Assembly: GCA_031267895.1 (NCBI GenBank)
Contig: JAIRYF010000023.1
Span: forward strand, 1-52,677
DNA length: 52,677 bases
Direction: 5' to 3'
DNA from: Candidatus Methanoplasma glyptotermitis
GTDB lineage: Archaea; Thermoplasmatota; Thermoplasmata; Methanomassiliicoccales; Methanomethylophilaceae
The position numbers were made by a program, and so were the translations under genes. Positions 1 through 52,677 of this stretch are shown in pieces. The notes beneath the pieces are model-generated. The model saw nothing but the letters and a program-made list of their open reading frames with translations, did no database searches and was not told where the DNA came from. How positions within the stretch are numbered: the stretch's first letter is position 1; every line of letters begins with the position of its first letter.

Positions 1-180
1 GCATCCGACTCATTCGGTTCGGAATACGTTACAAAGAATGCTGCTGCGAGAAACAGAGCAGCAGCAAATAATACAGTTATATTCAGACGGCTGGGGAAAT
101 TATAATTTCCCCCCCCCCCTGTATGGGCGGGCGGATGTTTTGACGGAAGGAATAATTCCTTTCGAAGATTTAAGGTTCAT
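1..180 (-). CDS. N-terminus of a predicted exported/membrane-anchored protein, frame broken by poly-G
   Basis: Partial gene running off the left edge. The minus-strand ATG at 180 follows a good Shine-Dalgarno sequence (AAGGAGTG about 7 nt upstream). A hydrophobic segment of about 19 residues (ITVLFAAALFLAAAFFVTY) lies further in, followed by an acidic stretch open to the edge, which looks like a signal anchor. Between them is a run of 11 G on the coding strand. With 11 G the frame from the ATG stops after about 26 codons; with 10 or 13 G it joins the hydrophobic segment. This is either phase variation or a sequencing error in the homopolymer. The function cannot be named because only the N-terminus is present. 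Confidence 0.5.
109..119. repeat. 11-nt poly-C/poly-G tract
   Basis: Uninterrupted run of 11 C on the plus strand, read as G in the minus-strand gene that starts at 180. Its length is out of phase with the downstream hydrophobic segment, so it controls whether the protein is made in full. Confidence 0.9.
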
Positions 181-307
181 AATGTTTCACTCCTTATTGT
201 ATTGATCAAGGTATAGTATGGTGTATTATTACGCTTGGATATATAATTCACGTATACTTCCAAACAATATCTGACAAATACTCATGCAATGTTCGCAATC
301 GCGTTGC

Positions 308-349
308 GCATCCGCCGTTCCGGACGAAAGAACGGAGCTTGCCGGATGC
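308..349 (-). terminator. two-part hairpin downstream of the ThiE-like gene
   Basis: Outer arms GCATCCG (308-314) and CGGATGC (343-349) and inner arms CCGTTC (315-320) and GAACGG (330-335) form a long stem-loop about 125 nt past the stop of the minus-strand ThiE-like gene. A role in termination or 3'-end stability is inferred. The rest of 181-474 holds the leader of the left-edge gene, with an AT-rich TATA candidate near 232-246, and nothing else recognisable. Confidence 0.35.
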
Positions 350-474
350 AGTCTGACGGCGATTGATACGCACACTCCCTGATTTCCGGAAAACACTCAT
401 TCCCGGATTTTAATCCGGTTCGCAAAAACAGCAAACATACCCGCAAACTTCCGCAGAACCTGTTCTGCCGGTGA

Positions 475-1080
475 TTATCGCAATTTTCTTGCCCGTTCTT
501 CTGCCTCCCGATATGCTCTGACAACCGACGAAGGATCTTTGGTCCTCATGAACCCATCCCTCATGCATACTCCTGCTGCTTCAGACCCGAGAACATCATA
601 AAATACGTCGGGGTATATGCCGCCGGCCCCTATCACTGGGATGTCCACTGTTCCGAGCAGGAACCTAAGCATTGCCAGGCCTTTTGCGTTTCTGCACGAT
701 TTGCAGGTGAGATCGAATACATCTCGGAATATCAGGATCGAGGCCCCGGCGGCCTCCGCATCTATTGCTTCTCTTTCATTCCTGACGGTCGTCAGAATTC
801 TGTCGAACCCGTCCGGCCGCGATGTCTTAAGATCCTCGAGGTCCATGTGCAGTGTTTTTATTCCCAGTTCTCTTGCTGCATCCGCAAACTTGTCCGCACA
901 GAATTGCACATTGTTCCCGGCGCATTCCGACATACACGCAGCGGCTAATTCCCTGTATTCTTCAGGGAGAAGATCCCTCTCTGTGAGAATCAGCATATCC
1001 GGCCCAGCCTCTGCGACACGCGCAATTTGTTCTCCGAAGGGGAGTATCGATGTCTTCCTGTCCGTGGCAGATATTATCAT
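475..1080 (-). CDS. ThiE/TenI-like thiamine-phosphate synthase family protein
   Basis: TIM-barrel protein of about 200 residues resembling thiamine-phosphate synthase/TenI. The N-terminal strand IISATDRKTSI, the ILTERDLLPEEY segment (compare the LREKDL region of ThiE) and the C-terminal phosphate-binding loop PVIGAGGIYPDVF are visible. No other thiamine gene is near, and the usual ThiE substrate-binding residues are not all obvious, so the exact reaction is uncertain. The ATG at 1080 is preferred because a TATA-like TTAAAGTATAT at 1100-1110 sits about 25 nt upstream, fitting a leaderless mRNA; ATGs at 1095 and 1140 are also in frame. It lies just after the str operon on the same strand. Confidence 0.7.
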   Translation of the reverse strand: MIISATDRKTSILPFGEQIARVAEAGPDMLILTERDLLPEEYRELAAACMSECAGNNVQFCADKFADAARELGIKTLHMDLEDLKTSRPDGFDRILTTVRNEREAIDAEAAGASILIFRDVFDLTCKSCRNAKGLAMLRFLLGTVDIPVIGAGGIYPDVFYDVLGSEAAGVCMRDGFMRTKDPSSVVRAYREAEERARKLR

Positions 1081-1144
1081 GACGCTCCATTGCATTGCGA
1101 TATACTTTAATCCGCCGATGCACAGCCCGCAGGCACACACAGTT

Positions 1145-1157
1145 GTAAAAAGAAAGA
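1145..1157 (-). terminator. oligo-T terminator candidate after rpsJ
   Basis: On the minus strand the sequence after the S10 stop is pyrimidine-rich and T-rich (CTCTTTCTTTTTA), which resembles an archaeal oligo-T terminator at the end of the str operon. Confidence 0.4.
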
Positions 1158-1178
1158 GTTTTGGTTAAGTTGTTTGAT

Positions 1179-1493
1179 TTATGTACTGCGAAGAACGATC
1201 TCAATGTTGACGCCATCAGGCACTTGGATCCTCATAAGCTGCCTCAGGGCACGCTCGTCTGCATCCAGGTCGATGAGTCTCTTGTGGATACGCATCTCCC
1301 AGCGATCCCAGGTCTCGCTCCCCTCCCCGTCGGGACTCTTCCTGCACGGAACTTTGAGTTTCTTCGTCGGAAGGGGCACAGGGCCGCGTATATCCACACC
1401 GGTCCTCTGAGAGATCCCTTTGATCTGTGCGCAGACACTGTCGACCTTTGCCGGATCAGTGCCGCTGAGAGAGATTCTTGCGCGTTGTGACAT
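1179..1493 (-). CDS. rpsJ: 30S ribosomal protein S10 (uS10)
   Basis: 104 residues, the normal archaeal length. It starts [14 protein letters not shown] and contains the conserved [22 protein letters not shown] core followed by [12 protein letters not shown], which is diagnostic of uS10. The protein belongs to the small-subunit head. It is the last gene of the minus-strand cluster S12-S7-EF-2-EF-1alpha-S10, only 21 nt after the EF-1alpha stop, the standard archaeal str order. Confidence 0.97.
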
Positions 1494-1514
1494 TTTTTAT
1501 CCCTTTGCCGGAGA

Positions 1515-2783
1515 TCAGTTGGCCTTCTGGACCTCGGTGCACATACCGGCAGCGACGGTCTGTCCCATATCACGGATGGCGAACCTTCCGAGCGGCGGGA
1601 ATTCTTTTGCAGTCTCTATGACCATCGGCTTTGTAGGCTCGACCTTGACGATGGCAATGTCTCCCGTCTTGAGGAAGTCAGGGTGTTCCGCCTTTGTCTG
1701 GCCGGTCTTGGGGTCAATCGTCTTCACAAGCTCGACAAACCTGCATGCGGTCTGCGCCGTGTGACAGTGGAATACAGGTGTGTATCCCACAGTGATGACG
1801 GACGGGTGGTTCAGAACAACAATCTGTGCCGTAAACTGCTTCGCTACTGTCGGTGGGTTGTCGACGGGTCCCGCGACATCTCCTCTCTTCACGTCGTTCT
1901 TTGCGACACCGCGCACGTTGAATCCGACATTGTCGCCGGGAAGTGCCTGAGGCAGCTGTTCGTGGTGCATCTCGATGCTCTTAACCTCACCCTGTACGTG
2001 CGACGGCTCGAACATTATCTTCATGTTGGGTTTCAGAACGCCGGTTTCGATCCTTCCGACCGGAACGGTTCCGATACCTGTGATGGTGTACACATCCTGA
2101 ATAGGCATTCTGAGTGGCTTTTCCGTGTGTTTTTCCGGAACTTTGAGGTTATCTAGAGCCTCAAGAAGTATCGGCCCTTTGTACCAAGACATGTTCGCGG
2201 ATCTCGTTTTTATGTTGTCTCCGGCCATCGCGGAAACGGGGACGAACGGTACTGTATCGGCTTTGACACCGACCATCGACAGAAGTTTGCTCATTGCCTC
2301 TACTGTCGTCTTGTACTTCGCCTCATCATATTTCACCGCATCCATCTTGTTGATGGCCACGATGATCTGCTTGACACCGAGTGTCGTCGCAAGGAACACA
2401 TGTTCTTTCGTCTGTGCCTGCGGTCCCTCGATGGCGGAGCAGGTAATTATCGCTGCATCTGCCTGGGAAGTTCCCGTGATCATGTTCTTGACGAAATCAC
2501 GGTGGCCGGGAGCGTCGATAACTGTGAAGTAGTACTTATCTGTGTAGAACTTTTTGTGCGCTACGTCGATGGTGACTCCTCTCTCCCTCTCTTCCTTCAG
2601 GCCGTCCATGACCCACGCGAAGTAGAAGGATCCTTTTCCTTTCTCCTCCGCCTCTTTCCTGTATTTCTCGATCAGGTGCGGTTCGATCGCGCCGGTCTCA
2701 AGAAGAATCCTTCCCGTGAGGGTGGACTTCCCGTGGTCGACGTGCCCGATGATGACCAGATTCATGTGCTCTTTGTCTGCCAT
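1515..2783 (-). CDS. tuf: Translation elongation factor EF-1 alpha (aEF1A)
   Basis: 422 residues. GTPase motifs are intact: G1 GHVDHGKST near residue 14, G3 DAPGHRDF near 90, G4 NKMD near 150. Domains II and III follow, ending [15 protein letters not shown]. It delivers aminoacyl-tRNA to the ribosome. The start at 2783 has a strong GGAGGT Shine-Dalgarno about 7 nt upstream. It lies between EF-2 and S10 in the str cluster. Confidence 0.98.
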
Positions 2784-2843
2784 TTTTCATACCTCCTACT
2801 TTATAGGTCTGGTTTTCTGCGATAAGGTGTTTATATTTAAAGT

Positions 2844-5051
2844 TTACAGACCCGAATAGTAGCGGGCATCATACGGCTCGGGATTTACGCCCTTGCGGGT
2901 TCTGATTTCCGTAACGACCTTTTTCTGCAACTCGGGCGGCAACTGTTTGAATCCGGCGTTCTCTGTGGACCAGAGAGCACGCCCCTGAGTGGATCCGCGT
3001 ATGTCCGATGCGAATCCGAACATATCAGCCACGGGACACTCGGCGGAAACCGTCGAATCTGCTCCGTCTTGGCCCATCTCAAGGATGGTTCCGCGGCGCT
3101 GGTTGATCAGGTTAACTGCCCCGCCCATGTAGTCCGGAGGAACACTGATGAACACTTTCTGCATAGGCTCCAGGAGTATCCTTCCTGCCTCGCACATCGC
3201 ACCGTATATTCCGTCTCTGACGGCGGGTATGACCTGTGCAGGACCTCTGTGTATCGTATCTTCATGAAGTTTGGCATCCACAAGCTTTACCTTCACACCG
3301 GCCGACTTCTCGTTGGCGAGAGGACCCCTCTGCATTGCTTCTTCGAAGGCCTGCTTCACCAGTTCCATTGTCTCGTGCAGATATTGGATACCTTTTGTGC
3401 TGTCCATGAGCATGTTGCTGTTCTTGAACATCACTATTCCTTTCGCTTCTTCTTTGTCGAGTCCCATTTCTTCAAGTTTCTTTGCCATTGCCTTCGGATC
3501 TTTGATCTTGGCATCGGGGTCGATCTCTCCTCTGCGGATAGCATCGACAATCGTTTGCTCGAGAGGCTCGACAAGGAAGTAGAACTTGTTATGTTTATTC
3601 GGCGATTTACCCTCGAACTCGGAGGGATTCTTACCCCTTACGCTTTCCTGATAGACGACTATGGGCGGCGATGAAATGATCTCCACGCCCTGTTCGTTGA
3701 CTATGCGGTATTCCGTGATCTCCAGGTGGAGTTCTCCCATTCCGGACATCAGGTGTTCTCCTGTCTCGTTGTTGATTTCGATATTGAGCGACGGGTCTGC
3801 TTTGGCGATCGTTCTGAGGACATCGACCAGCTTAGGCAGATCTTTCATGTTCTTGGCCTCGATCGCTTTTGTCACGACGGGTTCCGAGTAGTGGGCCATC
3901 TTCTCGAACGGCTCCATATCTTTTATCGTCGATACCGTGGAACCTGCAATGGCGTCTTTCAGTCCGGTCACTGCGGCTATGTTCCCGGCTTCAGCCTCTT
4001 CGATGGGGATCCTGTCAGCTCCGACCATGAGTGCCACTGTCTGCACTCTCTGCGCATTCTGCACTCCCGATACGTACAGAGTCTGTCCCTTTTTCACGGA
4101 ACCGGAAAACAGCCTTCCGAACGCAACCTCTCCCGCGTGGGGGTCCATGATGATCTTGTTGACCATGAACGAAACATCCCCTTTGGAGTCGCATGCCAGC
4201 ATCTGCTTTCCTATCTGCGAATCCTGATCTCCCTTCCATATGGTGGGTATGCGTATCTTCTGTGCGTCCACAGGGCTTTGGATGTGCTTTATCGCCATCT
4301 CGAGAACGACCTCGTGAAGCGGGGACTTTTTTGCCAGTTCTTTCTGACCTCCCTCTCTCGCACAGTACTCGAACACATCGCTGAATGATATTTTCGATCT
4401 CTGCATGAATGTAGATGATATCGCCCAGTTGTTGTACGCAGAACCAAACGCCACCGTTCCGTCCTGTATGCTTACCTGCCACTGTTTATTCAGAGGAGCG
4501 GGCAGTATGTCCTTGATCTTCTGGTTAAACTCTGCGACAAGTCTGGAGAATTTCTCGATCATCATGTCCTTCGTAACCTGCTGTTCAACAATCATTCTGT
4601 CCACCTTGTTGATGAACAGCAGCGGCCTGACCCTCTCTTTCAGGGCCTGCCTGATGACCGTCTCGGTCTGAGGCATTATGCCTTCAACGGCACAGCAGAG
4701 TATGAACACTCCGTCCAGTGCCCTCATGGCCCTCGTGACGTCCCCTCCGAAATCCACATGGCCGGGGGTATCGATGAGATTGATAAGGTATTCTCTGCCT
4801 TCGAATTTATGGACCATCGATGCACTCGCGGCGTTGATTGTTATTCCTCTTGCCGACTCCTGTTCATCGAAGTCCAGAAGCCTCTGTTCTCCGGCAAGCT
4901 CGGAGGACATCATTCCGGCTCCCGCGATGAGATTGTCCGAGAATGTGGTCTTACCGTGGTCTATATGCGCCGCGGTGCCGATGTTCCTGATGAACTCGGG
5001 CGTATTCATGAGCTCCGTGGCCCTTTTTACGTTGTCTTCTTTACGTCCCAT
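2844..5051 (-). CDS. fusA: Translation elongation factor EF-2
   Basis: 735 residues, full archaeal length. It has the GTP-binding motif AHIDHGKTT near residue 29, DTPGHVDFGGDV, and NKVDR. Domain IV holds EDTIHRGPAQVIPAVRDG, whose His is the expected diphthamide site, a modification specific to archaeal and eukaryotic EF-2. It catalyses ribosomal translocation. No strong Shine-Dalgarno is seen at the 5051 start. It sits 17 nt after S7 and is followed by EF-1alpha. Confidence 0.98.
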   Translation of the reverse strand: MGRKEDNVKRATELMNTPEFIRNIGTAAHIDHGKTTFSDNLIAGAGMMSSELAGEQRLLDFDEQESARGITINAASASMVHKFEGREYLINLIDTPGHVDFGGDVTRAMRALDGVFILCCAVEGIMPQTETVIRQALKERVRPLLFINKVDRMIVEQQVTKDMMIEKFSRLVAEFNQKIKDILPAPLNKQWQVSIQDGTVAFGSAYNNWAISSTFMQRSKISFSDVFEYCAREGGQKELAKKSPLHEVVLEMAIKHIQSPVDAQKIRIPTIWKGDQDSQIGKQMLACDSKGDVSFMVNKIIMDPHAGEVAFGRLFSGSVKKGQTLYVSGVQNAQRVQTVALMVGADRIPIEEAEAGNIAAVTGLKDAIAGSTVSTIKDMEPFEKMAHYSEPVVTKAIEAKNMKDLPKLVDVLRTIAKADPSLNIEINNETGEHLMSGMGELHLEITEYRIVNEQGVEIISSPPIVVYQESVRGKNPSEFEGKSPNKHNKFYFLVEPLEQTIVDAIRRGEIDPDAKIKDPKAMAKKLEEMGLDKEEAKGIVMFKNSNMLMDSTKGIQYLHETMELVKQAFEEAMQRGPLANEKSAGVKVKLVDAKLHEDTIHRGPAQVIPAVRDGIYGAMCEAGRILLEPMQKVFISVPPDYMGGAVNLINQRRGTILEMGQDGADSTVSAECPVADMFGFASDIRGSTQGRALWSTENAGFKQLPPELQKKVVTEIRTRKGVNPEPYDARYYSGL

Positions 5052-5067
5052 TCACACACATCCGCGG

Positions 5068-5649
5068 TCATCTGGCCGACTGAGCGACCCTCTCGATCTC
5101 CTCTTTCTTCGCAACGGAGAACGAGGTCATGTCGCCTTTTGCCGCCAGCATTATCTCGTCGGCGAGGCATTCATAAATGGGTTTCTTGTTCTTCGACGAA
5201 TTCCTCACCACGCCCGTACACAGGTTGCGCAGGGCTATGTCCAATCTCCTCTGAGGCGATATATCCACCGCCTTCGGCACGGATATACCGCCGAACTGAA
5301 GCCTTGTGACTTCTTCGCGGGGTGCCGCATTCTCCAGTCCCTCGACCAGCACCTGAAGGGGGTTTTTCTTGGTCTTCTGTGCGACTATGTCAAACGCCTG
5401 AGACACCGTTTTGTACGCTTTCATCTTCTTTCCGGTGTACTTTTCGGTCCTCATTATGTTGTTTATGAGTCTCTCCACTATGCTCAGCTTGGATTTGCCG
5501 AACCATCTGTTAGCGTGTTTTCCGCCCGAGTGAGGCACGTTTGTGGGTGTGAGGTCTATGTATTTTGCCAACCCGCCGTCGTTGATGACGACCTCGGACG
5601 TGTCATACTTTCCGAATATGAGCGCTTTCTGAATAACGATCTCTGACAT
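5068..5649 (-). CDS. rpsG: 30S ribosomal protein S7 (uS7)
   Basis: About 193 residues. Conserved uS7 segments include NRWFGKSKLSIVERLINNIMR, GKKMKAYKTVSQAFDIV and RRLDIALRNLCTGVV. The ATG at 5649 is chosen because AAGGTGA lies about 5 nt upstream; an in-frame GTG at 5658 overlaps the S12 stop. The protein organises the 16S rRNA head domain. It is translationally linked to S12 and precedes EF-2. Confidence 0.97.
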   Translation of the reverse strand: MSEIVIQKALIFGKYDTSEVVINDGGLAKYIDLTPTNVPHSGGKHANRWFGKSKLSIVERLINNIMRTEKYTGKKMKAYKTVSQAFDIVAQKTKKNPLQVLVEGLENAAPREEVTRLQFGGISVPKAVDISPQRRLDIALRNLCTGVVRNSSKNKKPIYECLADEIMLAAKGDMTSFSVAKKEEIERVAQSAR

Positions 5650-5654
5650 CTGAT

Positions 5655-6083
5655 TCACCTTACCGGTTTCTCGGTCCTTCCTCTGACCATTTCGTTCAGA
5701 GAGACGTTGTTGACTTTGATGACTTTGTAACGTACTCCGGGGATGTCGCCGTACGAACGCCCCATCCTTCCGCCGATACCCTCCACGAGCACCTCATCGT
5801 GTTCGTCTATGAAATTGATAGCTCCGTCTCCCACTGCAAAGGCCGTGATCTGACGCCCGTTCTTTATAAGCTGTACCTTTACGCACTTACGGATTGCAGA
5901 GTTGGGCTGTTTTGCCTCGACTCCTACCTTCTCCAGTACGATACCCCGTGCCTGGGACGACCCCTCCAGCGGATCCGATCTCTCCCTGAGCTTCAGAACC
6001 CTCTTTTTGTACCCGCGGTCCAGCCAGCGGAACTTCTGTCTGTCCTCTTTCATCTTTCTTGCAGTGTATAGACCTCTACCCAA
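5655..6083 (-). CDS. rpsL: 30S ribosomal protein S12 (uS12), TTG start
   Basis: 142 residues from a TTG start at 6083. Read this way the N-terminus ([19 protein letters not shown]) matches the usual archaeal S12 beginning, and GAGGTGA lies 5 nt upstream as a Shine-Dalgarno. A GTG at 6092 is the alternative, and an upstream in-frame ATG at 6158 would add residues foreign to the family. The decoding-centre loop [15 protein letters not shown] is intact. It is the first gene of the str operon, with a TATA box about 50 nt upstream. Confidence 0.96.
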
Positions 6084-6130
6084 ATGTTTCACCTCATTTA
6101 TCTGAAGTATTTTGCCTCGATTAGTATTAT

Positions 6131-6142
6131 CGTATTTAAAGC
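6131..6142 (-). promoter_or_regulatory. TATA box of the str operon
   Basis: The minus strand reads GCTTTAAATACG about 50 nt before the S12 start, a good archaeal TATA element. The gap 6160-6427 between the divergent S12 and pyrG genes holds only AT-rich promoter DNA. The RNA polymerase, L30e and NusA genes often found upstream of S12 are not here. Confidence 0.6.
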
Positions 6143-6427
6143 TCATGCAGTATGGCAAGACTTTACTCTATGGTCGGCTAGCCTGATTAGCTATATAACA
6201 CCTTTTGTAACGGCGGCTGAGAGCCGATGCGCCCGGCCTAATGTGCTCCCAGATGATATTCAGCCGCGAATGTGAGAACTTCTGTATATTTTGTCTATTT
6301 TTGATACATATATCTAATTATAACAGAAAAATAACGAGAAATGTATAATATAATACTATTTTTGATTAGTTTTTGTTACAAAGGTTTATCTAATCGCACA
6401 GGATATGAAGGTTCCCGTTGAGTTAAA

Positions 6428-8071
6428 ATGAAACTGATCTTCGTCACCGGAGGAGTTATTTCGGGCATAGGGAAAGGCATTACCGCATCATCGGTCGGGA
6501 GGATACTGAAATCCAGGGGGCTGGGCGTATCCGCGATAAAGATAGATCCGTACCTGAACATCGATGCGGGTACGATGAACCCGTACGAGCATGGGGAAGT
6601 TTATGTTCTGAACGATGGCGGGGAGGCCGACCTGGACCTCGGAAATTACGAGAGATTCATGGACCTCGAACTCACGAGCGAACACAATATAACAACAGGG
6701 AAAGTCTACAAAACGGTTATAGAAAACGAGCGGCGGGGAGACTATCTCGGAAAAACCGTTCAGATTATCCCTCATATTACCGGTGAGATAAAGCACCGGA
6801 TAATGAATATCACGAGGAAGTCCGGGTCGGATGTTGTAATCGTGGAACTCGGCGGGACCGTAGGCGATATCGAATCCATGCCCTTCCTTGAGGCGGCGAG
6901 ACAGCTGGGCAGAGAACTCGGAAGGGAAGAGAATGTCATGTTCATCCATACCACTCTGGTCCCGGTAGCCGGGTCGGTCGGAGAAGAAAAAACGAAACCG
7001 ACCCAGCATTCCGTAAAGGAACTGATGGGGCTTGGAATAAGACCTGACATAATAGTCGGTAGAGGATCCGAACCGCTCACCGACACAGCAAGGAAGAAGA
7101 TAGCAATGTTCTGCGATGTGGATGAGGATGCCGTTATATCGATGCCGGATGCAAAATCGATTTACGAGGTTCCGATCGTCCTGGAAAAACAGGGAGTTGC
7201 CGACCTCATCACAAAGAGGATGAGACTCGGGCCGCTGACATCGAAGAGAGACATGGCCGATTGGGAAAGGTTTCTCGGAGACGTAATGAATCCGGAGACG
7301 GAGATTGATATCGCCCTCATCGGAAAATACACCGCACTCAAAGATTCATATCTCAGTCATTTGGAGGCCTTTACTCACGCGGGTGCCGGAAGAAGCTGCA
7401 GGGTCCGGGTAAGCCTCATAGACAGCGACAGGCTCCTTGAAGAACCTCCCGATAAACTGCTGGGGAACATGCACGGAATAATAGTCCCCGGAGGGTTCGG
7501 AACCAGAGGCACGGAGGGTAAGGTTGCTGCCGCCCGGTTTGCAAGAGAGAATATGATACCGTTTCTCGGAGTCTGCATGGGATTCCAGATAGCAACCGTC
7601 GAATTCGCAAGGAATGTCCTGAACATGAAGGGGGCCAACAGCACCGAGTTCGATCCGAAGACAGAATACCCTGTGATATGTCTGATGAACGAACAGAAAG
7701 GCCGCAAAGATGCAGGGGCCACCATGCGTCTGGGTTCCCAGGCGGTCAGAATATCCGGCGGTTCGCTCGCACACAGGGTTTACGGTTCGGCAGATATCCT
7801 GGAAAGGCACAGGCACAGGTATGAGGTGAACACAGAATTCACGGGCATGATGGAAGACGCGGGGTGGAAATTCACGGGGAGATCCGACGACGGCGAGAGG
7901 ATGGAAATCGGAGAGCTGGAAGGCCACCCGTATTATTTGGCAACACAGTTCCACCCCGAATTCAAATCCCGGCCGGGGAACCCCTCGAAGGTACACATGG
8001 GTCTCGTCAGTGCCTCCTTGGAGTATATGAGGGGCAGGCAGTCCCGCACGGCCGATGACAAATCTTTATAA
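6428..8071 (+). CDS. pyrG: CTP synthase (glutamine-hydrolysing)
   Basis: 547 residues. The N-terminal amidoligase domain begins [20 protein letters not shown] with the P-loop and continues with [21 protein letters not shown]. The C-terminal class I glutamine amidotransferase domain carries the nucleophile in FLGVCMGFQ (Cys383) and the His/Glu of [11 protein letters not shown] near residue 515. It converts UTP plus glutamine to CTP, the last step of pyrimidine nucleotide synthesis. A TATA-like GGTTTATCTA near 6383 precedes it. Confidence 0.98.
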
Positions 8072-8104
8072 ACGAGGCATCACTAGTCCGTTGCGGTGAA
8101 CGAG

Positions 8105-8737
8105 ATGGCAGACAACGATTACATGGCCTTGCTTGACAGGGCAAAAGAGGTCCTCCCCGAAACTATCGAGAACCATGAGAGATTCGAGTTGCCCGAGCTT
8201 GATATCCTTCAGGAAGGAAAGACCACAGTCTTCAGGAATTTCATCGATGTTACCGATAAGCTCAGAAGGGGTCCGCAACATCTTCTGCAGTTCCTCCTCA
8301 AAGAGCTCGGCACCCCGGGCAACATAGAGGGCCGCAGAGTCGTTTTCAAAGCAAAAATATCATCACTGACGATAAACGAGAAGATACAGACATACACCGA
8401 GACGTACGTAATCTGTTCTGAATGCGGTCTGCCGGACACCAAGATCGTCAAAGAGGACCGTACTCTCATTCTGGAATGCGAGGCGTGCGGCGCAAGGAGA
8501 TCAATCAATGTCAGAAAGGCGTCCAAATCCGATTCCCAGAATATCATCAGGGTCGGGGACATCATCGAAATTCTGATCTCGGATGTGGGCAAGAAGGGAG
8601 ACGGCATGGGAAAGTGCATGGATTACATAGTCGTTGTTCCGGGGACGGCCAGAGGGAACACCGTACGCGTAAAGATAACGAACCTGTCCGGAAAAACCGC
8701 TTTCGGATTGGTCACCGCAGAACCTGCAACTAGGTAA
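8105..8737 (+). CDS. Translation initiation factor aIF2 subunit beta with C-terminal TRAM domain
   Basis: About 210 residues. Residues 1-135 are aIF2-beta: a helical start, the DKLRRGPQHLLQFLLKELGT core, and a C-terminal zinc ribbon with CSECG and CEACG pairs. After a short linker comes a TRAM-type RNA-binding beta-barrel (VGDIIEILISDVGKKGDGMGK ending in FGLVTAEPA). The ATG at 8105 follows GGTGA by 6 nt; a GTG at 8096 is also possible. A TATA element (TCTTTATAAA) overlaps the 3' end of pyrG, so the gene probably has its own promoter. TRAM fusions are known in other archaeal aIF2-beta proteins. Confidence 0.93.
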   Translation: MADNDYMALLDRAKEVLPETIENHERFELPELDILQEGKTTVFRNFIDVTDKLRRGPQHLLQFLLKELGTPGNIEGRRVVFKAKISSLTINEKIQTYTETYVICSECGLPDTKIVKEDRTLILECEACGARRSINVRKASKSDSQNIIRVGDIIEILISDVGKKGDGMGKCMDYIVVVPGTARGNTVRVKITNLSGKTAFGLVTAEPATR

Positions 8738-8749
8738 CAGGCAGTTCAC

Positions 8750-9988
8750 ATGAGATATTTTGTGGAATCGTACGGTTGCACAATGAACTTCGGCGAGGGG
8801 GACCAACTCTCGGAGAGTATGTCTGCTATGGGACATGAAGAGGTCCCGTCTCCCGATATGGCCGACATTGTTATTCTGAATACATGCACGGTCGTTGATG
8901 CCACCGAAAAAAAGATGATCCGCAGGATGTCCGACCTCAGGAGAGCGGGGAAGGAGGTCATCGTAACCGGGTGCATGGCAAAGATTCAGGCCGGCCGCGT
9001 GATGATCAGGCTGCCCGATTCCATCATAATCCCTCCGGAAAAATACTGCGATTTCCAACCGATGGTCTCGGAAAGATACGGCATCGGCTGTTCACCGGCC
9101 GAAAACAGACAAGGTTCCAACATAATCCCGATCTCTAGAGGATGTCTCGGAAACTGCACATACTGCATAACCAAATTCGCAAGAGGAAGACTGACCAGCC
9201 ATGACCCCGACGGCCTCGTATCCAGGTTCGATTCGATGGTCGGAGGCGGGGCGAAAGAAATACTGATAGCCGCACAGGATACAGGATGCTACGGGTCTGA
9301 CATAGGGACCGATCTGCCGTCGCTGCTGAAGAAAATGCTGAAGAACAAAGGGGACTTCAAACTGAGAATAGGGATGATGAATCCAAGCAGTTTGATGCCT
9401 ATTGCGGACGATCTTTTGGATACTATGGAAGATCCGAGAGTCTACAGGTTCCTTCACGTCCCGGTTCAGAGCGGCAGCGACTCCGTTCTGGTATCTATGA
9501 ACAGACAATATTCCGCAGGGGAGTTTCTGAATCTGATCGGGAAACTGCGTCTCAGATATCCCGATATAAGCATCTCCACGGATGTGATTTCCGGATTTCC
9601 GGGAGAGACCGACGGTTGCCATAATGAGAGCCTGCGGCTGATCGAAACACTCAGAGCTGACACCGTCAACATAACCCGATTTTCATCAAGACCCGGCACA
9701 GAGGCCGCAATAATGGAACCTGTACACGGACGAATATCTAAGGACAGATCGGCTGAGCTCACCGATCTTAAAAACAGGGTTGAACTCGAGAACAACCAAA
9801 GAATGATCGGAAAGAAGATCTGCAGAGCACTCATAACCGAGACCGGCAAGGAAGGCACAATGATTGCCAGAACACAGAACTACCGCCCTGTGGCCATATG
9901 TTCCGAACTCACGGAAGGTTCTTTCGTTGATGTTGAGATAACGGACTGCAAACCCACATATCTTATCGGAAGAGTGTTAAATAACTGA
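8750..9988 (+). CDS. Archaeal tRNA methylthiotransferase (CDKAL1/MtaB-like, radical SAM)
   Basis: 412 residues with all three domains of the family. The N-terminal UPF0004 domain starts MRYFVESYGCTMNFGEGDQ (Cys10) and has NTCTV and TGCMA cysteines for the second cluster. The radical SAM core carries CLGNCTYC (Cys132, Cys136, Cys139). The C-terminus is a TRAM domain. The archaeal members add a methylthio group to N6-threonylcarbamoyladenosine at position 37 of tRNA. It starts 12 nt after aIF2-beta and is followed directly by a tRNA gene. Confidence 0.93.
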   Translation: MRYFVESYGCTMNFGEGDQLSESMSAMGHEEVPSPDMADIVILNTCTVVDATEKKMIRRMSDLRRAGKEVIVTGCMAKIQAGRVMIRLPDSIIIPPEKYCDFQPMVSERYGIGCSPAENRQGSNIIPISRGCLGNCTYCITKFARGRLTSHDPDGLVSRFDSMVGGGAKEILIAAQDTGCYGSDIGTDLPSLLKKMLKNKGDFKLRIGMMNPSSLMPIADDLLDTMEDPRVYRFLHVPVQSGSDSVLVSMNRQYSAGEFLNLIGKLRLRYPDISISTDVISGFPGETDGCHNESLRLIETLRADTVNITRFSSRPGTEAAIMEPVHGRISKDRSAELTDLKNRVELENNQRMIGKKICRALITETGKEGTMIARTQNYRPVAICSELTEGSFVDVEITDCKPTYLIGRVLNN

Positions 9989-10009
9989 AACGGATTAGCA
10001 AAAAGGCAG

Positions 10010-10082
10010 AGTCCCGTAGTGTAGTGGTCAATCATGCTGGCCTTTGGAGCCGGCGACGGTGGTTCGAATCCGCCCGGGACTA
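10010..10082 (+). tRNA. tRNA-Gln (UUG)
   Basis: 73-nt cloverleaf. Acceptor arms AGTCCCG / CGGGACT pair fully. The anticodon stem CTGGC / GCCGG encloses the loop CTTTGGA with anticodon TTG. The T arm GTGGTTCGAATCCGC is standard, with discriminator A. CCA is not encoded. Confidence 0.95.
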
Positions 10083-10263
10083 CTCATTTCATCAGCCAGC
10101 AAACAAATTTCAAAAGAGATTAAATTGCAGATCGGCGGCCAATCAGTTATCGTACTGAAAATCGGTCCTCAGACCTGAGGTAACATCAGCTCGTATCAGC
10201 GTTTGAATAGCTTACGATGTGAATATTTCATTTCAGTTATCCTATCGTTCCTCGGCTTTCGTG

Positions 10264-10286
10264 CAACGGTCCCTTCCGGACCGTTG
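10264..10286. terminator. 9-bp hairpin downstream of the ABC exporter operon and tRNA-Gln
   Basis: CAACGGTCC and GGACCGTTG form a perfect stem around a CTTCC loop. A second hairpin (GTCCCGG / CCGGGAC, 10371-10390) lies nearer the ABC operon stop. Both are in the 355-bp gap 10083-10436 between the convergent tRNA-Gln and ABC operon, which otherwise shows no gene. A terminator role is inferred. Confidence 0.4.
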
Positions 10287-10436
10287 TATTATTAATCATT
10301 CATTCACAAATATGAAGAACATTTCCGCATCCGATATCCGTTGAATACTGCGCAATCTTCCAACTGTCAGGTCCCGGCTGGCGCCGGGACGGAACAATAA
10401 CGGCTCTGCGATATCTCCTCTCTGGACATCCCGCCC

Positions 10437-11111
10437 TTACATCTTCTCCGTCAATATGCCCCCATTCATGGTGAAATGCCTGTTTCCGAAGTTCGCGGTA
10501 TCCTGTTCGTGGGTAACCATCAAAACAGCAGTGCCGCTGCAATTTATCTTCTGGAACAACTCCATGACCTGCTGCGATGTTTCGGTGTCAAGGTCGCCGG
10601 TCGGTTCATCGGCGATAAGGACGGAAGGAGAATTTATCAGTGCTCTGGCAACCGCCGCCCTCCTCTGTTCCCCGCCCGAAAGAGCACGTGGAAGTGAGTC
10701 TGCCAGATCTTCTATCCCCATGCTCTCAAGCAGAGAAACGGCACGTTCCCGGGCATCTCCTGTTTTTCTTCTGAAGAGACTGTGAGGCAATAGAACATTC
10801 TCAAGCACGGTCAGATTTCCCAGAAGGCTGTGTCCCTGCGGAACGTACCCTATCTCGGAGTTCCTTATGAACGAACTTTCTCTGTCGCTGAGGGCCGAAA
10901 TATCCCTCCCCTTTACCATCACATTGCCGGATGTAGGACGGAGGAGACCCGCGACAAGATTCAGAAGCGTACTCTTTCCGCTTCCTGACCGACCCATTAC
11001 TGATATGAAATCGCCTTCTTCAACCTTAAGACTGACATCATGAACCGCATCGAACGGTCTGACGCCCCTTGAATATTCTTTGGTCAGTCCTGCTGTCTCT
11101 ATCTGTGCCAT
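10437..11111 (-). CDS. ABC transporter ATP-binding protein (MacB/LolD type)
   Basis: 224 residues. Walker A GRSGSGKST near residue 40, signature ALSGGEQRRAAVARAL, Walker B VLIADEPTGDLD and switch His in VTHEQD are all intact. The start at 11111 shares one base with the TGA of the upstream permease (TGATG), so translation is coupled. The LolD/MacB subclass energises export or lipoprotein-release-like functions rather than uptake. It works with the two upstream membrane proteins; the substrate is unknown. Confidence 0.92.
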   Translation of the reverse strand: MAQIETAGLTKEYSRGVRPFDAVHDVSLKVEEGDFISVMGRSGSGKSTLLNLVAGLLRPTSGNVMVKGRDISALSDRESSFIRNSEIGYVPQGHSLLGNLTVLENVLLPHSLFRRKTGDARERAVSLLESMGIEDLADSLPRALSGGEQRRAAVARALINSPSVLIADEPTGDLDTETSQQVMELFQKINCSGTAVLMVTHEQDTANFGNRHFTMNGGILTEKM

Positions 11112-12313
11112 CAGTTCCCCTCCGTGAATGCAGAATGTGTCTCCGAACGTCCGATTCTGCGTGCGGACCACATTGCGGTCAGCGGCCCTATTGCAAATGC
11201 AACGGCCGCCGACAGCATAACCGGCACAAGCACGGAAGATAATGAAGGTGCCAAATACGGGAGGCCCAATGCAGACCCGATACTGTCGCTGAACGGCAGT
11301 GTGAACAGCAGTGCCAACAATGCGCCGGTCAGAGCTCCCGCGATACTGATCAGCGACGACTCGCTCAGTACAAGGGAGAGCAACCTCATACGGGTGGCAC
11401 CCATCATCCTGAATGTCGCGAATTCTTTCTTTCTTTCGTTTATGCTCACTGAAAACAGTACGCCGAGGACTACAGCCGAAAGAAGCCACAGCATAACTTC
11501 GAACACCTTGATATAACCTACAAGCGACCCCATCTGCTGGGTGAGACTGACGGCAACCGTCTTCGACTGTATGATGTCAACGTTGATTCCGCTGAATCCT
11601 ATTTTCTCGGCGACGGATGCGGGGTCGTATCCAGACTCAATCTTTATGAGCACGGCAGATATCTGGGTGTCGATACCTTCAAGCGCGGTGAGCAGATATC
11701 CGCGCCGGTTTGCGTCTTCGGCTATATCTTTCATGGTCTCCTTCGTCATATACATCGACGTATCGAGACCCGTACCGGATTTGCTGAGCTTTGCAGCAAC
11801 CGGATAGTTTTCACCGAATATCTTCACTTTGCCGCCCTCGGTCACATCGATGCTGTATCCGACGACCAATTCCCCATCCCCTATCCCTCCCTTCAATGAC
11901 TCCTCGATCCACGGAGTTATCGTAAAGTCGGTGTCAGGGTCAAAGGCGATGATCTGAACGGGGAAGTCACAGCATTCGGCATCCGATACCGTTGTGAGGT
12001 AGAACTGAGTGGTTATTTTCGATATGCCTCTGATGCTATTCAGGCCGTCTGTGATGCTTTCGTCCATGTAGAATGCTGTGGGTTCTCCCTTTATCAATAC
12101 CGCTTCGGCATCGTATCCGCTTCCGCCCGGTACGAGCATGATATCCGCACCCAGTCTCTTTTCCACATTATCTGCACCGTTACCCATGCTTATCGCAAGA
12201 ATCGATCCTGCGGCCAGTGAGAAAGATAAGACGGCAACGACGGTCATCAGTCCGATTGTCCTGAACGGTCTTGCCGAAATATTCCGTAAGGAAAGGGCAT
12301 CCGTGTTACGCAC
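11111..12313 (-). CDS. ABC transporter permease (MacB/FtsX family)
   Basis: 400 residues with the MacB/FtsX plan. A transmembrane helix lies near residues 20-42, then a large extracytoplasmic MacB periplasmic-core-like domain of about 220 residues (GADIMLVPGGSGYDAEAV), then three C-terminal helices separated by the SINERKKEFATFRMMGATRM coupling region. It overlaps the DUF4418 gene by 8 nt upstream and the ATPase by 1 nt downstream, so the three form one operon. Mechanotransmission-type export is known for the family; the cargo here is not evident. Confidence 0.9.
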   Translation of the reverse strand: MRNTDALSLRNISARPFRTIGLMTVVAVLSFSLAAGSILAISMGNGADNVEKRLGADIMLVPGGSGYDAEAVLIKGEPTAFYMDESITDGLNSIRGISKITTQFYLTTVSDAECCDFPVQIIAFDPDTDFTITPWIEESLKGGIGDGELVVGYSIDVTEGGKVKIFGENYPVAAKLSKSGTGLDTSMYMTKETMKDIAEDANRRGYLLTALEGIDTQISAVLIKIESGYDPASVAEKIGFSGINVDIIQSKTVAVSLTQQMGSLVGYIKVFEVMLWLLSAVVLGVLFSVSINERKKEFATFRMMGATRMRLLSLVLSESSLISIAGALTGALLALLFTLPFSDSIGSALGLPYLAPSLSSVLVPVMLSAAVAFAIGPLTAMWSARRIGRSETHSAFTEGN

Positions 12314-12743
12314 TCTCCGTCTTTCTCGATACAGATATGAAGATTGCCGACAGCAGTATCAACAGCACGCTCAGAATCGTTATTGCCAGCGGTGCCGGCA
12401 GTGCATGGTCGTGACAGTGCATCATCTCGTTAGCGCAGATGCCTATGAGGGACACCGCCATAATTGCGGCAAGTGCCGAATTGATCATAACTCCTATGCC
12501 AAGTCCGATGCCTATATGACGGAACTTTTCAAAAAGAGATGTCATGACAGAAATCGAACCAAGAAGTGCTATAACCGCACCGATGCCCAATTCCGCCCTG
12601 GATGTCCAATAACAGACCATCTTCGTTGCCCCGGGCTCACATACGTCGAACGGCCCGATGCCCGGCTGCGGACCGATCGCAATCAGCAGACCCACCGCAA
12701 CGATGGCCAGCGAGATTATTGTTCCGAGGTTCAGTTTTACCAT
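12306..12743 (-). CDS. DUF4418 family membrane protein
   Basis: 145 residues with four predicted helices. After the first helix come the DUF4418-type signature residues MVCYWTSRAELGIGAV, and a central CANEMMHCHDH region carries Cys and His that could bind metal. The ATG at 12743 is preferred over a GTG at 12752, because GTGAT just upstream can serve as ribosome binding site. DUF4418 genes commonly sit beside MacB-type ABC exporters, as here. Function is not established. Confidence 0.8.
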   Translation of the reverse strand: MVKLNLGTIISLAIVAVGLLIAIGPQPGIGPFDVCEPGATKMVCYWTSRAELGIGAVIALLGSISVMTSLFEKFRHIGIGLGIGVMINSALAAIMAVSLIGICANEMMHCHDHALPAPLAITILSVLLILLSAIFISVSRKTESA

Positions 12744-12798
12744 TGTTATCACATATAGATACAGTACAATTGAGATGAGAGAGTGCTATATCAAAACT

Positions 12799-12832
12799 AT
12801 TGCAATAATTATTCATATGATAATGGAGCAAT
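12799..12832. promoter_or_regulatory. Dyad upstream of the DUF4418-ABC operon (operator candidate)
   Basis: The imperfect inverted repeat ATTGC-N-ATTAT ... ATAAT-N-GCAAT is centred on CATATG. It lies just upstream (minus orientation) of a TATA-like TTTTGATATAGC at 12786-12797. The placement suits a regulator of the exporter operon; no regulator gene is adjacent. Confidence 0.35.
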
Positions 12833-12867
12833 GTCAGGGCCGTACAGAACATGCCCGTATTGAGCCT

Positions 12868-13074
12868 GAGTTCGACAGTTGATTTCGTTATTGAGAAAAT
12901 TTGACAGGAGAGCTTGCGCTGATAATCAGGCTGCGGGAGTTCCGTATTTTACCGATGTTCCCGGGGTCTGAAGGGGGCTTTCAGCCCCCGCAGACACCGG
13001 AAACACCGGCAGAAAGAGGTCATGAATTCCTCAGAATGCAGCGCAAGCTCTCCCGAACATCAACTGTCGAACTC
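12868..13074. mobile_element. MITE-like element derived from the IS4-type element at the right edge
   Basis: About 207 bp bounded by GAGTTCGACAGTTGAT (12868-12883) and its exact inverted complement (13059-13074). The inverted ends extend inward through GAGAGCTTGCGCTG with an indel. The interior shares with 52180-52325 the hairpin GGGGGCT-TTC-AGCCCCC flanked by GTCTG / CAGAC, and the last codons of the transposase. There is no coding capacity, so it is an internally deleted non-autonomous copy. It abuts the stop codon of the ferredoxin gene echF. Confidence 0.7.
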
Positions 13075-13079
13075 GGGCA

Positions 13080-13451
13080 TCATCTGTCATTGCGTGGTGT
13101 TACCTTCTTCGGGACAGGGATCTTCCTGAGACCTGTCCGTCTGTCACAGTCCGGTGCGGTATATTCCTTCTCCATGCGGAGACATTTTTTCGGACAGATC
13201 TCCGTGCAGTGTCCGCATTGGACACACCCCATCATGTCTATCTCCCATGTTGCCTCGGCCTTGTCGACAGCCAGTGCGTCAGCCGGACACTTCCTCGCGC
13301 ACATGCCGCACAGAATGCATTCCGAAGCATCGATTTCTATCCTGCCGCGCGTCCGTTCTTCCCACTCTCTGGGCACCGCAGGATACTTGGCAGTGGCCGG
13401 TCTCCTGAACAGGCTCCCGAGAATAAGTCCGGATATCCTGAATGCACCCAT
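13080..13451 (-). CDS. echF: Ech hydrogenase ferredoxin-type subunit EchF
   Basis: 123 residues with two [4Fe-4S] motifs, CILCGMCARKCP (Cys45, 48, 51, 55) and CVQCGHCTEICP (Cys76, 79, 82, 86). It is the polyferredoxin subunit that passes electrons from soluble ferredoxin to the NiFe module. It lies 4 nt after echE and is the last gene of the echABCDEF operon; a MITE begins 5 nt after its stop. Confidence 0.9.
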   Translation of the reverse strand: MGAFRISGLILGSLFRRPATAKYPAVPREWEERTRGRIEIDASECILCGMCARKCPADALAVDKAEATWEIDMMGCVQCGHCTEICPKKCLRMEKEYTAPDCDRRTGLRKIPVPKKVTPRNDR

Positions 13452-13455
13452 TCCG

Positions 13456-14538
13456 TCACCTCTCCGTACAGCTTATGCAGGGATCTATCGTCAGTATTAT
13501 CACAGGCACATCTGCCAAGTCGCAGCCCTGCAGCATTCTGACCATGGAGGGCAGATTCATATTCGTAGGCGTCCTGACCCTCATCCTCTCAAGATATCTG
13601 GTACCGTTTCCTCTCACATAGTAGAGTGCTTCGCCGCGGGGCTGTTCCAGCCTCATCATGAATTCTCCTGCCTGAAGAGGGCCTCTGACCTGCACTTCCA
13701 CTGGACCGTCCGGCATCACGGAGGCTGTTTTCTCCACAATATCAAAAGATTGATTCAGCTCGGATATCCTGACCTTACATCTTGCATAACAGTCCCCTCC
13801 CTCCCCGATCACAGGTTCGAATCCAAGTTCGCCGTATTTGCACATGCCATTCAGCCTCATATCCTGATATACCCCGGATGCACGGGCTACCGGTCCGACC
13901 GCGCAGAGTTCTTCCGCGTCCTCTTTGGACAGAATACCGACACCGCAGAGCCTGCTCTTTACCGAGGTGTCTCTGAGGAACACATCCGTCAGTTTCCGAG
14001 TCTCCTTCCTTGTCTCCCTCACTTCCGACACTATCCTGTCCAGCATCTCCTCTTCAACATCTCTCCTGACCCCGCCGACTTTGCAGACCGAATGAATAAC
14101 CCTTCCGCCGGTGGTCAGGTCGAACATGTTCAGAATCCTCTCGCGGACCTTCCACGTATGCATGAAAAGACTCTCGAATCCGAGGGCATCGGCGGTGAGG
14201 CCGAGCCAAAGCATATGGCTGTGTATCCGGGACAGTTCATGCCACATTGTTCTGAGGTAATCTGCTCTTTCGGGCACCTCGACACCCATCAGTCCCTCGA
14301 CCGCTGTGACATATCCCAGTCCGTGGCCGAAACTGCATATTCCGCATATCCTCTCGATGACATAGACCAATTCGGGATATTCTCTGACCTCTGCCAATTT
14401 TTCAAGTCCTCTGTGTATGAAACCTATCGACGGTACTGCCTCGATCACCTTTTCATCTTCTATCACAAGATCCAGATGCACAGGTTCCGGAAGTATTGGG
14501 TGCTGAGGTCCGAACGGAATTACAGTCCTTTTTCCCAA
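13456..14538 (-). CDS. echE: Ech [NiFe]-hydrogenase large subunit EchE, TTG start
   Basis: 360 residues. Both metal-binding motifs are present: RICGICSFGH (Cys65, Cys68, His72) and the C-terminal DPCISCTER (Cys354, Cys357), so it is a true hydrogenase and not a NuoD homologue. The protein ends right after the last motif, without the cleavable extension of most NiFe hydrogenases, as expected for Ech. The start is TTG at 14538: GGAGG sits 8 nt upstream inside the end of echD, and translation from there gives the family start GKRTVIPFGPQHP. Confidence 0.93.
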   Translation of the reverse strand: MGKRTVIPFGPQHPILPEPVHLDLVIEDEKVIEAVPSIGFIHRGLEKLAEVREYPELVYVIERICGICSFGHGLGYVTAVEGLMGVEVPERADYLRTMWHELSRIHSHMLWLGLTADALGFESLFMHTWKVRERILNMFDLTTGGRVIHSVCKVGGVRRDVEEEMLDRIVSEVRETRKETRKLTDVFLRDTSVKSRLCGVGILSKEDAEELCAVGPVARASGVYQDMRLNGMCKYGELGFEPVIGEGGDCYARCKVRISELNQSFDIVEKTASVMPDGPVEVQVRGPLQAGEFMMRLEQPRGEALYYVRGNGTRYLERMRVRTPTNMNLPSMVRMLQGCDLADVPVIILTIDPCISCTER

Positions 14539-14539
14539 G

Positions 14540-14908
14540 TCATTCGCCTCCTTCGTTCTCGGGAAGCCATGGCGTCGGTTTTGACAGTACGAAAAACTTC
14601 CCTCCGCGATTCGGCCTGCTGCCGGTGAATTCGATACCGAATAGATCATGAATCTCACTCTCATATATGGATGCCGGCTGATAGATCCCCGTTATGCTTT
14701 CCATTCCTCCGCCGTTCCGAACGGTGGCTTTTATGTTAAACAATTCGTGATCCAGGTCAAAGGAATAGATTAATTCAGTGTCGCCTTCGATGTTCGAAGC
14801 GCATATCTGACACAGTCTGTACTTCTCCGTTTTGAATCCTCTGATTATTTCGGTCAGATCCTCGGCTTTGATCTCCTCGAAATTCTGAATCCTGTAGTGA
14901 CACTTCAT
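14540..14908 (-). CDS. echD: Ech hydrogenase subunit EchD (NuoC-like)
   Basis: 122 residues. The segment ASIYESEIHDLFGIEFTG matches the conserved NuoC/30-kDa signature. It is the peripheral-arm subunit that sits against EchE. Its start overlaps the echC stop, and its stop is 1 nt from the echE TTG, so the three are tightly coupled. Confidence 0.85.
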   Translation of the reverse strand: MKCHYRIQNFEEIKAEDLTEIIRGFKTEKYRLCQICASNIEGDTELIYSFDLDHELFNIKATVRNGGGMESITGIYQPASIYESEIHDLFGIEFTGSRPNRGGKFFVLSKPTPWLPENEGGE

Positions 14909-15363
14909 TAGGACACCTCCGATATCTTATTTTTTGATGCTCTGACAGTGTCTCTCTTCTTCTCAAGGATCTCTAACCCTTTCACGACCCCGTCGATTAT
15001 GGCTTCGGGTCTCGCTGCGCATCCGGGCACGTATACGTCGACCGGTATCACCCTGTCGATACCTCCCACCACATTGTAACATCTTCTGAACACACCTCCC
15101 GATGCAGCGCATACTCCGACTGCGATCACTGCCTTCGGTTCAAGCATCCCTTCGTAGATCTGTCTGATGACAGGTGCGTTCTTCTCGTTCACGGATCCGG
15201 TAACGAGGAAAATATCCGCGTGTTTGGGGTTCCCTGTGTTTATTATTCCGAATCTTTCGATATCATACAGCGGTGTCAGACATGCCAGCACCTCGATGTC
15301 GCATCCGTTGCAGCTGGAACCGTCATAGTGTATAAGCCAAGGTGATTTTGATGTGTTCGACAT
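14908..15363 (-). CDS. echC: Ech hydrogenase small subunit EchC (NuoB-like)
   Basis: 151 residues. SCNGCDIE (Cys18, Cys21), GVCAASGG (Cys85) and VPGCAARPE (Cys115) give the four ligands of the proximal [4Fe-4S] cluster. It carries electrons between EchF and the NiFe centre of EchE. It overlaps echD by 1 nt and lies 3 nt after echB. Confidence 0.92.
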   Translation of the reverse strand: MSNTSKSPWLIHYDGSSCNGCDIEVLACLTPLYDIERFGIINTGNPKHADIFLVTGSVNEKNAPVIRQIYEGMLEPKAVIAVGVCAASGGVFRRCYNVVGGIDRVIPVDVYVPGCAARPEAIIDGVVKGLEILEKKRDTVRASKNKISEVS

Positions 15364-15366
15364 TTC

Positions 15367-16239
15367 TCAAGCCTCCAGTGCAAAAAGCACGATAATATTG
15401 CCCAAACCGAATACCAGTGCCACCGGCCATGCGCTCTTCAGAGCCGATTGCCACTTCATCCTCGCGAAGCTGTTGTCGATCAGTATCTCAAACACATACA
15501 CCGATATGCACACAGCCAAACCTATAACATATCCGAGGATGCTGCCGTCACAGAAGAACAGAATTATGAATCCCAGCAAAAGTATATTCTCGTACCAGTG
15601 TATGATCTCCGTCATCGCAAGAGTCTTCCCCGAGAACTCCGTGCTGATTCCCTTTACGAGTTCCTGGTGTGCATGATGGGACATGCCTATATCGAACGGC
15701 GACTTCCTCAGCTTGATCGTCAGGATGAAAACAAACCCGATAAATATGCCGAATAGATGGACTATCGGCATACTGCCGCCGGTCGCTATGTCGATTATTC
15801 TGAAGCTTCCGCTGAAGACATAGAATCCTATGGCCGTAAACAGTACCATCGGCTCATACGCCATGGTGAGATACAGTTCCCTTTCCGCACCGATCTGCGA
15901 GTACGGAGAGTTAGACGAAAATGCGGCCACCAGCAGCAGTACCGTCGAAAGCATCAGCATGAACACCGCAAGCATCAGATCCCCACCGGCAAAGAATACA
16001 GCACCCGTTATCACCATGAATATGAGCGAGCACAGAACATAGAACTCCTGGACACCGCCGGCCGACGGCCTTTCTTTGTCTGCGAGCTTCCTCACATCAT
16101 AATACGGCTGAAGTATCGGAGGGCCTTTTCTTCTCTGCATCCTGGCGGATATGATCCTATCGGCACCGGCAAGCAAGAGTCCCAGCAGAGGAGCCGATAT
16201 GACGTAACATACCATTGATATTATCTGAACGGACTCCAT
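15367..16239 (-). CDS. echB: Ech hydrogenase membrane subunit EchB (NuoH-like)
   Basis: 290 residues and about eight helices. The early loop ADRIISARMQRRKGPPILQPYYD is the conserved NuoH/EchB signature, and a later SPFDIGMSHHAHQEL segment with its acidic residues corresponds to the quinone/proton-path region. The start at 16239 shares one base with the echA TGA (TGATG). It connects the peripheral arm to the ion-pumping EchA. Confidence 0.92.
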   Translation of the reverse strand: MESVQIISMVCYVISAPLLGLLLAGADRIISARMQRRKGPPILQPYYDVRKLADKERPSAGGVQEFYVLCSLIFMVITGAVFFAGGDLMLAVFMLMLSTVLLLVAAFSSNSPYSQIGAERELYLTMAYEPMVLFTAIGFYVFSGSFRIIDIATGGSMPIVHLFGIFIGFVFILTIKLRKSPFDIGMSHHAHQELVKGISTEFSGKTLAMTEIIHWYENILLLGFIILFFCDGSILGYVIGLAVCISVYVFEILIDNSFARMKWQSALKSAWPVALVFGLGNIIVLFALEA

Positions 16240-18149
16240 CACACTATACCTCCCCACACAAGTAGAGAACATGTCAGAAGACATACCGTCACCGAGGCGG
16301 CGATCACGGCTCCCGTGTTTCCTGCTCTCTTTTCTCCGAACCATTCTTTCATATACCAATTCCTAAATGAGATATTTACTTCCGTGTCCGCCGAACCTAT
16401 AAAGGTAAGATTATCGCCGGTACCGACGCCCCCCATGTATATCTGTCCTGTCCTGACTTTTTTGCCTCTGAAAAAGACAAGAGGCAGCAGAATCATCAGC
16501 ATCATCACTGCGCTCATTATGTACAGGTTAGCAGACGGCAGGGCCATATACGATACCGATCCAAACATGTTTCCTATCAAAGGGGCCAGAATGTGCTCCG
16601 ACATTATCGGGAACAATATGCATAGTGCAACGACAAGATGTGCAAACGTTCCTATGGCAAACCATTCCTGTCTATGCACAGTCATCTCTGTGTTCTCTCT
16701 TCCTGCCATAACCGCAACCATCTTGCCCAGCCACTTGCCCCAATAGAACACCGTGACGGCACTGCCGAAACACACGCAGACTATCAACACGATACTCTCT
16801 GCATTGACAAACGATGCTATGGCCGTCCATTTCGCAACCAGCATGCCAAAAGGTGCCAGAAACATCCCGGCTATGCCGATTATCATCATGCCCGCCAACT
16901 TCGGCATTCTGGAAAACAGACCGTCCATATCTTCAATATCTCTGCTGCCTATGTGGTGTTCCGCCGTACCGACACAGAGAAACAACAAAGATTTAGTTAC
17001 TGCGTGAAATATCGTCAGCATGATTGCGGCCCATACGGCTTCCTCGGTTCCGACCCCAGCGCATGCGATTATCAGACCAAGGTTTGCTATGGTTGAGTAC
17101 GCCAGAACGCGCTTCGCATTACTTTGAGAGACTGCTGCCATGGATGCCAGCAGAAATGTGGTGCCTCCCACAAGCATTGCCAACATACCTGCCGAATTCA
17201 GTCCGAGAATCGGGGACAGCTTGATCACCATAAACACCCCCGCCTTAACCATTGTCGAAGAATGCAGCAGAGCTGATATCGGTGTAGGAGCGACCATCGC
17301 ACCCAGAAGCCAGGAATGGAACGGCATCTGTGCGGCTTTTACCATGCCCGCGAACACCAGAAGTCCGGCCGGAAGCATCACCGATGCTCCGGACAGTCCC
17401 GCATCAAGAAATCGGTTCATCTCCGCTATACCCAAATCATTCCCTGCAATGATGATCGCAAACGCAAATCCGATTCCTCCCAGAAGATTCATTGTCAGAG
17501 CGCGGAAAGAGCTGTTTACAGCTTCGTCTGTCTTCGTGTACCCTATCAAAAGAAATGAGCATACGGTGGTTACCTCCCAGAAGAACAGCATCCATGTCAG
17601 GTTGTTAGACAGGACAATCCCGAACATCGCAGATAAGAATACAAACATCAGAAAGAAAAATTGCGGCCTCCTGTCTTCTTTCTCCGGGTTATGGTGCTGA
17701 AAATCTCTCATATATCCTATGGCGTAGATTATTATCAGACTGCCTGCTATCCCAATTATCAGCACCATTATTGAGGAGAGACCGTCAATGTAAAGATTGT
17801 TGGCGGCATGAATGCCGTGTCCGATGCCGAATTCAAAAGATAACACGAGTACTGCCTGAATAACAGCGAGTACCGAGGCAAGATACCTTTTATGTCTGAC
17901 ACCCATGCAGAACAGACCCGCCGCAAGAAGTATCTCCGCCAAAAGAATTGAATATGAAATTATGTCGCTGCCGAGTTCGAACAGCACAAGACCCCGCCCT
18001 CCGTATCGGATGACCAGCAGTACCGATACTGCCATTATTACAGCAACAGAAGCCGTCACCGCCGCACTCCTCTGCCTCTCGCTTTTCATGAACAGCATGA
18101 TGATCGCAGCGAATACGGGAAACAGAATAAGGAACAGGATCAGGAACAT
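16239..18149 (-). CDS. echA: Ech hydrogenase antiporter-like membrane subunit EchA (NuoL-like)
   Basis: 636 residues with about 15 helices. The conserved proton-translocation segment (LTWMLFFWEVTTVCSFLLIG, then MPFHSWLLGAMVAPTPISALLHSS) is intact. It is the presumed H+ or Na+ pump of the complex. The ATG at 18149 is chosen over the in-frame ATG at 18293 because the protein then starts directly with its first helix and a TATA box lies about 34 nt upstream. First gene of the ech operon. Confidence 0.92.
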   Translation of the reverse strand: MFLILFLILFPVFAAIIMLFMKSERQRSAAVTASVAVIMAVSVLLVIRYGGRGLVLFELGSDIISYSILLAEILLAAGLFCMGVRHKRYLASVLAVIQAVLVLSFEFGIGHGIHAANNLYIDGLSSIMVLIIGIAGSLIIIYAIGYMRDFQHHNPEKEDRRPQFFFLMFVFLSAMFGIVLSNNLTWMLFFWEVTTVCSFLLIGYTKTDEAVNSSFRALTMNLLGGIGFAFAIIIAGNDLGIAEMNRFLDAGLSGASVMLPAGLLVFAGMVKAAQMPFHSWLLGAMVAPTPISALLHSSTMVKAGVFMVIKLSPILGLNSAGMLAMLVGGTTFLLASMAAVSQSNAKRVLAYSTIANLGLIIACAGVGTEEAVWAAIMLTIFHAVTKSLLFLCVGTAEHHIGSRDIEDMDGLFSRMPKLAGMMIIGIAGMFLAPFGMLVAKWTAIASFVNAESIVLIVCVCFGSAVTVFYWGKWLGKMVAVMAGRENTEMTVHRQEWFAIGTFAHLVVALCILFPIMSEHILAPLIGNMFGSVSYMALPSANLYIMSAVMMLMILLPLVFFRGKKVRTGQIYMGGVGTGDNLTFIGSADTEVNISFRNWYMKEWFGEKRAGNTGAVIAASVTVCLLTCSLLVWGGIV

Positions 18150-18178
18150 AGCATCACAGCAGCCGGTGTTACCACGCC

Positions 18179-18188
18179 TTATATGATA
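18179..18188 (-). promoter_or_regulatory. TATA box of the ech operon
   Basis: ATCATATAAG on the minus strand, about 34 nt before the echA start. Nothing else explains transcription of the six-gene operon separately from the upstream 16S gene. Confidence 0.5.
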
Positions 18189-18375
18189 TTTCAGAGTTCC
18201 CATGCGCTGATCAGCACAAAGACATAACATACAGGAATCAATTTTATGATATCTCAGGACATAGGTCCCTTGGAAAGGAAGAACAAATAGCATCGCGCTA
18301 TTTTACGGGATGGGGGAAATTTTTCACCGCGGCCATTGAGGGGAAAACTTCGACTCCCGCCCGGCACAATTCCGG

Positions 18376-18390
18376 CGGCTGCAACAGCCG
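18376..18390 (-). terminator. Hairpin between 16S rRNA and echA
   Basis: CGGCTG and CAGCCG pair around a three-base loop. It follows the 16S processing stem in the direction of transcription and may end the rRNA transcript. Confidence 0.35.
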
Positions 18391-18473
18391 GGTCCAAGAT
18401 CGACGATGATCCGGAAACACCCTAAACAAAAATCCAAAATTGATGACATTGACGTTCGATGCTACGTTTAGTG

Positions 18474-18487
18474 CATGGTAAGCTGCC
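18474..18487 (-). other. 3' arm of the 16S pre-rRNA processing stem
   Basis: CATGGTAAGCTGCC here is complementary, with one G-U pair, to the sequence at 20097-20110 on the other side of the 16S gene. Pairing would loop out the mature rRNA for processing, as in the bulge-helix-bulge pathway of archaea. Confidence 0.6.
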
Positions 18488-18498
18488 TAGGAATTGCG

Positions 18499-18523
18499 GG
18501 AAAATCACTTACGCTGATTTTCC
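18499..18523 (-). other. 9-bp hairpin in the 16S trailer
   Basis: GGAAAATCA and TGATTTTCC form a perfect stem with a 7-nt loop. A further hairpin (AGGGTGGGG / CCCCACCCT, 18553-18576) lies directly after the mature 3' end. Both are in the trailer of the pre-rRNA. Confidence 0.5.
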
Positions 18524-18580
18524 TTGCAATACTATACGCTTATTTGTTTTTGAGGGTGGGGGTTGAACCCCACCCTGCGT

Positions 18581-20050
<1,470 letters not shown>

Positions 20051-20096
20051 CAAATCCTTGTGACTTTATCACGTCTTTGGATGGATGAAAGAAACT

Positions 20097-20110
20097 GGCA
20101 GTTTACCATG
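20097..20110 (-). other. 5' arm of the 16S pre-rRNA processing stem
   Basis: The plus strand reads GGCAGTTTACCATG, the partner of the arm at 18474-18487. It lies about 47 nt upstream of the mature 5' end. Confidence 0.6.
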
Positions 20111-20276
20111 TTTCACCGCTGCTCCGTCGGACGGCTCACTCAATAGAATGTCCGTCTAACGGAACATTCGTAGCATCGAACGTCAGAATTCAAGAGTTCA
20201 CGCCATCGGCGGAGATCTTGATTCTCCATCTTCTGCAACCCCTGTTCTGGGGTCGCGTACTCCCCGTACCTCGGGG

Positions 20277-20290
20277 GAATATATAAGCTT
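20277..20290 (-). promoter_or_regulatory. TATA box of the 16S rRNA gene
   Basis: AGCTTATATATTCC on the minus strand, about 230 nt upstream of the mature 5' end, leaving room for a leader with the processing arm. It is the best TATA match in the region. Confidence 0.65.
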
Positions 20291-20299
20291 TTTTACCCA

Positions 20300-20786
20300 G
20301 GGAAGCTCGCCTCCCCAGACAGCAGAATTCAGTGTCAAAAGGTACCCGTTGTTCACAGGTGCATTGGTTCAATTCTGCAGAACAAGCGATACCTGTATTC
20401 TACTTAAAGGTTTTCATCAAAGCCCGAAAAACCTATGAATGGCATCCTGCAGAGGCCTAACCGATCCGAATCATCCGACAACAGCTTGTTCCTGTCAAAT
20501 AATGCCTCAGCGGACACGGACCCGTCGGATTCTTCCGGTTCAAAAAGGCTATTGGCCTCAGCGAAATGCGCCCGGCACGGTTTTGACTGCATTGCAACAA
20601 CATATGATGATTCTTTAGCGACATGACTGACCGTGTCTTATTTACTATGTCGGCGGCAATATTCGCACGCATTGCGCCGATATCCGATATTCCGGATGAT
20701 TCTTAACCGTCCGTCATCCGCGATGCGTGCTGATATCCTTGATCTCGCATCGCTGAGTTTGGTCGCAGAGCGTATCCGGCCGATAC
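20300..20786. other. Gene-poor stretch between the 16S promoter and the DUF4143 ATPase
   Basis: No recognisable gene. A 62-codon minus-strand reading frame (20404-20592) has a protein-like acidic composition ending in MPFIGFSGFDENL. It could be the end of a decayed gene, but it lacks a promoter, a clear ribosome binding site and any family resemblance. Confidence 0.3.
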
Positions 20787-20824
20787 AGCGCAAAAGTGAT
20801 ATTTTAAATAGCGCAAAAGTGATA
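20787..20824 (+). promoter_or_regulatory. Direct repeats flanking the TATA box of the DUF4143 ATPase gene
   Basis: AGCGCAAAAGTGATA occurs at 20787-20801 and again at 20810-20824, a 23-bp period (about two helical turns). The TATA box ATTTTAAATA (20801-20810) lies between them. The second copy covers the expected transcription start. A repressor operator, perhaps autoregulatory, is inferred. Confidence 0.55.
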
Positions 20825-20831
20825 ATTGACC

Positions 20832-22139
20832 ATGGTTCCCGCTCCGGGCGGATCAGCAGATGCTGTTTCCGCAATGAAAAATGCAAATTCGGAATATCGC
20901 CGAAGATTGGTGGATGAACGCATAATTTCCATGCTCCGTGCCTTCGGAGGCATACAGATAACCGGGCCGAAATGGTGTGGCAAATCATGGACCGGCATGC
21001 ACCATGCCGAATCGGCAGTGTTCATGGATCAGAGGGCCAGCATAGCCAAAGCCAAACTTGTTCCGTATGAGGTTCTGAGCGGGAAATACCCCATTCTTGT
21101 GGATGAGTGGCAATACGTGCCTGAGCTTTGGGATGCGGCCCGGAGGAAAATCGACACGGAACATAAACGGGGTATGTACATATTCACCGGCTCCGCGGTC
21201 CCTCCTGAAACAGAACAGCTGCATTCCGGAACGGGGAGATTCGCAACGGTGGAGATGAAGACGCTGTCGTCGTTCGAAGCCGGAGACAGCGACGGGTCCG
21301 TATCCCTGTCAGTGATTTTCAGCAGCGGGATTGAAACTCCCGTTCCTTCGAAAATCGATTTTCCAAAGGTTACTGAGATGATATGCAGAGGGGGCTGGCC
21401 GGATGCGGTATGGTCTGCGGGCGGGGACGGAGCATCCGCGGCAAAAGGATACATCACATCAATAATTGAATCAGATCTCTCCCGCGCGGACGGAGTCAGA
21501 AGGAGTGCTTCGACAGGACAGACGATACTAAGGTCAATAGCAAGGAACAGCGCGACGCAGGTGAAAGCATCCACAGTACGTGCGGATGCTTCGACAGGTG
21601 ACGGAATAGATGTAAGCGAACAGACCGTCAGAAGCTACACTGAAGCACTGAAAAGAATATATGTTGTGTGTGAACAGGAAGGATGGAAGCCGTCTCTGCG
21701 TTCCAAGACCCGCATACGCACCTCCCCCAAGATACATCTGACCGATCCGTCTCTGGCCTCCGCCGCTCTGAAGGCATCTCCGCGTCTGCTGATGGATGAC
21801 CCCGGCATGGCGGGGCAGTTATTCGAATCGCTCTGCTACAGAGATCTGTGCGTTTATGCCCACAGCATCGGGGGAGAAGTGTATTTCTACCGAGACGAAA
21901 AGGGACTGGAGATAGATGAAATTATTATGCTTGACGACGGCAGATGGGGGGCGATTGAAGTTAAATTGGGAGATTTCGAATTCGACAGGGCTGCAAAGAA
22001 CCTGCTTACTCTGAAGAATAAAATGGCAGACACCGCGCGCGGACCGTCGTTCCTTGCCGTTGTGTCTGGAGAAGGCGGTGCCGCATACACAAGGGATGAC
22101 GGTGTGCTTATAATTCCGATCGATAAGCTCGGCCCGTGA
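20832..22139 (+). CDS. AAA+ ATPase with DUF4143 domain
   Basis: 435 residues. The N-terminal AAA domain has Walker A GPKWCGKS (residues 45-52) and Walker B YPILVDEWQ, then sensor-like IFTGSAV. The C-terminal DUF4143 region holds a nuclease-like core (ESLCYRDL, EIDEIIMLDDGRWGAIEVKLG). The ATG at 20832 is 26 nt past the TATA centre, fitting a leaderless mRNA; a TTG at 20826 is the alternative. These ATPases are common in gut anaerobes and archaea. Their role is unproven, with mobile-element or toxin-antitoxin-like roles suggested. Confidence 0.85.
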   Translation: MVPAPGGSADAVSAMKNANSEYRRRLVDERIISMLRAFGGIQITGPKWCGKSWTGMHHAESAVFMDQRASIAKAKLVPYEVLSGKYPILVDEWQYVPELWDAARRKIDTEHKRGMYIFTGSAVPPETEQLHSGTGRFATVEMKTLSSFEAGDSDGSVSLSVIFSSGIETPVPSKIDFPKVTEMICRGGWPDAVWSAGGDGASAAKGYITSIIESDLSRADGVRRSASTGQTILRSIARNSATQVKASTVRADASTGDGIDVSEQTVRSYTEALKRIYVVCEQEGWKPSLRSKTRIRTSPKIHLTDPSLASAALKASPRLLMDDPGMAGQLFESLCYRDLCVYAHSIGGEVYFYRDEKGLEIDEIIMLDDGRWGAIEVKLGDFEFDRAAKNLLTLKNKMADTARGPSFLAVVSGEGGAAYTRDDGVLIIPIDKLGP

Positions 22140-22304
22140 CAGATTCGCAGACGCTCTGACCGCAAACAATTCAGCATCCCGGAGGGCGATATGGATTTCT
22201 TATCCCGCGCTCAGAAATCACCCCCGTCTTAATCGATGACTGCGACCGCGTACCCGGCCAGCTGTTATCCGACACCGTATATATCGGATAATCCATATTT
22301 TAGT

Positions 22305-23345
22305 ATGGACCCTCTGACAAGAAAACTCGCACTGAACATGCCGCTCACGCTAGGAGCCGCGCTCTCGGGCATTGCGACCCCTGACAGCCTGAGGGGCGGA
22401 CCGGAGGTCGCTGACCTCGATTATGCCCTGCCCGGAGCGAGGTCCGCGATAGTGTTCGGCGTTCCGTTCGATGACAGCTTCATAGACCCGTACCTCGGGA
22501 AGAAGAACTGCGATCTCAGCACCAACAAAATACGGATCACGACATTCGCGGCGGGAATAGCTTTCGAGATCTCGACCGTCCTCGCATCATTGGGGTACAG
22601 GACATACCCCATCGCCCCAAACTTCGAATTCAGGAAGGACTCCCCCAACGGAATATACAACAGAGTGCCTCCGGCATCCCTGAAACTGATCGCTGTCTCG
22701 TGCGGAATAGGCTGCATAGGCCAGTCCGGACTCCTGATAACAAAGAAGTACGGTGCGGCACTGTCGCTGGGAGGAGTGATAACCGATGCCGTTCTGGAAC
22801 CCACCGAACCTCTTCCCGAATCAGAAAACTACTGTGACCGATGCATGTTATGCAAAGCCGCCTGCGTGGCCGATTTTATCGAAAGAGATGAAGTCAGTAT
22901 AAACATGGGCGGACGTTCTGTGAGGGTCGGGAACTGCAGACCGGCGGCCAGATGCGCCTACCCGTGCGGAGGCATAACGGGCCTCCATCCAGATGGGAAA
23001 TGGTCCACATGGTCTCCCGGAAGGTTTCCGCTGCCGGAGAAGGACGAGGAGTACCGCACAATATCCAAAAAGTACGTCGGACGGTACCTTGAAAGAAAGA
23101 GAAACGGTGCTGTATGCTACAACCCGCTCCTGGCCGGAACATACGAGATGCAGTACACCTGCTCCAACTGCCAGTTCGTCTGCCATCCGGATCCGGAGGT
23201 CAGGAAGAAGAGACTTTCAATGCTCAGGAACAGCGGTGCTGTCATTGAGGATTCGGATGGGAACAGGACGGCGGTCTCACCCGAAGAGGCAGAGAAGTAC
23301 GTTTCGGAGCTTCCCAGCGAGCGCAGGCGTCTGTATTCAGATTAA
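22305..23345 (+). CDS. QueG-like (epoxyqueuosine reductase family) iron-sulphur protein
   Basis: 346 residues from the ATG at 22305; an upstream ATG at 22236 adds 23. The later start sits 24-25 nt past a TATA box (GTATATAT, 22278-22285), fitting a leaderless mRNA. The central region resembles the COG1600 corrinoid reductase fold (VSCGIGCIGQSGLLITKKYG). One cluster motif is CDRCMLCKAAC; a second cysteine set near the end includes CSNCQFVCHPDPEVRKKR. Archaea make archaeosine rather than queuosine, so the substrate is probably not epoxyqueuosine. The gene stands alone. Confidence 0.75.
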   Translation: MDPLTRKLALNMPLTLGAALSGIATPDSLRGGPEVADLDYALPGARSAIVFGVPFDDSFIDPYLGKKNCDLSTNKIRITTFAAGIAFEISTVLASLGYRTYPIAPNFEFRKDSPNGIYNRVPPASLKLIAVSCGIGCIGQSGLLITKKYGAALSLGGVITDAVLEPTEPLPESENYCDRCMLCKAACVADFIERDEVSINMGGRSVRVGNCRPAARCAYPCGGITGLHPDGKWSTWSPGRFPLPEKDEEYRTISKKYVGRYLERKRNGAVCYNPLLAGTYEMQYTCSNCQFVCHPDPEVRKKRLSMLRNSGAVIEDSDGNRTAVSPEEAEKYVSELPSERRRLYSD

Positions 23346-23483
23346 GATTAAATTATCATATTCTTTCAAATTGCATGGGAAGGCTCCGCCGCAGATCTGC
23401 AGGTCAGCAGAGCATCTGCTTTCCTGATATTGGGACATTTCCCGCGGGAAGAGAAAGATGCAGGCATGCTTAGAACATATATC

Positions 23484-23495
23484 GGGGGGGGGGGG
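23484..23495. repeat. 12-nt poly-G tract
   Basis: Uninterrupted run of 12 G in the 287-bp gap between the QueG-like gene and the PemK-like gene, 138 nt before the latter's start. No convincing gene crosses it on either strand. Confidence 0.9.
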
Positions 23496-23632
23496 AATCC
23501 GGATCGCTGCCGGCCACCAGAGAGGGTATGATATGATATAACCGACTGCACATTGCAGGCCGTTTTTGAGAGAAGCAAAAAATCGTGCCAGAATGTACAT
23601 AACCGTGGAATGCATACCATCCCGAAGATAGT

Positions 23633-23998
23633 GTGAATATTGCAAAACTCGTAATTCAGACATCAAAGCCGAAGGCTTGGGAGATCTGGCTCGCGAATGT
23701 GGATTTTGAGGGTATGGCAGGCCGCAAAAAAAGACCGGTGCTTGTACTTTCCGCGAAGGGTACGTCGTTCACCGTTCTTGAGATTACCAGTCAGGCACAG
23801 AGATTGGTCACAGACATAGAGATTCACAATTTCCAGGATGCGGGACTAGACAGGCTGTCCGTGATCCGCACGGACAAGAAAAAGATCATCGGAAAAGAGG
23901 AGTTCGTGCATGAGATGGGAAAACTGCCCCCAGATTACAGGGAGACCGTCAGCAATGCGCTGAAGTTCCGCAAGAGCATGGAATCAGACGATATCTGA
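23633..23998 (+). CDS. PemK/MazF-like toxin family protein
   Basis: 121 residues from a GTG start. The segment WEIWLANVDFEG ... RKKRPVLVLSAKG resembles the first strands of PemK/MazF endoribonucleases (compare GDIYLAD ... KRPVLVI), and DRLSVIRTDKKKIIGK resembles the later SVIR/DKI region. The family cleaves mRNA as the toxin of type II toxin-antitoxin pairs. No antitoxin-like gene is adjacent, so it may be an orphan, be inactive, or have another role. Confidence 0.65.
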   Translation: MNIAKLVIQTSKPKAWEIWLANVDFEGMAGRKKRPVLVLSAKGTSFTVLEITSQAQRLVTDIEIHNFQDAGLDRLSVIRTDKKKIIGKEEFVHEMGKLPPDYRETVSNALKFRKSMESDDI

Positions 23999-24466
23999 AT
24001 CAGCGGCGTGAACCGCCTCCGGATACGCAGGTCCGCAACATCAACAACTCCATCTATCAGAAAGGGGTTGCATCGCCGCTCGGCATGGGCACGTGAATCC
24101 AGAAATTACGCCGCCGAGATGCCGATAGCTTAACAGCGGCGGAGGCCGCTTGCGGGTCTTACTGCTATAGATGCATTCGAAAGCAGCGTCATTCATGGAA
24201 GCAGGTTTAACATCCGGCGTAGGTGTCAAACTCAGATTGATTGATAGATTAAATCAAAAGGACGGTCGCCGACTTTATCGTGGCAGGTCCATATCGGATA
24301 TCACACTTCTGAAATGACCGTCAAAGGCACACAGCCGATATCCTTGGGATAAACTGCAGACATATCCAATTCGGTGAAATCCTCACTGTTTCAGGTTACG
24401 GTGATGTCCGCGCCGATCTTCTTTTGCGGAATCCACATGCTGCGTACTCTCGGTATGTGTACGGAA
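23999..24466. other. Gene-poor stretch
   Basis: No supported gene. It contains a short hairpin (AGCGGC-GGAG-GCCGCT near 24134) and a 48-codon plus-strand frame starting near 24170 that has no recognisable similarity. It may be decayed sequence. Confidence 0.4.
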
Positions 24467-25249
24467 TTATCTCTTCTTTCCCGGACCTTTGAACGCCCTG
24501 AGGTACTTCAGAACGTCCGCATCCCTGTCAGTCCATTCCGGGGTGAAGCCATTCTTTATATACTCGGCATACCAGGCCTCGGCCTGTTCCATGTACCCTT
24601 TCATTTCCGGTTTGTCTTTTATGATAATAACTGCATTATCATCCGTCGGACACCAGAGTTTCGGTCTGTCATAGTCGCTGTCCTCAAGGAACCCGACTGC
24701 GAACACGATTCTGTCCAGATTCGCGAGTTCGGCGTACAGGGAGGCCTGGAGTATGTATTCAGTAGGAACATTGGTGAGTTCTCCGTCAGCGTCTTTCCAT
24801 TTCTCTCTTTCATGGGATGTCTTAATCTCGAGGATGGAATCTCTCTTGCCGTTTACAACCACATACCCGTCCACCAAGCCGCCGAAGGTCTTGCTGTTAT
24901 GGAAATGGTCGTAGCCGCACAGTTCTTTCTCCGCAGGTTCCTCGACCGCAACTTTCGATTCTTCCGGTAAACCGAGGGCAGCCGGAAGAACGGTCTGGCA
25001 GATATTCCTCACGCGGTTCCTTATAACCGGTTCGAGTATGTTGCCGGCATCGATGTACTTGTTGGGCTTGTCACCCGGATAGAGTCCCGCGAGTTCACAG
25101 GCAACCTTGAACGGGGTGGAGAACTCGCTCAGCCCGAGGATCGGTGCCAATTTCGTTCCTGAAATCTTTTTCTGTCGGTAAGTGTCGAAGTAGACCGTCT
25201 TCTCTGAATCATCTATTTCTATTATCGCCTGTCTTCCGTCGAATGCCAT
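24467..25249 (-). CDS. YqaJ-like viral recombinase family nuclease
   Basis: 260 residues. The N-terminal part (SGTKLAPILGLSEFSTPF, then AGNILEPVIRNRV) is the YqaJ signature. The lambda-exonuclease-type catalytic residues follow in the FGGLVDGYV Asp, the ILEIKTS Glu-x-Lys, and a later Gln (YILQASLYAEL). Such 5'-3' exonucleases usually serve phage recombination together with a RecT-type annealase. No partner or phage gene is near, so it looks like an orphan or the remnant of an integrated element. Confidence 0.8.
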   Translation of the reverse strand: MAFDGRQAIIEIDDSEKTVYFDTYRQKKISGTKLAPILGLSEFSTPFKVACELAGLYPGDKPNKYIDAGNILEPVIRNRVRNICQTVLPAALGLPEESKVAVEEPAEKELCGYDHFHNSKTFGGLVDGYVVVNGKRDSILEIKTSHEREKWKDADGELTNVPTEYILQASLYAELANLDRIVFAVGFLEDSDYDRPKLWCPTDDNAVIIIKDKPEMKGYMEQAEAWYAEYIKNGFTPEWTDRDADVLKYLRAFKGPGKKR

Positions 25250-25261
25250 AGGTGCCTGTAT

Positions 25262-25890
25262 TACTGCCGTGAATAAGAAATCTTGGAAGAAGTCGAATCA
25301 ATACGGGATGGTCTTTTCCAGGAGTATTCGGAATTCCTGTGGAAGCGGGTCTGAAGGAAACCATCAATCCAACGTGCTATCGCGGGATACTGTGCCAGCT
25401 GGGGATAGTACATTCGGGATGCGTTATGATTAGATAAACGGCTGTCAGCCCCAACGATCGTGACTTTCCGGACGATGCGGTTATATCTCTTTTCAGTCAT
25501 GACAGCCGTACCGCATTGCCGATATGCAGTCCCGATTCCCTGATAATGATTTTATTTCGTCAACCATCATACAGATCGACCCTGCAAATCGTCGCGCGTT
25601 GTACCTCTGAAGCGGACCGTCAGTATCCGCGCGATGATTCTGCGTATAACAAAAAACCGGCAGTCCCTCTGGGGCCGAGACCGTTTCCGAAAAGTTCTGT
25701 ACGTGCCCTGTACGATCATGAGATATCAGTACACATCAAGGATATCAACCGTAATACTGGACGGTCGTTTCAAAAGCAGAACATCCACGCAGAATACATC
25801 GGTTGCAAATTAGGTCTGTATTCCTTGATGCCCGGCGACGGCACCGCGAATAGGAAAGCTTAATACCGATACTTGTCTTCGGTTGCGCTA
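25262..25890. other. Gene-poor stretch before tRNA-Ser
   Basis: No recognisable gene. A 79-codon minus-strand frame (25261-25500) starts MTEKRYNRIVRKVTIVGA and is basic, but resembles no family I know. Longer frames here run antisense to the tRNA and are artefacts. Confidence 0.35.
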
Positions 25891-25891
25891 A

Positions 25892-25978
25892 GTGGAGGTG
25901 GCCCAGCCTGGTAAGGCGATAGACTGCTAATCTATTGTCCGTAAGGACCCGGGGGTTCGAATCCCCCCCTCCACGCCA
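25892..25978 (+). tRNA. tRNA-Ser (GCU), CCA encoded
   Basis: Class II tRNA with a long variable arm. Acceptor arms GTGGAGG / CCTCCAC pair fully. The anticodon stem ATAGA / TCTAT encloses CTGCTAA, giving anticodon GCT. The variable arm TGTCCGTAAGGACC pairs, and the T arm is GGGGGTTCGAATCCCCC. The sequence continues G-CCA, so the 3' CCA is encoded (25976-25978), unlike tRNA-Gln in this window. Confidence 0.95.
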
Positions 25979-26160
25979 TTCAAACACAAAACGGCATCTT
26001 TGATCTGGAACCCACATATGATCTTTCGGCTTTTGAGTTGTCGAACTTCGCATTTCCGGATCGGAACGGTAAATTCTGCGATGCTGTCTTGAGATGCCTC
26101 ATCGTCCGTCGCCGTCGCGGCATCATTGCACTTTCGTATGCCACACGCGGAGATGTGTTC

Positions 26161-26376
26161 TTATTGATGATTAACCGGAGACGCATTCGGAGCGACCGCT
26201 GACCCTGCGGCCTCATTGCGGAACCTGTATTTGTCAACCGGACTGTATCTGTTCAATTCTTCGGACCGCACACCGATGATGAAACTCCCGGCGGTCAAAA
26301 CAACAAACGAAAAAAAGACAGCGAAGCACGAATGTGCATGCACACTCGCCTGCGCTTCGGAAAGGGGAGATATCAC
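26161..26376 (-). CDS. Small single-pass membrane protein candidate, translationally coupled
   Basis: 71-residue frame from a GTG at 26376 that overlaps the TGA of the upstream membrane protein gene (GTGA). It has one hydrophobic segment, CFAVFFSFVVLTAGSFIIGV, followed by a polar tail of about 35 residues. No family is recognised. The overlap, hydrophobic segment and lack of other content on either strand are the only support. Confidence 0.35.
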   Translation of the reverse strand: MISPLSEAQASVHAHSCFAVFFSFVVLTAGSFIIGVRSEELNRYSPVDKYRFRNEAAGSAVAPNASPVNHQ

Positions 26377-26846
26377 CTCTCTTCTTTCTGTGCCCTCATT
26401 TCCGCTATCCGTGCCTTCTTTTTTGACCTCAGCACTATTCCAAGAAGTATCACAGCTATGCTGAATATTATGGCTAGCCAGCATGAAATTCCCGCTGTTC
26501 TGGATGCTAACTGCAAATATGATTCTGGATTGATGCATGCAATCAGATATATCGCAAAAAGAACTGTCAGGATCCCTCCCGCCACTGCCCCCGTACCGGA
26601 TTTTCTGGCAAAAGAAACGGTCGAAATAAGGAACATCAGACCAATCAGCATGGGGCATAATCTGCCAACATGATCAAAATTATCAAAAAGTCCTCCGTTG
26701 AAGGCATCTCCGAAAACCATATCAAATGCATCGTATCCGACTTCAACACCAAGCAGCGTCACTTGCATCCAAGGCAGAATAATCAGTAACATCCCTGCCA
26801 CGGAAATTACAACGCCCGGAACCCATATCGAATTATTACTCTCCAT
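26373..26846 (-). CDS. Integral membrane protein of unknown function
   Basis: 157 residues with about four helices (IWVPGVVISVAGMLLIILPW, MLIGLMFLISTVSFA, AVAGGILTVLFAIYLIACI, CWLAIIFSIAVILLGIVL) and a short basic C-terminal tail (RSKKKARIAEMRAQKEER). Not recognised. A 12-nt G run lies about 80 nt upstream in its likely 5' leader. A TATA-like region with a TAGATT / AATCTA palindrome lies at 26985-27006. Confidence 0.6.
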   Translation of the reverse strand: MESNNSIWVPGVVISVAGMLLIILPWMQVTLLGVEVGYDAFDMVFGDAFNGGLFDNFDHVGRLCPMLIGLMFLISTVSFARKSGTGAVAGGILTVLFAIYLIACINPESYLQLASRTAGISCWLAIIFSIAVILLGIVLRSKKKARIAEMRAQKEER

Positions 26847-26925
26847 TGTATCACCAAGTATTGTTCAGTCTGCACCGGCCGCATGCAAGCGGACCGGCAC
26901 CGAACACACGAGTCTGCAAAAGTTT

Positions 26926-26937
26926 CCCCCCCCCCCC
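26926..26937. repeat. 12-nt poly-C/poly-G tract
   Basis: Uninterrupted 12 C on the plus strand, 80-91 nt upstream of the membrane protein starting at 26846 on the minus strand, between its start and the predicted TATA region near 26990. Confidence 0.9.
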
Positions 26938-27144
26938 TTCAGGAGAGGGAAGAACAGGATAACCGGAGACCGTGGAAACGCATGCAATATATAGATTATA
27001 AATCTATCTCAGAAATGAGGGCATGATCATATTTCTCTGCTCTTGTCCCCACATGGTTTGACTTTAAGACGATACGGCATCATTCACGTTCCTGTGCCTT
27101 TCCGCCGCGGACTCTGAAACCCTATTCTGCCGACACTTACAAAA

Positions 27145-27175
27145 GGATAGTTATTATATTATCTAAGTACTATCC
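27145..27175 (+). promoter_or_regulatory. Inverted repeat around the TATA box of the DUF1638 gene
   Basis: GGATAGT (27145-27151) and ACTATCC (27169-27175) form a perfect 7-bp dyad with a 17-bp spacer that contains the TATA element TATTATATTA. The start codon is about 26 nt from the TATA centre, so the mRNA is probably leaderless. A regulator binding here would block the promoter. Confidence 0.5.
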
Positions 27176-27181
27176 ATATCC

Positions 27182-27994
27182 ATGGTCAAAGGAACCTTGG
27201 GCATAATCGGCTGTCCCATTCTCGAGGATGAGATTATCTACTCTCTCGGCAGCGAGAAGGATGAAAAAACGATCTATGTCGTAGACACACCTCCCTCGCA
27301 TACTCTGAAGGAAAAGCTTGAACGGAGCGGGACTCCGTTCTCCGTCATCGGCGAGTGGGAATTCAACAACGGTTACTCCGGGATTGATCGCGACAGCGGA
27401 TTTAATATTGTGGTTCTGATGAACAAGTTGGGCCTCCACACGAGACCAAAGGTCCTCAGAGAGACAATCGAAGATCAGCTGAGGTTCCATCAGAACAATT
27501 TTGATGTCATTGCTCTGTACTACGGTATGTGCGGAAATGCCGGGTGGGATGTGTCCAAATGGGCTTCCGGGACCCTTAACATCCCGGTCTTCGTGTTCCG
27601 CGATGCGAACGGAGAAGTGTGCGACGACTGTATAGGCGTGGCCGTCGGAGGGCATTCTAGATACTGTAACTTCGTCAAAAAGTACCCAGGGATGTTCTAT
27701 GTCACGCCGAACATAGCCGGGAATTGGGACGGATACTCGGAAGAACTCGATTTCTGCAAGGGATTCGAGATCATGGACATACACACAGTAAAGGAAGTGT
27801 TCCAGGTGTACGGCTACAGCAAAGCAGTGAAAATCGACACGGGACTGGGAATCAGAGGCTAGGAGTTCGAAAAGGGCTGCGAACGATTCTCCAACGAGAC
27901 AGGTTTGGAGTTCACGGTCCCGGAACCGGGTTCTGTCGACCTGTATCCCACGGTAGCCATATACAAAGATGCCAAGAGTGCCCTGAAGTCCTGA
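27182..27994 (+). CDS. DUF1638 family protein with in-frame TAG (predicted pyrrolysine)
   Basis: 270 residues if TAG at 27860-27862 is read as an amino acid (residue 227), otherwise 226. The body has DUF1638 features: YYGMCGNAGWD, IPVFVFRD and CDDCIGVAVGGHSRY. After TAG the same frame stays open for 43 codons to a TGA at 27992. That stretch is protein-like (EFEKGCERF, PEPGSVDLYPTV) and completes the conserved C-terminal region that begins KAVKIDTGLG. Pyrrolysine is inserted at TAG in Methanomassiliicoccales. DUF1638 function is unknown; Cys residues may bind metal. A recent nonsense mutation is the alternative. Confidence 0.75.
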
Positions 27995-28059
27995 GGTGTG
28001 ATTGTTCCGCAGGAAGAGAGACCGTAATATTGTTATAATCCGGCGCAATCCCATATATC

Positions 28060-28368
28060 ATGAAGTTCGAAGACATGTCCAAGGCCGAAAGAACAGCCTA
28101 CAAGAAGACAGTCATCGGAGATTTCATCGAACACGGCATGGATGAAAAAGAGGCTTTGGTCAACTATGTTTTCTGCATAAACCCTCAACCATTCGATTGG
28201 CTGGAGCACAGATACGGTATCCGGAAAGACGAGGCTGTGTCTCTCAGAGATAACGGCATGTCCAAGTACAGGGAAACCGGAGGGACGTACGGATTCAACG
28301 GTCCGCAGCCGTCTCCGGTGAGAAAGAGAACATACTGCAAATGCGTAAAACCCATTGTGCCCCAGTGA
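28060..28368 (+). CDS. Small hypothetical protein
   Basis: 102 residues, starting MKFEDMSKAERTAYKKTVIG, mostly charged, with no helix-rich membrane segment and a CKC near the end. Not recognised. A TATA-like TGTTATAATC at 28031-28040 lies about 25 nt before the ATG, which supports a real leaderless gene. It follows the DUF1638 gene by 65 nt. Confidence 0.5.
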   Translation: MKFEDMSKAERTAYKKTVIGDFIEHGMDEKEALVNYVFCINPQPFDWLEHRYGIRKDEAVSLRDNGMSKYRETGGTYGFNGPQPSPVRKRTYCKCVKPIVPQ

Positions 28369-28688
28369 TTGCATCCGGCAGTCATATTTTCGAAAGATTC
28401 AGAGACGTTTCCGATTGTATCCTGCCGCTCTGATCCTGTGACCAAACGCCCTGACACAGTATTGATCCGTTCGGCAGATGTCCGCGCGGGTATGTAATCA
28501 CCGAATTCAGGTCTGAAGAGGAATCCATCAGGATACCGGAGAAGACAGCAAAGTAAAGAAGACAGACTTTGCCGGAAGATGCGGATGTTTGGATCGATGC
28601 AAAAATGTCAGGCGGATCGGGATTGAAAATAATTGCCTGACGGCATGTTTGCAGCAGAAATATAAACCCACGCGGCGATCTGTTTTTC
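28369..28688. other. Intergenic stretch before the HNH nuclease
   Basis: No gene seen. The last 30 nt hold the HNH gene promoter, TATA box GAAATATAAA at 28658-28667. Confidence 0.5.
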
Positions 28689-29510
28689 ATGCCGTTGCCT
28701 CCCTTGAATATCCAACTCCGCGACAGAGTATTCAGATTATATTCCAGAAGAGAAAGAGAGGCGGTTGTGATGGCTTACCTTTTCAGGGGGCTGCCACACA
28801 GAAAAATCGATGATTCGGTATTGGGATTGGACAGCACCCAAACAAAAGGATGGCAATCCATGGGAATCCTGCACCACTACGGCATAACAGACGAATTCAA
28901 AGGAATCTTCTGCGGAAAATCCGTAGATCAGATTCTGAATTCATTTCCAGAAAACCAGGAATATGATTTTCTGTACGACATACTGAAGGAATCTGCCAAT
29001 GAAAAGACGGAATGCAGCGAATACACAGTGAGCGGGAAAATCGGCCTTGACAAAAAAGAAATGCGCAATGTCAGAGTGAATCAGTCTGACTTCAGAAGTA
29101 AAATCCTGACTGCATACGGTTCATCGTGCTGCGTAACGGGTATCAGAGAACCGCAGTTGCTGAGAGCCAGCCACATAAAACCATGGTGCGAAAGCAACGA
29201 GTTTGAAAAAGTTGATGTTCACAACGGATTATGTCTCAACGCACTGCATGACTGTGCGTTCGACTGCGGAATAATTACCGTAGAGTCGGGAACACACAGA
29301 ATCAAGCTGTCCTCGAAAATAGAGGAAACGATGGATGCGGAAACATACGACGAATATTTCCGCAGATATGATACCGCAGTGATAAATGCGGCTCGGTCGG
29401 ATGACGGGCCGGCGGACAGTTATCTGGACTACCATAACAAAAACATCTTCGAAAAAAGGACAAACAGAATCAAAATCGTGTACGAAACTGTAATTGACCA
29501 GTTGTTCTGA
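28689..29510 (+). CDS. HNH endonuclease (predicted restriction-type)
   Basis: 273 residues. The C-terminal half is an HNH_2-type nuclease domain: FRSKILTAYGSSCCVTGI, then LLRASHIKPWCES with the catalytic His, then NGLCLNALHDCAFDCGIITV with the Asn and second His. The N-terminal half is helical and unassigned. The ATG at 28689 is 27 nt from the TATA centre, so leaderless. No methylase is adjacent, which leaves its role in restriction open. Confidence 0.8.
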   Translation: MPLPPLNIQLRDRVFRLYSRREREAVVMAYLFRGLPHRKIDDSVLGLDSTQTKGWQSMGILHHYGITDEFKGIFCGKSVDQILNSFPENQEYDFLYDILKESANEKTECSEYTVSGKIGLDKKEMRNVRVNQSDFRSKILTAYGSSCCVTGIREPQLLRASHIKPWCESNEFEKVDVHNGLCLNALHDCAFDCGIITVESGTHRIKLSSKIEETMDAETYDEYFRRYDTAVINAARSDDGPADSYLDYHNKNIFEKRTNRIKIVYETVIDQLF

Positions 29511-29751
29511 ACCTGCATAGGTTCTGCACCGTCAGATTCAGAGAATACGTGCCGACAGCCGGACTGAACATCAGACTCGGATTCCGACCGACGGGGTTGG
29601 ATTTTTTTTCTTATTCTACGATTTGCAGATAGTATTATATGAGAATCATCGGATACAGACTGTACAACATAAAGGTGCAAAGGAAAAGCAGGCATTTTCT
29701 GCCGCTTTCTGTTGCGCCCGATTGCGATCCTGCCCCATAGAGACGATCTTC

Positions 29752-30903
29752 ATGAGCGATATCAACACCCGATTAGTACACGGAGTCATCGACGGAGACT
29801 CCAGAACCGGTGCCGTCAACGTTCCGATATATCAGACATCGACTTACAGACAGCCGGAACTCGGCCGCAACACCGGTTACGAGTACTCCAGAACAGGGAA
29901 TCCCACGAGGGAAGCCCTTGAGAAGCAGATCGCCGATCTTGAAGGCGGGAAGGCGGGGTTTGCCTTTGCCTCCGGCATGGCTGCTATAGATGCGGTCCTG
30001 AGGCTCTACGGTTCCGGAAGAACCGTTGTCATCTCCAGCAATGTCTACGGCGGCACATTCAGAATATTGGATAAGATTTTCTCGCATTTCGGTCTCGGTT
30101 ACAAAATCGTGGATACTTCAGACCTCAGCGCAGTGGAGAAGAGCATCACTCCGGATGTCTCGGCATTTTTGATCGAAAGTCCGGCGAACCCGCTCATGAC
30201 CGTCACCGACATATCAGCTGTTTCGGATATCGCCCGCCGCCATAACATCCACACAATCGTAGATAATACGTTTATGACCCCGTACCTTCAAAGACCAATA
30301 GAGTCGGGTGCGGACATCGTGGTGCACTCCGCAACGAAGTATATAGGAGGACACAGCGACCTTGTGGCCGGTCTTGCCGTCGTGAACGATGAAGAACTCG
30401 CGGAGAGACTTCATTTCATACAGAACGCCACGGGCGGGATACTCCAGCCTTTCGATTCATTTCTGGCTCTCAGAGGTATAAAGACGTTGAGTGTCAGAAT
30501 GGACCGCCATGTCTCCAACGCAGAACACGTAGCGGAATATCTTCGGAAACATCCGGCCGTGTCGAAGGTTTACTACCCAGGCCTGAAAACAGACCCGGGA
30601 TATGAAATCAACAAAAAACAGGCTTCCGCGGGAGGAGGGATGATCTCTTTCGATCTGAAGGAGGGATATGATCACCGCGCATTTCTCTCGTCCACCGAGT
30701 TGATCGCACTCGCCGAGAGTCTCGGAGGGGTGGAATCACTGCTTTGCCATCCCTCAAGCATGACACATGCCTCAATCCCCGCGGATATCCGAAGGAAGGT
30801 TGGGATAACCGACGGGCTGATCCGGCTGTCGGTTGGGATAGAGGACAGAAACGACATAATCGCCGATTTGGAAACGGCATTCGGAAAATCAAAGCGGGTG
30901 TGA
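29752..30903 (+). CDS. Cystathionine gamma-lyase / gamma-synthase (PLP enzyme)
   Basis: 383 residues of the Cys/Met metabolism PLP family. Features: PIYQTSTYRQ, EYSRTGNPTREALE, the SGMAAIDAVL loop, and the PLP lysine in HSATKYIGGHSD near residue 200. The C-terminus has ESLLCHPSSMTHA. The ATG at 29752 matches the family start. Paired with the next gene it suggests transsulfuration from homocysteine to cysteine (lyase); the synthase reaction cannot be excluded. A TATA-like AGTATTATAT lies near 29632. Confidence 0.9.
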   Translation: MSDINTRLVHGVIDGDSRTGAVNVPIYQTSTYRQPELGRNTGYEYSRTGNPTREALEKQIADLEGGKAGFAFASGMAAIDAVLRLYGSGRTVVISSNVYGGTFRILDKIFSHFGLGYKIVDTSDLSAVEKSITPDVSAFLIESPANPLMTVTDISAVSDIARRHNIHTIVDNTFMTPYLQRPIESGADIVVHSATKYIGGHSDLVAGLAVVNDEELAERLHFIQNATGGILQPFDSFLALRGIKTLSVRMDRHVSNAEHVAEYLRKHPAVSKVYYPGLKTDPGYEINKKQASAGGGMISFDLKEGYDHRAFLSSTELIALAESLGGVESLLCHPSSMTHASIPADIRRKVGITDGLIRLSVGIEDRNDIIADLETAFGKSKRV

Positions 30904-30907
30904 GGGT

Positions 30908-31816
30908 TTGTACTACGACTCGGCGTCTGCGATGATCGGGAACACTCCGATCGTCAAACTGAACAGTCTGTGCCGGAACCCGAATGTGAACATCTACGCA
31001 AAGCTCGAGCTTGCGAACCCATCCGGGAGCGTGAAAGACAGAGTCGGATCGTACATGATCAGAGATGCCGAAAAAACAGGAGTGCTCCGCCCGGGACACA
31101 CTATAGTGGAAGCAACCGCAGGCAACACCGGCATGGGTATAGCTTTCGCCGCGCTCGGCCGCGGGTACAGGACAATATTCGTTGTTCCGGATAAATTCTC
31201 CTGCGAGAAACTTACTCTGATGAGAGCACTCGGAGCCGAGATCGTCACCACGTCCTACGACGACGGCATGCTGGGTGCAGAGAAAAAAGCAGAGGAACTG
31301 CTTGAAAGCATCCCAAACTCTGTATGCCTCAGACAGTTTAGGAATCCCAGCAATCCTCTTGCCCACTACGAAACAACGGGACCTGAGATATACTCGGATC
31401 TGAACGGAAAGATAACTCATTTAGTAGCCGGAGCCGGAAGCGGCGGAACATTCACCGGAATCATGAGATACCTGAAAGAAAAAGACAGGAGAATCAGAGG
31501 AGTTCTCGCGGATCCGATAGGGTCGGTGATCGGAGGAGGAGAAAAGGGACACTACAGCATTGAAGGCATCGGCAACGATTTCGTGGCAGATACTATGGAT
31601 ATAAGCTTCATCGACGAAGTGCAGAAGATATCGGACGACGATGCCGTGAACGGCTCGAGGCTCCTTGCGAAAAAAGAGGGCATATTCGCAGGAGCATCTT
31701 CAGGTGCGGCAGTAGTGGCCGCGCTCAGGACCGCCGAGAAGCTTGACCGCGGCGACATAGTGGCCGTTCTTCCCGACCGCGGAGACCGTTATTTCAGCAA
31801 GAATCTATACGCATGA
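30908..31816 (+). CDS. Cystathionine beta-synthase-like / cysteine synthase (PLP enzyme), TTG start
   Basis: 302 residues. It starts at TTG 30908, 4 nt after the upstream stop. It has the PLP lysine in NPSGSVKDRVG, the EATAGNTGMGIAFAA loop and GAGSGGTFTG. EGIGNDF near residue 215 resembles the MccA/CBS type more than classical CysK. No C-terminal CBS regulatory domain is present. With the preceding lyase it forms a two-gene transsulfuration unit; O-acetylserine or O-phosphoserine sulfhydrylase activity is the alternative. Confidence 0.88.
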   Translation: MYYDSASAMIGNTPIVKLNSLCRNPNVNIYAKLELANPSGSVKDRVGSYMIRDAEKTGVLRPGHTIVEATAGNTGMGIAFAALGRGYRTIFVVPDKFSCEKLTLMRALGAEIVTTSYDDGMLGAEKKAEELLESIPNSVCLRQFRNPSNPLAHYETTGPEIYSDLNGKITHLVAGAGSGGTFTGIMRYLKEKDRRIRGVLADPIGSVIGGGEKGHYSIEGIGNDFVADTMDISFIDEVQKISDDDAVNGSRLLAKKEGIFAGASSGAAVVAALRTAEKLDRGDIVAVLPDRGDRYFSKNLYA

Positions 31817-31861
31817 AATGAGGTAGCCCGAAGTGCTGTGAAACGGATGCCGGTGCGGTGT

Positions 31862-31878
31862 CGGTCTGCGGCAGACCG
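31862..31878 (+). terminator. Hairpin after the cysteine biosynthesis genes
   Basis: CGGTCTG and CAGACCG pair around a 3-nt loop, 45 nt after the stop. The remaining sequence to 32055 shows no gene. Confidence 0.4.
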
Positions 31879-32055
31879 GCATTCGCTGAATAGCCTGCGA
31901 CCACTTGAGTTAAACACGAATCCGCACTCAGGTCGGAGTCGGATCGTCTGTGTGATTTATGTGCCATATGCAGTACAACCATACATAGCATGACAGCAGG
32001 TTGTGCTTTGAGAGTGGGTGAAACATTAATGTACTCTGTCCGGCATTTTCCCGGG

Positions 32056-32700
32056 ATGAAACTTCTTGTAGTAACCGACATACACGGCAATGATTCCGTG
32101 ACCGGCTGGATCAACTCCGAAGTGAGATGCCGCAAAGCGGATCTTGTGCTGGTACTCGGAGACATAACCGACTTCGGTCCGGAGGAAAAAGCAATGGATA
32201 TACTGGGTTCGATCGAAAGCAGGGTCTACGCTTTGCCGGGGAACTGCGACCCTCGCTCTCTCCCCAACATGATATCCGGCATTGCGGTTGACATGCACGG
32301 AAAAACCGCCGAGATCGGCGGGTATCACGTCGCGGGGCTGGGCGGTTCCAACCCGACGATTTTCGACACACCCTTCGAGCTGGAAGAGGATGAGATATAC
32401 AGAATACTCAAACCCATCTCCGAGATGGGTATGATACTTATGGTCCATGCCCCGTCCTACGGCATCAATGACACCATACCGTCGGGAGTCCATGTCGGAA
32501 GCAAATCGATACTCAGAATCGTAAACGAATTCAGGCCGATTCTGGTCCTCAGCGGGCACATACACGAGGATTTCGGCATAAGATATGAAGACGGCACTAC
32601 ATTCGTGAACCCTGGTCCGGCCAGGGACGGCATGTATGCAATCGTGGAAATAGACGGCAGCGCGGTTTCTGCGGAGCTTTTCTCTATAAAAGAGAGTTGA
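32056..32700 (+). CDS. Calcineurin-like metallophosphoesterase (YfcE/MJ0936-like)
   Basis: 214 residues. Metal-binding motifs in order: TDIHGND, LGDITDFG, PGNCD, HAPSYG and SGHIHED. The ATG at 32056 puts the first beta strand (MKLLVVTDIHG) at the N-terminus; an upstream in-frame ATG at 31990 would add unrelated residues. A phosphodiesterase or phosphatase is expected from the family; the substrate is unknown. It lies just upstream of rps8e. Confidence 0.88.
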   Translation: MKLLVVTDIHGNDSVTGWINSEVRCRKADLVLVLGDITDFGPEEKAMDILGSIESRVYALPGNCDPRSLPNMISGIAVDMHGKTAEIGGYHVAGLGGSNPTIFDTPFELEEDEIYRILKPISEMGMILMVHAPSYGINDTIPSGVHVGSKSILRIVNEFRPILVLSGHIHEDFGIRYEDGTTFVNPGPARDGMYAIVEIDGSAVSAELFSIKES

Positions 32701-32706
32701 AAAAGG

Positions 32707-32714
32707 TTTATATA
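32707..32714 (+). promoter_or_regulatory. TATA box of rps8e
   Basis: TTTATATA located 29-36 nt before the S8e start codon and immediately after the stop of the metallophosphoesterase. Confidence 0.65.
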
Positions 32715-32742
32715 CGGAACCGCAATTGGCAGACCGATAACA

Positions 32743-33126
32743 ATGGCACTTTGGCAGGGAAAATCAAAGAGAAAGTCTACCGGAGGCAGGCGCGTCCTCT
32801 GCAGAGGAAAAAGGAAATTTGAAATCGGCAGAGAAAAACAATACACCAAGATCGGTGCACAGTCTCTGAGACAGTACCGCGGAATGGGCGGGATAATCAA
32901 GATAGGGATGCTCGCTGCCGAGTACGCGAATGTGGTAGATAAGAACACCAACAAAGTCCAGAAAACAAAAATTCTCAATGTCACGGTCAACCCTGCAGAC
33001 CCAAACTATGTCCAGCGTAACATAATCAACAAAGGTGCCAAAATAACAACCGAGCTCGGAGATGCTATCGTCACTTCCAGGCCCGGACAGGACGGCGCAG
33101 TAAACGCGGTTCTTATCCAGAACTGA
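32743..33126 (+). CDS. rps8e: 30S ribosomal protein S8e (eS8)
   Basis: 127 residues. The start MALWQGKSKRKSTGGRR and the core ILNVTVNPADPNYVQRNIINKGA are diagnostic for archaeal eS8. It is a small-subunit protein present only in archaea and eukaryotes. It has its own promoter and is followed by SRP19. Confidence 0.97.
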   Translation: MALWQGKSKRKSTGGRRVLCRGKRKFEIGREKQYTKIGAQSLRQYRGMGGIIKIGMLAAEYANVVDKNTNKVQKTKILNVTVNPADPNYVQRNIINKGAKITTELGDAIVTSRPGQDGAVNAVLIQN

Positions 33127-33183
33127 GCGGGTCGGCCCGCCAGCAACTTCTTTAACCTTTTCTGCGTTGGCATTTGTGGTAAT

Positions 33184-33480
33184 ATGGCGTACGACGAGGA
33201 TACCGCGATCACGATCTGGCCTGAGTATTTTGATATCGAAAGGACCAGAGCGGCCGGCAGGAGACTTCCCAAGAACCTCTGTGTCAAAGATCCTGACATA
33301 GACATAATCGCAAAGGGCGCACTTATGCTGGATTTGGAATATGAGGTACAGGAGAATAAGGCATACCCCTCAAATTGGGCAGCCAAACAAGGATACGTAA
33401 AGATCGAGAAGGGCAAGATCCCAAAGACGAAACTCCTCCCGAAAATAGCGGAAATTCTTATCAAAAATCAAAAGAAATGA
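33184..33480 (+). CDS. srp19: Signal recognition particle protein SRP19
   Basis: 98 residues. ITIWPEYFDIERTRAAGRRLPKNLCV is the conserved SRP19 N-terminal region that grips the SRP RNA tetraloops; a basic C-terminus follows. It assists SRP54 assembly on 7S RNA. Its TGA overlaps the ATG of the next gene (ATGA). Confidence 0.95.
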   Translation: MAYDEDTAITIWPEYFDIERTRAAGRRLPKNLCVKDPDIDIIAKGALMLDLEYEVQENKAYPSNWAAKQGYVKIEKGKIPKTKLLPKIAEILIKNQKK

Positions 33481-34877
33481 TCACGGCTCTTGATTCGTCC
33501 GTTATTGATGCCAACTCCGAGGCCATGGGAATCGGTTTGCCGACACTTATGACAAATGCTGCTTCCGCAATAGTATCCGTTCTCAGGAGCAAATTCCCGG
33601 ACTGCGTGTTCGCTTTTGTCTGCGGGAACGGAAACAACGGAGGGGACGGAATAGTTGCCGCAGGAATGATGGACAAATGTACTGTCGGTGTCTACCTTCT
33701 CGGATCGAGAGAATCCATTCGATCAGAGTTCGTCAGAGAGGCCGTCGGCAGACTGGAGTGTCCGGTGAAAGATTTCTCGGATTTTGACGGATGCAATTAC
33801 GACATCCTTGTAGATTGTGCGCTTGGCACCGGAGTCAGGGGGGCGGCCCGGCCGCCTTATGATCATTTCATAGAAGTTGCAAACAGATTCAGCGGACAGG
33901 TGGTTTCCATTGATGTGCCCTCCGGCTTCGGAACCGGTTTATCTGTAAAACCCGATATAACAATTACATTCCACGACCTGAAGGCAGGGATGAGTACAGA
34001 AAACTCAGGAGAAATCATCGTGAAGGACATAGGAATTCCAAAGGAGGCCTGTGAAAATACCGGGCCTGGGGATATGCTCAGGTATCCGATACCGCCGAGG
34101 GATAGCCATAAAGGTTCAAACGGAAGGTTGCTTGTAATCGGCGGAGGACCTTATTACGGTGCGCCTGCAATGTCTGCCCTGGCATCCATGAGGGTCGGGA
34201 CTGATATTGTCAGACTGGCAGTTCCCGAGAGCTGTTCGGCAAAGGTTGCCGCGTTCTCCCCTGTCTTCATGGTCAGCGAACTGGAAGGGGAGTCTCTCCA
34301 CTGCGGACATGTGGCAGAAATTATGAAACTGACGGAGAAATTTGATGCGGTTCTGATCGGCCCCGGTCTCGGAACATCTCATGAAACCAATGAAGCCGTG
34401 AAAGAGATCGTATCGTCATGCGGAGTACCTGTTGTCGTAGATGCAGACGGCCTTACAGCACTCGGAAAGGAATTCGTATCCCCAGGAAAGACCGTGCTCA
34501 CGCCCCATCTCGGAGAATTCAAGCGGCTCGGAGGATGCATGGAAGATATCGAACATTCGCTCATCAAGATTGCGAAAAAAACAAAATCGGTGATCCTGCT
34601 CAAAGGTATGACTGATCTTATCTCAGACGGAAACAGAATAAAGCGCAACCTCGCCGGATCTCCGGGGATGACGAGTGCGGGGACCGGGGATGTTCTTGCA
34701 GGAATCGTTGCAGGGCTTCTTTCGAAGGGCATGGATCCGTTCGATGCAGCTGCTCTGGGCACTTTCATTTCAGGCAAGGCAGGAGAATTTTCCTTCGGCG
34801 AGAAATCATACGGGATGACTGCAACGGATGTCATCGAAAATATACCGAAGGTACTGAAAAAATACTTAAGGAGATAA
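33477..34877 (+). CDS. nnr: Bifunctional NAD(P)H-hydrate epimerase / ADP-dependent dehydratase
   Basis: 466 residues. The N-terminal YjeF epimerase domain has VCGNGNNGGDGIVAA and IDVPSGFG. The C-terminal ribokinase-like dehydratase domain has GPGLGTS, VVVDADGLTAL, TPHLGEFKRL and GTGDVLAGIVAG. It repairs damaged NAD(P)HX. The start at 33477 overlaps the SRP19 stop. Length and domain order are normal for the fused form. Confidence 0.95.
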   Translation: MITALDSSVIDANSEAMGIGLPTLMTNAASAIVSVLRSKFPDCVFAFVCGNGNNGGDGIVAAGMMDKCTVGVYLLGSRESIRSEFVREAVGRLECPVKDFSDFDGCNYDILVDCALGTGVRGAARPPYDHFIEVANRFSGQVVSIDVPSGFGTGLSVKPDITITFHDLKAGMSTENSGEIIVKDIGIPKEACENTGPGDMLRYPIPPRDSHKGSNGRLLVIGGGPYYGAPAMSALASMRVGTDIVRLAVPESCSAKVAAFSPVFMVSELEGESLHCGHVAEIMKLTEKFDAVLIGPGLGTSHETNEAVKEIVSSCGVPVVVDADGLTALGKEFVSPGKTVLTPHLGEFKRLGGCMEDIEHSLIKIAKKTKSVILLKGMTDLISDGNRIKRNLAGSPGMTSAGTGDVLAGIVAGLLSKGMDPFDAAALGTFISGKAGEFSFGEKSYGMTATDVIENIPKVLKKYLRR

Positions 34878-34878
34878 A

Positions 34879-35670
34879 ATGGACCTGCAGCCCGTTCATG
34901 GCATACCCGCCCTGCGCGCAGATGAGTACCTTGTCATAGGAGATCTTCACATAGGTATTGAATCCCATCTCGGATCTAAGGGCTTTCATCTCGAGTCCCG
35001 CACGGATGATATGCTGAACGCCGTGATAGAGGCTGCGGATGATTCCGCCAGCGGACTCATCGTACTCGGTGACGTTAAAGATTCCGTACCGGGATCTACA
35101 AAACAGGAGTACAGAGAGATTCCGGTTTTTTTCGAAAGACTGCTGGAGCGTTTCGATTCTATAGATATAGTAAGAGGCAATCACGACACAAACATAGAAG
35201 AATTCCTTCCGGGTCATGTCAGGATAGTGCCTGCATCCGGAATGAGAAAGGAGGATACGGGATTCATACACGGACACACCTGGCCCTCCGAGGAAGTCAT
35301 GTCATCCGACACGCTTGTGATGGCACACGATCATCCAGCAGTTATGTTCAGAGACGGAGTCGGCAGACAGGTCAGCGAGCCTTGTTGGGTCCGGGGAAGC
35401 TTCCGAAACACCATTTCGGACAGGTACTCTGTCCTTCCGAAGAAATTCATAATAATTCCGGCATTTAACAGAATGCTCGGAGGTTCCCCGGTGAACATAG
35501 TCGGAGAGTCTCTCCTCGGCCCCATAATGTGCGGAGACCTTCTCGACCTCGAGAACGCAACCGTGCACCTTCTGGACGGTATTGATCTCGGAAAACTCTC
35601 CGGCCTGATGATTAAAGGAATCAACCGTTGGAACCGCAAAGACAACCTGAATTTAAAAAATATTGAATGA
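34879..35670 (+). CDS. Archaeal Mre11/SbcD-related metallophosphoesterase
   Basis: 263 residues. Metal-binding motifs: GDLHIGIES, VLGDVKDSV, VRGNHDTN, and HGHTWPSEE followed by MAHDHPAV. This matches the archaeal SbcD-related phosphoesterase family rather than the YfcE type encoded at 32056. The role is unknown. It begins 1 nt after the nnr stop and converges on the hydrogenase operon. Confidence 0.85.
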   Translation: MDLQPVHGIPALRADEYLVIGDLHIGIESHLGSKGFHLESRTDDMLNAVIEAADDSASGLIVLGDVKDSVPGSTKQEYREIPVFFERLLERFDSIDIVRGNHDTNIEEFLPGHVRIVPASGMRKEDTGFIHGHTWPSEEVMSSDTLVMAHDHPAVMFRDGVGRQVSEPCWVRGSFRNTISDRYSVLPKKFIIIPAFNRMLGGSPVNIVGESLLGPIMCGDLLDLENATVHLLDGIDLGKLSGLMIKGINRWNRKDNLNLKNIE

Positions 35671-35692
35671 GGGGTATTCCCCTCTGTTTGAT

Positions 35693-37210
35693 TCAGTTTC
35701 TGGACACTGTCTTGTACTCAGACCCGTCGGCATACCTGACCACTGCCCTGAGCGGCATCTGGCCCGGAAGGCTGTGAGTCGCGCATGAGTTGCACGGGTC
35801 ATACACCCTGAACGCCATCTCAACCATGTTCAGAAGACCCGGAGAAATCTCATAGTCTTTGATCAGGGCCTTTGCGATCTTGACAGTATCGATGTTTATC
35901 GGTCCGTTGTTGTTCGTGGTACCGACAACAAGGTTGCATGCCGTGACAATCCCGTTCTCATCGCAGGTGTAGTCGTGTGTGAGGGTTCCTCTCGGTGCCT
36001 CGACACATCCTACTCCGCGTCCTCCGGGGACTACATCTTTCTGCTTTATGTTCGCGTCGGTGACGTTCGGATTGTACGCATCCTCCCTTACCTTCTCTGC
36101 CGCGTAGAGTATCTCGATGATTCTTGCCCAATGCGTCGCCAGATTGAAGTGCACTGGCCCCTCTACTCCGAGGCTCTTGAAGATTGCCCTGAACTCTTCT
36201 AATGCAGCCTGCGCCTTCGGGGTGGATATGCTGTCGGAAACATTGATTCTTCCCAGCGGCGTAGCGCGGTACATTCCGCTGTCCGTGCCCGCGACCAGCC
36301 CCTTGTACCCCGGTTTTCTGAGGTACGGGAACTTCTCATATGACCACGGTTCGACTGCCTCCGCGATGTGGTCAAGATAGTCATATGGGCTGTATTTGTC
36401 GGATTCCCTGCCCTTCTGGTCGACAACACGTACCTGTCCGTCGTGGAACTCAAGCTGATTCTTGGCGTTCACGAGACCCATGTTATAGAATTCATTGTGG
36501 TACAGATCAGAGTTCTTGATTATATCCAGATACTCCGAGTTCTCAAGCACGACGCTCTTGAACACACCCAGTGAGGTCTCGGCGAATGCGACAAGATTGT
36601 CTGCATACCCCTGGATCTCCTTCTCTTCGTCCTTGTTTATGGCCTTGCTCACACCGCCGGGAACGCCCATAACGGGGTGGGTGGGCTTTCCGCCGATTAT
36701 TCCCTGGATCTTCTGTGCCTCGGCGCGTGCTTTTAGAACTGCCGATCCGAGTTCCAATCCGACGCGTGCAACCACTCCCAGGACATTTCTCTCCGCCGCC
36801 GGGGCTGCCGGGCCGCAGACAAAGTCAGGTGCCGCAAGTGCATAGAAGTGCGCTATGTGGCTGTGTACGAAGTGCGCATGGTAGAACAGATCTCTCAGAA
36901 GGAAGGCTGCCTCAGTAGGTTTCGTGCCGTAACAGCCGTCGATCGCCTTTGTCGCGGCCATATGATGTGCGCCCGGGCATACACCGCAGAGCCTGGCAGT
37001 TATCTGATTCAGCTCAACCACCTTTCTGCCTATGCAGAACCTCTCGAATCCTCTGACCTCCGGAACCTGCCAATATGCATTACTGACATTTCCCGTGTCA
37101 TCAAGGAATATCTCTATCTTTCCGTGACCCTCAAGTCGCGTTATAGGGTCAATGGTCACCCTGTTGGAGGCGGCCTTGTGCTTTTCATCCCATATTATGG
37201 GGCCTGTCAT
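35693..37210 (-). CDS. mvhA: F420-non-reducing [NiFe]-hydrogenase large subunit MvhA
   Basis: 505 residues. NiFe ligands are in RLCGVCPGAHH (Cys75, Cys78) and DPCNSCATH (Cys473, Cys476). The 26 residues after His479 are the C-terminal extension removed by a maturation protease in this family. It oxidises H2 for the HdrABC-MvhADG complex. The start has the strong ribosome binding site AAGGAGGT. Last gene of hdrA-mvhD-mvhG-mvhA. Confidence 0.97.
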   Translation of the reverse strand: MTGPIIWDEKHKAASNRVTIDPITRLEGHGKIEIFLDDTGNVSNAYWQVPEVRGFERFCIGRKVVELNQITARLCGVCPGAHHMAATKAIDGCYGTKPTEAAFLLRDLFYHAHFVHSHIAHFYALAAPDFVCGPAAPAAERNVLGVVARVGLELGSAVLKARAEAQKIQGIIGGKPTHPVMGVPGGVSKAINKDEEKEIQGYADNLVAFAETSLGVFKSVVLENSEYLDIIKNSDLYHNEFYNMGLVNAKNQLEFHDGQVRVVDQKGRESDKYSPYDYLDHIAEAVEPWSYEKFPYLRKPGYKGLVAGTDSGMYRATPLGRINVSDSISTPKAQAALEEFRAIFKSLGVEGPVHFNLATHWARIIEILYAAEKVREDAYNPNVTDANIKQKDVVPGGRGVGCVEAPRGTLTHDYTCDENGIVTACNLVVGTTNNNGPINIDTVKIAKALIKDYEISPGLLNMVEMAFRVYDPCNSCATHSLPGQMPLRAVVRYADGSEYKTVSRN

Positions 37211-37211
37211 T

Positions 37212-38441
37212 TTACTTACCTCCCTTTTCCGTAACGGACTTCTTGATCAGGGACTTACCCATCGTGAATGCGTAGAAGTATCCGAGCGGATCTTTTATCG
37301 TGGTCATTATGTCTATGACCTTGCTTTCTTCCATAGTGGCATCCTCGTCGAGGACCGGGAACAGCGACGCTATTGCCGTAAGAGCACTTGCTCCCTGCTC
37401 CTGAACCGCTGTCGTCGGTCCGTAGCATCCGCGGCAGGGCTGTCCTGCCTTTGTGCATCTCGCGTTGCATCCGCCTACCGTAGCCGGTCCGAGGCACAGT
37501 ATGCCCTGGTCCATCAGACACAGATCCGGATCCACATCAATCTCGTGAGGTTCCACGATCTTTGTTATTCTCCTGTACTCCTTGCGTCTCGGACACTGCT
37601 CGCAGAGCGTCTTGGTAACTACGCCGATTATCGTTCCCTTGGGGGGCAGGGCAACACCGTTGTATGCGAAATCAGCCACTGCCTTCAGCATGTGCGATAT
37701 GGATTCCTGCATGGGCGGGCATCCGGGCACAAAATAGTCAACGTCTATGACTTGATCAAGCGTCTTGACGGTGTCATACAGTGTCGGAAGGACGAGTTCT
37801 CCTTCGGGGGCCTCGTACTTTGCCTGCGGGACCACGGGCGAGTTCGGATGGTAGTCTGCCTGGAAGCTTGCTGTGGACGGTATCTTTTTGTACACGTAGT
37901 CCAAAATCTCGTTCTTTCCGCCGGGGACCAGGTTGGCAAGTGCCGGAGAACCTCCGAAACAGGCACATGATCCATAGCACACAACGATTTTGGACTTCTT
38001 CCTGAGGAGTTTCACCATATGCTCGTTCTCTGTGTTCCTGACAGCGCCCGATATGATAGAGACTGTTATTTCTCCGTCCTCCATCTCGGCTATGTCATGC
38101 TCTTTTCCGTCCGAAGCAATCGGCCACATGACTATGTTTGCCATGTCTCCGATTGTGAGTATTCTCTCATTTGTGTCCAGGAGCGAAACATCGCATCCTC
38201 CGCATGCCGCAGCCCAGTATATGGCGAGATTTATCTTGCCGTTCTGAGGTGCTCCGGGGAGGAGTTCGCCGAGGTCTGCGGGGGGAAGCTGAGCGGCCGA
38301 TACGGAACCTGCCGTCTTGACGTATGATCCGCCGGAGACCGGAGGTACAGGTTTGCTCTTAACCTCATTCTTTGCACCTTTGGCGGTCTCCTTCACGGTG
38401 CCGGTCTTGTCCTTCCTTCTGAATCTTCCGAATAAAGACAT
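37212..38441 (-). CDS. mvhG: F420-non-reducing hydrogenase small subunit MvhG with N-terminal extension
   Basis: 409 residues. From about residue 70 it is a normal MvhG: AACGGCDVSLLD, CYGSCACFGGSP and VPGCPPM, with CEQCPRRK and a Cys-rich CNARCTKAGQPCRGCYG for the other clusters. Residues 1-70 are a Lys/Pro/Ala-rich, probably unstructured tail, absent from the roughly 300-residue proteins of classical methanogens. It carries electrons from MvhA to MvhD. Confidence 0.95.
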   Translation of the reverse strand: MSLFGRFRRKDKTGTVKETAKGAKNEVKSKPVPPVSGGSYVKTAGSVSAAQLPPADLGELLPGAPQNGKINLAIYWAAACGGCDVSLLDTNERILTIGDMANIVMWPIASDGKEHDIAEMEDGEITVSIISGAVRNTENEHMVKLLRKKSKIVVCYGSCACFGGSPALANLVPGGKNEILDYVYKKIPSTASFQADYHPNSPVVPQAKYEAPEGELVLPTLYDTVKTLDQVIDVDYFVPGCPPMQESISHMLKAVADFAYNGVALPPKGTIIGVVTKTLCEQCPRRKEYRRITKIVEPHEIDVDPDLCLMDQGILCLGPATVGGCNARCTKAGQPCRGCYGPTTAVQEQGASALTAIASLFPVLDEDATMEESKVIDIMTTIKDPLGYFYAFTMGKSLIKKSVTEKGGK

Positions 38442-38861
38442 TTACTCTCCCTCCTGCTGCAATGGTGTTGGCCCAAGTTCTTTGATCGTGTTCACGAAAT
38501 CGGTCAGCGTCTTCTGGAATTTTTCTCCTTCTGATGCCGAGACCCACTCGAGTTTCAGTCTCTTGGGATCAAATCCGTACTGTTCAAGCACCAACCGGAT
38601 CAGTGCTATTCTTCTCCTGGCTCTGTAATTTCCTCCGATGTAGTGACAGTCGGCCGGATGACAGCCAAGCACTATTACTCCATCCGCTCCCTTGGCCAAG
38701 GATCTGAGTATGAACTCCGGATCGACCCTTGCCGAGCACATCGTTCTTATGATGCGGAAGTTCGTCGGCATCTGCAGTCTTGCAACACCTGCTCCGTCCG
38801 CTCCGGCGTATGAGCACCAGTTGCAACAGAACGCTACAATTCTCGGTTCGAATTCTGACAT
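38442..38861 (-). CDS. mvhD: Methyl-viologen-reducing hydrogenase delta subunit MvhD
   Basis: 139 residues. The [2Fe-2S] ligand pattern is visible: FCCNWCSYAGAD, MCSARVDP and GCHPADCHY. It passes electrons from the hydrogenase to HdrA. The ATG at 38861 gives the family start; a GTG at 38870 overlaps the hdrA stop as GTGA. Confidence 0.95.
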   Translation of the reverse strand: MSEFEPRIVAFCCNWCSYAGADGAGVARLQMPTNFRIIRTMCSARVDPEFILRSLAKGADGVIVLGCHPADCHYIGGNYRARRRIALIRLVLEQYGFDPKRLKLEWVSASEGEKFQKTLTDFVNTIKELGPTPLQQEGE

Positions 38862-38866
38862 ATCAA

Positions 38867-41800
38867 TCACGCTCCCGCCTTGTCGAACAATGCGTCGATC
38901 TCTGCTATTATCTGCTTATTTCTGAATCCTCTCTGTTCCATTGCTCCGGCCGGACATGAGGCCACACATGACCCGCAGCCCTTGCAGAGTCCGGGGTTCA
39001 CATTGCTTTTAAGCCTTCCGTCCTCTCCTTCCACAATCGTTATTGCGTTGTAGTCGCAGCATCCTTCGCAGATGCCGCAGCCGTCGCACAGATCAGGGTT
39101 GGATACTGCCACTATCCCTTCGGAGATCAGTTTGTCTTTGGATATTATGGTCAGCATCCTTGCTGCCGCACCCGATCCCTGGGCTATGCATTCGTCCATG
39201 AATTTTGGCCAATGGGCCGCACCTGCTACATACACACCTTCCGTGGCGAAATCCACCGGCCTGAGTTTCTGGTGAGCCTCAAAGAAGAACCCGTCTTTGC
39301 TTATGGGGACTTTGACCATCTTGGCAAGCTCTTCCTTCTCCTCGCGGAGCGGAGTTATTCCCGCCGCAAGCACAAGTGTGTCCACCGGTATTTCCACGTC
39401 TCTTCCGAGGATCGTGTCGCGGGCCTTAACAGCATCGCCGGTGAAATCCGGCATCGCATCGTCGACGCAGTACCTGAGGAACCTCACACCCATGCTCGAT
39501 GCCTTGTTGTAGAGTTCCTCGCGGAATCCGTACGTCCTCACATCCTTGTGGATGATAGTCACATTGGCAGTCGGATCATTCATCTTTATCTGGATCGCAT
39601 TACGCAGCGAACCTGCACAGCAGACGCGGGAACAGTATTTTACGCTGCTGTTTCTGGAACCGACGCACTGGACAAAGACCACATTCTTTCCGCTGAACTT
39701 GCCGTTTGCGATGGCTTCCTCCAGTTGGATGGTCGTCACAACGTTCTTGTTTGTCCCGAAACCGTATTCGGACGGGCTGTACTGCGCAGCACCGGTAGCG
39801 AAGAGAACCGCTCCGACGGGTATTTCCGCACATCCGTCTGCGATGACTCTGAAGTTACCCACAAATCCCGGAATATCTTTGACCGTCGCTCCCTTGTGGA
39901 CAGTTATGTTCTTGTTATTCTCGACCTTGGATACAAGTTCCCTGACGAACTCGGTGACATCTCTGCCATCCTCTTTGTGGCGGAAGTTCAGAGCAAATCC
40001 TCCGAGTTCTTTGTTTCTCTCCACAATGTGGACCGGTATTCCCTGAGCCGATATATCGAGAGCGGCCGTCATTCCGGTTATTCCCCCTCCGATGACCGCC
40101 GCCGATTTGGTGACGGATATCTCCGAACCGACGAGCGGTTCAAGGAGTGCGGCTTTTGCGATTGACATCCTCATGAGGTCCTTTGCCTTTGCGGTCGCAG
40201 CCTCATGCGCATGCATGTGAATCCACGAGCACTGGTCGCGGATGTTGGCCATGTTGAACAGATATTTGTTCAGACCTCCGTTCCTGCATGCCTCTCTGAA
40301 GAGAGGTTCGTGTGTTCTGGGTGTGCAGGATGCAACGACGACCCTGTTCAGGTCATCCTCCCGTATCGCTTTTGATATCTCCTCTAAGCAGTCCTGCGCG
40401 CACGCGTACTGCGACTGTCTGGAAAGCACAACATTCGGCAGCGTTTTTGCGTATTCTGCGACAGCCGGAACATCGACCACAGATCCTATATTTATGCCGC
40501 AGTGACATACCCACACTCCGATACGAGGTTCTTTGCCCTCTACTTTCTTTTCCTGAGGGTATTCCTTCGGTGCACATGGTACGAATTTCTCATCCACAAT
40601 GTATGCTCCTGCCTTTCCCGCAGATCCGCTGGCCTCGGCAACGGATGTGGGAATGTCTTTTGGCGCGGCGAAGGCACCTGTTACGAAAACTCCCTCTCTC
40701 GTAGTGTTCAGGGGGCTGAAGACTCCCGTTTTGCAGAATCCCGATTCGTTGAGTTCTATTCCGAGCGTCTTGGCGAATTCTTCAGCACCGTCCGGCGGGT
40801 TGAGGCCTATAGAAAGGACCACAATGTCATACTCCTCGGATGTACCGTCGCCCTCGGAGTTTGTGAAGTTGACTGTGAGTTTTTTGGTGATGGGGTCCTC
40901 TTCGACATTGGACACGCGGGCGGACCTGTGCATCCTTATTCCGTACTCTTTTTGTCCCCTGTCGATGTAGGCCTCGAACTCCTTGCCGTACGACCTTATG
41001 TCCATGAAAAATATGTCCTCTTGAACATCAAGGTGCTCTTTGGTGATCATCGCCTGCTTTGTGGCATACATGCAACACACAGACGAGCAGTATTTCTTCC
41101 AGCCAGCCTTCTCGGACCTCGAACCGCAACACTGGATGAATGCAATCTTTTTGGGTTCCTCGTGCGAGGATGGGACGGTGATGTGTCCTCTCTCCGGACC
41201 GGATGCACACATCATCCTCTCGAACTCAAGTGCGGTAACGACGTTCTTAAACCTGCCGTAACCATATTCGGATGCCGTCCCGGCATCCCATACTTTGAAT
41301 CCCGGTGCGGCTATTATCGAACCAACATCAATCTGAAAATCTTCGTCTTTGTCTTCGTAGCTGATCGCAGACTTGCCGCACACCTTTGCGCAAACGCCGC
41401 ACTTGCCGTTCTGCACCATCCTGCAGTTCGCCGCATCGATGATTGCAACCCTGGGCACTGCCTGCGCATGGGGTATGTATATCGCCCGCCTTGTGGTCAG
41501 ACCGTACTCGAACTCGTCCGGTATCCCTTTGGACGGACACTTCGACAGACAGTCTCCGCAGGCCGTACATGATTTCGGATCTACATACCTCGCCTTCTTC
41601 CTGACCGTGACTTTGAAATCTCCCGCTTTGCCTTCGACTTTCAGTACCTCGTGGAAAGTGAGAGTAGTTATGTTCGGGTGTCCGATACAATCCGCCATTT
41701 TGGGCGAGAGGATACATGCTGAACAGTCGTTCGTAGGGAATGTCTTGTCAAGACGACACATGGTACCGCCAATCGTGGGGAGCTTCTCCACCAGATAGAC

Positions 41801-41902
41801 GTGTATGTCTCTGTCTGCAAGGTCCAACGATGCCTGTATACCTGCGATGCCTCCGCCGATAACCAATGCTGATTTCGTCAAATCTTTGCCTCCGATTTTC
41901 AC
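38867..41902 (-). CDS. hdrA: Large, duplicated heterodisulfide reductase subunit HdrA
   Basis: 1011 residues against about 650 for classical HdrA. The first FAD module begins ALVIGGGIAGIQASLDLAD near residue 12, with CTACGDCLSKCP and CGVCAKVC clusters. A Cys-rich linker (WVCHCGINIG) leads to a second FAD module, AAVIGGGITGMTAALDIS. The C-terminus has two ferredoxin motifs, CDGCGICEGCC and CKGCGSCVASCP. It should be the flavin site of bifurcation, reducing ferredoxin and heterodisulfide. GTG start. HdrB and HdrC are not in the window. Confidence 0.96.
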   Translation of the reverse strand: MKIGGKDLTKSALVIGGGIAGIQASLDLADRDIHVYLVEKLPTIGGTMCRLDKTFPTNDCSACILSPKMADCIGHPNITTLTFHEVLKVEGKAGDFKVTVRKKARYVDPKSCTACGDCLSKCPSKGIPDEFEYGLTTRRAIYIPHAQAVPRVAIIDAANCRMVQNGKCGVCAKVCGKSAISYEDKDEDFQIDVGSIIAAPGFKVWDAGTASEYGYGRFKNVVTALEFERMMCASGPERGHITVPSSHEEPKKIAFIQCCGSRSEKAGWKKYCSSVCCMYATKQAMITKEHLDVQEDIFFMDIRSYGKEFEAYIDRGQKEYGIRMHRSARVSNVEEDPITKKLTVNFTNSEGDGTSEEYDIVVLSIGLNPPDGAEEFAKTLGIELNESGFCKTGVFSPLNTTREGVFVTGAFAAPKDIPTSVAEASGSAGKAGAYIVDEKFVPCAPKEYPQEKKVEGKEPRIGVWVCHCGINIGSVVDVPAVAEYAKTLPNVVLSRQSQYACAQDCLEEISKAIREDDLNRVVVASCTPRTHEPLFREACRNGGLNKYLFNMANIRDQCSWIHMHAHEAATAKAKDLMRMSIAKAALLEPLVGSEISVTKSAAVIGGGITGMTAALDISAQGIPVHIVERNKELGGFALNFRHKEDGRDVTEFVRELVSKVENNKNITVHKGATVKDIPGFVGNFRVIADGCAEIPVGAVLFATGAAQYSPSEYGFGTNKNVVTTIQLEEAIANGKFSGKNVVFVQCVGSRNSSVKYCSRVCCAGSLRNAIQIKMNDPTANVTIIHKDVRTYGFREELYNKASSMGVRFLRYCVDDAMPDFTGDAVKARDTILGRDVEIPVDTLVLAAGITPLREEKEELAKMVKVPISKDGFFFEAHQKLRPVDFATEGVYVAGAAHWPKFMDECIAQGSGAAARMLTIISKDKLISEGIVAVSNPDLCDGCGICEGCCDYNAITIVEGEDGRLKSNVNPGLCKGCGSCVASCPAGAMEQRGFRNKQIIAEIDALFDKAGA

Positions 41903-41942
41903 ACCAATTTGATCATTGGGATGGTTGGGGAGATGATTCCCT

Positions 41943-41952
41943 GTTTTAAAGC
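41943..41952 (-). promoter_or_regulatory. TATA box of the hdrA-mvhDGA operon
   Basis: The minus strand reads GCTTTAAAAC about 45 nt before the hdrA GTG. The 320-bp divergent gap to 42224 is AT-rich promoter DNA with no gene. Confidence 0.5.
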
Positions 41953-42223
41953 CCTTACTACATAATGATTAAAATACTCCGATACTTCTGTACCCGTAAT
42001 TTTTTCAAACATATAAAAATCTTCATACTCATTTAGGATTAGCATATTTTAATAAGACCCAGATGTAATTTCATACTGAAAAAATAGGTATTTTATAAAA
42101 CGGTAATTCAACTTAATTACTGGTAATTAAAACGCATACGAAAATAAAACTAATATGTTTTATAGGGAACCCTTAATTTTTTTACCGAGAAGTATTAAAA
42201 AGGTAAAGTTTATTAACCATATC

Positions 42224-42760
42224 ATGGACTTGGCAAATACAATTTTTGTTCTGGGTATTATGGTGCTATTGGTTGCAGCAATAGCCATTGTTTTTGTTAT
42301 TCAAGGCTATGTAATGGCAAAGTACGATCTGCGCGGTAAGATAACGGGGAACCACTCAAAGAAGTCTACAATTTTTTTGGATGAGGGGGAAAGCGAGAAG
42401 CGGTGTGACATCTGCTACGGCAAGATCGACGAGGACCCGATAGCAAAGTGCGCCTGCGGCAAAATATTTCACGATGCCTGTGCCAAACCAACCGGTTCCT
42501 GCCCATACTGCGGAGCAGGTTACAGCACCATGGAAGTCAGGGAACCACAGAGGTCCAGATGCCCCGTGTGCGGAAGATTTTTGAAAGGGAGTATATGTTC
42601 ATGCGGCGCAGTCATACCTAGAAGCGACGATACATTCCTGTGCAAATGCGGGAATTCGGTCGATGCAGACAAACCCGTCTGCAGAAAGTGCGGTGCGGTG
42701 TATGAGGTTGCGGTTATGAAAGTCTACAAAGAGCAGGAGCAAAAGAAAGGGAGCATTTAA
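42224..42760 (+). CDS. Membrane-anchored RING/PHD-like zinc protein
   Basis: 178 residues. Residues 7-29 are one transmembrane helix. Residues 61-96 have eight ligands spaced C-x2-C-x11-C-x-C-x4-H-x2-C-x6-C-x2-C (Cys61, 64, 76, 78, His83, Cys86, 93, 96), a C4HC3 cross-brace pattern like RING-variant or PHD fingers. Two zinc ribbons follow (CPVCGRF with CSCG, CKCG with CRKCG). The start at 42224 begins at the helix; an ATG at 42155 is also in frame. It runs head-to-tail into the proteasome-exosome operon with no gap to Pop5. Function unknown. Confidence 0.75.
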   Translation: MDLANTIFVLGIMVLLVAAIAIVFVIQGYVMAKYDLRGKITGNHSKKSTIFLDEGESEKRCDICYGKIDEDPIAKCACGKIFHDACAKPTGSCPYCGAGYSTMEVREPQRSRCPVCGRFLKGSICSCGAVIPRSDDTFLCKCGNSVDADKPVCRKCGAVYEVAVMKVYKEQEQKKGSI

Positions 42761-43078
42761 ATGGTCATCAAAAGCAAGAGGGGGAGACGGAGGTACATAG
42801 CATTCCGTGTATCAGAACATACAACAAAAATCGCCCTTGTCAAGTGGCTCAGCTCAGCCGGTGCCGATCCCCCGTATGTGGTTCAATGCATCCCCGGTAT
42901 GGCGGTGCTGAGGTGTCCTCCCGAACGCAGAGAAGAGACCATCGCCCTTATGCATTCCGCCGACCCTTTTTCGGCACCGCTCAAAACATCTGGCACCCTC
43001 AGGACGCTCAGGGACAAATTCCCGGAACTGAAGGCCATGCGCAAGGATCCGCCTAACGGCCGCGTGCTCGTAAAGTAA
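42761..43078 (+). CDS. rnp2: RNase P protein component 2 (Pop5 family)
   Basis: 105 residues. The pattern RRYIAFRVSEH, then a C-terminal region with SGTLRTLRDKFPELK, is that of archaeal Pop5/Rpp14. It is a protein cofactor of RNase P that matures tRNA 5' ends. Its place just before psmA is the conserved archaeal arrangement. Confidence 0.88.
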   Translation: MVIKSKRGRRRYIAFRVSEHTTKIALVKWLSSAGADPPYVVQCIPGMAVLRCPPERREETIALMHSADPFSAPLKTSGTLRTLRDKFPELKAMRKDPPNGRVLVK

Positions 43079-43088
43079 TATATAATAG
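43077..43088 (+). promoter_or_regulatory. Internal TATA box before psmA
   Basis: TAATATATAATA lies 36-47 nt upstream of the proteasome alpha start, which also has a GGGAG ribosome binding site. It suggests an additional promoter inside the operon. Confidence 0.5.
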
Positions 43089-43123
43089 GGGGTGTTTGTG
43101 GTCTTGAACAAGGGAGAGAAATA

Positions 43124-43834
43124 ATGCAACCGGGACAGATGGCATATGACAGGGGGATCACGGTGTTCTCCCCCGACGGGAGATTGTTTCAGGTAGAGTA
43201 CGCCCGAGAAGCCGTAAAGAAGGGTACGACCACGATCGGGCTGAAGTTCAAAACAGGCGTCATCCTCATGGTGGATAAGAGGCTGTCCAGTAAGCTTGTG
43301 GAGCCTGGTTCAATCGAAAAGATCTACGACATTGACGATTATATCGGATGTGCAACATCCGGTCTCGTGGCCGATGCCAGAATACTCATAGATGAGGCCC
43401 GCAAGAGTGCACAGAGGCACAAGGTCACTTATGGGGAAAACATAGCGGTCGAACTTTTGGTGAAGAGTGTATGCGACTACAAACAGAACTACACACAGTA
43501 CGGCGGCGGACGCCCGTTCGGAGTCGCTCTGCTGGTCGCAGGTGTCGATGATATCGGAACGCACCTTTTCGAGACGGACCCATCGGGGGCACTCGTTGCA
43601 TACAGAGCGACGAGCATAGGCTCCGGCAGACCGACCGTAATGGATACCTTTGAGAAAGAATTTGCAGACGGCATGTCTTTCGAGGCAGCCGCAAAACTGG
43701 GACTGAAGGCCCTGAGCACAGCAATAGAGGACAGTCTGTCGGCGGCTTCTGTTGAGATCGGAGTGGTTGAGAAAGGAAAGAAGTTCAGAAGGCTCAGCGA
43801 ACCCGAGATCACCAAACTGATCAGCAAGCTCTGA
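43124..43834 (+). CDS. psmA: 20S proteasome subunit alpha
   Basis: 236 residues. AYDRGITVFSPDGRLFQVEYA is the alpha-subunit signature, including the N-terminal gate region; GTTTIGLKFKTGV and the YTQYGGGRPFG loop follow. It forms the outer rings of the 20S core. The beta subunit is not in this window. Its TGA shares a base with the ATG of SBDS. Confidence 0.98.
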   Translation: MQPGQMAYDRGITVFSPDGRLFQVEYAREAVKKGTTTIGLKFKTGVILMVDKRLSSKLVEPGSIEKIYDIDDYIGCATSGLVADARILIDEARKSAQRHKVTYGENIAVELLVKSVCDYKQNYTQYGGGRPFGVALLVAGVDDIGTHLFETDPSGALVAYRATSIGSGRPTVMDTFEKEFADGMSFEAAAKLGLKALSTAIEDSLSAASVEIGVVEKGKKFRRLSEPEITKLISKL

Positions 43835-44535
43835 TGGTCAACATGGTCAATCTAGACGATGCCATAATCGCAAGGCTGGAGAGTCACGGAGAGACCTTTG
43901 AGATACTCCTCGACCCCGAGGTAGTGAACTTCCTTAAACAGGGTAAGCAAGTGGATCTCACAGAATATCTTGCGGTGGAGGATGTCTTCAAGAATGCTGG
44001 GAAGGGTACCAGGCCTGCGGAGGGAAAGATCCGAGAGGCCTTTGGTACTGACGTCATATCAGATATTGCGAAGAAGATCGTTGAGAGAGGAGAAATCCAG
44101 ATAACCGCAGAACAGCGGAGAGAGATGCTGGAGACAAAAAGGCGTCAGGTGGCAACCTATATCGCCGCCAACGCCATAAATCCTCAGACAAAACTGCCGC
44201 ACCCCTATGTAAGGATAGAACTCGCCTTGGAAGAGGCGAAGTTCCACGTGGACCCTTTCAAACCCCTTGACAAAGAGATCGATGAAGCAATGAAGCTTCT
44301 TCGCCCCCTGATACCGATCCGCTTTGAGAAGAGCAGGATTGCGATAAAGCTCAAAGGCGAGGATTACGGAAAATGTTTCGATGACATGATACATTACGGG
44401 ATTGTCGAAAGAGAAGAGTGGGCAGCGGACGGCTCATGGATAGGGATAATGGAACTGCCCGCAGGCATGGTGCCCGAACTCACGGAGAAACTCAAACACA
44501 GGACGAAAGGGGCCGCGTCGCTAAAACTGATTTAA
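43834..44535 (+). CDS. Ribosome maturation protein SBDS (Sdo1) homologue
   Basis: 233 residues. NLDDAIIARLESHGETFEIL and DVFKNAGKGTRPAEGKI are the conserved N-terminal SBDS region; the helical middle and C-terminal ferredoxin-like domain follow. It helps release aIF6 from the large subunit. It is coupled to psmA by TGATG. Confidence 0.96.
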   Translation: MVNMVNLDDAIIARLESHGETFEILLDPEVVNFLKQGKQVDLTEYLAVEDVFKNAGKGTRPAEGKIREAFGTDVISDIAKKIVERGEIQITAEQRREMLETKRRQVATYIAANAINPQTKLPHPYVRIELALEEAKFHVDPFKPLDKEIDEAMKLLRPLIPIRFEKSRIAIKLKGEDYGKCFDDMIHYGIVEREEWAADGSWIGIMELPAGMVPELTEKLKHRTKGAASLKLI

Positions 44536-44560
44536 TATAAGTTCAAAAGAAGTGATAAAA

Positions 44561-45274
44561 ATGGAAAGAAGAAACGCCAGACCCACGCGGGAGATTGTGG
44601 TTCCCGGAGACCTGCTGGATGACAGCGGGATGTGTGCTGGGAGCAATGCGTATATGCTTGACGGCAAAACGTATGCCGGAATATTGGGCGTCAGGAACGT
44701 GTACCACGACACCGTAGGCGTAATCCCGTTGGGAGGACGCTACATGCCAAACACAGGGGATACAGTGATCGGGATCATCGAAGACATAGGATCATCCAAT
44801 TGGCTTGTTGACATAAATGCGCCGTATCCCGCGCCGCTGCACGTAAACGAGGTGCCCTGGAAGGTAGAATTCGGAGACACATCGAAATACCTCGGTATAG
44901 GAAACGTCGTCATGCTGAAGATCCTGATGGTTGATGAGAGCAAGAAGATTCAGGTTACTATGAAAGATTCCGGCCTAAGAAGAGTGGAGGGCGGGCAGCT
45001 GATCGAGATGCCGCACTCGAAAGTCTCGAGGGTCATCGGCAAAGGCGGTTCAATGATACAGATGATCAAGAACCTGACCGACTGCCGCATATTCGTCGGA
45101 CAGAACGGAAGAATTTGGATAGACGGAGACGACGATAAGGCAGATACGGCTGTCGAGGCAATAAAACTTATAGAAAGAGAAGCCCAGAACAGCAACCTTA
45201 CCGAAAGAGTCGAAAAATTTATAAGAAACAGACTCCCGGAGACGGAAGACGACGAAGGAGAGGAAGATCAATGA
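44561..45274 (+). CDS. rrp4: Exosome complex RNA-binding protein Rrp4
   Basis: 237 residues. N-terminal domain ([12 protein letters not shown]), central S1 domain ([11 protein letters not shown]) and C-terminal KH domain ([15 protein letters not shown]) are in order. It forms the RNA-binding cap on the Rrp41-Rrp42 ring. AGTGAT upstream favours the ATG at 44561 over the GTG at 44552. Its stop overlaps the rrp41 start. Confidence 0.97.
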
Positions 45275-46014
45275 GCGGACACACCGATATGGTATTAGTT
45301 GACAAGAAAGGCGTGAGGATCGACGGAAGGAAGGCTGACGAGCACAGACCTGTTCATATTGAAGTGGGGGTCCTCAGCAACGCTGACGGATCCGCATACT
45401 TGGAGATAGGAAAAAACAAGGTTCTTGCGGCTGTTTACGGGCCGAGAGAGTGCCACCCGAGACACCTGCAGGACCCTACAAAGGCCATAATACAGTGCAA
45501 ATACAACATGCAGGCATTCTCCGTCAGCGACAGGAAGAGACCGGGTCCGGACAGAAGATCCGTTGAGATCTCGAAGATAATTGCCGAGGCTCTCGAAAAG
45601 GTTGTCCTTACGGAACTTTACCCGCGCGCATCGATAGATGTGTACATAGAGATACTTCAGGCGAATGCCGGAACAAGATGCGCCGGCCTTACTGCGGCCT
45701 CTGTCGCACTTGCCGATGCGGGGATACCGATGCGGGATATCGTACCTGCCATAGCTGCCGGAAAGGCCGACGGTCACGTGCTCCTCGACCTCAACAAAGA
45801 AGAGGACAATTACGGTGAAGCGGATGTTCCTCTGGCCATCGTCCCGTCGACGGATGAGATCGTCCTGCTTCAGATGGACGGTAACATGACAAGGAAAGAA
45901 TTCGACAAGGCTTTAGATATGGCCTTCGGCGCATGCCATGATCTGTACGACGTCCAAAAAACCGCTCTGAAGAATCGCTACGCCATATCGAAGGAGGATG
46001 AAGCAAATGAGTGA
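45271..46014 (+). CDS. rrp41: Exosome complex exonuclease Rrp41
   Basis: 247 residues, RNase PH fold. [23 protein letters not shown] and the active-site region [13 protein letters not shown] ... [19 protein letters not shown] are intact, so this is the catalytic subunit for phosphorolytic 3'-5' degradation. Good Shine-Dalgarno (GGAGAGGA) upstream. Confidence 0.97.
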
Positions 46015-46780
46015 ACATGTCATCTCCGAAATAAAAAGAGACCACATAATGAACCTTTTGAAAGAAGGCAAAAGAGAAGACGGCAGAGGCGTTGGTGATA
46101 TCAGGAACATACAGATCACAACAAACTGCATAGAGAGCGCAGACGGTTCCGCAAGAGTAAAGCTGGGAAACACCGAGGTTATTGCGGGAGTGAAAATAAT
46201 ACCCGGAACTCCGTTCTCAGACACACCTGACAGCGGAGTGCTTACAATGGGAGCCGAGCTAATACCCATGGCACACCCCTCATTCGAATCCGGTCCCCCC
46301 GGAGAAGATGCCATCGAGTTGGCGCGTGTCGTCGATCGCGGCATACGTGAATCCGGAATGGTGGATGTCAAACAGCTTTGCATCACCGCCGGCGAAGAGG
46401 TCTGGATGTGCTTTGTGGATATGTACGCACTTGACTATGACGGCAACCTGTTCGATGCCGCGAACCTCGCGGCAGTATCTGCCCTCAGGACAGCGACCAT
46501 ACCCGGCGAACAGTACAGCAAAGGAGAGAACAGACCGTTGCCTGTCACATGCACACCTATATCGGTGACGTCCGTCAAAATAGGAAATAATTTAATACTT
46601 GACCCAAATTTCGACGAAGAGATGATCTCATCTGCCCGCCTGACCGTCACCACCGACGACAAGGGCAACTTCAGGGCCATGCAAAAGGGAGGAAAGGGTT
46701 CGATCACACGTGACGAACTGAGCCTCTGTCTGGACAGGGCCGTCGAGAAGGGCAAGGCCGTCAGGAAAATCATCGGGTGA
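46007..46780 (+). CDS. rrp42: Exosome complex protein Rrp42
   Basis: 257 residues, RNase PH fold without its own phosphorolytic site. [33 protein letters not shown] and [17 protein letters not shown] are typical. It pairs with Rrp41 in the hexameric ring. The ATG at 46007 has AAGGAGG upstream and overlaps the rrp41 end. Confidence 0.97.
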
Positions 46781-46784
46781 TAAA

Positions 46785-47036
46785 ATGGCAAAAAGAACAA
46801 AGAAAGCAGGCACGTCCGGAAGGTTCGGTGCCAGATACGGTGTTGTCGTCCGCAACAGGGTGAAGAACATCGAGGCACACCAGAAAACAAGGCACGAGTG
46901 CCCTGTCTGCCACCACATGTCCGTGAAGAGAATAAGCTCGGGGATATGGGAGTGCAGGCATTGCAACACAAAATTCGCGGCCGAGGCATACAGCCCCAAG
47001 ACAAAAAAGGATCTGTCTCAGGTATCCGAACAGTGA
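46785..47036 (+). CDS. rpl37ae: 50S ribosomal protein L37Ae (eL43)
   Basis: 83 residues. RTKKAGTSGRFGARYG and a zinc ribbon CPVC-x14-CRHC are diagnostic. It lies 4 nt after rrp42, in the standard place in this superoperon. Confidence 0.96.
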   Translation: MAKRTKKAGTSGRFGARYGVVVRNRVKNIEAHQKTRHECPVCHHMSVKRISSGIWECRHCNTKFAAEAYSPKTKKDLSQVSEQ

Positions 47037-47045
47037 GGGACACAG

Positions 47046-47177
47046 ATGTACAGATGCGCCAAGTGCAACGAGCCGATCAGGAATGTCAATGCCCTGGGCC
47101 TCCAGTGCGAAAAGTGCGGGTCGAAGATATTCTTCAAAGACAGACCGAATGTGAAGAAGGTTCTGAAGTCTGACTGA
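47046..47177 (+). CDS. rpoP: DNA-directed RNA polymerase subunit P (Rpo12)
   Basis: 43 residues, too short for many gene finders. It starts MYRCAKCNEP and has a second CEKCGSK pair, the zinc ribbon of Rpo12/Rpb12, then the basic tail FFKDRPNVKKVLKSD. It lies 9 nt after L37Ae and 1 nt before Pcc1, exactly where archaeal rpoP is expected. Confidence 0.93.
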   Translation: MYRCAKCNEPIRNVNALGLQCEKCGSKIFFKDRPNVKKVLKSD

Positions 47178-47178
47178 T

Positions 47179-47409
47179 ATGTTCACCGCCGAGATTAAGA
47201 TAACATCCGATGGTGCCTCAGGCATCATATCCGCGCTTGGTCCTGAGGCCGGCAGGGAGCTTCCCCGCACGAAGGCCTGCGTCGGATGTGCGGATGGGAT
47301 CGGCACGATAAGGCTTGCCGCGGCAGACGCTTCGGCGATGAGGGCATCCCTGAATACATACCTGGAATGCATAAGGATAACCGAGGAAATAGACACAATA
47401 ATAAGGTGA
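47179..47409 (+). CDS. pcc1: KEOPS complex subunit Pcc1
   Basis: 76 residues of the Pcc1 fold (ISALGPEAGRELPRTKA, then a helix ADASAMRASLNTYLECIRITEE). It is the dimerisation subunit of KEOPS, which makes t6A37 in tRNA, the substrate of the methylthiotransferase encoded at 8750. Tightly packed between rpoP and prefoldin. Confidence 0.9.
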   Translation: MFTAEIKITSDGASGIISALGPEAGRELPRTKACVGCADGIGTIRLAAADASAMRASLNTYLECIRITEEIDTIIR

Positions 47410-47413
47410 ATAC

Positions 47414-47755
47414 ATGAATGACATCAGCCCGCAGTTACAGAACCAGATAGTTCAGTTCCAGCAAACGCAGCAACAGCTGCAAGCGGTATCGACCCAGAAG
47501 GTGCAGATGGAAGCTCAGAGAAGAGAGATGGAGAGAACATCCGAAGAACTTGAAAAAGCTACCGGAGATGTATACAAAAGCTCTGGATCGCTTCTCATCA
47601 GGGTCGGCGACAAAGACAAATTGAAAGCGGATCTTGACGAATCAGTCGAGAACATGGGTATAAGGATCAAAGGTCTCGAACGCCAGGAAAAGACGCTTCG
47701 CGAAAAGTACGAGTCTCTGCAGGAAACCATCAATAAAGCCGTGGGCCAAGAATAA
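47414..47755 (+). CDS. pfdB: Prefoldin subunit beta
   Basis: 113 residues. Two long coiled coils rich in Gln, Glu and Lys flank a short hairpin (SSGSLLIRVGDKDKLKADL), the beta-prefoldin plan. It hands unfolded proteins to the thermosome. Last gene of the proteasome-exosome superoperon. Confidence 0.95.
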   Translation: MNDISPQLQNQIVQFQQTQQQLQAVSTQKVQMEAQRREMERTSEELEKATGDVYKSSGSLLIRVGDKDKLKADLDESVENMGIRIKGLERQEKTLREKYESLQETINKAVGQE

Positions 47756-47868
47756 GTCGGGCTGCGGACCCGATACCGATCCGCGACATACCCCGCCGGC
47801 CGATCGGACCGGGATCAGAAGAAGGCAGAAGATACAGAGGGTTCTTTCAGAAACAGGAGTCGGTAATC

Positions 47869-48588
47869 ATGGAAACACTGATCGTAAAGGACGTACGCAA
47901 AACCTACGGCGAGATCGTGGCCGTGAAGGATGTCAGTTTCTCCGTAAACAAAGGGGAAATATTCGGCCTCATCGGTCCAAACGGTGCCGGGAAGACCACC
48001 ACTCTCAGAATGATATGCACGCTCCTGAAGCTGACATCGGGCAGCATAAGCGTATGCGGCCTCGACATCTCAAAGGAATCGGATGAAGTGAGGAATATAA
48101 TCAGCTATCTTCCTGAAGATGCGGGTGCATACAAAGACCTCACCGGAAGAAATTATCTCAGATTCATGGCCGGATTTTTCGCAGACGGAGAGGAATTCGA
48201 AAAAATGGTCCGGAATGGGATCGAAATCGCAGACCTCGGGCCAAGAATAGATTCCAAAGTGGGCACATACAGCAAAGGTATGATGAGAAGACTGCTTATC
48301 GCCAGAGCCATAATGCCTTCCCCGAAAATCGCGGTCATGGACGAAGTCACATCCGGCCTGGATGTCATCAATGCCTTCGAGATAAGAGAAGTCATCAGGA
48401 AGATAGCAAAGCAGGGCGTAACCGTCCTGATCTCTTCGCACAATATGTTTGAGGTTGACATACTGTGCAACAGGATAGCGATGATTAACGACGGTCGTGT
48501 CGTTCTAAGCGGAACCCCCGCGGAACTGAAGGAGAAGTACGGTGCCGCAAATCTGGAAGAAGTGTTCGTGAAGGCGGTGATGGGATGA
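47869..48588 (+). CDS. ABC transporter ATP-binding protein (NatA/CcmA-like)
   Basis: 239 residues. Walker A GPNGAGKTT near residue 39, signature TYSKGMMRRLLIARAI, Walker B IAVMDEVTSGLD and switch His in SSHNMFE are present. Walker B carries Glu-Val in place of the usual Glu-Pro, a mild variant. A good ribosome binding site (AGGAGT) precedes it. It overlaps the permease as ATGA. Confidence 0.92.
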   Translation: METLIVKDVRKTYGEIVAVKDVSFSVNKGEIFGLIGPNGAGKTTTLRMICTLLKLTSGSISVCGLDISKESDEVRNIISYLPEDAGAYKDLTGRNYLRFMAGFFADGEEFEKMVRNGIEIADLGPRIDSKVGTYSKGMMRRLLIARAIMPSPKIAVMDEVTSGLDVINAFEIREVIRKIAKQGVTVLISSHNMFEVDILCNRIAMINDGRVVLSGTPAELKEKYGAANLEEVFVKAVMG

Positions 48589-49910
48589 ATCATCTGCTTA
48601 ACATAACGAGGAAAGAACTCAAAGAACTCCTCACGCCCGGATCCATTTTTTCGGTGATCGTTGTGGTGATCGTCTTCATGATGCTGGGGACGCTTGTCGG
48701 CGGAGAGATGGAGGGCATCACATCTCCATCGAAGATAGGTCTGGCAGACAGTGATGACGGAATGTGGTCCGATTTCGCCGTTGATTCGGTATTCGATTTC
48801 TACGAGTCGGTGTACGGACTCGACCGCGACGGAGCATCCGCATACATAGTCATACTTGACAGCCAACACGGAAACAGCGATCAAATAATCAGCGAGATGA
48901 TCGACAGAGGTCTGGATACAGCCTTCGGAATAGCACCCGGATTTTCGGAAAATATCGACAACGGGATACCAAGTTCCATTTCTGAATACTATATCTTCAA
49001 GAACAGCGGGGTGATAGGATCCACATCATCAACGATATCCTCGACTGTGATCTCGTGGATATCCAACAGCATATCCGGTGAGCTTGTGTCCGGGATCTCA
49101 GATCCCGAGATTGCAGATTTTATGCTGAACCCGGTAAGGGCTGCATCACCGTACACATATGTCAACGGAAATACCTACGAGGGTGTGACACCCGTAGAGA
49201 TATCTACGTCGGCGATGAGTCAGACTCTGATGGTCCCCGTAGTTATTATGGTCGTCATAGTGATGATAGGGAGCATAGTCATATCTTCGATGGGCAACGA
49301 AAAGGAGAACAAAACCCTTGAAACGCTTCTCACAATTCCCGTTAAACGCACCACAATAGTGAGCGGCAAACTGATTGCCTCGGCCATCGTAGGCCTGGTA
49401 TTCGGTCTGGCCTACATGGTCGGGATGATGTTTTATATGAACGGGTTCACAGGTTCCATAGGGGACATTGATCTCCGGGACTACGGCATGAGTCTGAGCA
49501 CAGCGGACTGGGCAATAATTATGGTCATGATCTTTTTGGCGATTTTCTGCGCCCTCGGAATGTGCATGATAATGGGTGCATTCGCCAAGAACTACAAAGC
49601 GGCACAGACTATGACGCTGCCGATAAGCGTCCTGGCAATGATACCGATGTTCATAACCATGTTCTCAAGCTGGGACGGTCTCCCCGGGGTCCTGCAGACT
49701 GTGCTGTTCGCCATTCCTTTCACGCATCCGATGACAGTAATGGATAATCTTATTTTTGACAATACGGCGATTGTTTTGGCCGGCCTTGTGTATCTGCTGA
49801 TATTCGCCGCAGCGACGATCCTGGTAACAGTCAGAATATACAAATCCGACATCCTGCTGACCGGGATAGGCCAGACTAAGATCGGAAAAGCATTCTCACG
49901 AAAGAGGTGA
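48585..49910 (+). CDS. ABC-2 type transporter permease (NatB-like)
   Basis: 441 residues. One N-terminal helix (SIFSVIVVVIVFMMLGTLVG), an extracellular domain of about 180 residues, then five or six helices. The NEKENKTLETLLTIPVKRT segment before the helix bundle is the NatB/ABC-2 signature. Probably exports a small solute or ion; substrate not evident. Confidence 0.9.
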   Translation: MNHLLNITRKELKELLTPGSIFSVIVVVIVFMMLGTLVGGEMEGITSPSKIGLADSDDGMWSDFAVDSVFDFYESVYGLDRDGASAYIVILDSQHGNSDQIISEMIDRGLDTAFGIAPGFSENIDNGIPSSISEYYIFKNSGVIGSTSSTISSTVISWISNSISGELVSGISDPEIADFMLNPVRAASPYTYVNGNTYEGVTPVEISTSAMSQTLMVPVVIMVVIVMIGSIVISSMGNEKENKTLETLLTIPVKRTTIVSGKLIASAIVGLVFGLAYMVGMMFYMNGFTGSIGDIDLRDYGMSLSTADWAIIMVMIFLAIFCALGMCMIMGAFAKNYKAAQTMTLPISVLAMIPMFITMFSSWDGLPGVLQTVLFAIPFTHPMTVMDNLIFDNTAIVLAGLVYLLIFAAATILVTVRIYKSDILLTGIGQTKIGKAFSRKR

Positions 49911-49911
49911 A

Positions 49912-50901
49912 ATGATAAAGGAAACGGCGGAGATACTGAGAACGAAGAACAAGGTCATCCTTGTGCACGGGAACGCTGATATGGATGCTGTAGGTTCTGC
50001 GTTTGCCATCTCCTCCTGTTTCCCAGACGGAGACATATTCGCACCCGGAGGGGTCGACAGGGTGGCCGGACTGGCCGCCGAAAAACTTAACATCAACATA
50101 CTGGAAGAATGCGATGTAAGTCTGTATGATCTTGCGGTTGTCGTGGACACCTCTTCCCCTGAGCAGCTCGGACCCACGGCCTCGGATATCCCGGCAGGCA
50201 GCGTGGTTATAGACCACCACAGTCCGACAGGCAAATGGAAAGGGATGCATTTTGTCTGCGACAGCACGAAGGTATCATGCTGCGAGATCGTTAAAGATGT
50301 CATCGATGCCGCCGGCGTAAATATACCGAGGGATGCCGCAATGGCCCTGCTCGGCGGAATGCTTACAGACAGCGGACATTTCCAGTTTGCCAACCCGAAG
50401 ATCATGAGATCATTCGCGGAATTGCTCGAAAAAGGCAATATCCATGCAGACGAAGTATTCAACCTCACCAGGTCGCGGGTGACCATGTCCGAAAGGATTG
50501 CTGTGATGAAAGCTGTAGGCAGAACCAAATTCGATCATATCGGAGACATGATGGTGGCTACATCATACGGCGGAAGTTTCGAAGCCTCGTCATGCAGGGC
50601 ACTCATGACAGCAGGGGCGGATGTCGCTTTCGTCGGGTCCCAAAGGGATAATGAGTTCAGGGTCAGCGGCAGAGCGAGCCAGGAGATAGTCCGAAAGGGG
50701 ATCCATCTCGGAAAAATAATGGGCAGCATAAGCGAAGAGACGGAAACGGACGGGGGAGGCCACGGCGGGGCCGCCGGAATGTCGGGCACCGGAGATACCG
50801 AAGCCATGCTGCATATATGCATGATGGGGACAATGGAAGAATTCAGAGAAATAAAGAAAAGATCCCTGTCCGAGTCTCAGCCCAAGGAAGAGATTACCTG
50901 A
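49912..50901 (+). CDS. DHH/DHHA1 family phosphoesterase
   Basis: 329 residues. Motifs NADMDAVGSAF, a VVDTS acidic strand, VIDHHSPTG (DHH) and the C-terminal DHHA1 loop GGGHGGAAGMSG are intact. The family includes NrnA-type nanoRNases and cyclic-dinucleotide or pAp phosphatases; which activity applies here cannot be told. The start follows the permease stop by 1 nt, and its last 8 nt overlap the convergent TyrRS gene. Confidence 0.9.
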   Translation: MIKETAEILRTKNKVILVHGNADMDAVGSAFAISSCFPDGDIFAPGGVDRVAGLAAEKLNINILEECDVSLYDLAVVVDTSSPEQLGPTASDIPAGSVVIDHHSPTGKWKGMHFVCDSTKVSCCEIVKDVIDAAGVNIPRDAAMALLGGMLTDSGHFQFANPKIMRSFAELLEKGNIHADEVFNLTRSRVTMSERIAVMKAVGRTKFDHIGDMMVATSYGGSFEASSCRALMTAGADVAFVGSQRDNEFRVSGRASQEIVRKGIHLGKIMGSISEETETDGGGHGGAAGMSGTGDTEAMLHICMMGTMEEFREIKKRSLSESQPKEEIT

Positions 50902-51961
50902 ACTTTTCCGTATTTTCGAATATCTGCTTCATCGCCAGGTAATTCTCGGGATTCCTGTCAAAATATTCTCTGACCGGCCCGAGTATCTCGATCAGCGAGT
51001 CTGATACGCCATTCTTGAGATCAAGGGGGAAGAGCGAACCCGAGAAGTAGGCTTCAGTCAGCTCCTCGTAGCTTTGGAGCAAAAGACATCCTCCGAACTT
51101 CTCCGGCCTGGATATATTCATTCTGCCCAGACGGGGGAATATCACATACCTGCAAAGCATCAGGACGGGGTTCTCTGCCTCTTTTTCCTTCTCCGGGGGG
51201 CAGAACGCTTTTTTCATCTTGTTCCTTATTGCTTCGTCGTCGTCATGTATGTTTATGCTGCTGTTTGGATCACTCTTCGACATCTTAGATGTGGCCGGGT
51301 TCATTCTGTCTCCCCCTCTGAGTCCGGGAAGGAGCGGGGTGTGAAGCGCAAGAGGTTTCTCCAACCCAAGTTTCTCCGCGGCCTCTCTGGCAAGCATGTT
51401 GGCCCTTCTTTGATCCATCCCGGCGTAAGCCAGATCTATATCCATGCAGAATATGTCCGTTGCCTGGAGTATCGGGTAGATCAGCTTCGAAAAATCCACT
51501 TCGGCTTCGTCCTCGGATCTTCCCATGACAGTCATAGCCCTTTTGACTCTTGAAAGAGTCGTCGCCTTTGCAACCTTTATCGCCATCTCCCAATATTTTA
51601 TATCGCTGAGTATCTCGCTCGCATAGACAAACTTAGTCTTGTCACAGGGCACGCCCAGTGCCTTGAAACAATCCTCCATGTACCTGGCGCATGTCTTTAT
51701 GCTTTCCAGATTGCCTCCGAGTTTATCATTGATGTAAGCATGCCAGTCCGCCCAGAATACGATCACATCGAATCCTGCATCGGCAAGATCCTTGATCTTC
51801 GATGTTACCAATGCCCATCCCAAGTGGACCAGCCCTGAGGGCTCAAACCCGATATATGCTCTCGGCCTCTCTTTTTTGGCAAGGAGTTCTCTTAGCTCCC
51901 CCTCGGTTATGAGTTCCTCGGCATCCCTGGTTATTATTGCCATCCTCTGTTCGGTATCCAT
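50894..51961 (-). CDS. tyrS: Tyrosyl-tRNA synthetase (archaeal type)
   Basis: 355 residues. Class I motifs: PSGLVHLGW (HIGH region) near residue 42 and KMSKSDPNSSI (KMSKS) near 225. AGMDQRRANMLARE is typical of archaeal/eukaryotic TyrRS. It charges tRNA-Tyr. TATA box TTTTTATAAA lies about 32 nt upstream at 51988-51998. Confidence 0.96.
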   Translation of the reverse strand: MDTEQRMAIITRDAEELITEGELRELLAKKERPRAYIGFEPSGLVHLGWALVTSKIKDLADAGFDVIVFWADWHAYINDKLGGNLESIKTCARYMEDCFKALGVPCDKTKFVYASEILSDIKYWEMAIKVAKATTLSRVKRAMTVMGRSEDEAEVDFSKLIYPILQATDIFCMDIDLAYAGMDQRRANMLAREAAEKLGLEKPLALHTPLLPGLRGGDRMNPATSKMSKSDPNSSINIHDDDEAIRNKMKKAFCPPEKEKEAENPVLMLCRYVIFPRLGRMNISRPEKFGGCLLLQSYEELTEAYFSGSLFPLDLKNGVSDSLIEILGPVREYFDRNPENYLAMKQIFENTEKFR

Positions 51962-52180
51962 TCGAATCGGGCCGTTATTATCGGGATTTTATAAAAAGGC
52001 ACGGATATGACAATCCCCTCCGATTTTCGGCGATTGCAATGGCAGACGATGCCAAGGACAGAAACAGAACAGCCAGGGAACTCAGGTGCCTGCATCACCG
52101 CTGCCGCATACGTGAACACCGAGTTGTGGGCAAACAGGCTGTGCAGGCTGCTGCAACAGTAGTACAATTAAAACCTGACC
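51962..52180. other. TyrRS promoter and IS flank
   Basis: Contains the tyrS TATA box (51988-51998). A plus-strand frame that starts near 52040 ends inside the IS terminus and resembles nothing; I do not call it a gene. Confidence 0.4.
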
Positions 52181-52677
52181 TCGACAGTTGATTTCGTTAT
52201 TGGGAAAATTTGACAGTTGATGTTCGGGAGAGCTTACGCTGCTCCATCGGAGAAAGGTGAGAGCGTTTTGATCATGTTCTCGGAGTCCGAAGGGGGCCTT
52301 CAGCCCCCGCAGACACCGGAAACAACCACCGTATCCTTAAGAATCCGTGAATTGAGATACTCAAAGTTAGAATATATCCGGCGGAGCGAGCGTTTGTTAT
52401 CATAAGCGTAGGTAACTGTCAAATTTTCTAAGGAAGCAATAATGAATTTTGCAGATTTGGAACGGATTTCGGGGATTTCATATCTTGCCATCGATACTGT
52501 CGTTTGGGCAAGGAAACATAATAAGAGGGTTCCATGAACCGCATTATCAGACCGTACTCTCAGAGGTCTGAGATCAATCTGATTCTTTAATGATTCAATG
52601 AGCTTCTCAACGGTATCCCTTCTGCGATAGATACCGAGGACATCGGAAGGTGTCAGATTCTCGCTGCATTCAAGCTT
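52181..52677 (-). mobile_element. IS4-family insertion sequence, terminal part, cut by window edge
   Basis: The terminus begins near CTCGACAGTTGAT (52181) and includes GACAGTTGATGTTCGGGAGA and the hairpin GGGGG-CCTTCAG-CCCCC with flanking GTCCG / CAGAC. The same order and sequence occur in the MITE at 12868-13074. The transposase reads leftward toward this end; the other end lies outside the window. Confidence 0.75.
52300..52677 (-). CDS. IS4-family transposase, C-terminal fragment
   Basis: The frame is open from the right edge to a TGA at about 52300, 125 codons. It contains the IS4 signature Y-x2-R-x3-E-x6-K as YRRRDTVEKLIESLK; its Glu is the third acidic residue of the DDE centre. Downstream, LRVRSDNAVHGTLLLCFLAQ is the usual following helix. 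The last codons lie in the terminal hairpin and are shared with the MITE at 12868-13074. The N-terminal part is outside the window. Confidence 0.85.
   Translation of the reverse strand, partial: KLECSENLTPSDVLGIYRRRDTVEKLIESLKNQIDLRPLRVRSDNAVHGTLLLCFLAQTTVSMARYEIPEIRSKSAKFIIASLENLTVTYAYDNKRSLRRIYSNFEYLNSRILKDTVVVSGVCGG

Follow-up and report, generated by a model that had tools for sequence, protein, structure and literature searches.

Phase variation at simple-sequence repeats is textbook knowledge in bacteriology. Its poly-G and poly-C contingency loci in Campylobacter, Helicobacter and Neisseria have long G-runs near the 5' end of the coding sequence, occur many times per genome, and serve surface and restriction-modification functions. 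In the Opa genes of Neisseria, the repeat is a pentamer located in the leader-coding region. These genes form about 11 scattered, phase-variable loci (PMC3745409). The poly-G/poly-C contingency loci of H. pylori are covered in a survey with 18 archaeal genomes among its set, which emphasised poly-A and poly-T (PMC2831843). Surface proteins and restriction-modification genes are the predominant phase-variable functions according to a 2025 review, which, at least in its available text, leaves the archaeal distribution of simple-sequence phase variation to the future (PMC11868660). Literature searches found nothing on phase variation in Methanomassiliicoccales, leucine-rich repeats in Methanomethylophilaceae, or phase-variable poly-G in archaea; coverage of subscription journals was poor, so absence is not proven. 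As far as these searches show, reports of on/off poly-G switching in archaea are rare or absent.

The locus studied here lies at the edge of the window, by which we mean the whole analysed stretch of 52,677 nucleotides that starts at base 1 of contig C33 in the genome of Candidatus Methanoplasma glyptotermitis (72 contigs, 1.717 Mb). On the minus strand, a ribosome-binding site (AAGGAG, 190-195), also found ahead of the ATG in most related genes of this genome, precedes an ATG at 180-178. The 5' coding part (120-180), which has homologous counterparts in these genes, comprises 20 codons (MNLKSSKGIIPSVKTSARPY) and one further base, an A, and runs into a tract of 11 G at 109-119 (11 C on the plus strand). 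At 11 G, a stop codon follows in frame no more than three codons past the tract. For the ATG to be connected to the open frame NYNFPSRLNITVLFAAALFLAAAFFVTYSEPNESD (3-107, minus strand), the length must be 1 modulo 3 (10 or 13 G). This open frame holds a hydrophobic signal anchor (about 24-80) and continues for 35 codons as far as base 3 of the contig, where the gene is truncated. The original prediction was of a gene with a good ribosome-binding site and a signal-anchor segment, interrupted by 11 G and restored by 10 or 13; its coordinates, its arithmetic and each of these elements are confirmed, with the anchor placed in the frame after the tract. The window contains three G-tracts in all. 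The two others, both of 12 bases (23484-23495, plus strand; 26926-26937, minus strand), are outside ORFs of at least 110 amino acids and possibly lie in leader or promoter regions.

The window gene belongs to a large paralogous family, in which 45 of the genome's 99 G-tracts occupy one and the same place (43 members were recognised by motif, and two more are truncated at contig ends). Members are laid out as a ribosome-binding site, an ATG 46-70 bases before the tract, about 20 codons, the G-tract, AAATTATAATTT or a variant of it, and a near-identical signal anchor. A 37-residue profile of the anchor cassette matches 52 places in this genome, one of them the post-tract part of the window gene (G000:C33:3-107, E 6.2e-25). 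Elsewhere it has two weak matches in one congener, both without a tract, and none in the other 100 of the 102 genomes of the same taxonomic family that were searched. All six complete members scanned carry the BspA-type leucine-rich-repeat domain LRR_5 (PF13306) above the curated cut-off (E at most 8.8e-48). Because the window gene breaks off after 35 codons, this evidence comes from paralogues only, and a leucine-rich-repeat ectodomain is inferred for it from them. Nearly all the C-terminal ends inspected combine a linker rich in glycine, serine and asparagine with a hydrophobic segment and a basic tail. We infer that the family consists of cell-surface proteins.

Exact identity among members extends at most 90 bases upstream and 108 bases downstream of the tract. 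We considered whether two contig ends might be population variants of one locus and rejected this, because exact upstream identity stops within 90 bases, which indicates different loci. Two near-identical members, L056 and L042, differ in tract length (10 and 11 G) and share 84 identical bases upstream and 51 downstream. There are also relatives without a long tract. One has an interrupted tract and is open from its own ATG, three tract-less relatives have an ATG ahead of the anchor, and one has only six G and is out of frame. Family members L193, L195, L196 and L197 of this genome have interrupted or lost tracts and can be read from an ATG close by, as though locked on.

Frame could be judged for 42 members, excluding L049 and L072, whose start codons lie beyond the contig, and L069, in which no ATG was seen. 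The 5' parts differ in length, and 37 of the 42 need 1 modulo 3 (10 or 13 G). As assembled, only four are in frame (L035, L038, L056 and L080:4759), a result that speaks against a simple coin-toss switch. This share is below one third (P 3.5e-4) and also below the share of lengths 10 or 13 in the other tracts, 20 of 54 (P 0.002). Length 10 occurs in 2/45 family tracts vs 14/37 of the tracts that are neither in the family nor in candidate coding regions (P 1.7e-4). As members share ancestry, the data are less independent than these P values imply. Among family tracts, 22 have 11 G and 20 have 12 G. The family is thus shifted away from its in-frame lengths, and we read this bias as that of a mostly silent repertoire, with expression itself inferred. 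The other 38 judged members are out of frame; in out-of-frame members, downstream frames of 400-900 codons remain open. At four family loci, a more distant ATG exists in the frame that is now open.

The tract adjoins a potential hairpin. In the window this is a perfect 20-base inverted repeat, GGGGAAATTATAATTTCCCC (93-112, no strand assigned), which begins with the last four G of the tract. The commonest version in the family folds better than 98.6% of its synonymous recodings, and folding-energy P values for single versions range from 0.008 to 0.26 (L035 left out). Codons 1-7 after the tract have low synonymous diversity (0.00-0.12), and codons 2, 3 and 6 vary in amino acid; L035 is misaligned by one codon in the underlying table. 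These data suggest, and do not prove, that the hairpin has a role at the DNA or RNA level. We do not claim it as a proven DNA-level element, given that its versions are related to each other and that P for single versions reaches 0.26.

G-tracts are in excess throughout this genome. There are 99 runs of at least 8 G in 1.72 Mb (56 on one strand and 43 on the other), with a peak at 11-12: two of 8, three of 9, 18 of 10, 36 of 11, 35 of 12 and five of 13, so that 89 of the 99 measure 10-12 G. Runs of at least 10 G or C number 94, vs 1.9 expected genome-wide under a first-order composition model of the DNA fetched around all tracts. For runs of at least 9, there are 97 of G vs 11 of A (13 expected). 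Across 102 genomes of the same taxonomic family, this one included, this genome has 97 G-runs of at least 9, two congeners have 64 and 42, and no other has more than 26. In a sample of 245 genomes from the phylum, which includes this genome and leaves out both tract-rich congeners, the count of runs of at least 10 G is 94 for this genome and never above 16 for any other. The non-family tracts were sorted by eye into 16 coding candidates and 37 remaining tracts, a total of 53 that omits L060 (which shares the upstream module and lacks the anchor); counts of 54 include it. About 30 of the 37 remaining tracts fall outside any ORF of at least 110 amino acids, and G-runs may therefore grow in this genome without gene function. 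One tract region, L056:3709-3729 (G000:C49), consists of ten G, one T and ten C, a perfect inverted repeat of homopolymers about 10 bases past a 521-codon frame. Others (L055:2456, L061:1662, L064:2488 and L082:2575) lie towards the 3' ends of frames only 79-104 codons long, where tract length would alter only the C-terminal tail; that these frames encode regulators is a possibility judged by eye.

Several of the coding candidates affect restriction-modification genes. The halves of tract-split genes were scanned separately. A Dam-family adenine methyltransferase, L015:2375-3245 (G000:C15), is split by 11 G and needs 10 or 13; its domain matches are D12 (E 3.2e-56, from profile position 22) and TIGR00571 (E 2e-72). 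A relative in the one-contig genome G048 crosses the site as an open frame with no tract, and L015 is a candidate epigenetic switch. In the type I specificity subunit L017:1952-3192 (G000:C17), recognition domains lie on either side of a 10-G tract (E 4e-13 and 1.2e-9), and 8, 11 or 14 G are needed to join the halves. A ResIII-type protein or helicase, L029:1543-3923 (G000:C30), is split by 12 G into parts of 467 and 322 residues and needs 10 or 13; the ResIII domain sits before the tract (E 1.7e-8). Tracts also split two periplasmic-binding proteins (L023 and L053) and occur in further leucine-rich-repeat proteins (L075 and L081). A 92-residue part of L066 has no Pfam or NCBIfam match. The idea that L066 begins a type III methyltransferase was set aside, since it rests on resemblance alone and no domain match was found. 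Scanned halves without a Pfam match were those of L025 (both), L076 (both), L079, L061, L064 and L082.

The repair genes sought were not detected in this lineage. Neither MutS_V nor NucS_C was found in any of 17 genomes of the genus, in searches whose controls were positive in 11 and 7 of 14, respectively. Slippage loops may consequently go unrepaired; other repair routes are outside the analysis. Judged by ribosomal protein S7, Candidatus Methanoplasma sp. Mx356_bin39 (96%) and Candidatus Methanoplasma reticulitermitis (97% over 122 residues) are the closest relatives that have a name. One article states that Candidatus Methanoplasma occurs exclusively in arthropod guts (PMC10684969), and the habitat of this genome, by inference, is most likely an insect gut. 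In congeners, tracts lie beside signal-like segments in other genes (L205 and L207 in G034; L232 and L236 in G043; L257 in G048), and that of L257, with 11 G, is in frame. G034 lacks the anchor cassette; its loci L203, L208 and L212 share another repeated start (ATCATGACAGCATCAAGA or a similar sequence), after which come 11-14 G.

We consider it highly probable that slipped-strand phase variation at these tracts affects restriction-modification genes and a surface repertoire that is mostly silent. Phase variation of an exported protein, as originally proposed for the window tract alone, now has support from 45 paralogues with the tract at one place, from bounded and non-random lengths, from the split Dam-family methyltransferase and type I specificity subunit, and from the failure to find MutS or NucS in the genus; slippage, switching and expression are inferred, as no reads were available. 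Three features of contingency loci are present, namely a 5' homopolymer beyond chance, restoration of the frame by one or two bases (opening 35 codons here and 400-900 in complete paralogues), and a genome in which more than one surface or restriction-modification gene carries such a tract. Variation of tract length within a population is inferred, differences being seen between paralogues only, and so is any dependence of expression or phenotype on length. Replication slippage would gain or lose G's in each tract. At 10 or 13 G, translation would cross a short run of Arg-Gly-Gly-Gly after leaving the start codon and go on into the signal anchor and the leucine-rich-repeat ectodomain, and at 11 or 12 G the ribosome would halt just past the tract. 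Since most members require 10 or 13 G and the tracts are mostly of 11-12, the greater part of the repertoire would stay silent. Each cell would then display a few proteins, changing over generations, with a putative role in interaction with the host, viruses or neighbours. A broader reading, which we put forward tentatively and rate somewhat below an even chance, is genome-wide bet-hedging, in which about 45 surface proteins are silent by default at both of the commonest tract lengths, are switched together with DNA methylation and restriction genes, and owe their spread to a 5' module in which the hairpin maintains the mutability of the G-tract.

Mutational drift could in principle produce a similar picture. 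If mismatch repair were absent, G-runs might lengthen throughout the genome to about 11, and the family could consist of decaying pseudogenes copied along with their tracts; the tracts outside ORFs, the predominance of out-of-frame members and the lack of detected MutS or NucS across the genus would all be accommodated. However, decay would not leave the long downstream frames of out-of-frame members intact, and the 5' parts vary in steps that preserve the 1 modulo 3 requirement in 37 of the 42. Family tract lengths also differ from those of the remaining tracts, and A-runs are not in excess, and we therefore regard drift as an unlikely explanation. A still less probable one is regulation at the RNA level, whereby polymerase or ribosome would slip on a G-run of fixed DNA length, aided by the hairpin, and yield some full-length protein. 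It would suit the adjoining hairpin and the low synonymous diversity of the seven codons after the tract, but one programmed shift could not serve both of the other frames, which tracts of 11 and of 12 represent in nearly equal numbers, and long G-runs are unstable in DNA themselves. Poly-G read tails or homopolymer miscalls might be suspected in a fragmented assembly in which several contig ends adjoin tracts. Shared repeats account for these ends, however: the 11 G together with 108 identical bases form a 119-mer that C1 and C33 each have at an end, and k119 contig names mark the assemblies of both closest named relatives. Homologous sequence flanks the tracts on both sides, their lengths are bounded at 8-13, they fall at one place in 45 genes, and tracts also occur in related genomes, including one of a single contig. 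Any single length could be off by one, and error cannot explain 45 homologous tracts; we give an artefact hardly any credence. Slipped-strand phase variation remains our preferred reading.

If this reading is real, a gut methanogen without detected MutS or NucS would show that archaea use phase variation at a scale similar to the classic bacterial one, and it would become testable why a non-pathogenic methanogen varies its surface, with host defences, viruses and attachment to other gut microbes as possible reasons. It also bears on annotation, in that such genomes would have dozens of genes labelled as pseudogenes. With BspA-type leucine-rich-repeat proteins (PF13306), the complete members scanned share the repeat region. 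They differ in the poly-G and signal-anchor cassette, which 100 of the 101 other genomes searched in the same taxonomic family lack and which is weak and tract-less in the remaining one. As with Neisseria Opa, paralogous genes for surface proteins are scattered over the genome, and every one has a repeat in its leader-coding part; Opa differs in its pentamer repeat, where the tract here is poly-G, in its protein family and in having fewer loci. With the loci of Campylobacter, Helicobacter and Neisseria, the tracts described here share 5' G-runs, frame restoration by one or two bases, a multiplicity of loci, and surface and restriction-modification genes. They differ in the archaeal host, in a 45-member family with a common tract-hairpin-anchor cassette, in that most members are out of frame as assembled, and in that switching is inferred. 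The mechanism is thus of a known kind, and, as far as our searches show, what is new is the archaeal host, the scale of a 45-member repertoire biased to silence, and the tract-hairpin-anchor cassette.

Follow-up and report, generated by a model that had tools for sequence, protein, structure and literature searches.

Introduction

Does a TAG inside a gene of Candidatus Methanoplasma glyptotermitis, a methanogenic archaeon of termite guts, end the encoded DUF1638 protein, or is it read as the amino acid pyrrolysine (Pyl)? The genus Methanoplasma belongs to the Methanomethylophilaceae and has been reported from arthropod guts only (PMC10684969). The window analysed here is a whole contig (C33) of 52,677 nucleotides, from a genome of 1.72 Mb in 72 contigs that is 97.9% complete. 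An earlier note on this DNA had described a frame broken by TAG at 27860 which stays open for 43 more codons to a TGA, and had proposed that the TAG encodes pyrrolysine at residue 227. We address this proposal through the gene and its homologues, the Pyl machinery of the genome, the use of TAG as a stop, and the selection acting beyond the TAG.

The DUF1638 Gene and Its Interrupted Frame

The features of the locus, in window coordinates, are as follows.

27151..27159, plus strand: TATA-like AT-rich stretch, about 23-31 bases 5' of the ATG, read by eye
27182..27994, plus strand: DUF1638 gene, 270 residues, with TAG as codon 227 and TGA as its end
27428..27922, plus strand: match to PF07796 (DUF1638), residues 83-247, 85.3 bits, E 5.6e-24, spanning the TAG
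27860..27862, plus strand: in-frame TAG, predicted to encode pyrrolysine 227, where the closest relative has GAG
27863..27991, plus strand: C-terminal part after the TAG, 43 codons, conserved in orthologues
27992..27994, plus strand: TGA, the true gene end

The frame starts with the ATG at 27182, and the position of the TATA-like stretch would suit a leaderless mRNA. The gene belongs to PF07796, as it scores above the Pfam gathering cut-off of 27 bits, and its TAG falls inside the domain. The 43 codons after the TAG contain neither a frameshift nor a second stop. Structurally, the locus presents an in-frame TAG with conserved protein on either side. The coordinates and the family given in the earlier note both proved correct, as did its warning that an annotation ending at the TAG would lose about one sixth of the protein; standard gene calling would remove 44 residues, inside the domain, and would also shorten other genes of this genome.

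On the opposite strand, an open reading frame of 294 aa (27170-28054) was judged to be a shadow, because it has stops in most homologues and the Pfam match lies on the plus strand. A run of about ten C is present in the upstream intergenic region (26925-26940). At 28689-29510 the window encodes an HNH protein like phosphorothioate-DNA restriction endonucleases, with a score of 56.6 bits that lies below the cut-off of 180.

Homologues and the Residue at Position 227

The 18 homologues aligned, being 267-280 aa in length, match the protein on either side of the TAG, uninterrupted by any stop; none of them ends near it, and the open frame is thus more than chance. The 14 nearest orthologues (61-80% identity) are all continuous through the position, where 12 carry Glu (GAG or GAA), one Gly (GGG) and one Ala (GCG). 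These 14 also keep the motifs TGLE, PGS, YP and IY.DAK downstream. The alignment that the earlier note had advised bears out its claim that the 43 codons are conserved and complete the C-terminal region. The nearest orthologue, that of Candidatus Methanoplasma reticulitermitis (80% protein identity), has GAG at the position. The simplest history would be a single G-to-T change in this species.

A wider search with the protein matched 94 of 102 genomes of the family, and among the matches listed, no gene other than the query's own carries an internal stop. Unlike the TAG of mtmB, this TAG is not conserved among relatives and is found in one genome only; a conserved TAG is not required for neutral Pyl proteins. 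The base itself rests on the single MAG of the species.

Two further DUF1638 genes involve a TAG. The orthologue in G007, a single-contig genome of the same genus, has Glu at the position, but a TAG directly after codon 270, readthrough of which would add 14 residues before a TGA. Another family member, G033, carries a DUF1638 gene with an in-frame TAG (C107:4338-4826). No PylS above the cut-off was found in G033, and that TAG could reflect decay there.

The Pyrrolysine Machinery

A search of the genome for pylTSBCD, as the earlier note had recommended, returned all five genes complete, lying side by side in the same direction on contig C35. PylS, PylB, PylC and PylD all exceed their NCBIfam cut-offs. 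The tRNA gene was found by pattern search and was not detected in an ARAGORN run.

C35:7979-8048, minus strand: pylT, a 70-base tRNA-like gene with CTA at the anticodon position, just upstream of pylS

The cassette is adjoined by ramA (TIGR04270, 701 bits) and by two mtmB genes, each matching PF05369 at more than 760 bits with the canonical TAG mid-gene; the mtmB TAG is present in G007 as well. With pylS, pylB, pylC, pylD, a CUA tRNA-Pyl and TAG-bearing mtmB all present, the organism is predicted to decode Pyl.

TAG Use across the Genome

Stop codons were surveyed in 58 contigs, covering 0.97 of 1.72 Mb, against 1.2 Mb of G007. The 419 conserved gene ends comprise 321 TGA, 97 TAA and a single TAG, the latter closing a weak frame of 96 aa. 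Triplet composition predicts 16.5% TAG stops, or about 69 of 419 (binomial p about 1e-31), and one in 419 excludes even the rate of M. luminyensis, which ends 11.3% of its genes with TAG (PMC4153887). The organism appears to have nearly abandoned TAG as a stop.

Internal stops were counted on a codon-usage gene call, used to reduce antisense shadow frames and wrong starts, and those near gene starts, mostly misplaced starts, were left uncounted. Read individually, the clean mid-gene stops outside mtmB came to about five TAG, one TGA and one TAA, a small sample. A D-aminoacyl-tRNA deacylase (PF04414; C71:26376-27221) has a lone in-frame TAG at C71:26754, where G007 has Ala. What is probably an ABC permease (C57:9891-10880) has an in-frame TAG at 10185 followed by conserved protein, and a conserved protein without a name (C30:13856-14485) has one at 14318. 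The latter gene directly precedes another DUF1638 gene, the genome's second. Additionally, a bacterial-type AspRS (C14:2535-4352) contains a lone in-frame TAG at 2856, which is Glu in G007 and which no other genome of the genus shares. An argument from the essentiality of AspRS was considered and dropped, since an intact archaeal-type AspRS is encoded on C29 (L093:5439-6938).

Selection beyond the TAG

Against the nearest orthologue, pN/pS is 0.096/0.587 before the TAG and 0.189/0.394 after it, so that pS exceeds pN on both sides. When changes on the gene's own branch were polarised by outgroups, they numbered 10 in 226 residues before the TAG and 5 in 43 after it (Fisher p 0.07). The C-terminus is also the faster-evolving part in several comparisons from which this gene is absent. 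Residues V258 and A259 are unusual, the orthologues having Glu and Arg. The region after the TAG looks constrained, with a weak and nonsignificant hint of relaxation; the two unusual residues and the slightly raised rate of change leave room for a recent relaxation.

Function of the DUF1638 Protein

In Phaeobacter inhibens, methionine synthesis requires the DUF1638 protein PGA1_c13340 along with a corrinoid activase that is RamA-like; methionine rescues the mutant, whose fitness correlates with that of methionine synthase genes (PMC5764234). A later study treats this protein as part of cobalamin reactivation (PMC12478193). The role is a proposal for one bacterial member (PMC5764234); the present analysis covered the co-occurrence of DUF1638 with RamA-like genes. 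DUF1638 is present in 40 of 245 Thermoplasmatota genomes, all 40 of which also carry the RamA-like domain PF14574, itself found in 49 of the 245. Beyond the order, ten genomes have PF14574, and the only two with DUF1638 are among them (p 0.002). Phylogeny accounts for much of this association, as most of the signal comes from one clade. Our best guess, which we hold to be somewhat better than even, is that DUF1638 proteins help RamA-like ATPases to keep corrinoid (B12) methyl-transfer proteins reduced and active.

Other approaches gave less. An AlphaFold model built from four sequences had a mean pLDDT of 56, too weak for a fold search; it puts residue 227 close to where a predicted helix begins and is too weak to place it further. 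A search of solved structures returned no match to the DUF1638 protein, and nothing about function could be read from the neighbourhood conserved in relatives, where two small genes and a metallophosphoesterase lie downstream. At 29623-31816 lies a gene resembling cystathionine gamma-synthase/lyase, with a cysteine synthase-like gene after it, a pair shared at this locus only with the nearest relative among those compared.

Weighing the Explanations

The proposal of the earlier note, that the TAG at codon 227 is probably read as pyrrolysine, is the best explanation, to which we give a probability of about 0.86, and it survives the three refutations that the note had set for it. It draws on the continuous orthologues, the pyl cassette, the near absence of TAG stops and the other genes with a lone TAG. 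Mechanistically, a GAG would have become TAG by one transversion, with loss of the Glu codon in this species. PylBCD would supply pyrrolysine, PylS would charge tRNA-Pyl with it, and this tRNA would decode the UAG, giving one full-length protein of 270 residues. Such a TAG would be tolerated because UAG would be decoded efficiently in this organism and is almost never a stop. Pyl 227 is probably a near-neutral replacement of Glu without a special role, as the site is variable and the TAG confined to one genome; a catalytic role is unlikely. Most likely, the readthrough is real, though an ordinary consequence of the organism's altered genetic code.

A recent nonsense mutation would instead stop translation at the TAG, leaving a truncated protein or a young pseudogene. 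The uniqueness of the TAG among the matches listed and the slight excess of protein changes past it would fit such an event. However, a mutated gene of this kind would lie in a genome that has a full pyl cassette and practically never uses TAG as a stop, its 43 downstream codons would have stayed free of further damage with pS above pN throughout, and the same TAG-only interruption recurs in several unrelated conserved genes. We consider this explanation unlikely. A slimmer chance attaches to a sequencing or assembly error in the MAG hiding a real GAG, to which the triplet is one base away, in the only genome of the species. The mid-gene excess of TAG over TAA and TGA, small as the sample is, counts against it, because random errors would spread more evenly over the three stops.

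It is scarcely credible that the gene makes a regulated dual product, in which Pyl supply sets the amount of full-length protein and makes it responsive to methylamine metabolism. DUF1638 would connect to corrinoid activation, and ramA adjoins the pyl and mtmB genes, as such regulation would have it. Yet no orthologue has the TAG, the RNA structure after it is unremarkable (z 0.19), no better than shuffles, as is also true of both mtmB genes, and so few TAG stops suggest that decoding is constitutive. A related idea, very doubtful as well, is that Pyl 227 ties a helper of corrinoid activation to Pyl supply, the protein being truncated inside its domain when Pyl is lacking. If that were true, corrinoid-dependent metabolism would need the Pyl cassette for more than the methyltransferases alone.

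With decoding as Pyl preferred, the locus offers a clear case of how a stop codon becomes a sense codon: a variable site has tolerated a change from GAG to TAG confined to one species. Proteome searches of termite-gut Methanoplasma should read TAG as Pyl, a residue about 109 Da heavier than Lys.

Comparison with Known Systems

The closest comparison is Candidatus Methanomethylophilus alvus, of the same family but another genus, which likewise has a full pyl cassette and very low use of TAG stops, 1.6% (Borrel et al. 2014, PMC4153887). Of its predicted Pyl proteins, 16 are not methyltransferases, and for half of these, two other genomes have homologues free of Pyl (PMC4153887). Species-specific TAG codons in genes with TAG-free homologues are common to both organisms. 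DUF1638 is not named among the 16, and our literature search found no paper naming both DUF1638 and pyrrolysine.

MtmB (PF05369), present here in two copies, relies on the pyl cassette of this genome for the reading of its TAG as Pyl, but that TAG is conserved and its Pyl catalytic, whereas the TAG of DUF1638 is not conserved. An archaeal code in which all TAG codons are pyrrolysine was reportedly described in 2025; TAG is almost never a stop there and genes contain internal TAG, as in this genome. The Pyl of tRNA-His guanylyltransferase was reportedly tested in the laboratory, while the DUF1638 case is known from sequence alone. PMC4153887 cites the gain of that Pyl as neutral (Heinemann et al. 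2009), and there too Pyl would occupy a dispensable, variable position of a non-methyltransferase. PGA1_c13340 shares with our protein the family PF07796 and a proposed role in B12 reactivation with a RamA-like protein, but it is bacterial and without Pyl, and the two are likened by Pfam family. Within the Methanomethylophilaceae, predicted Pyl proteins other than methyltransferases are already known, and the DUF1638 gene is a further example of this known process.
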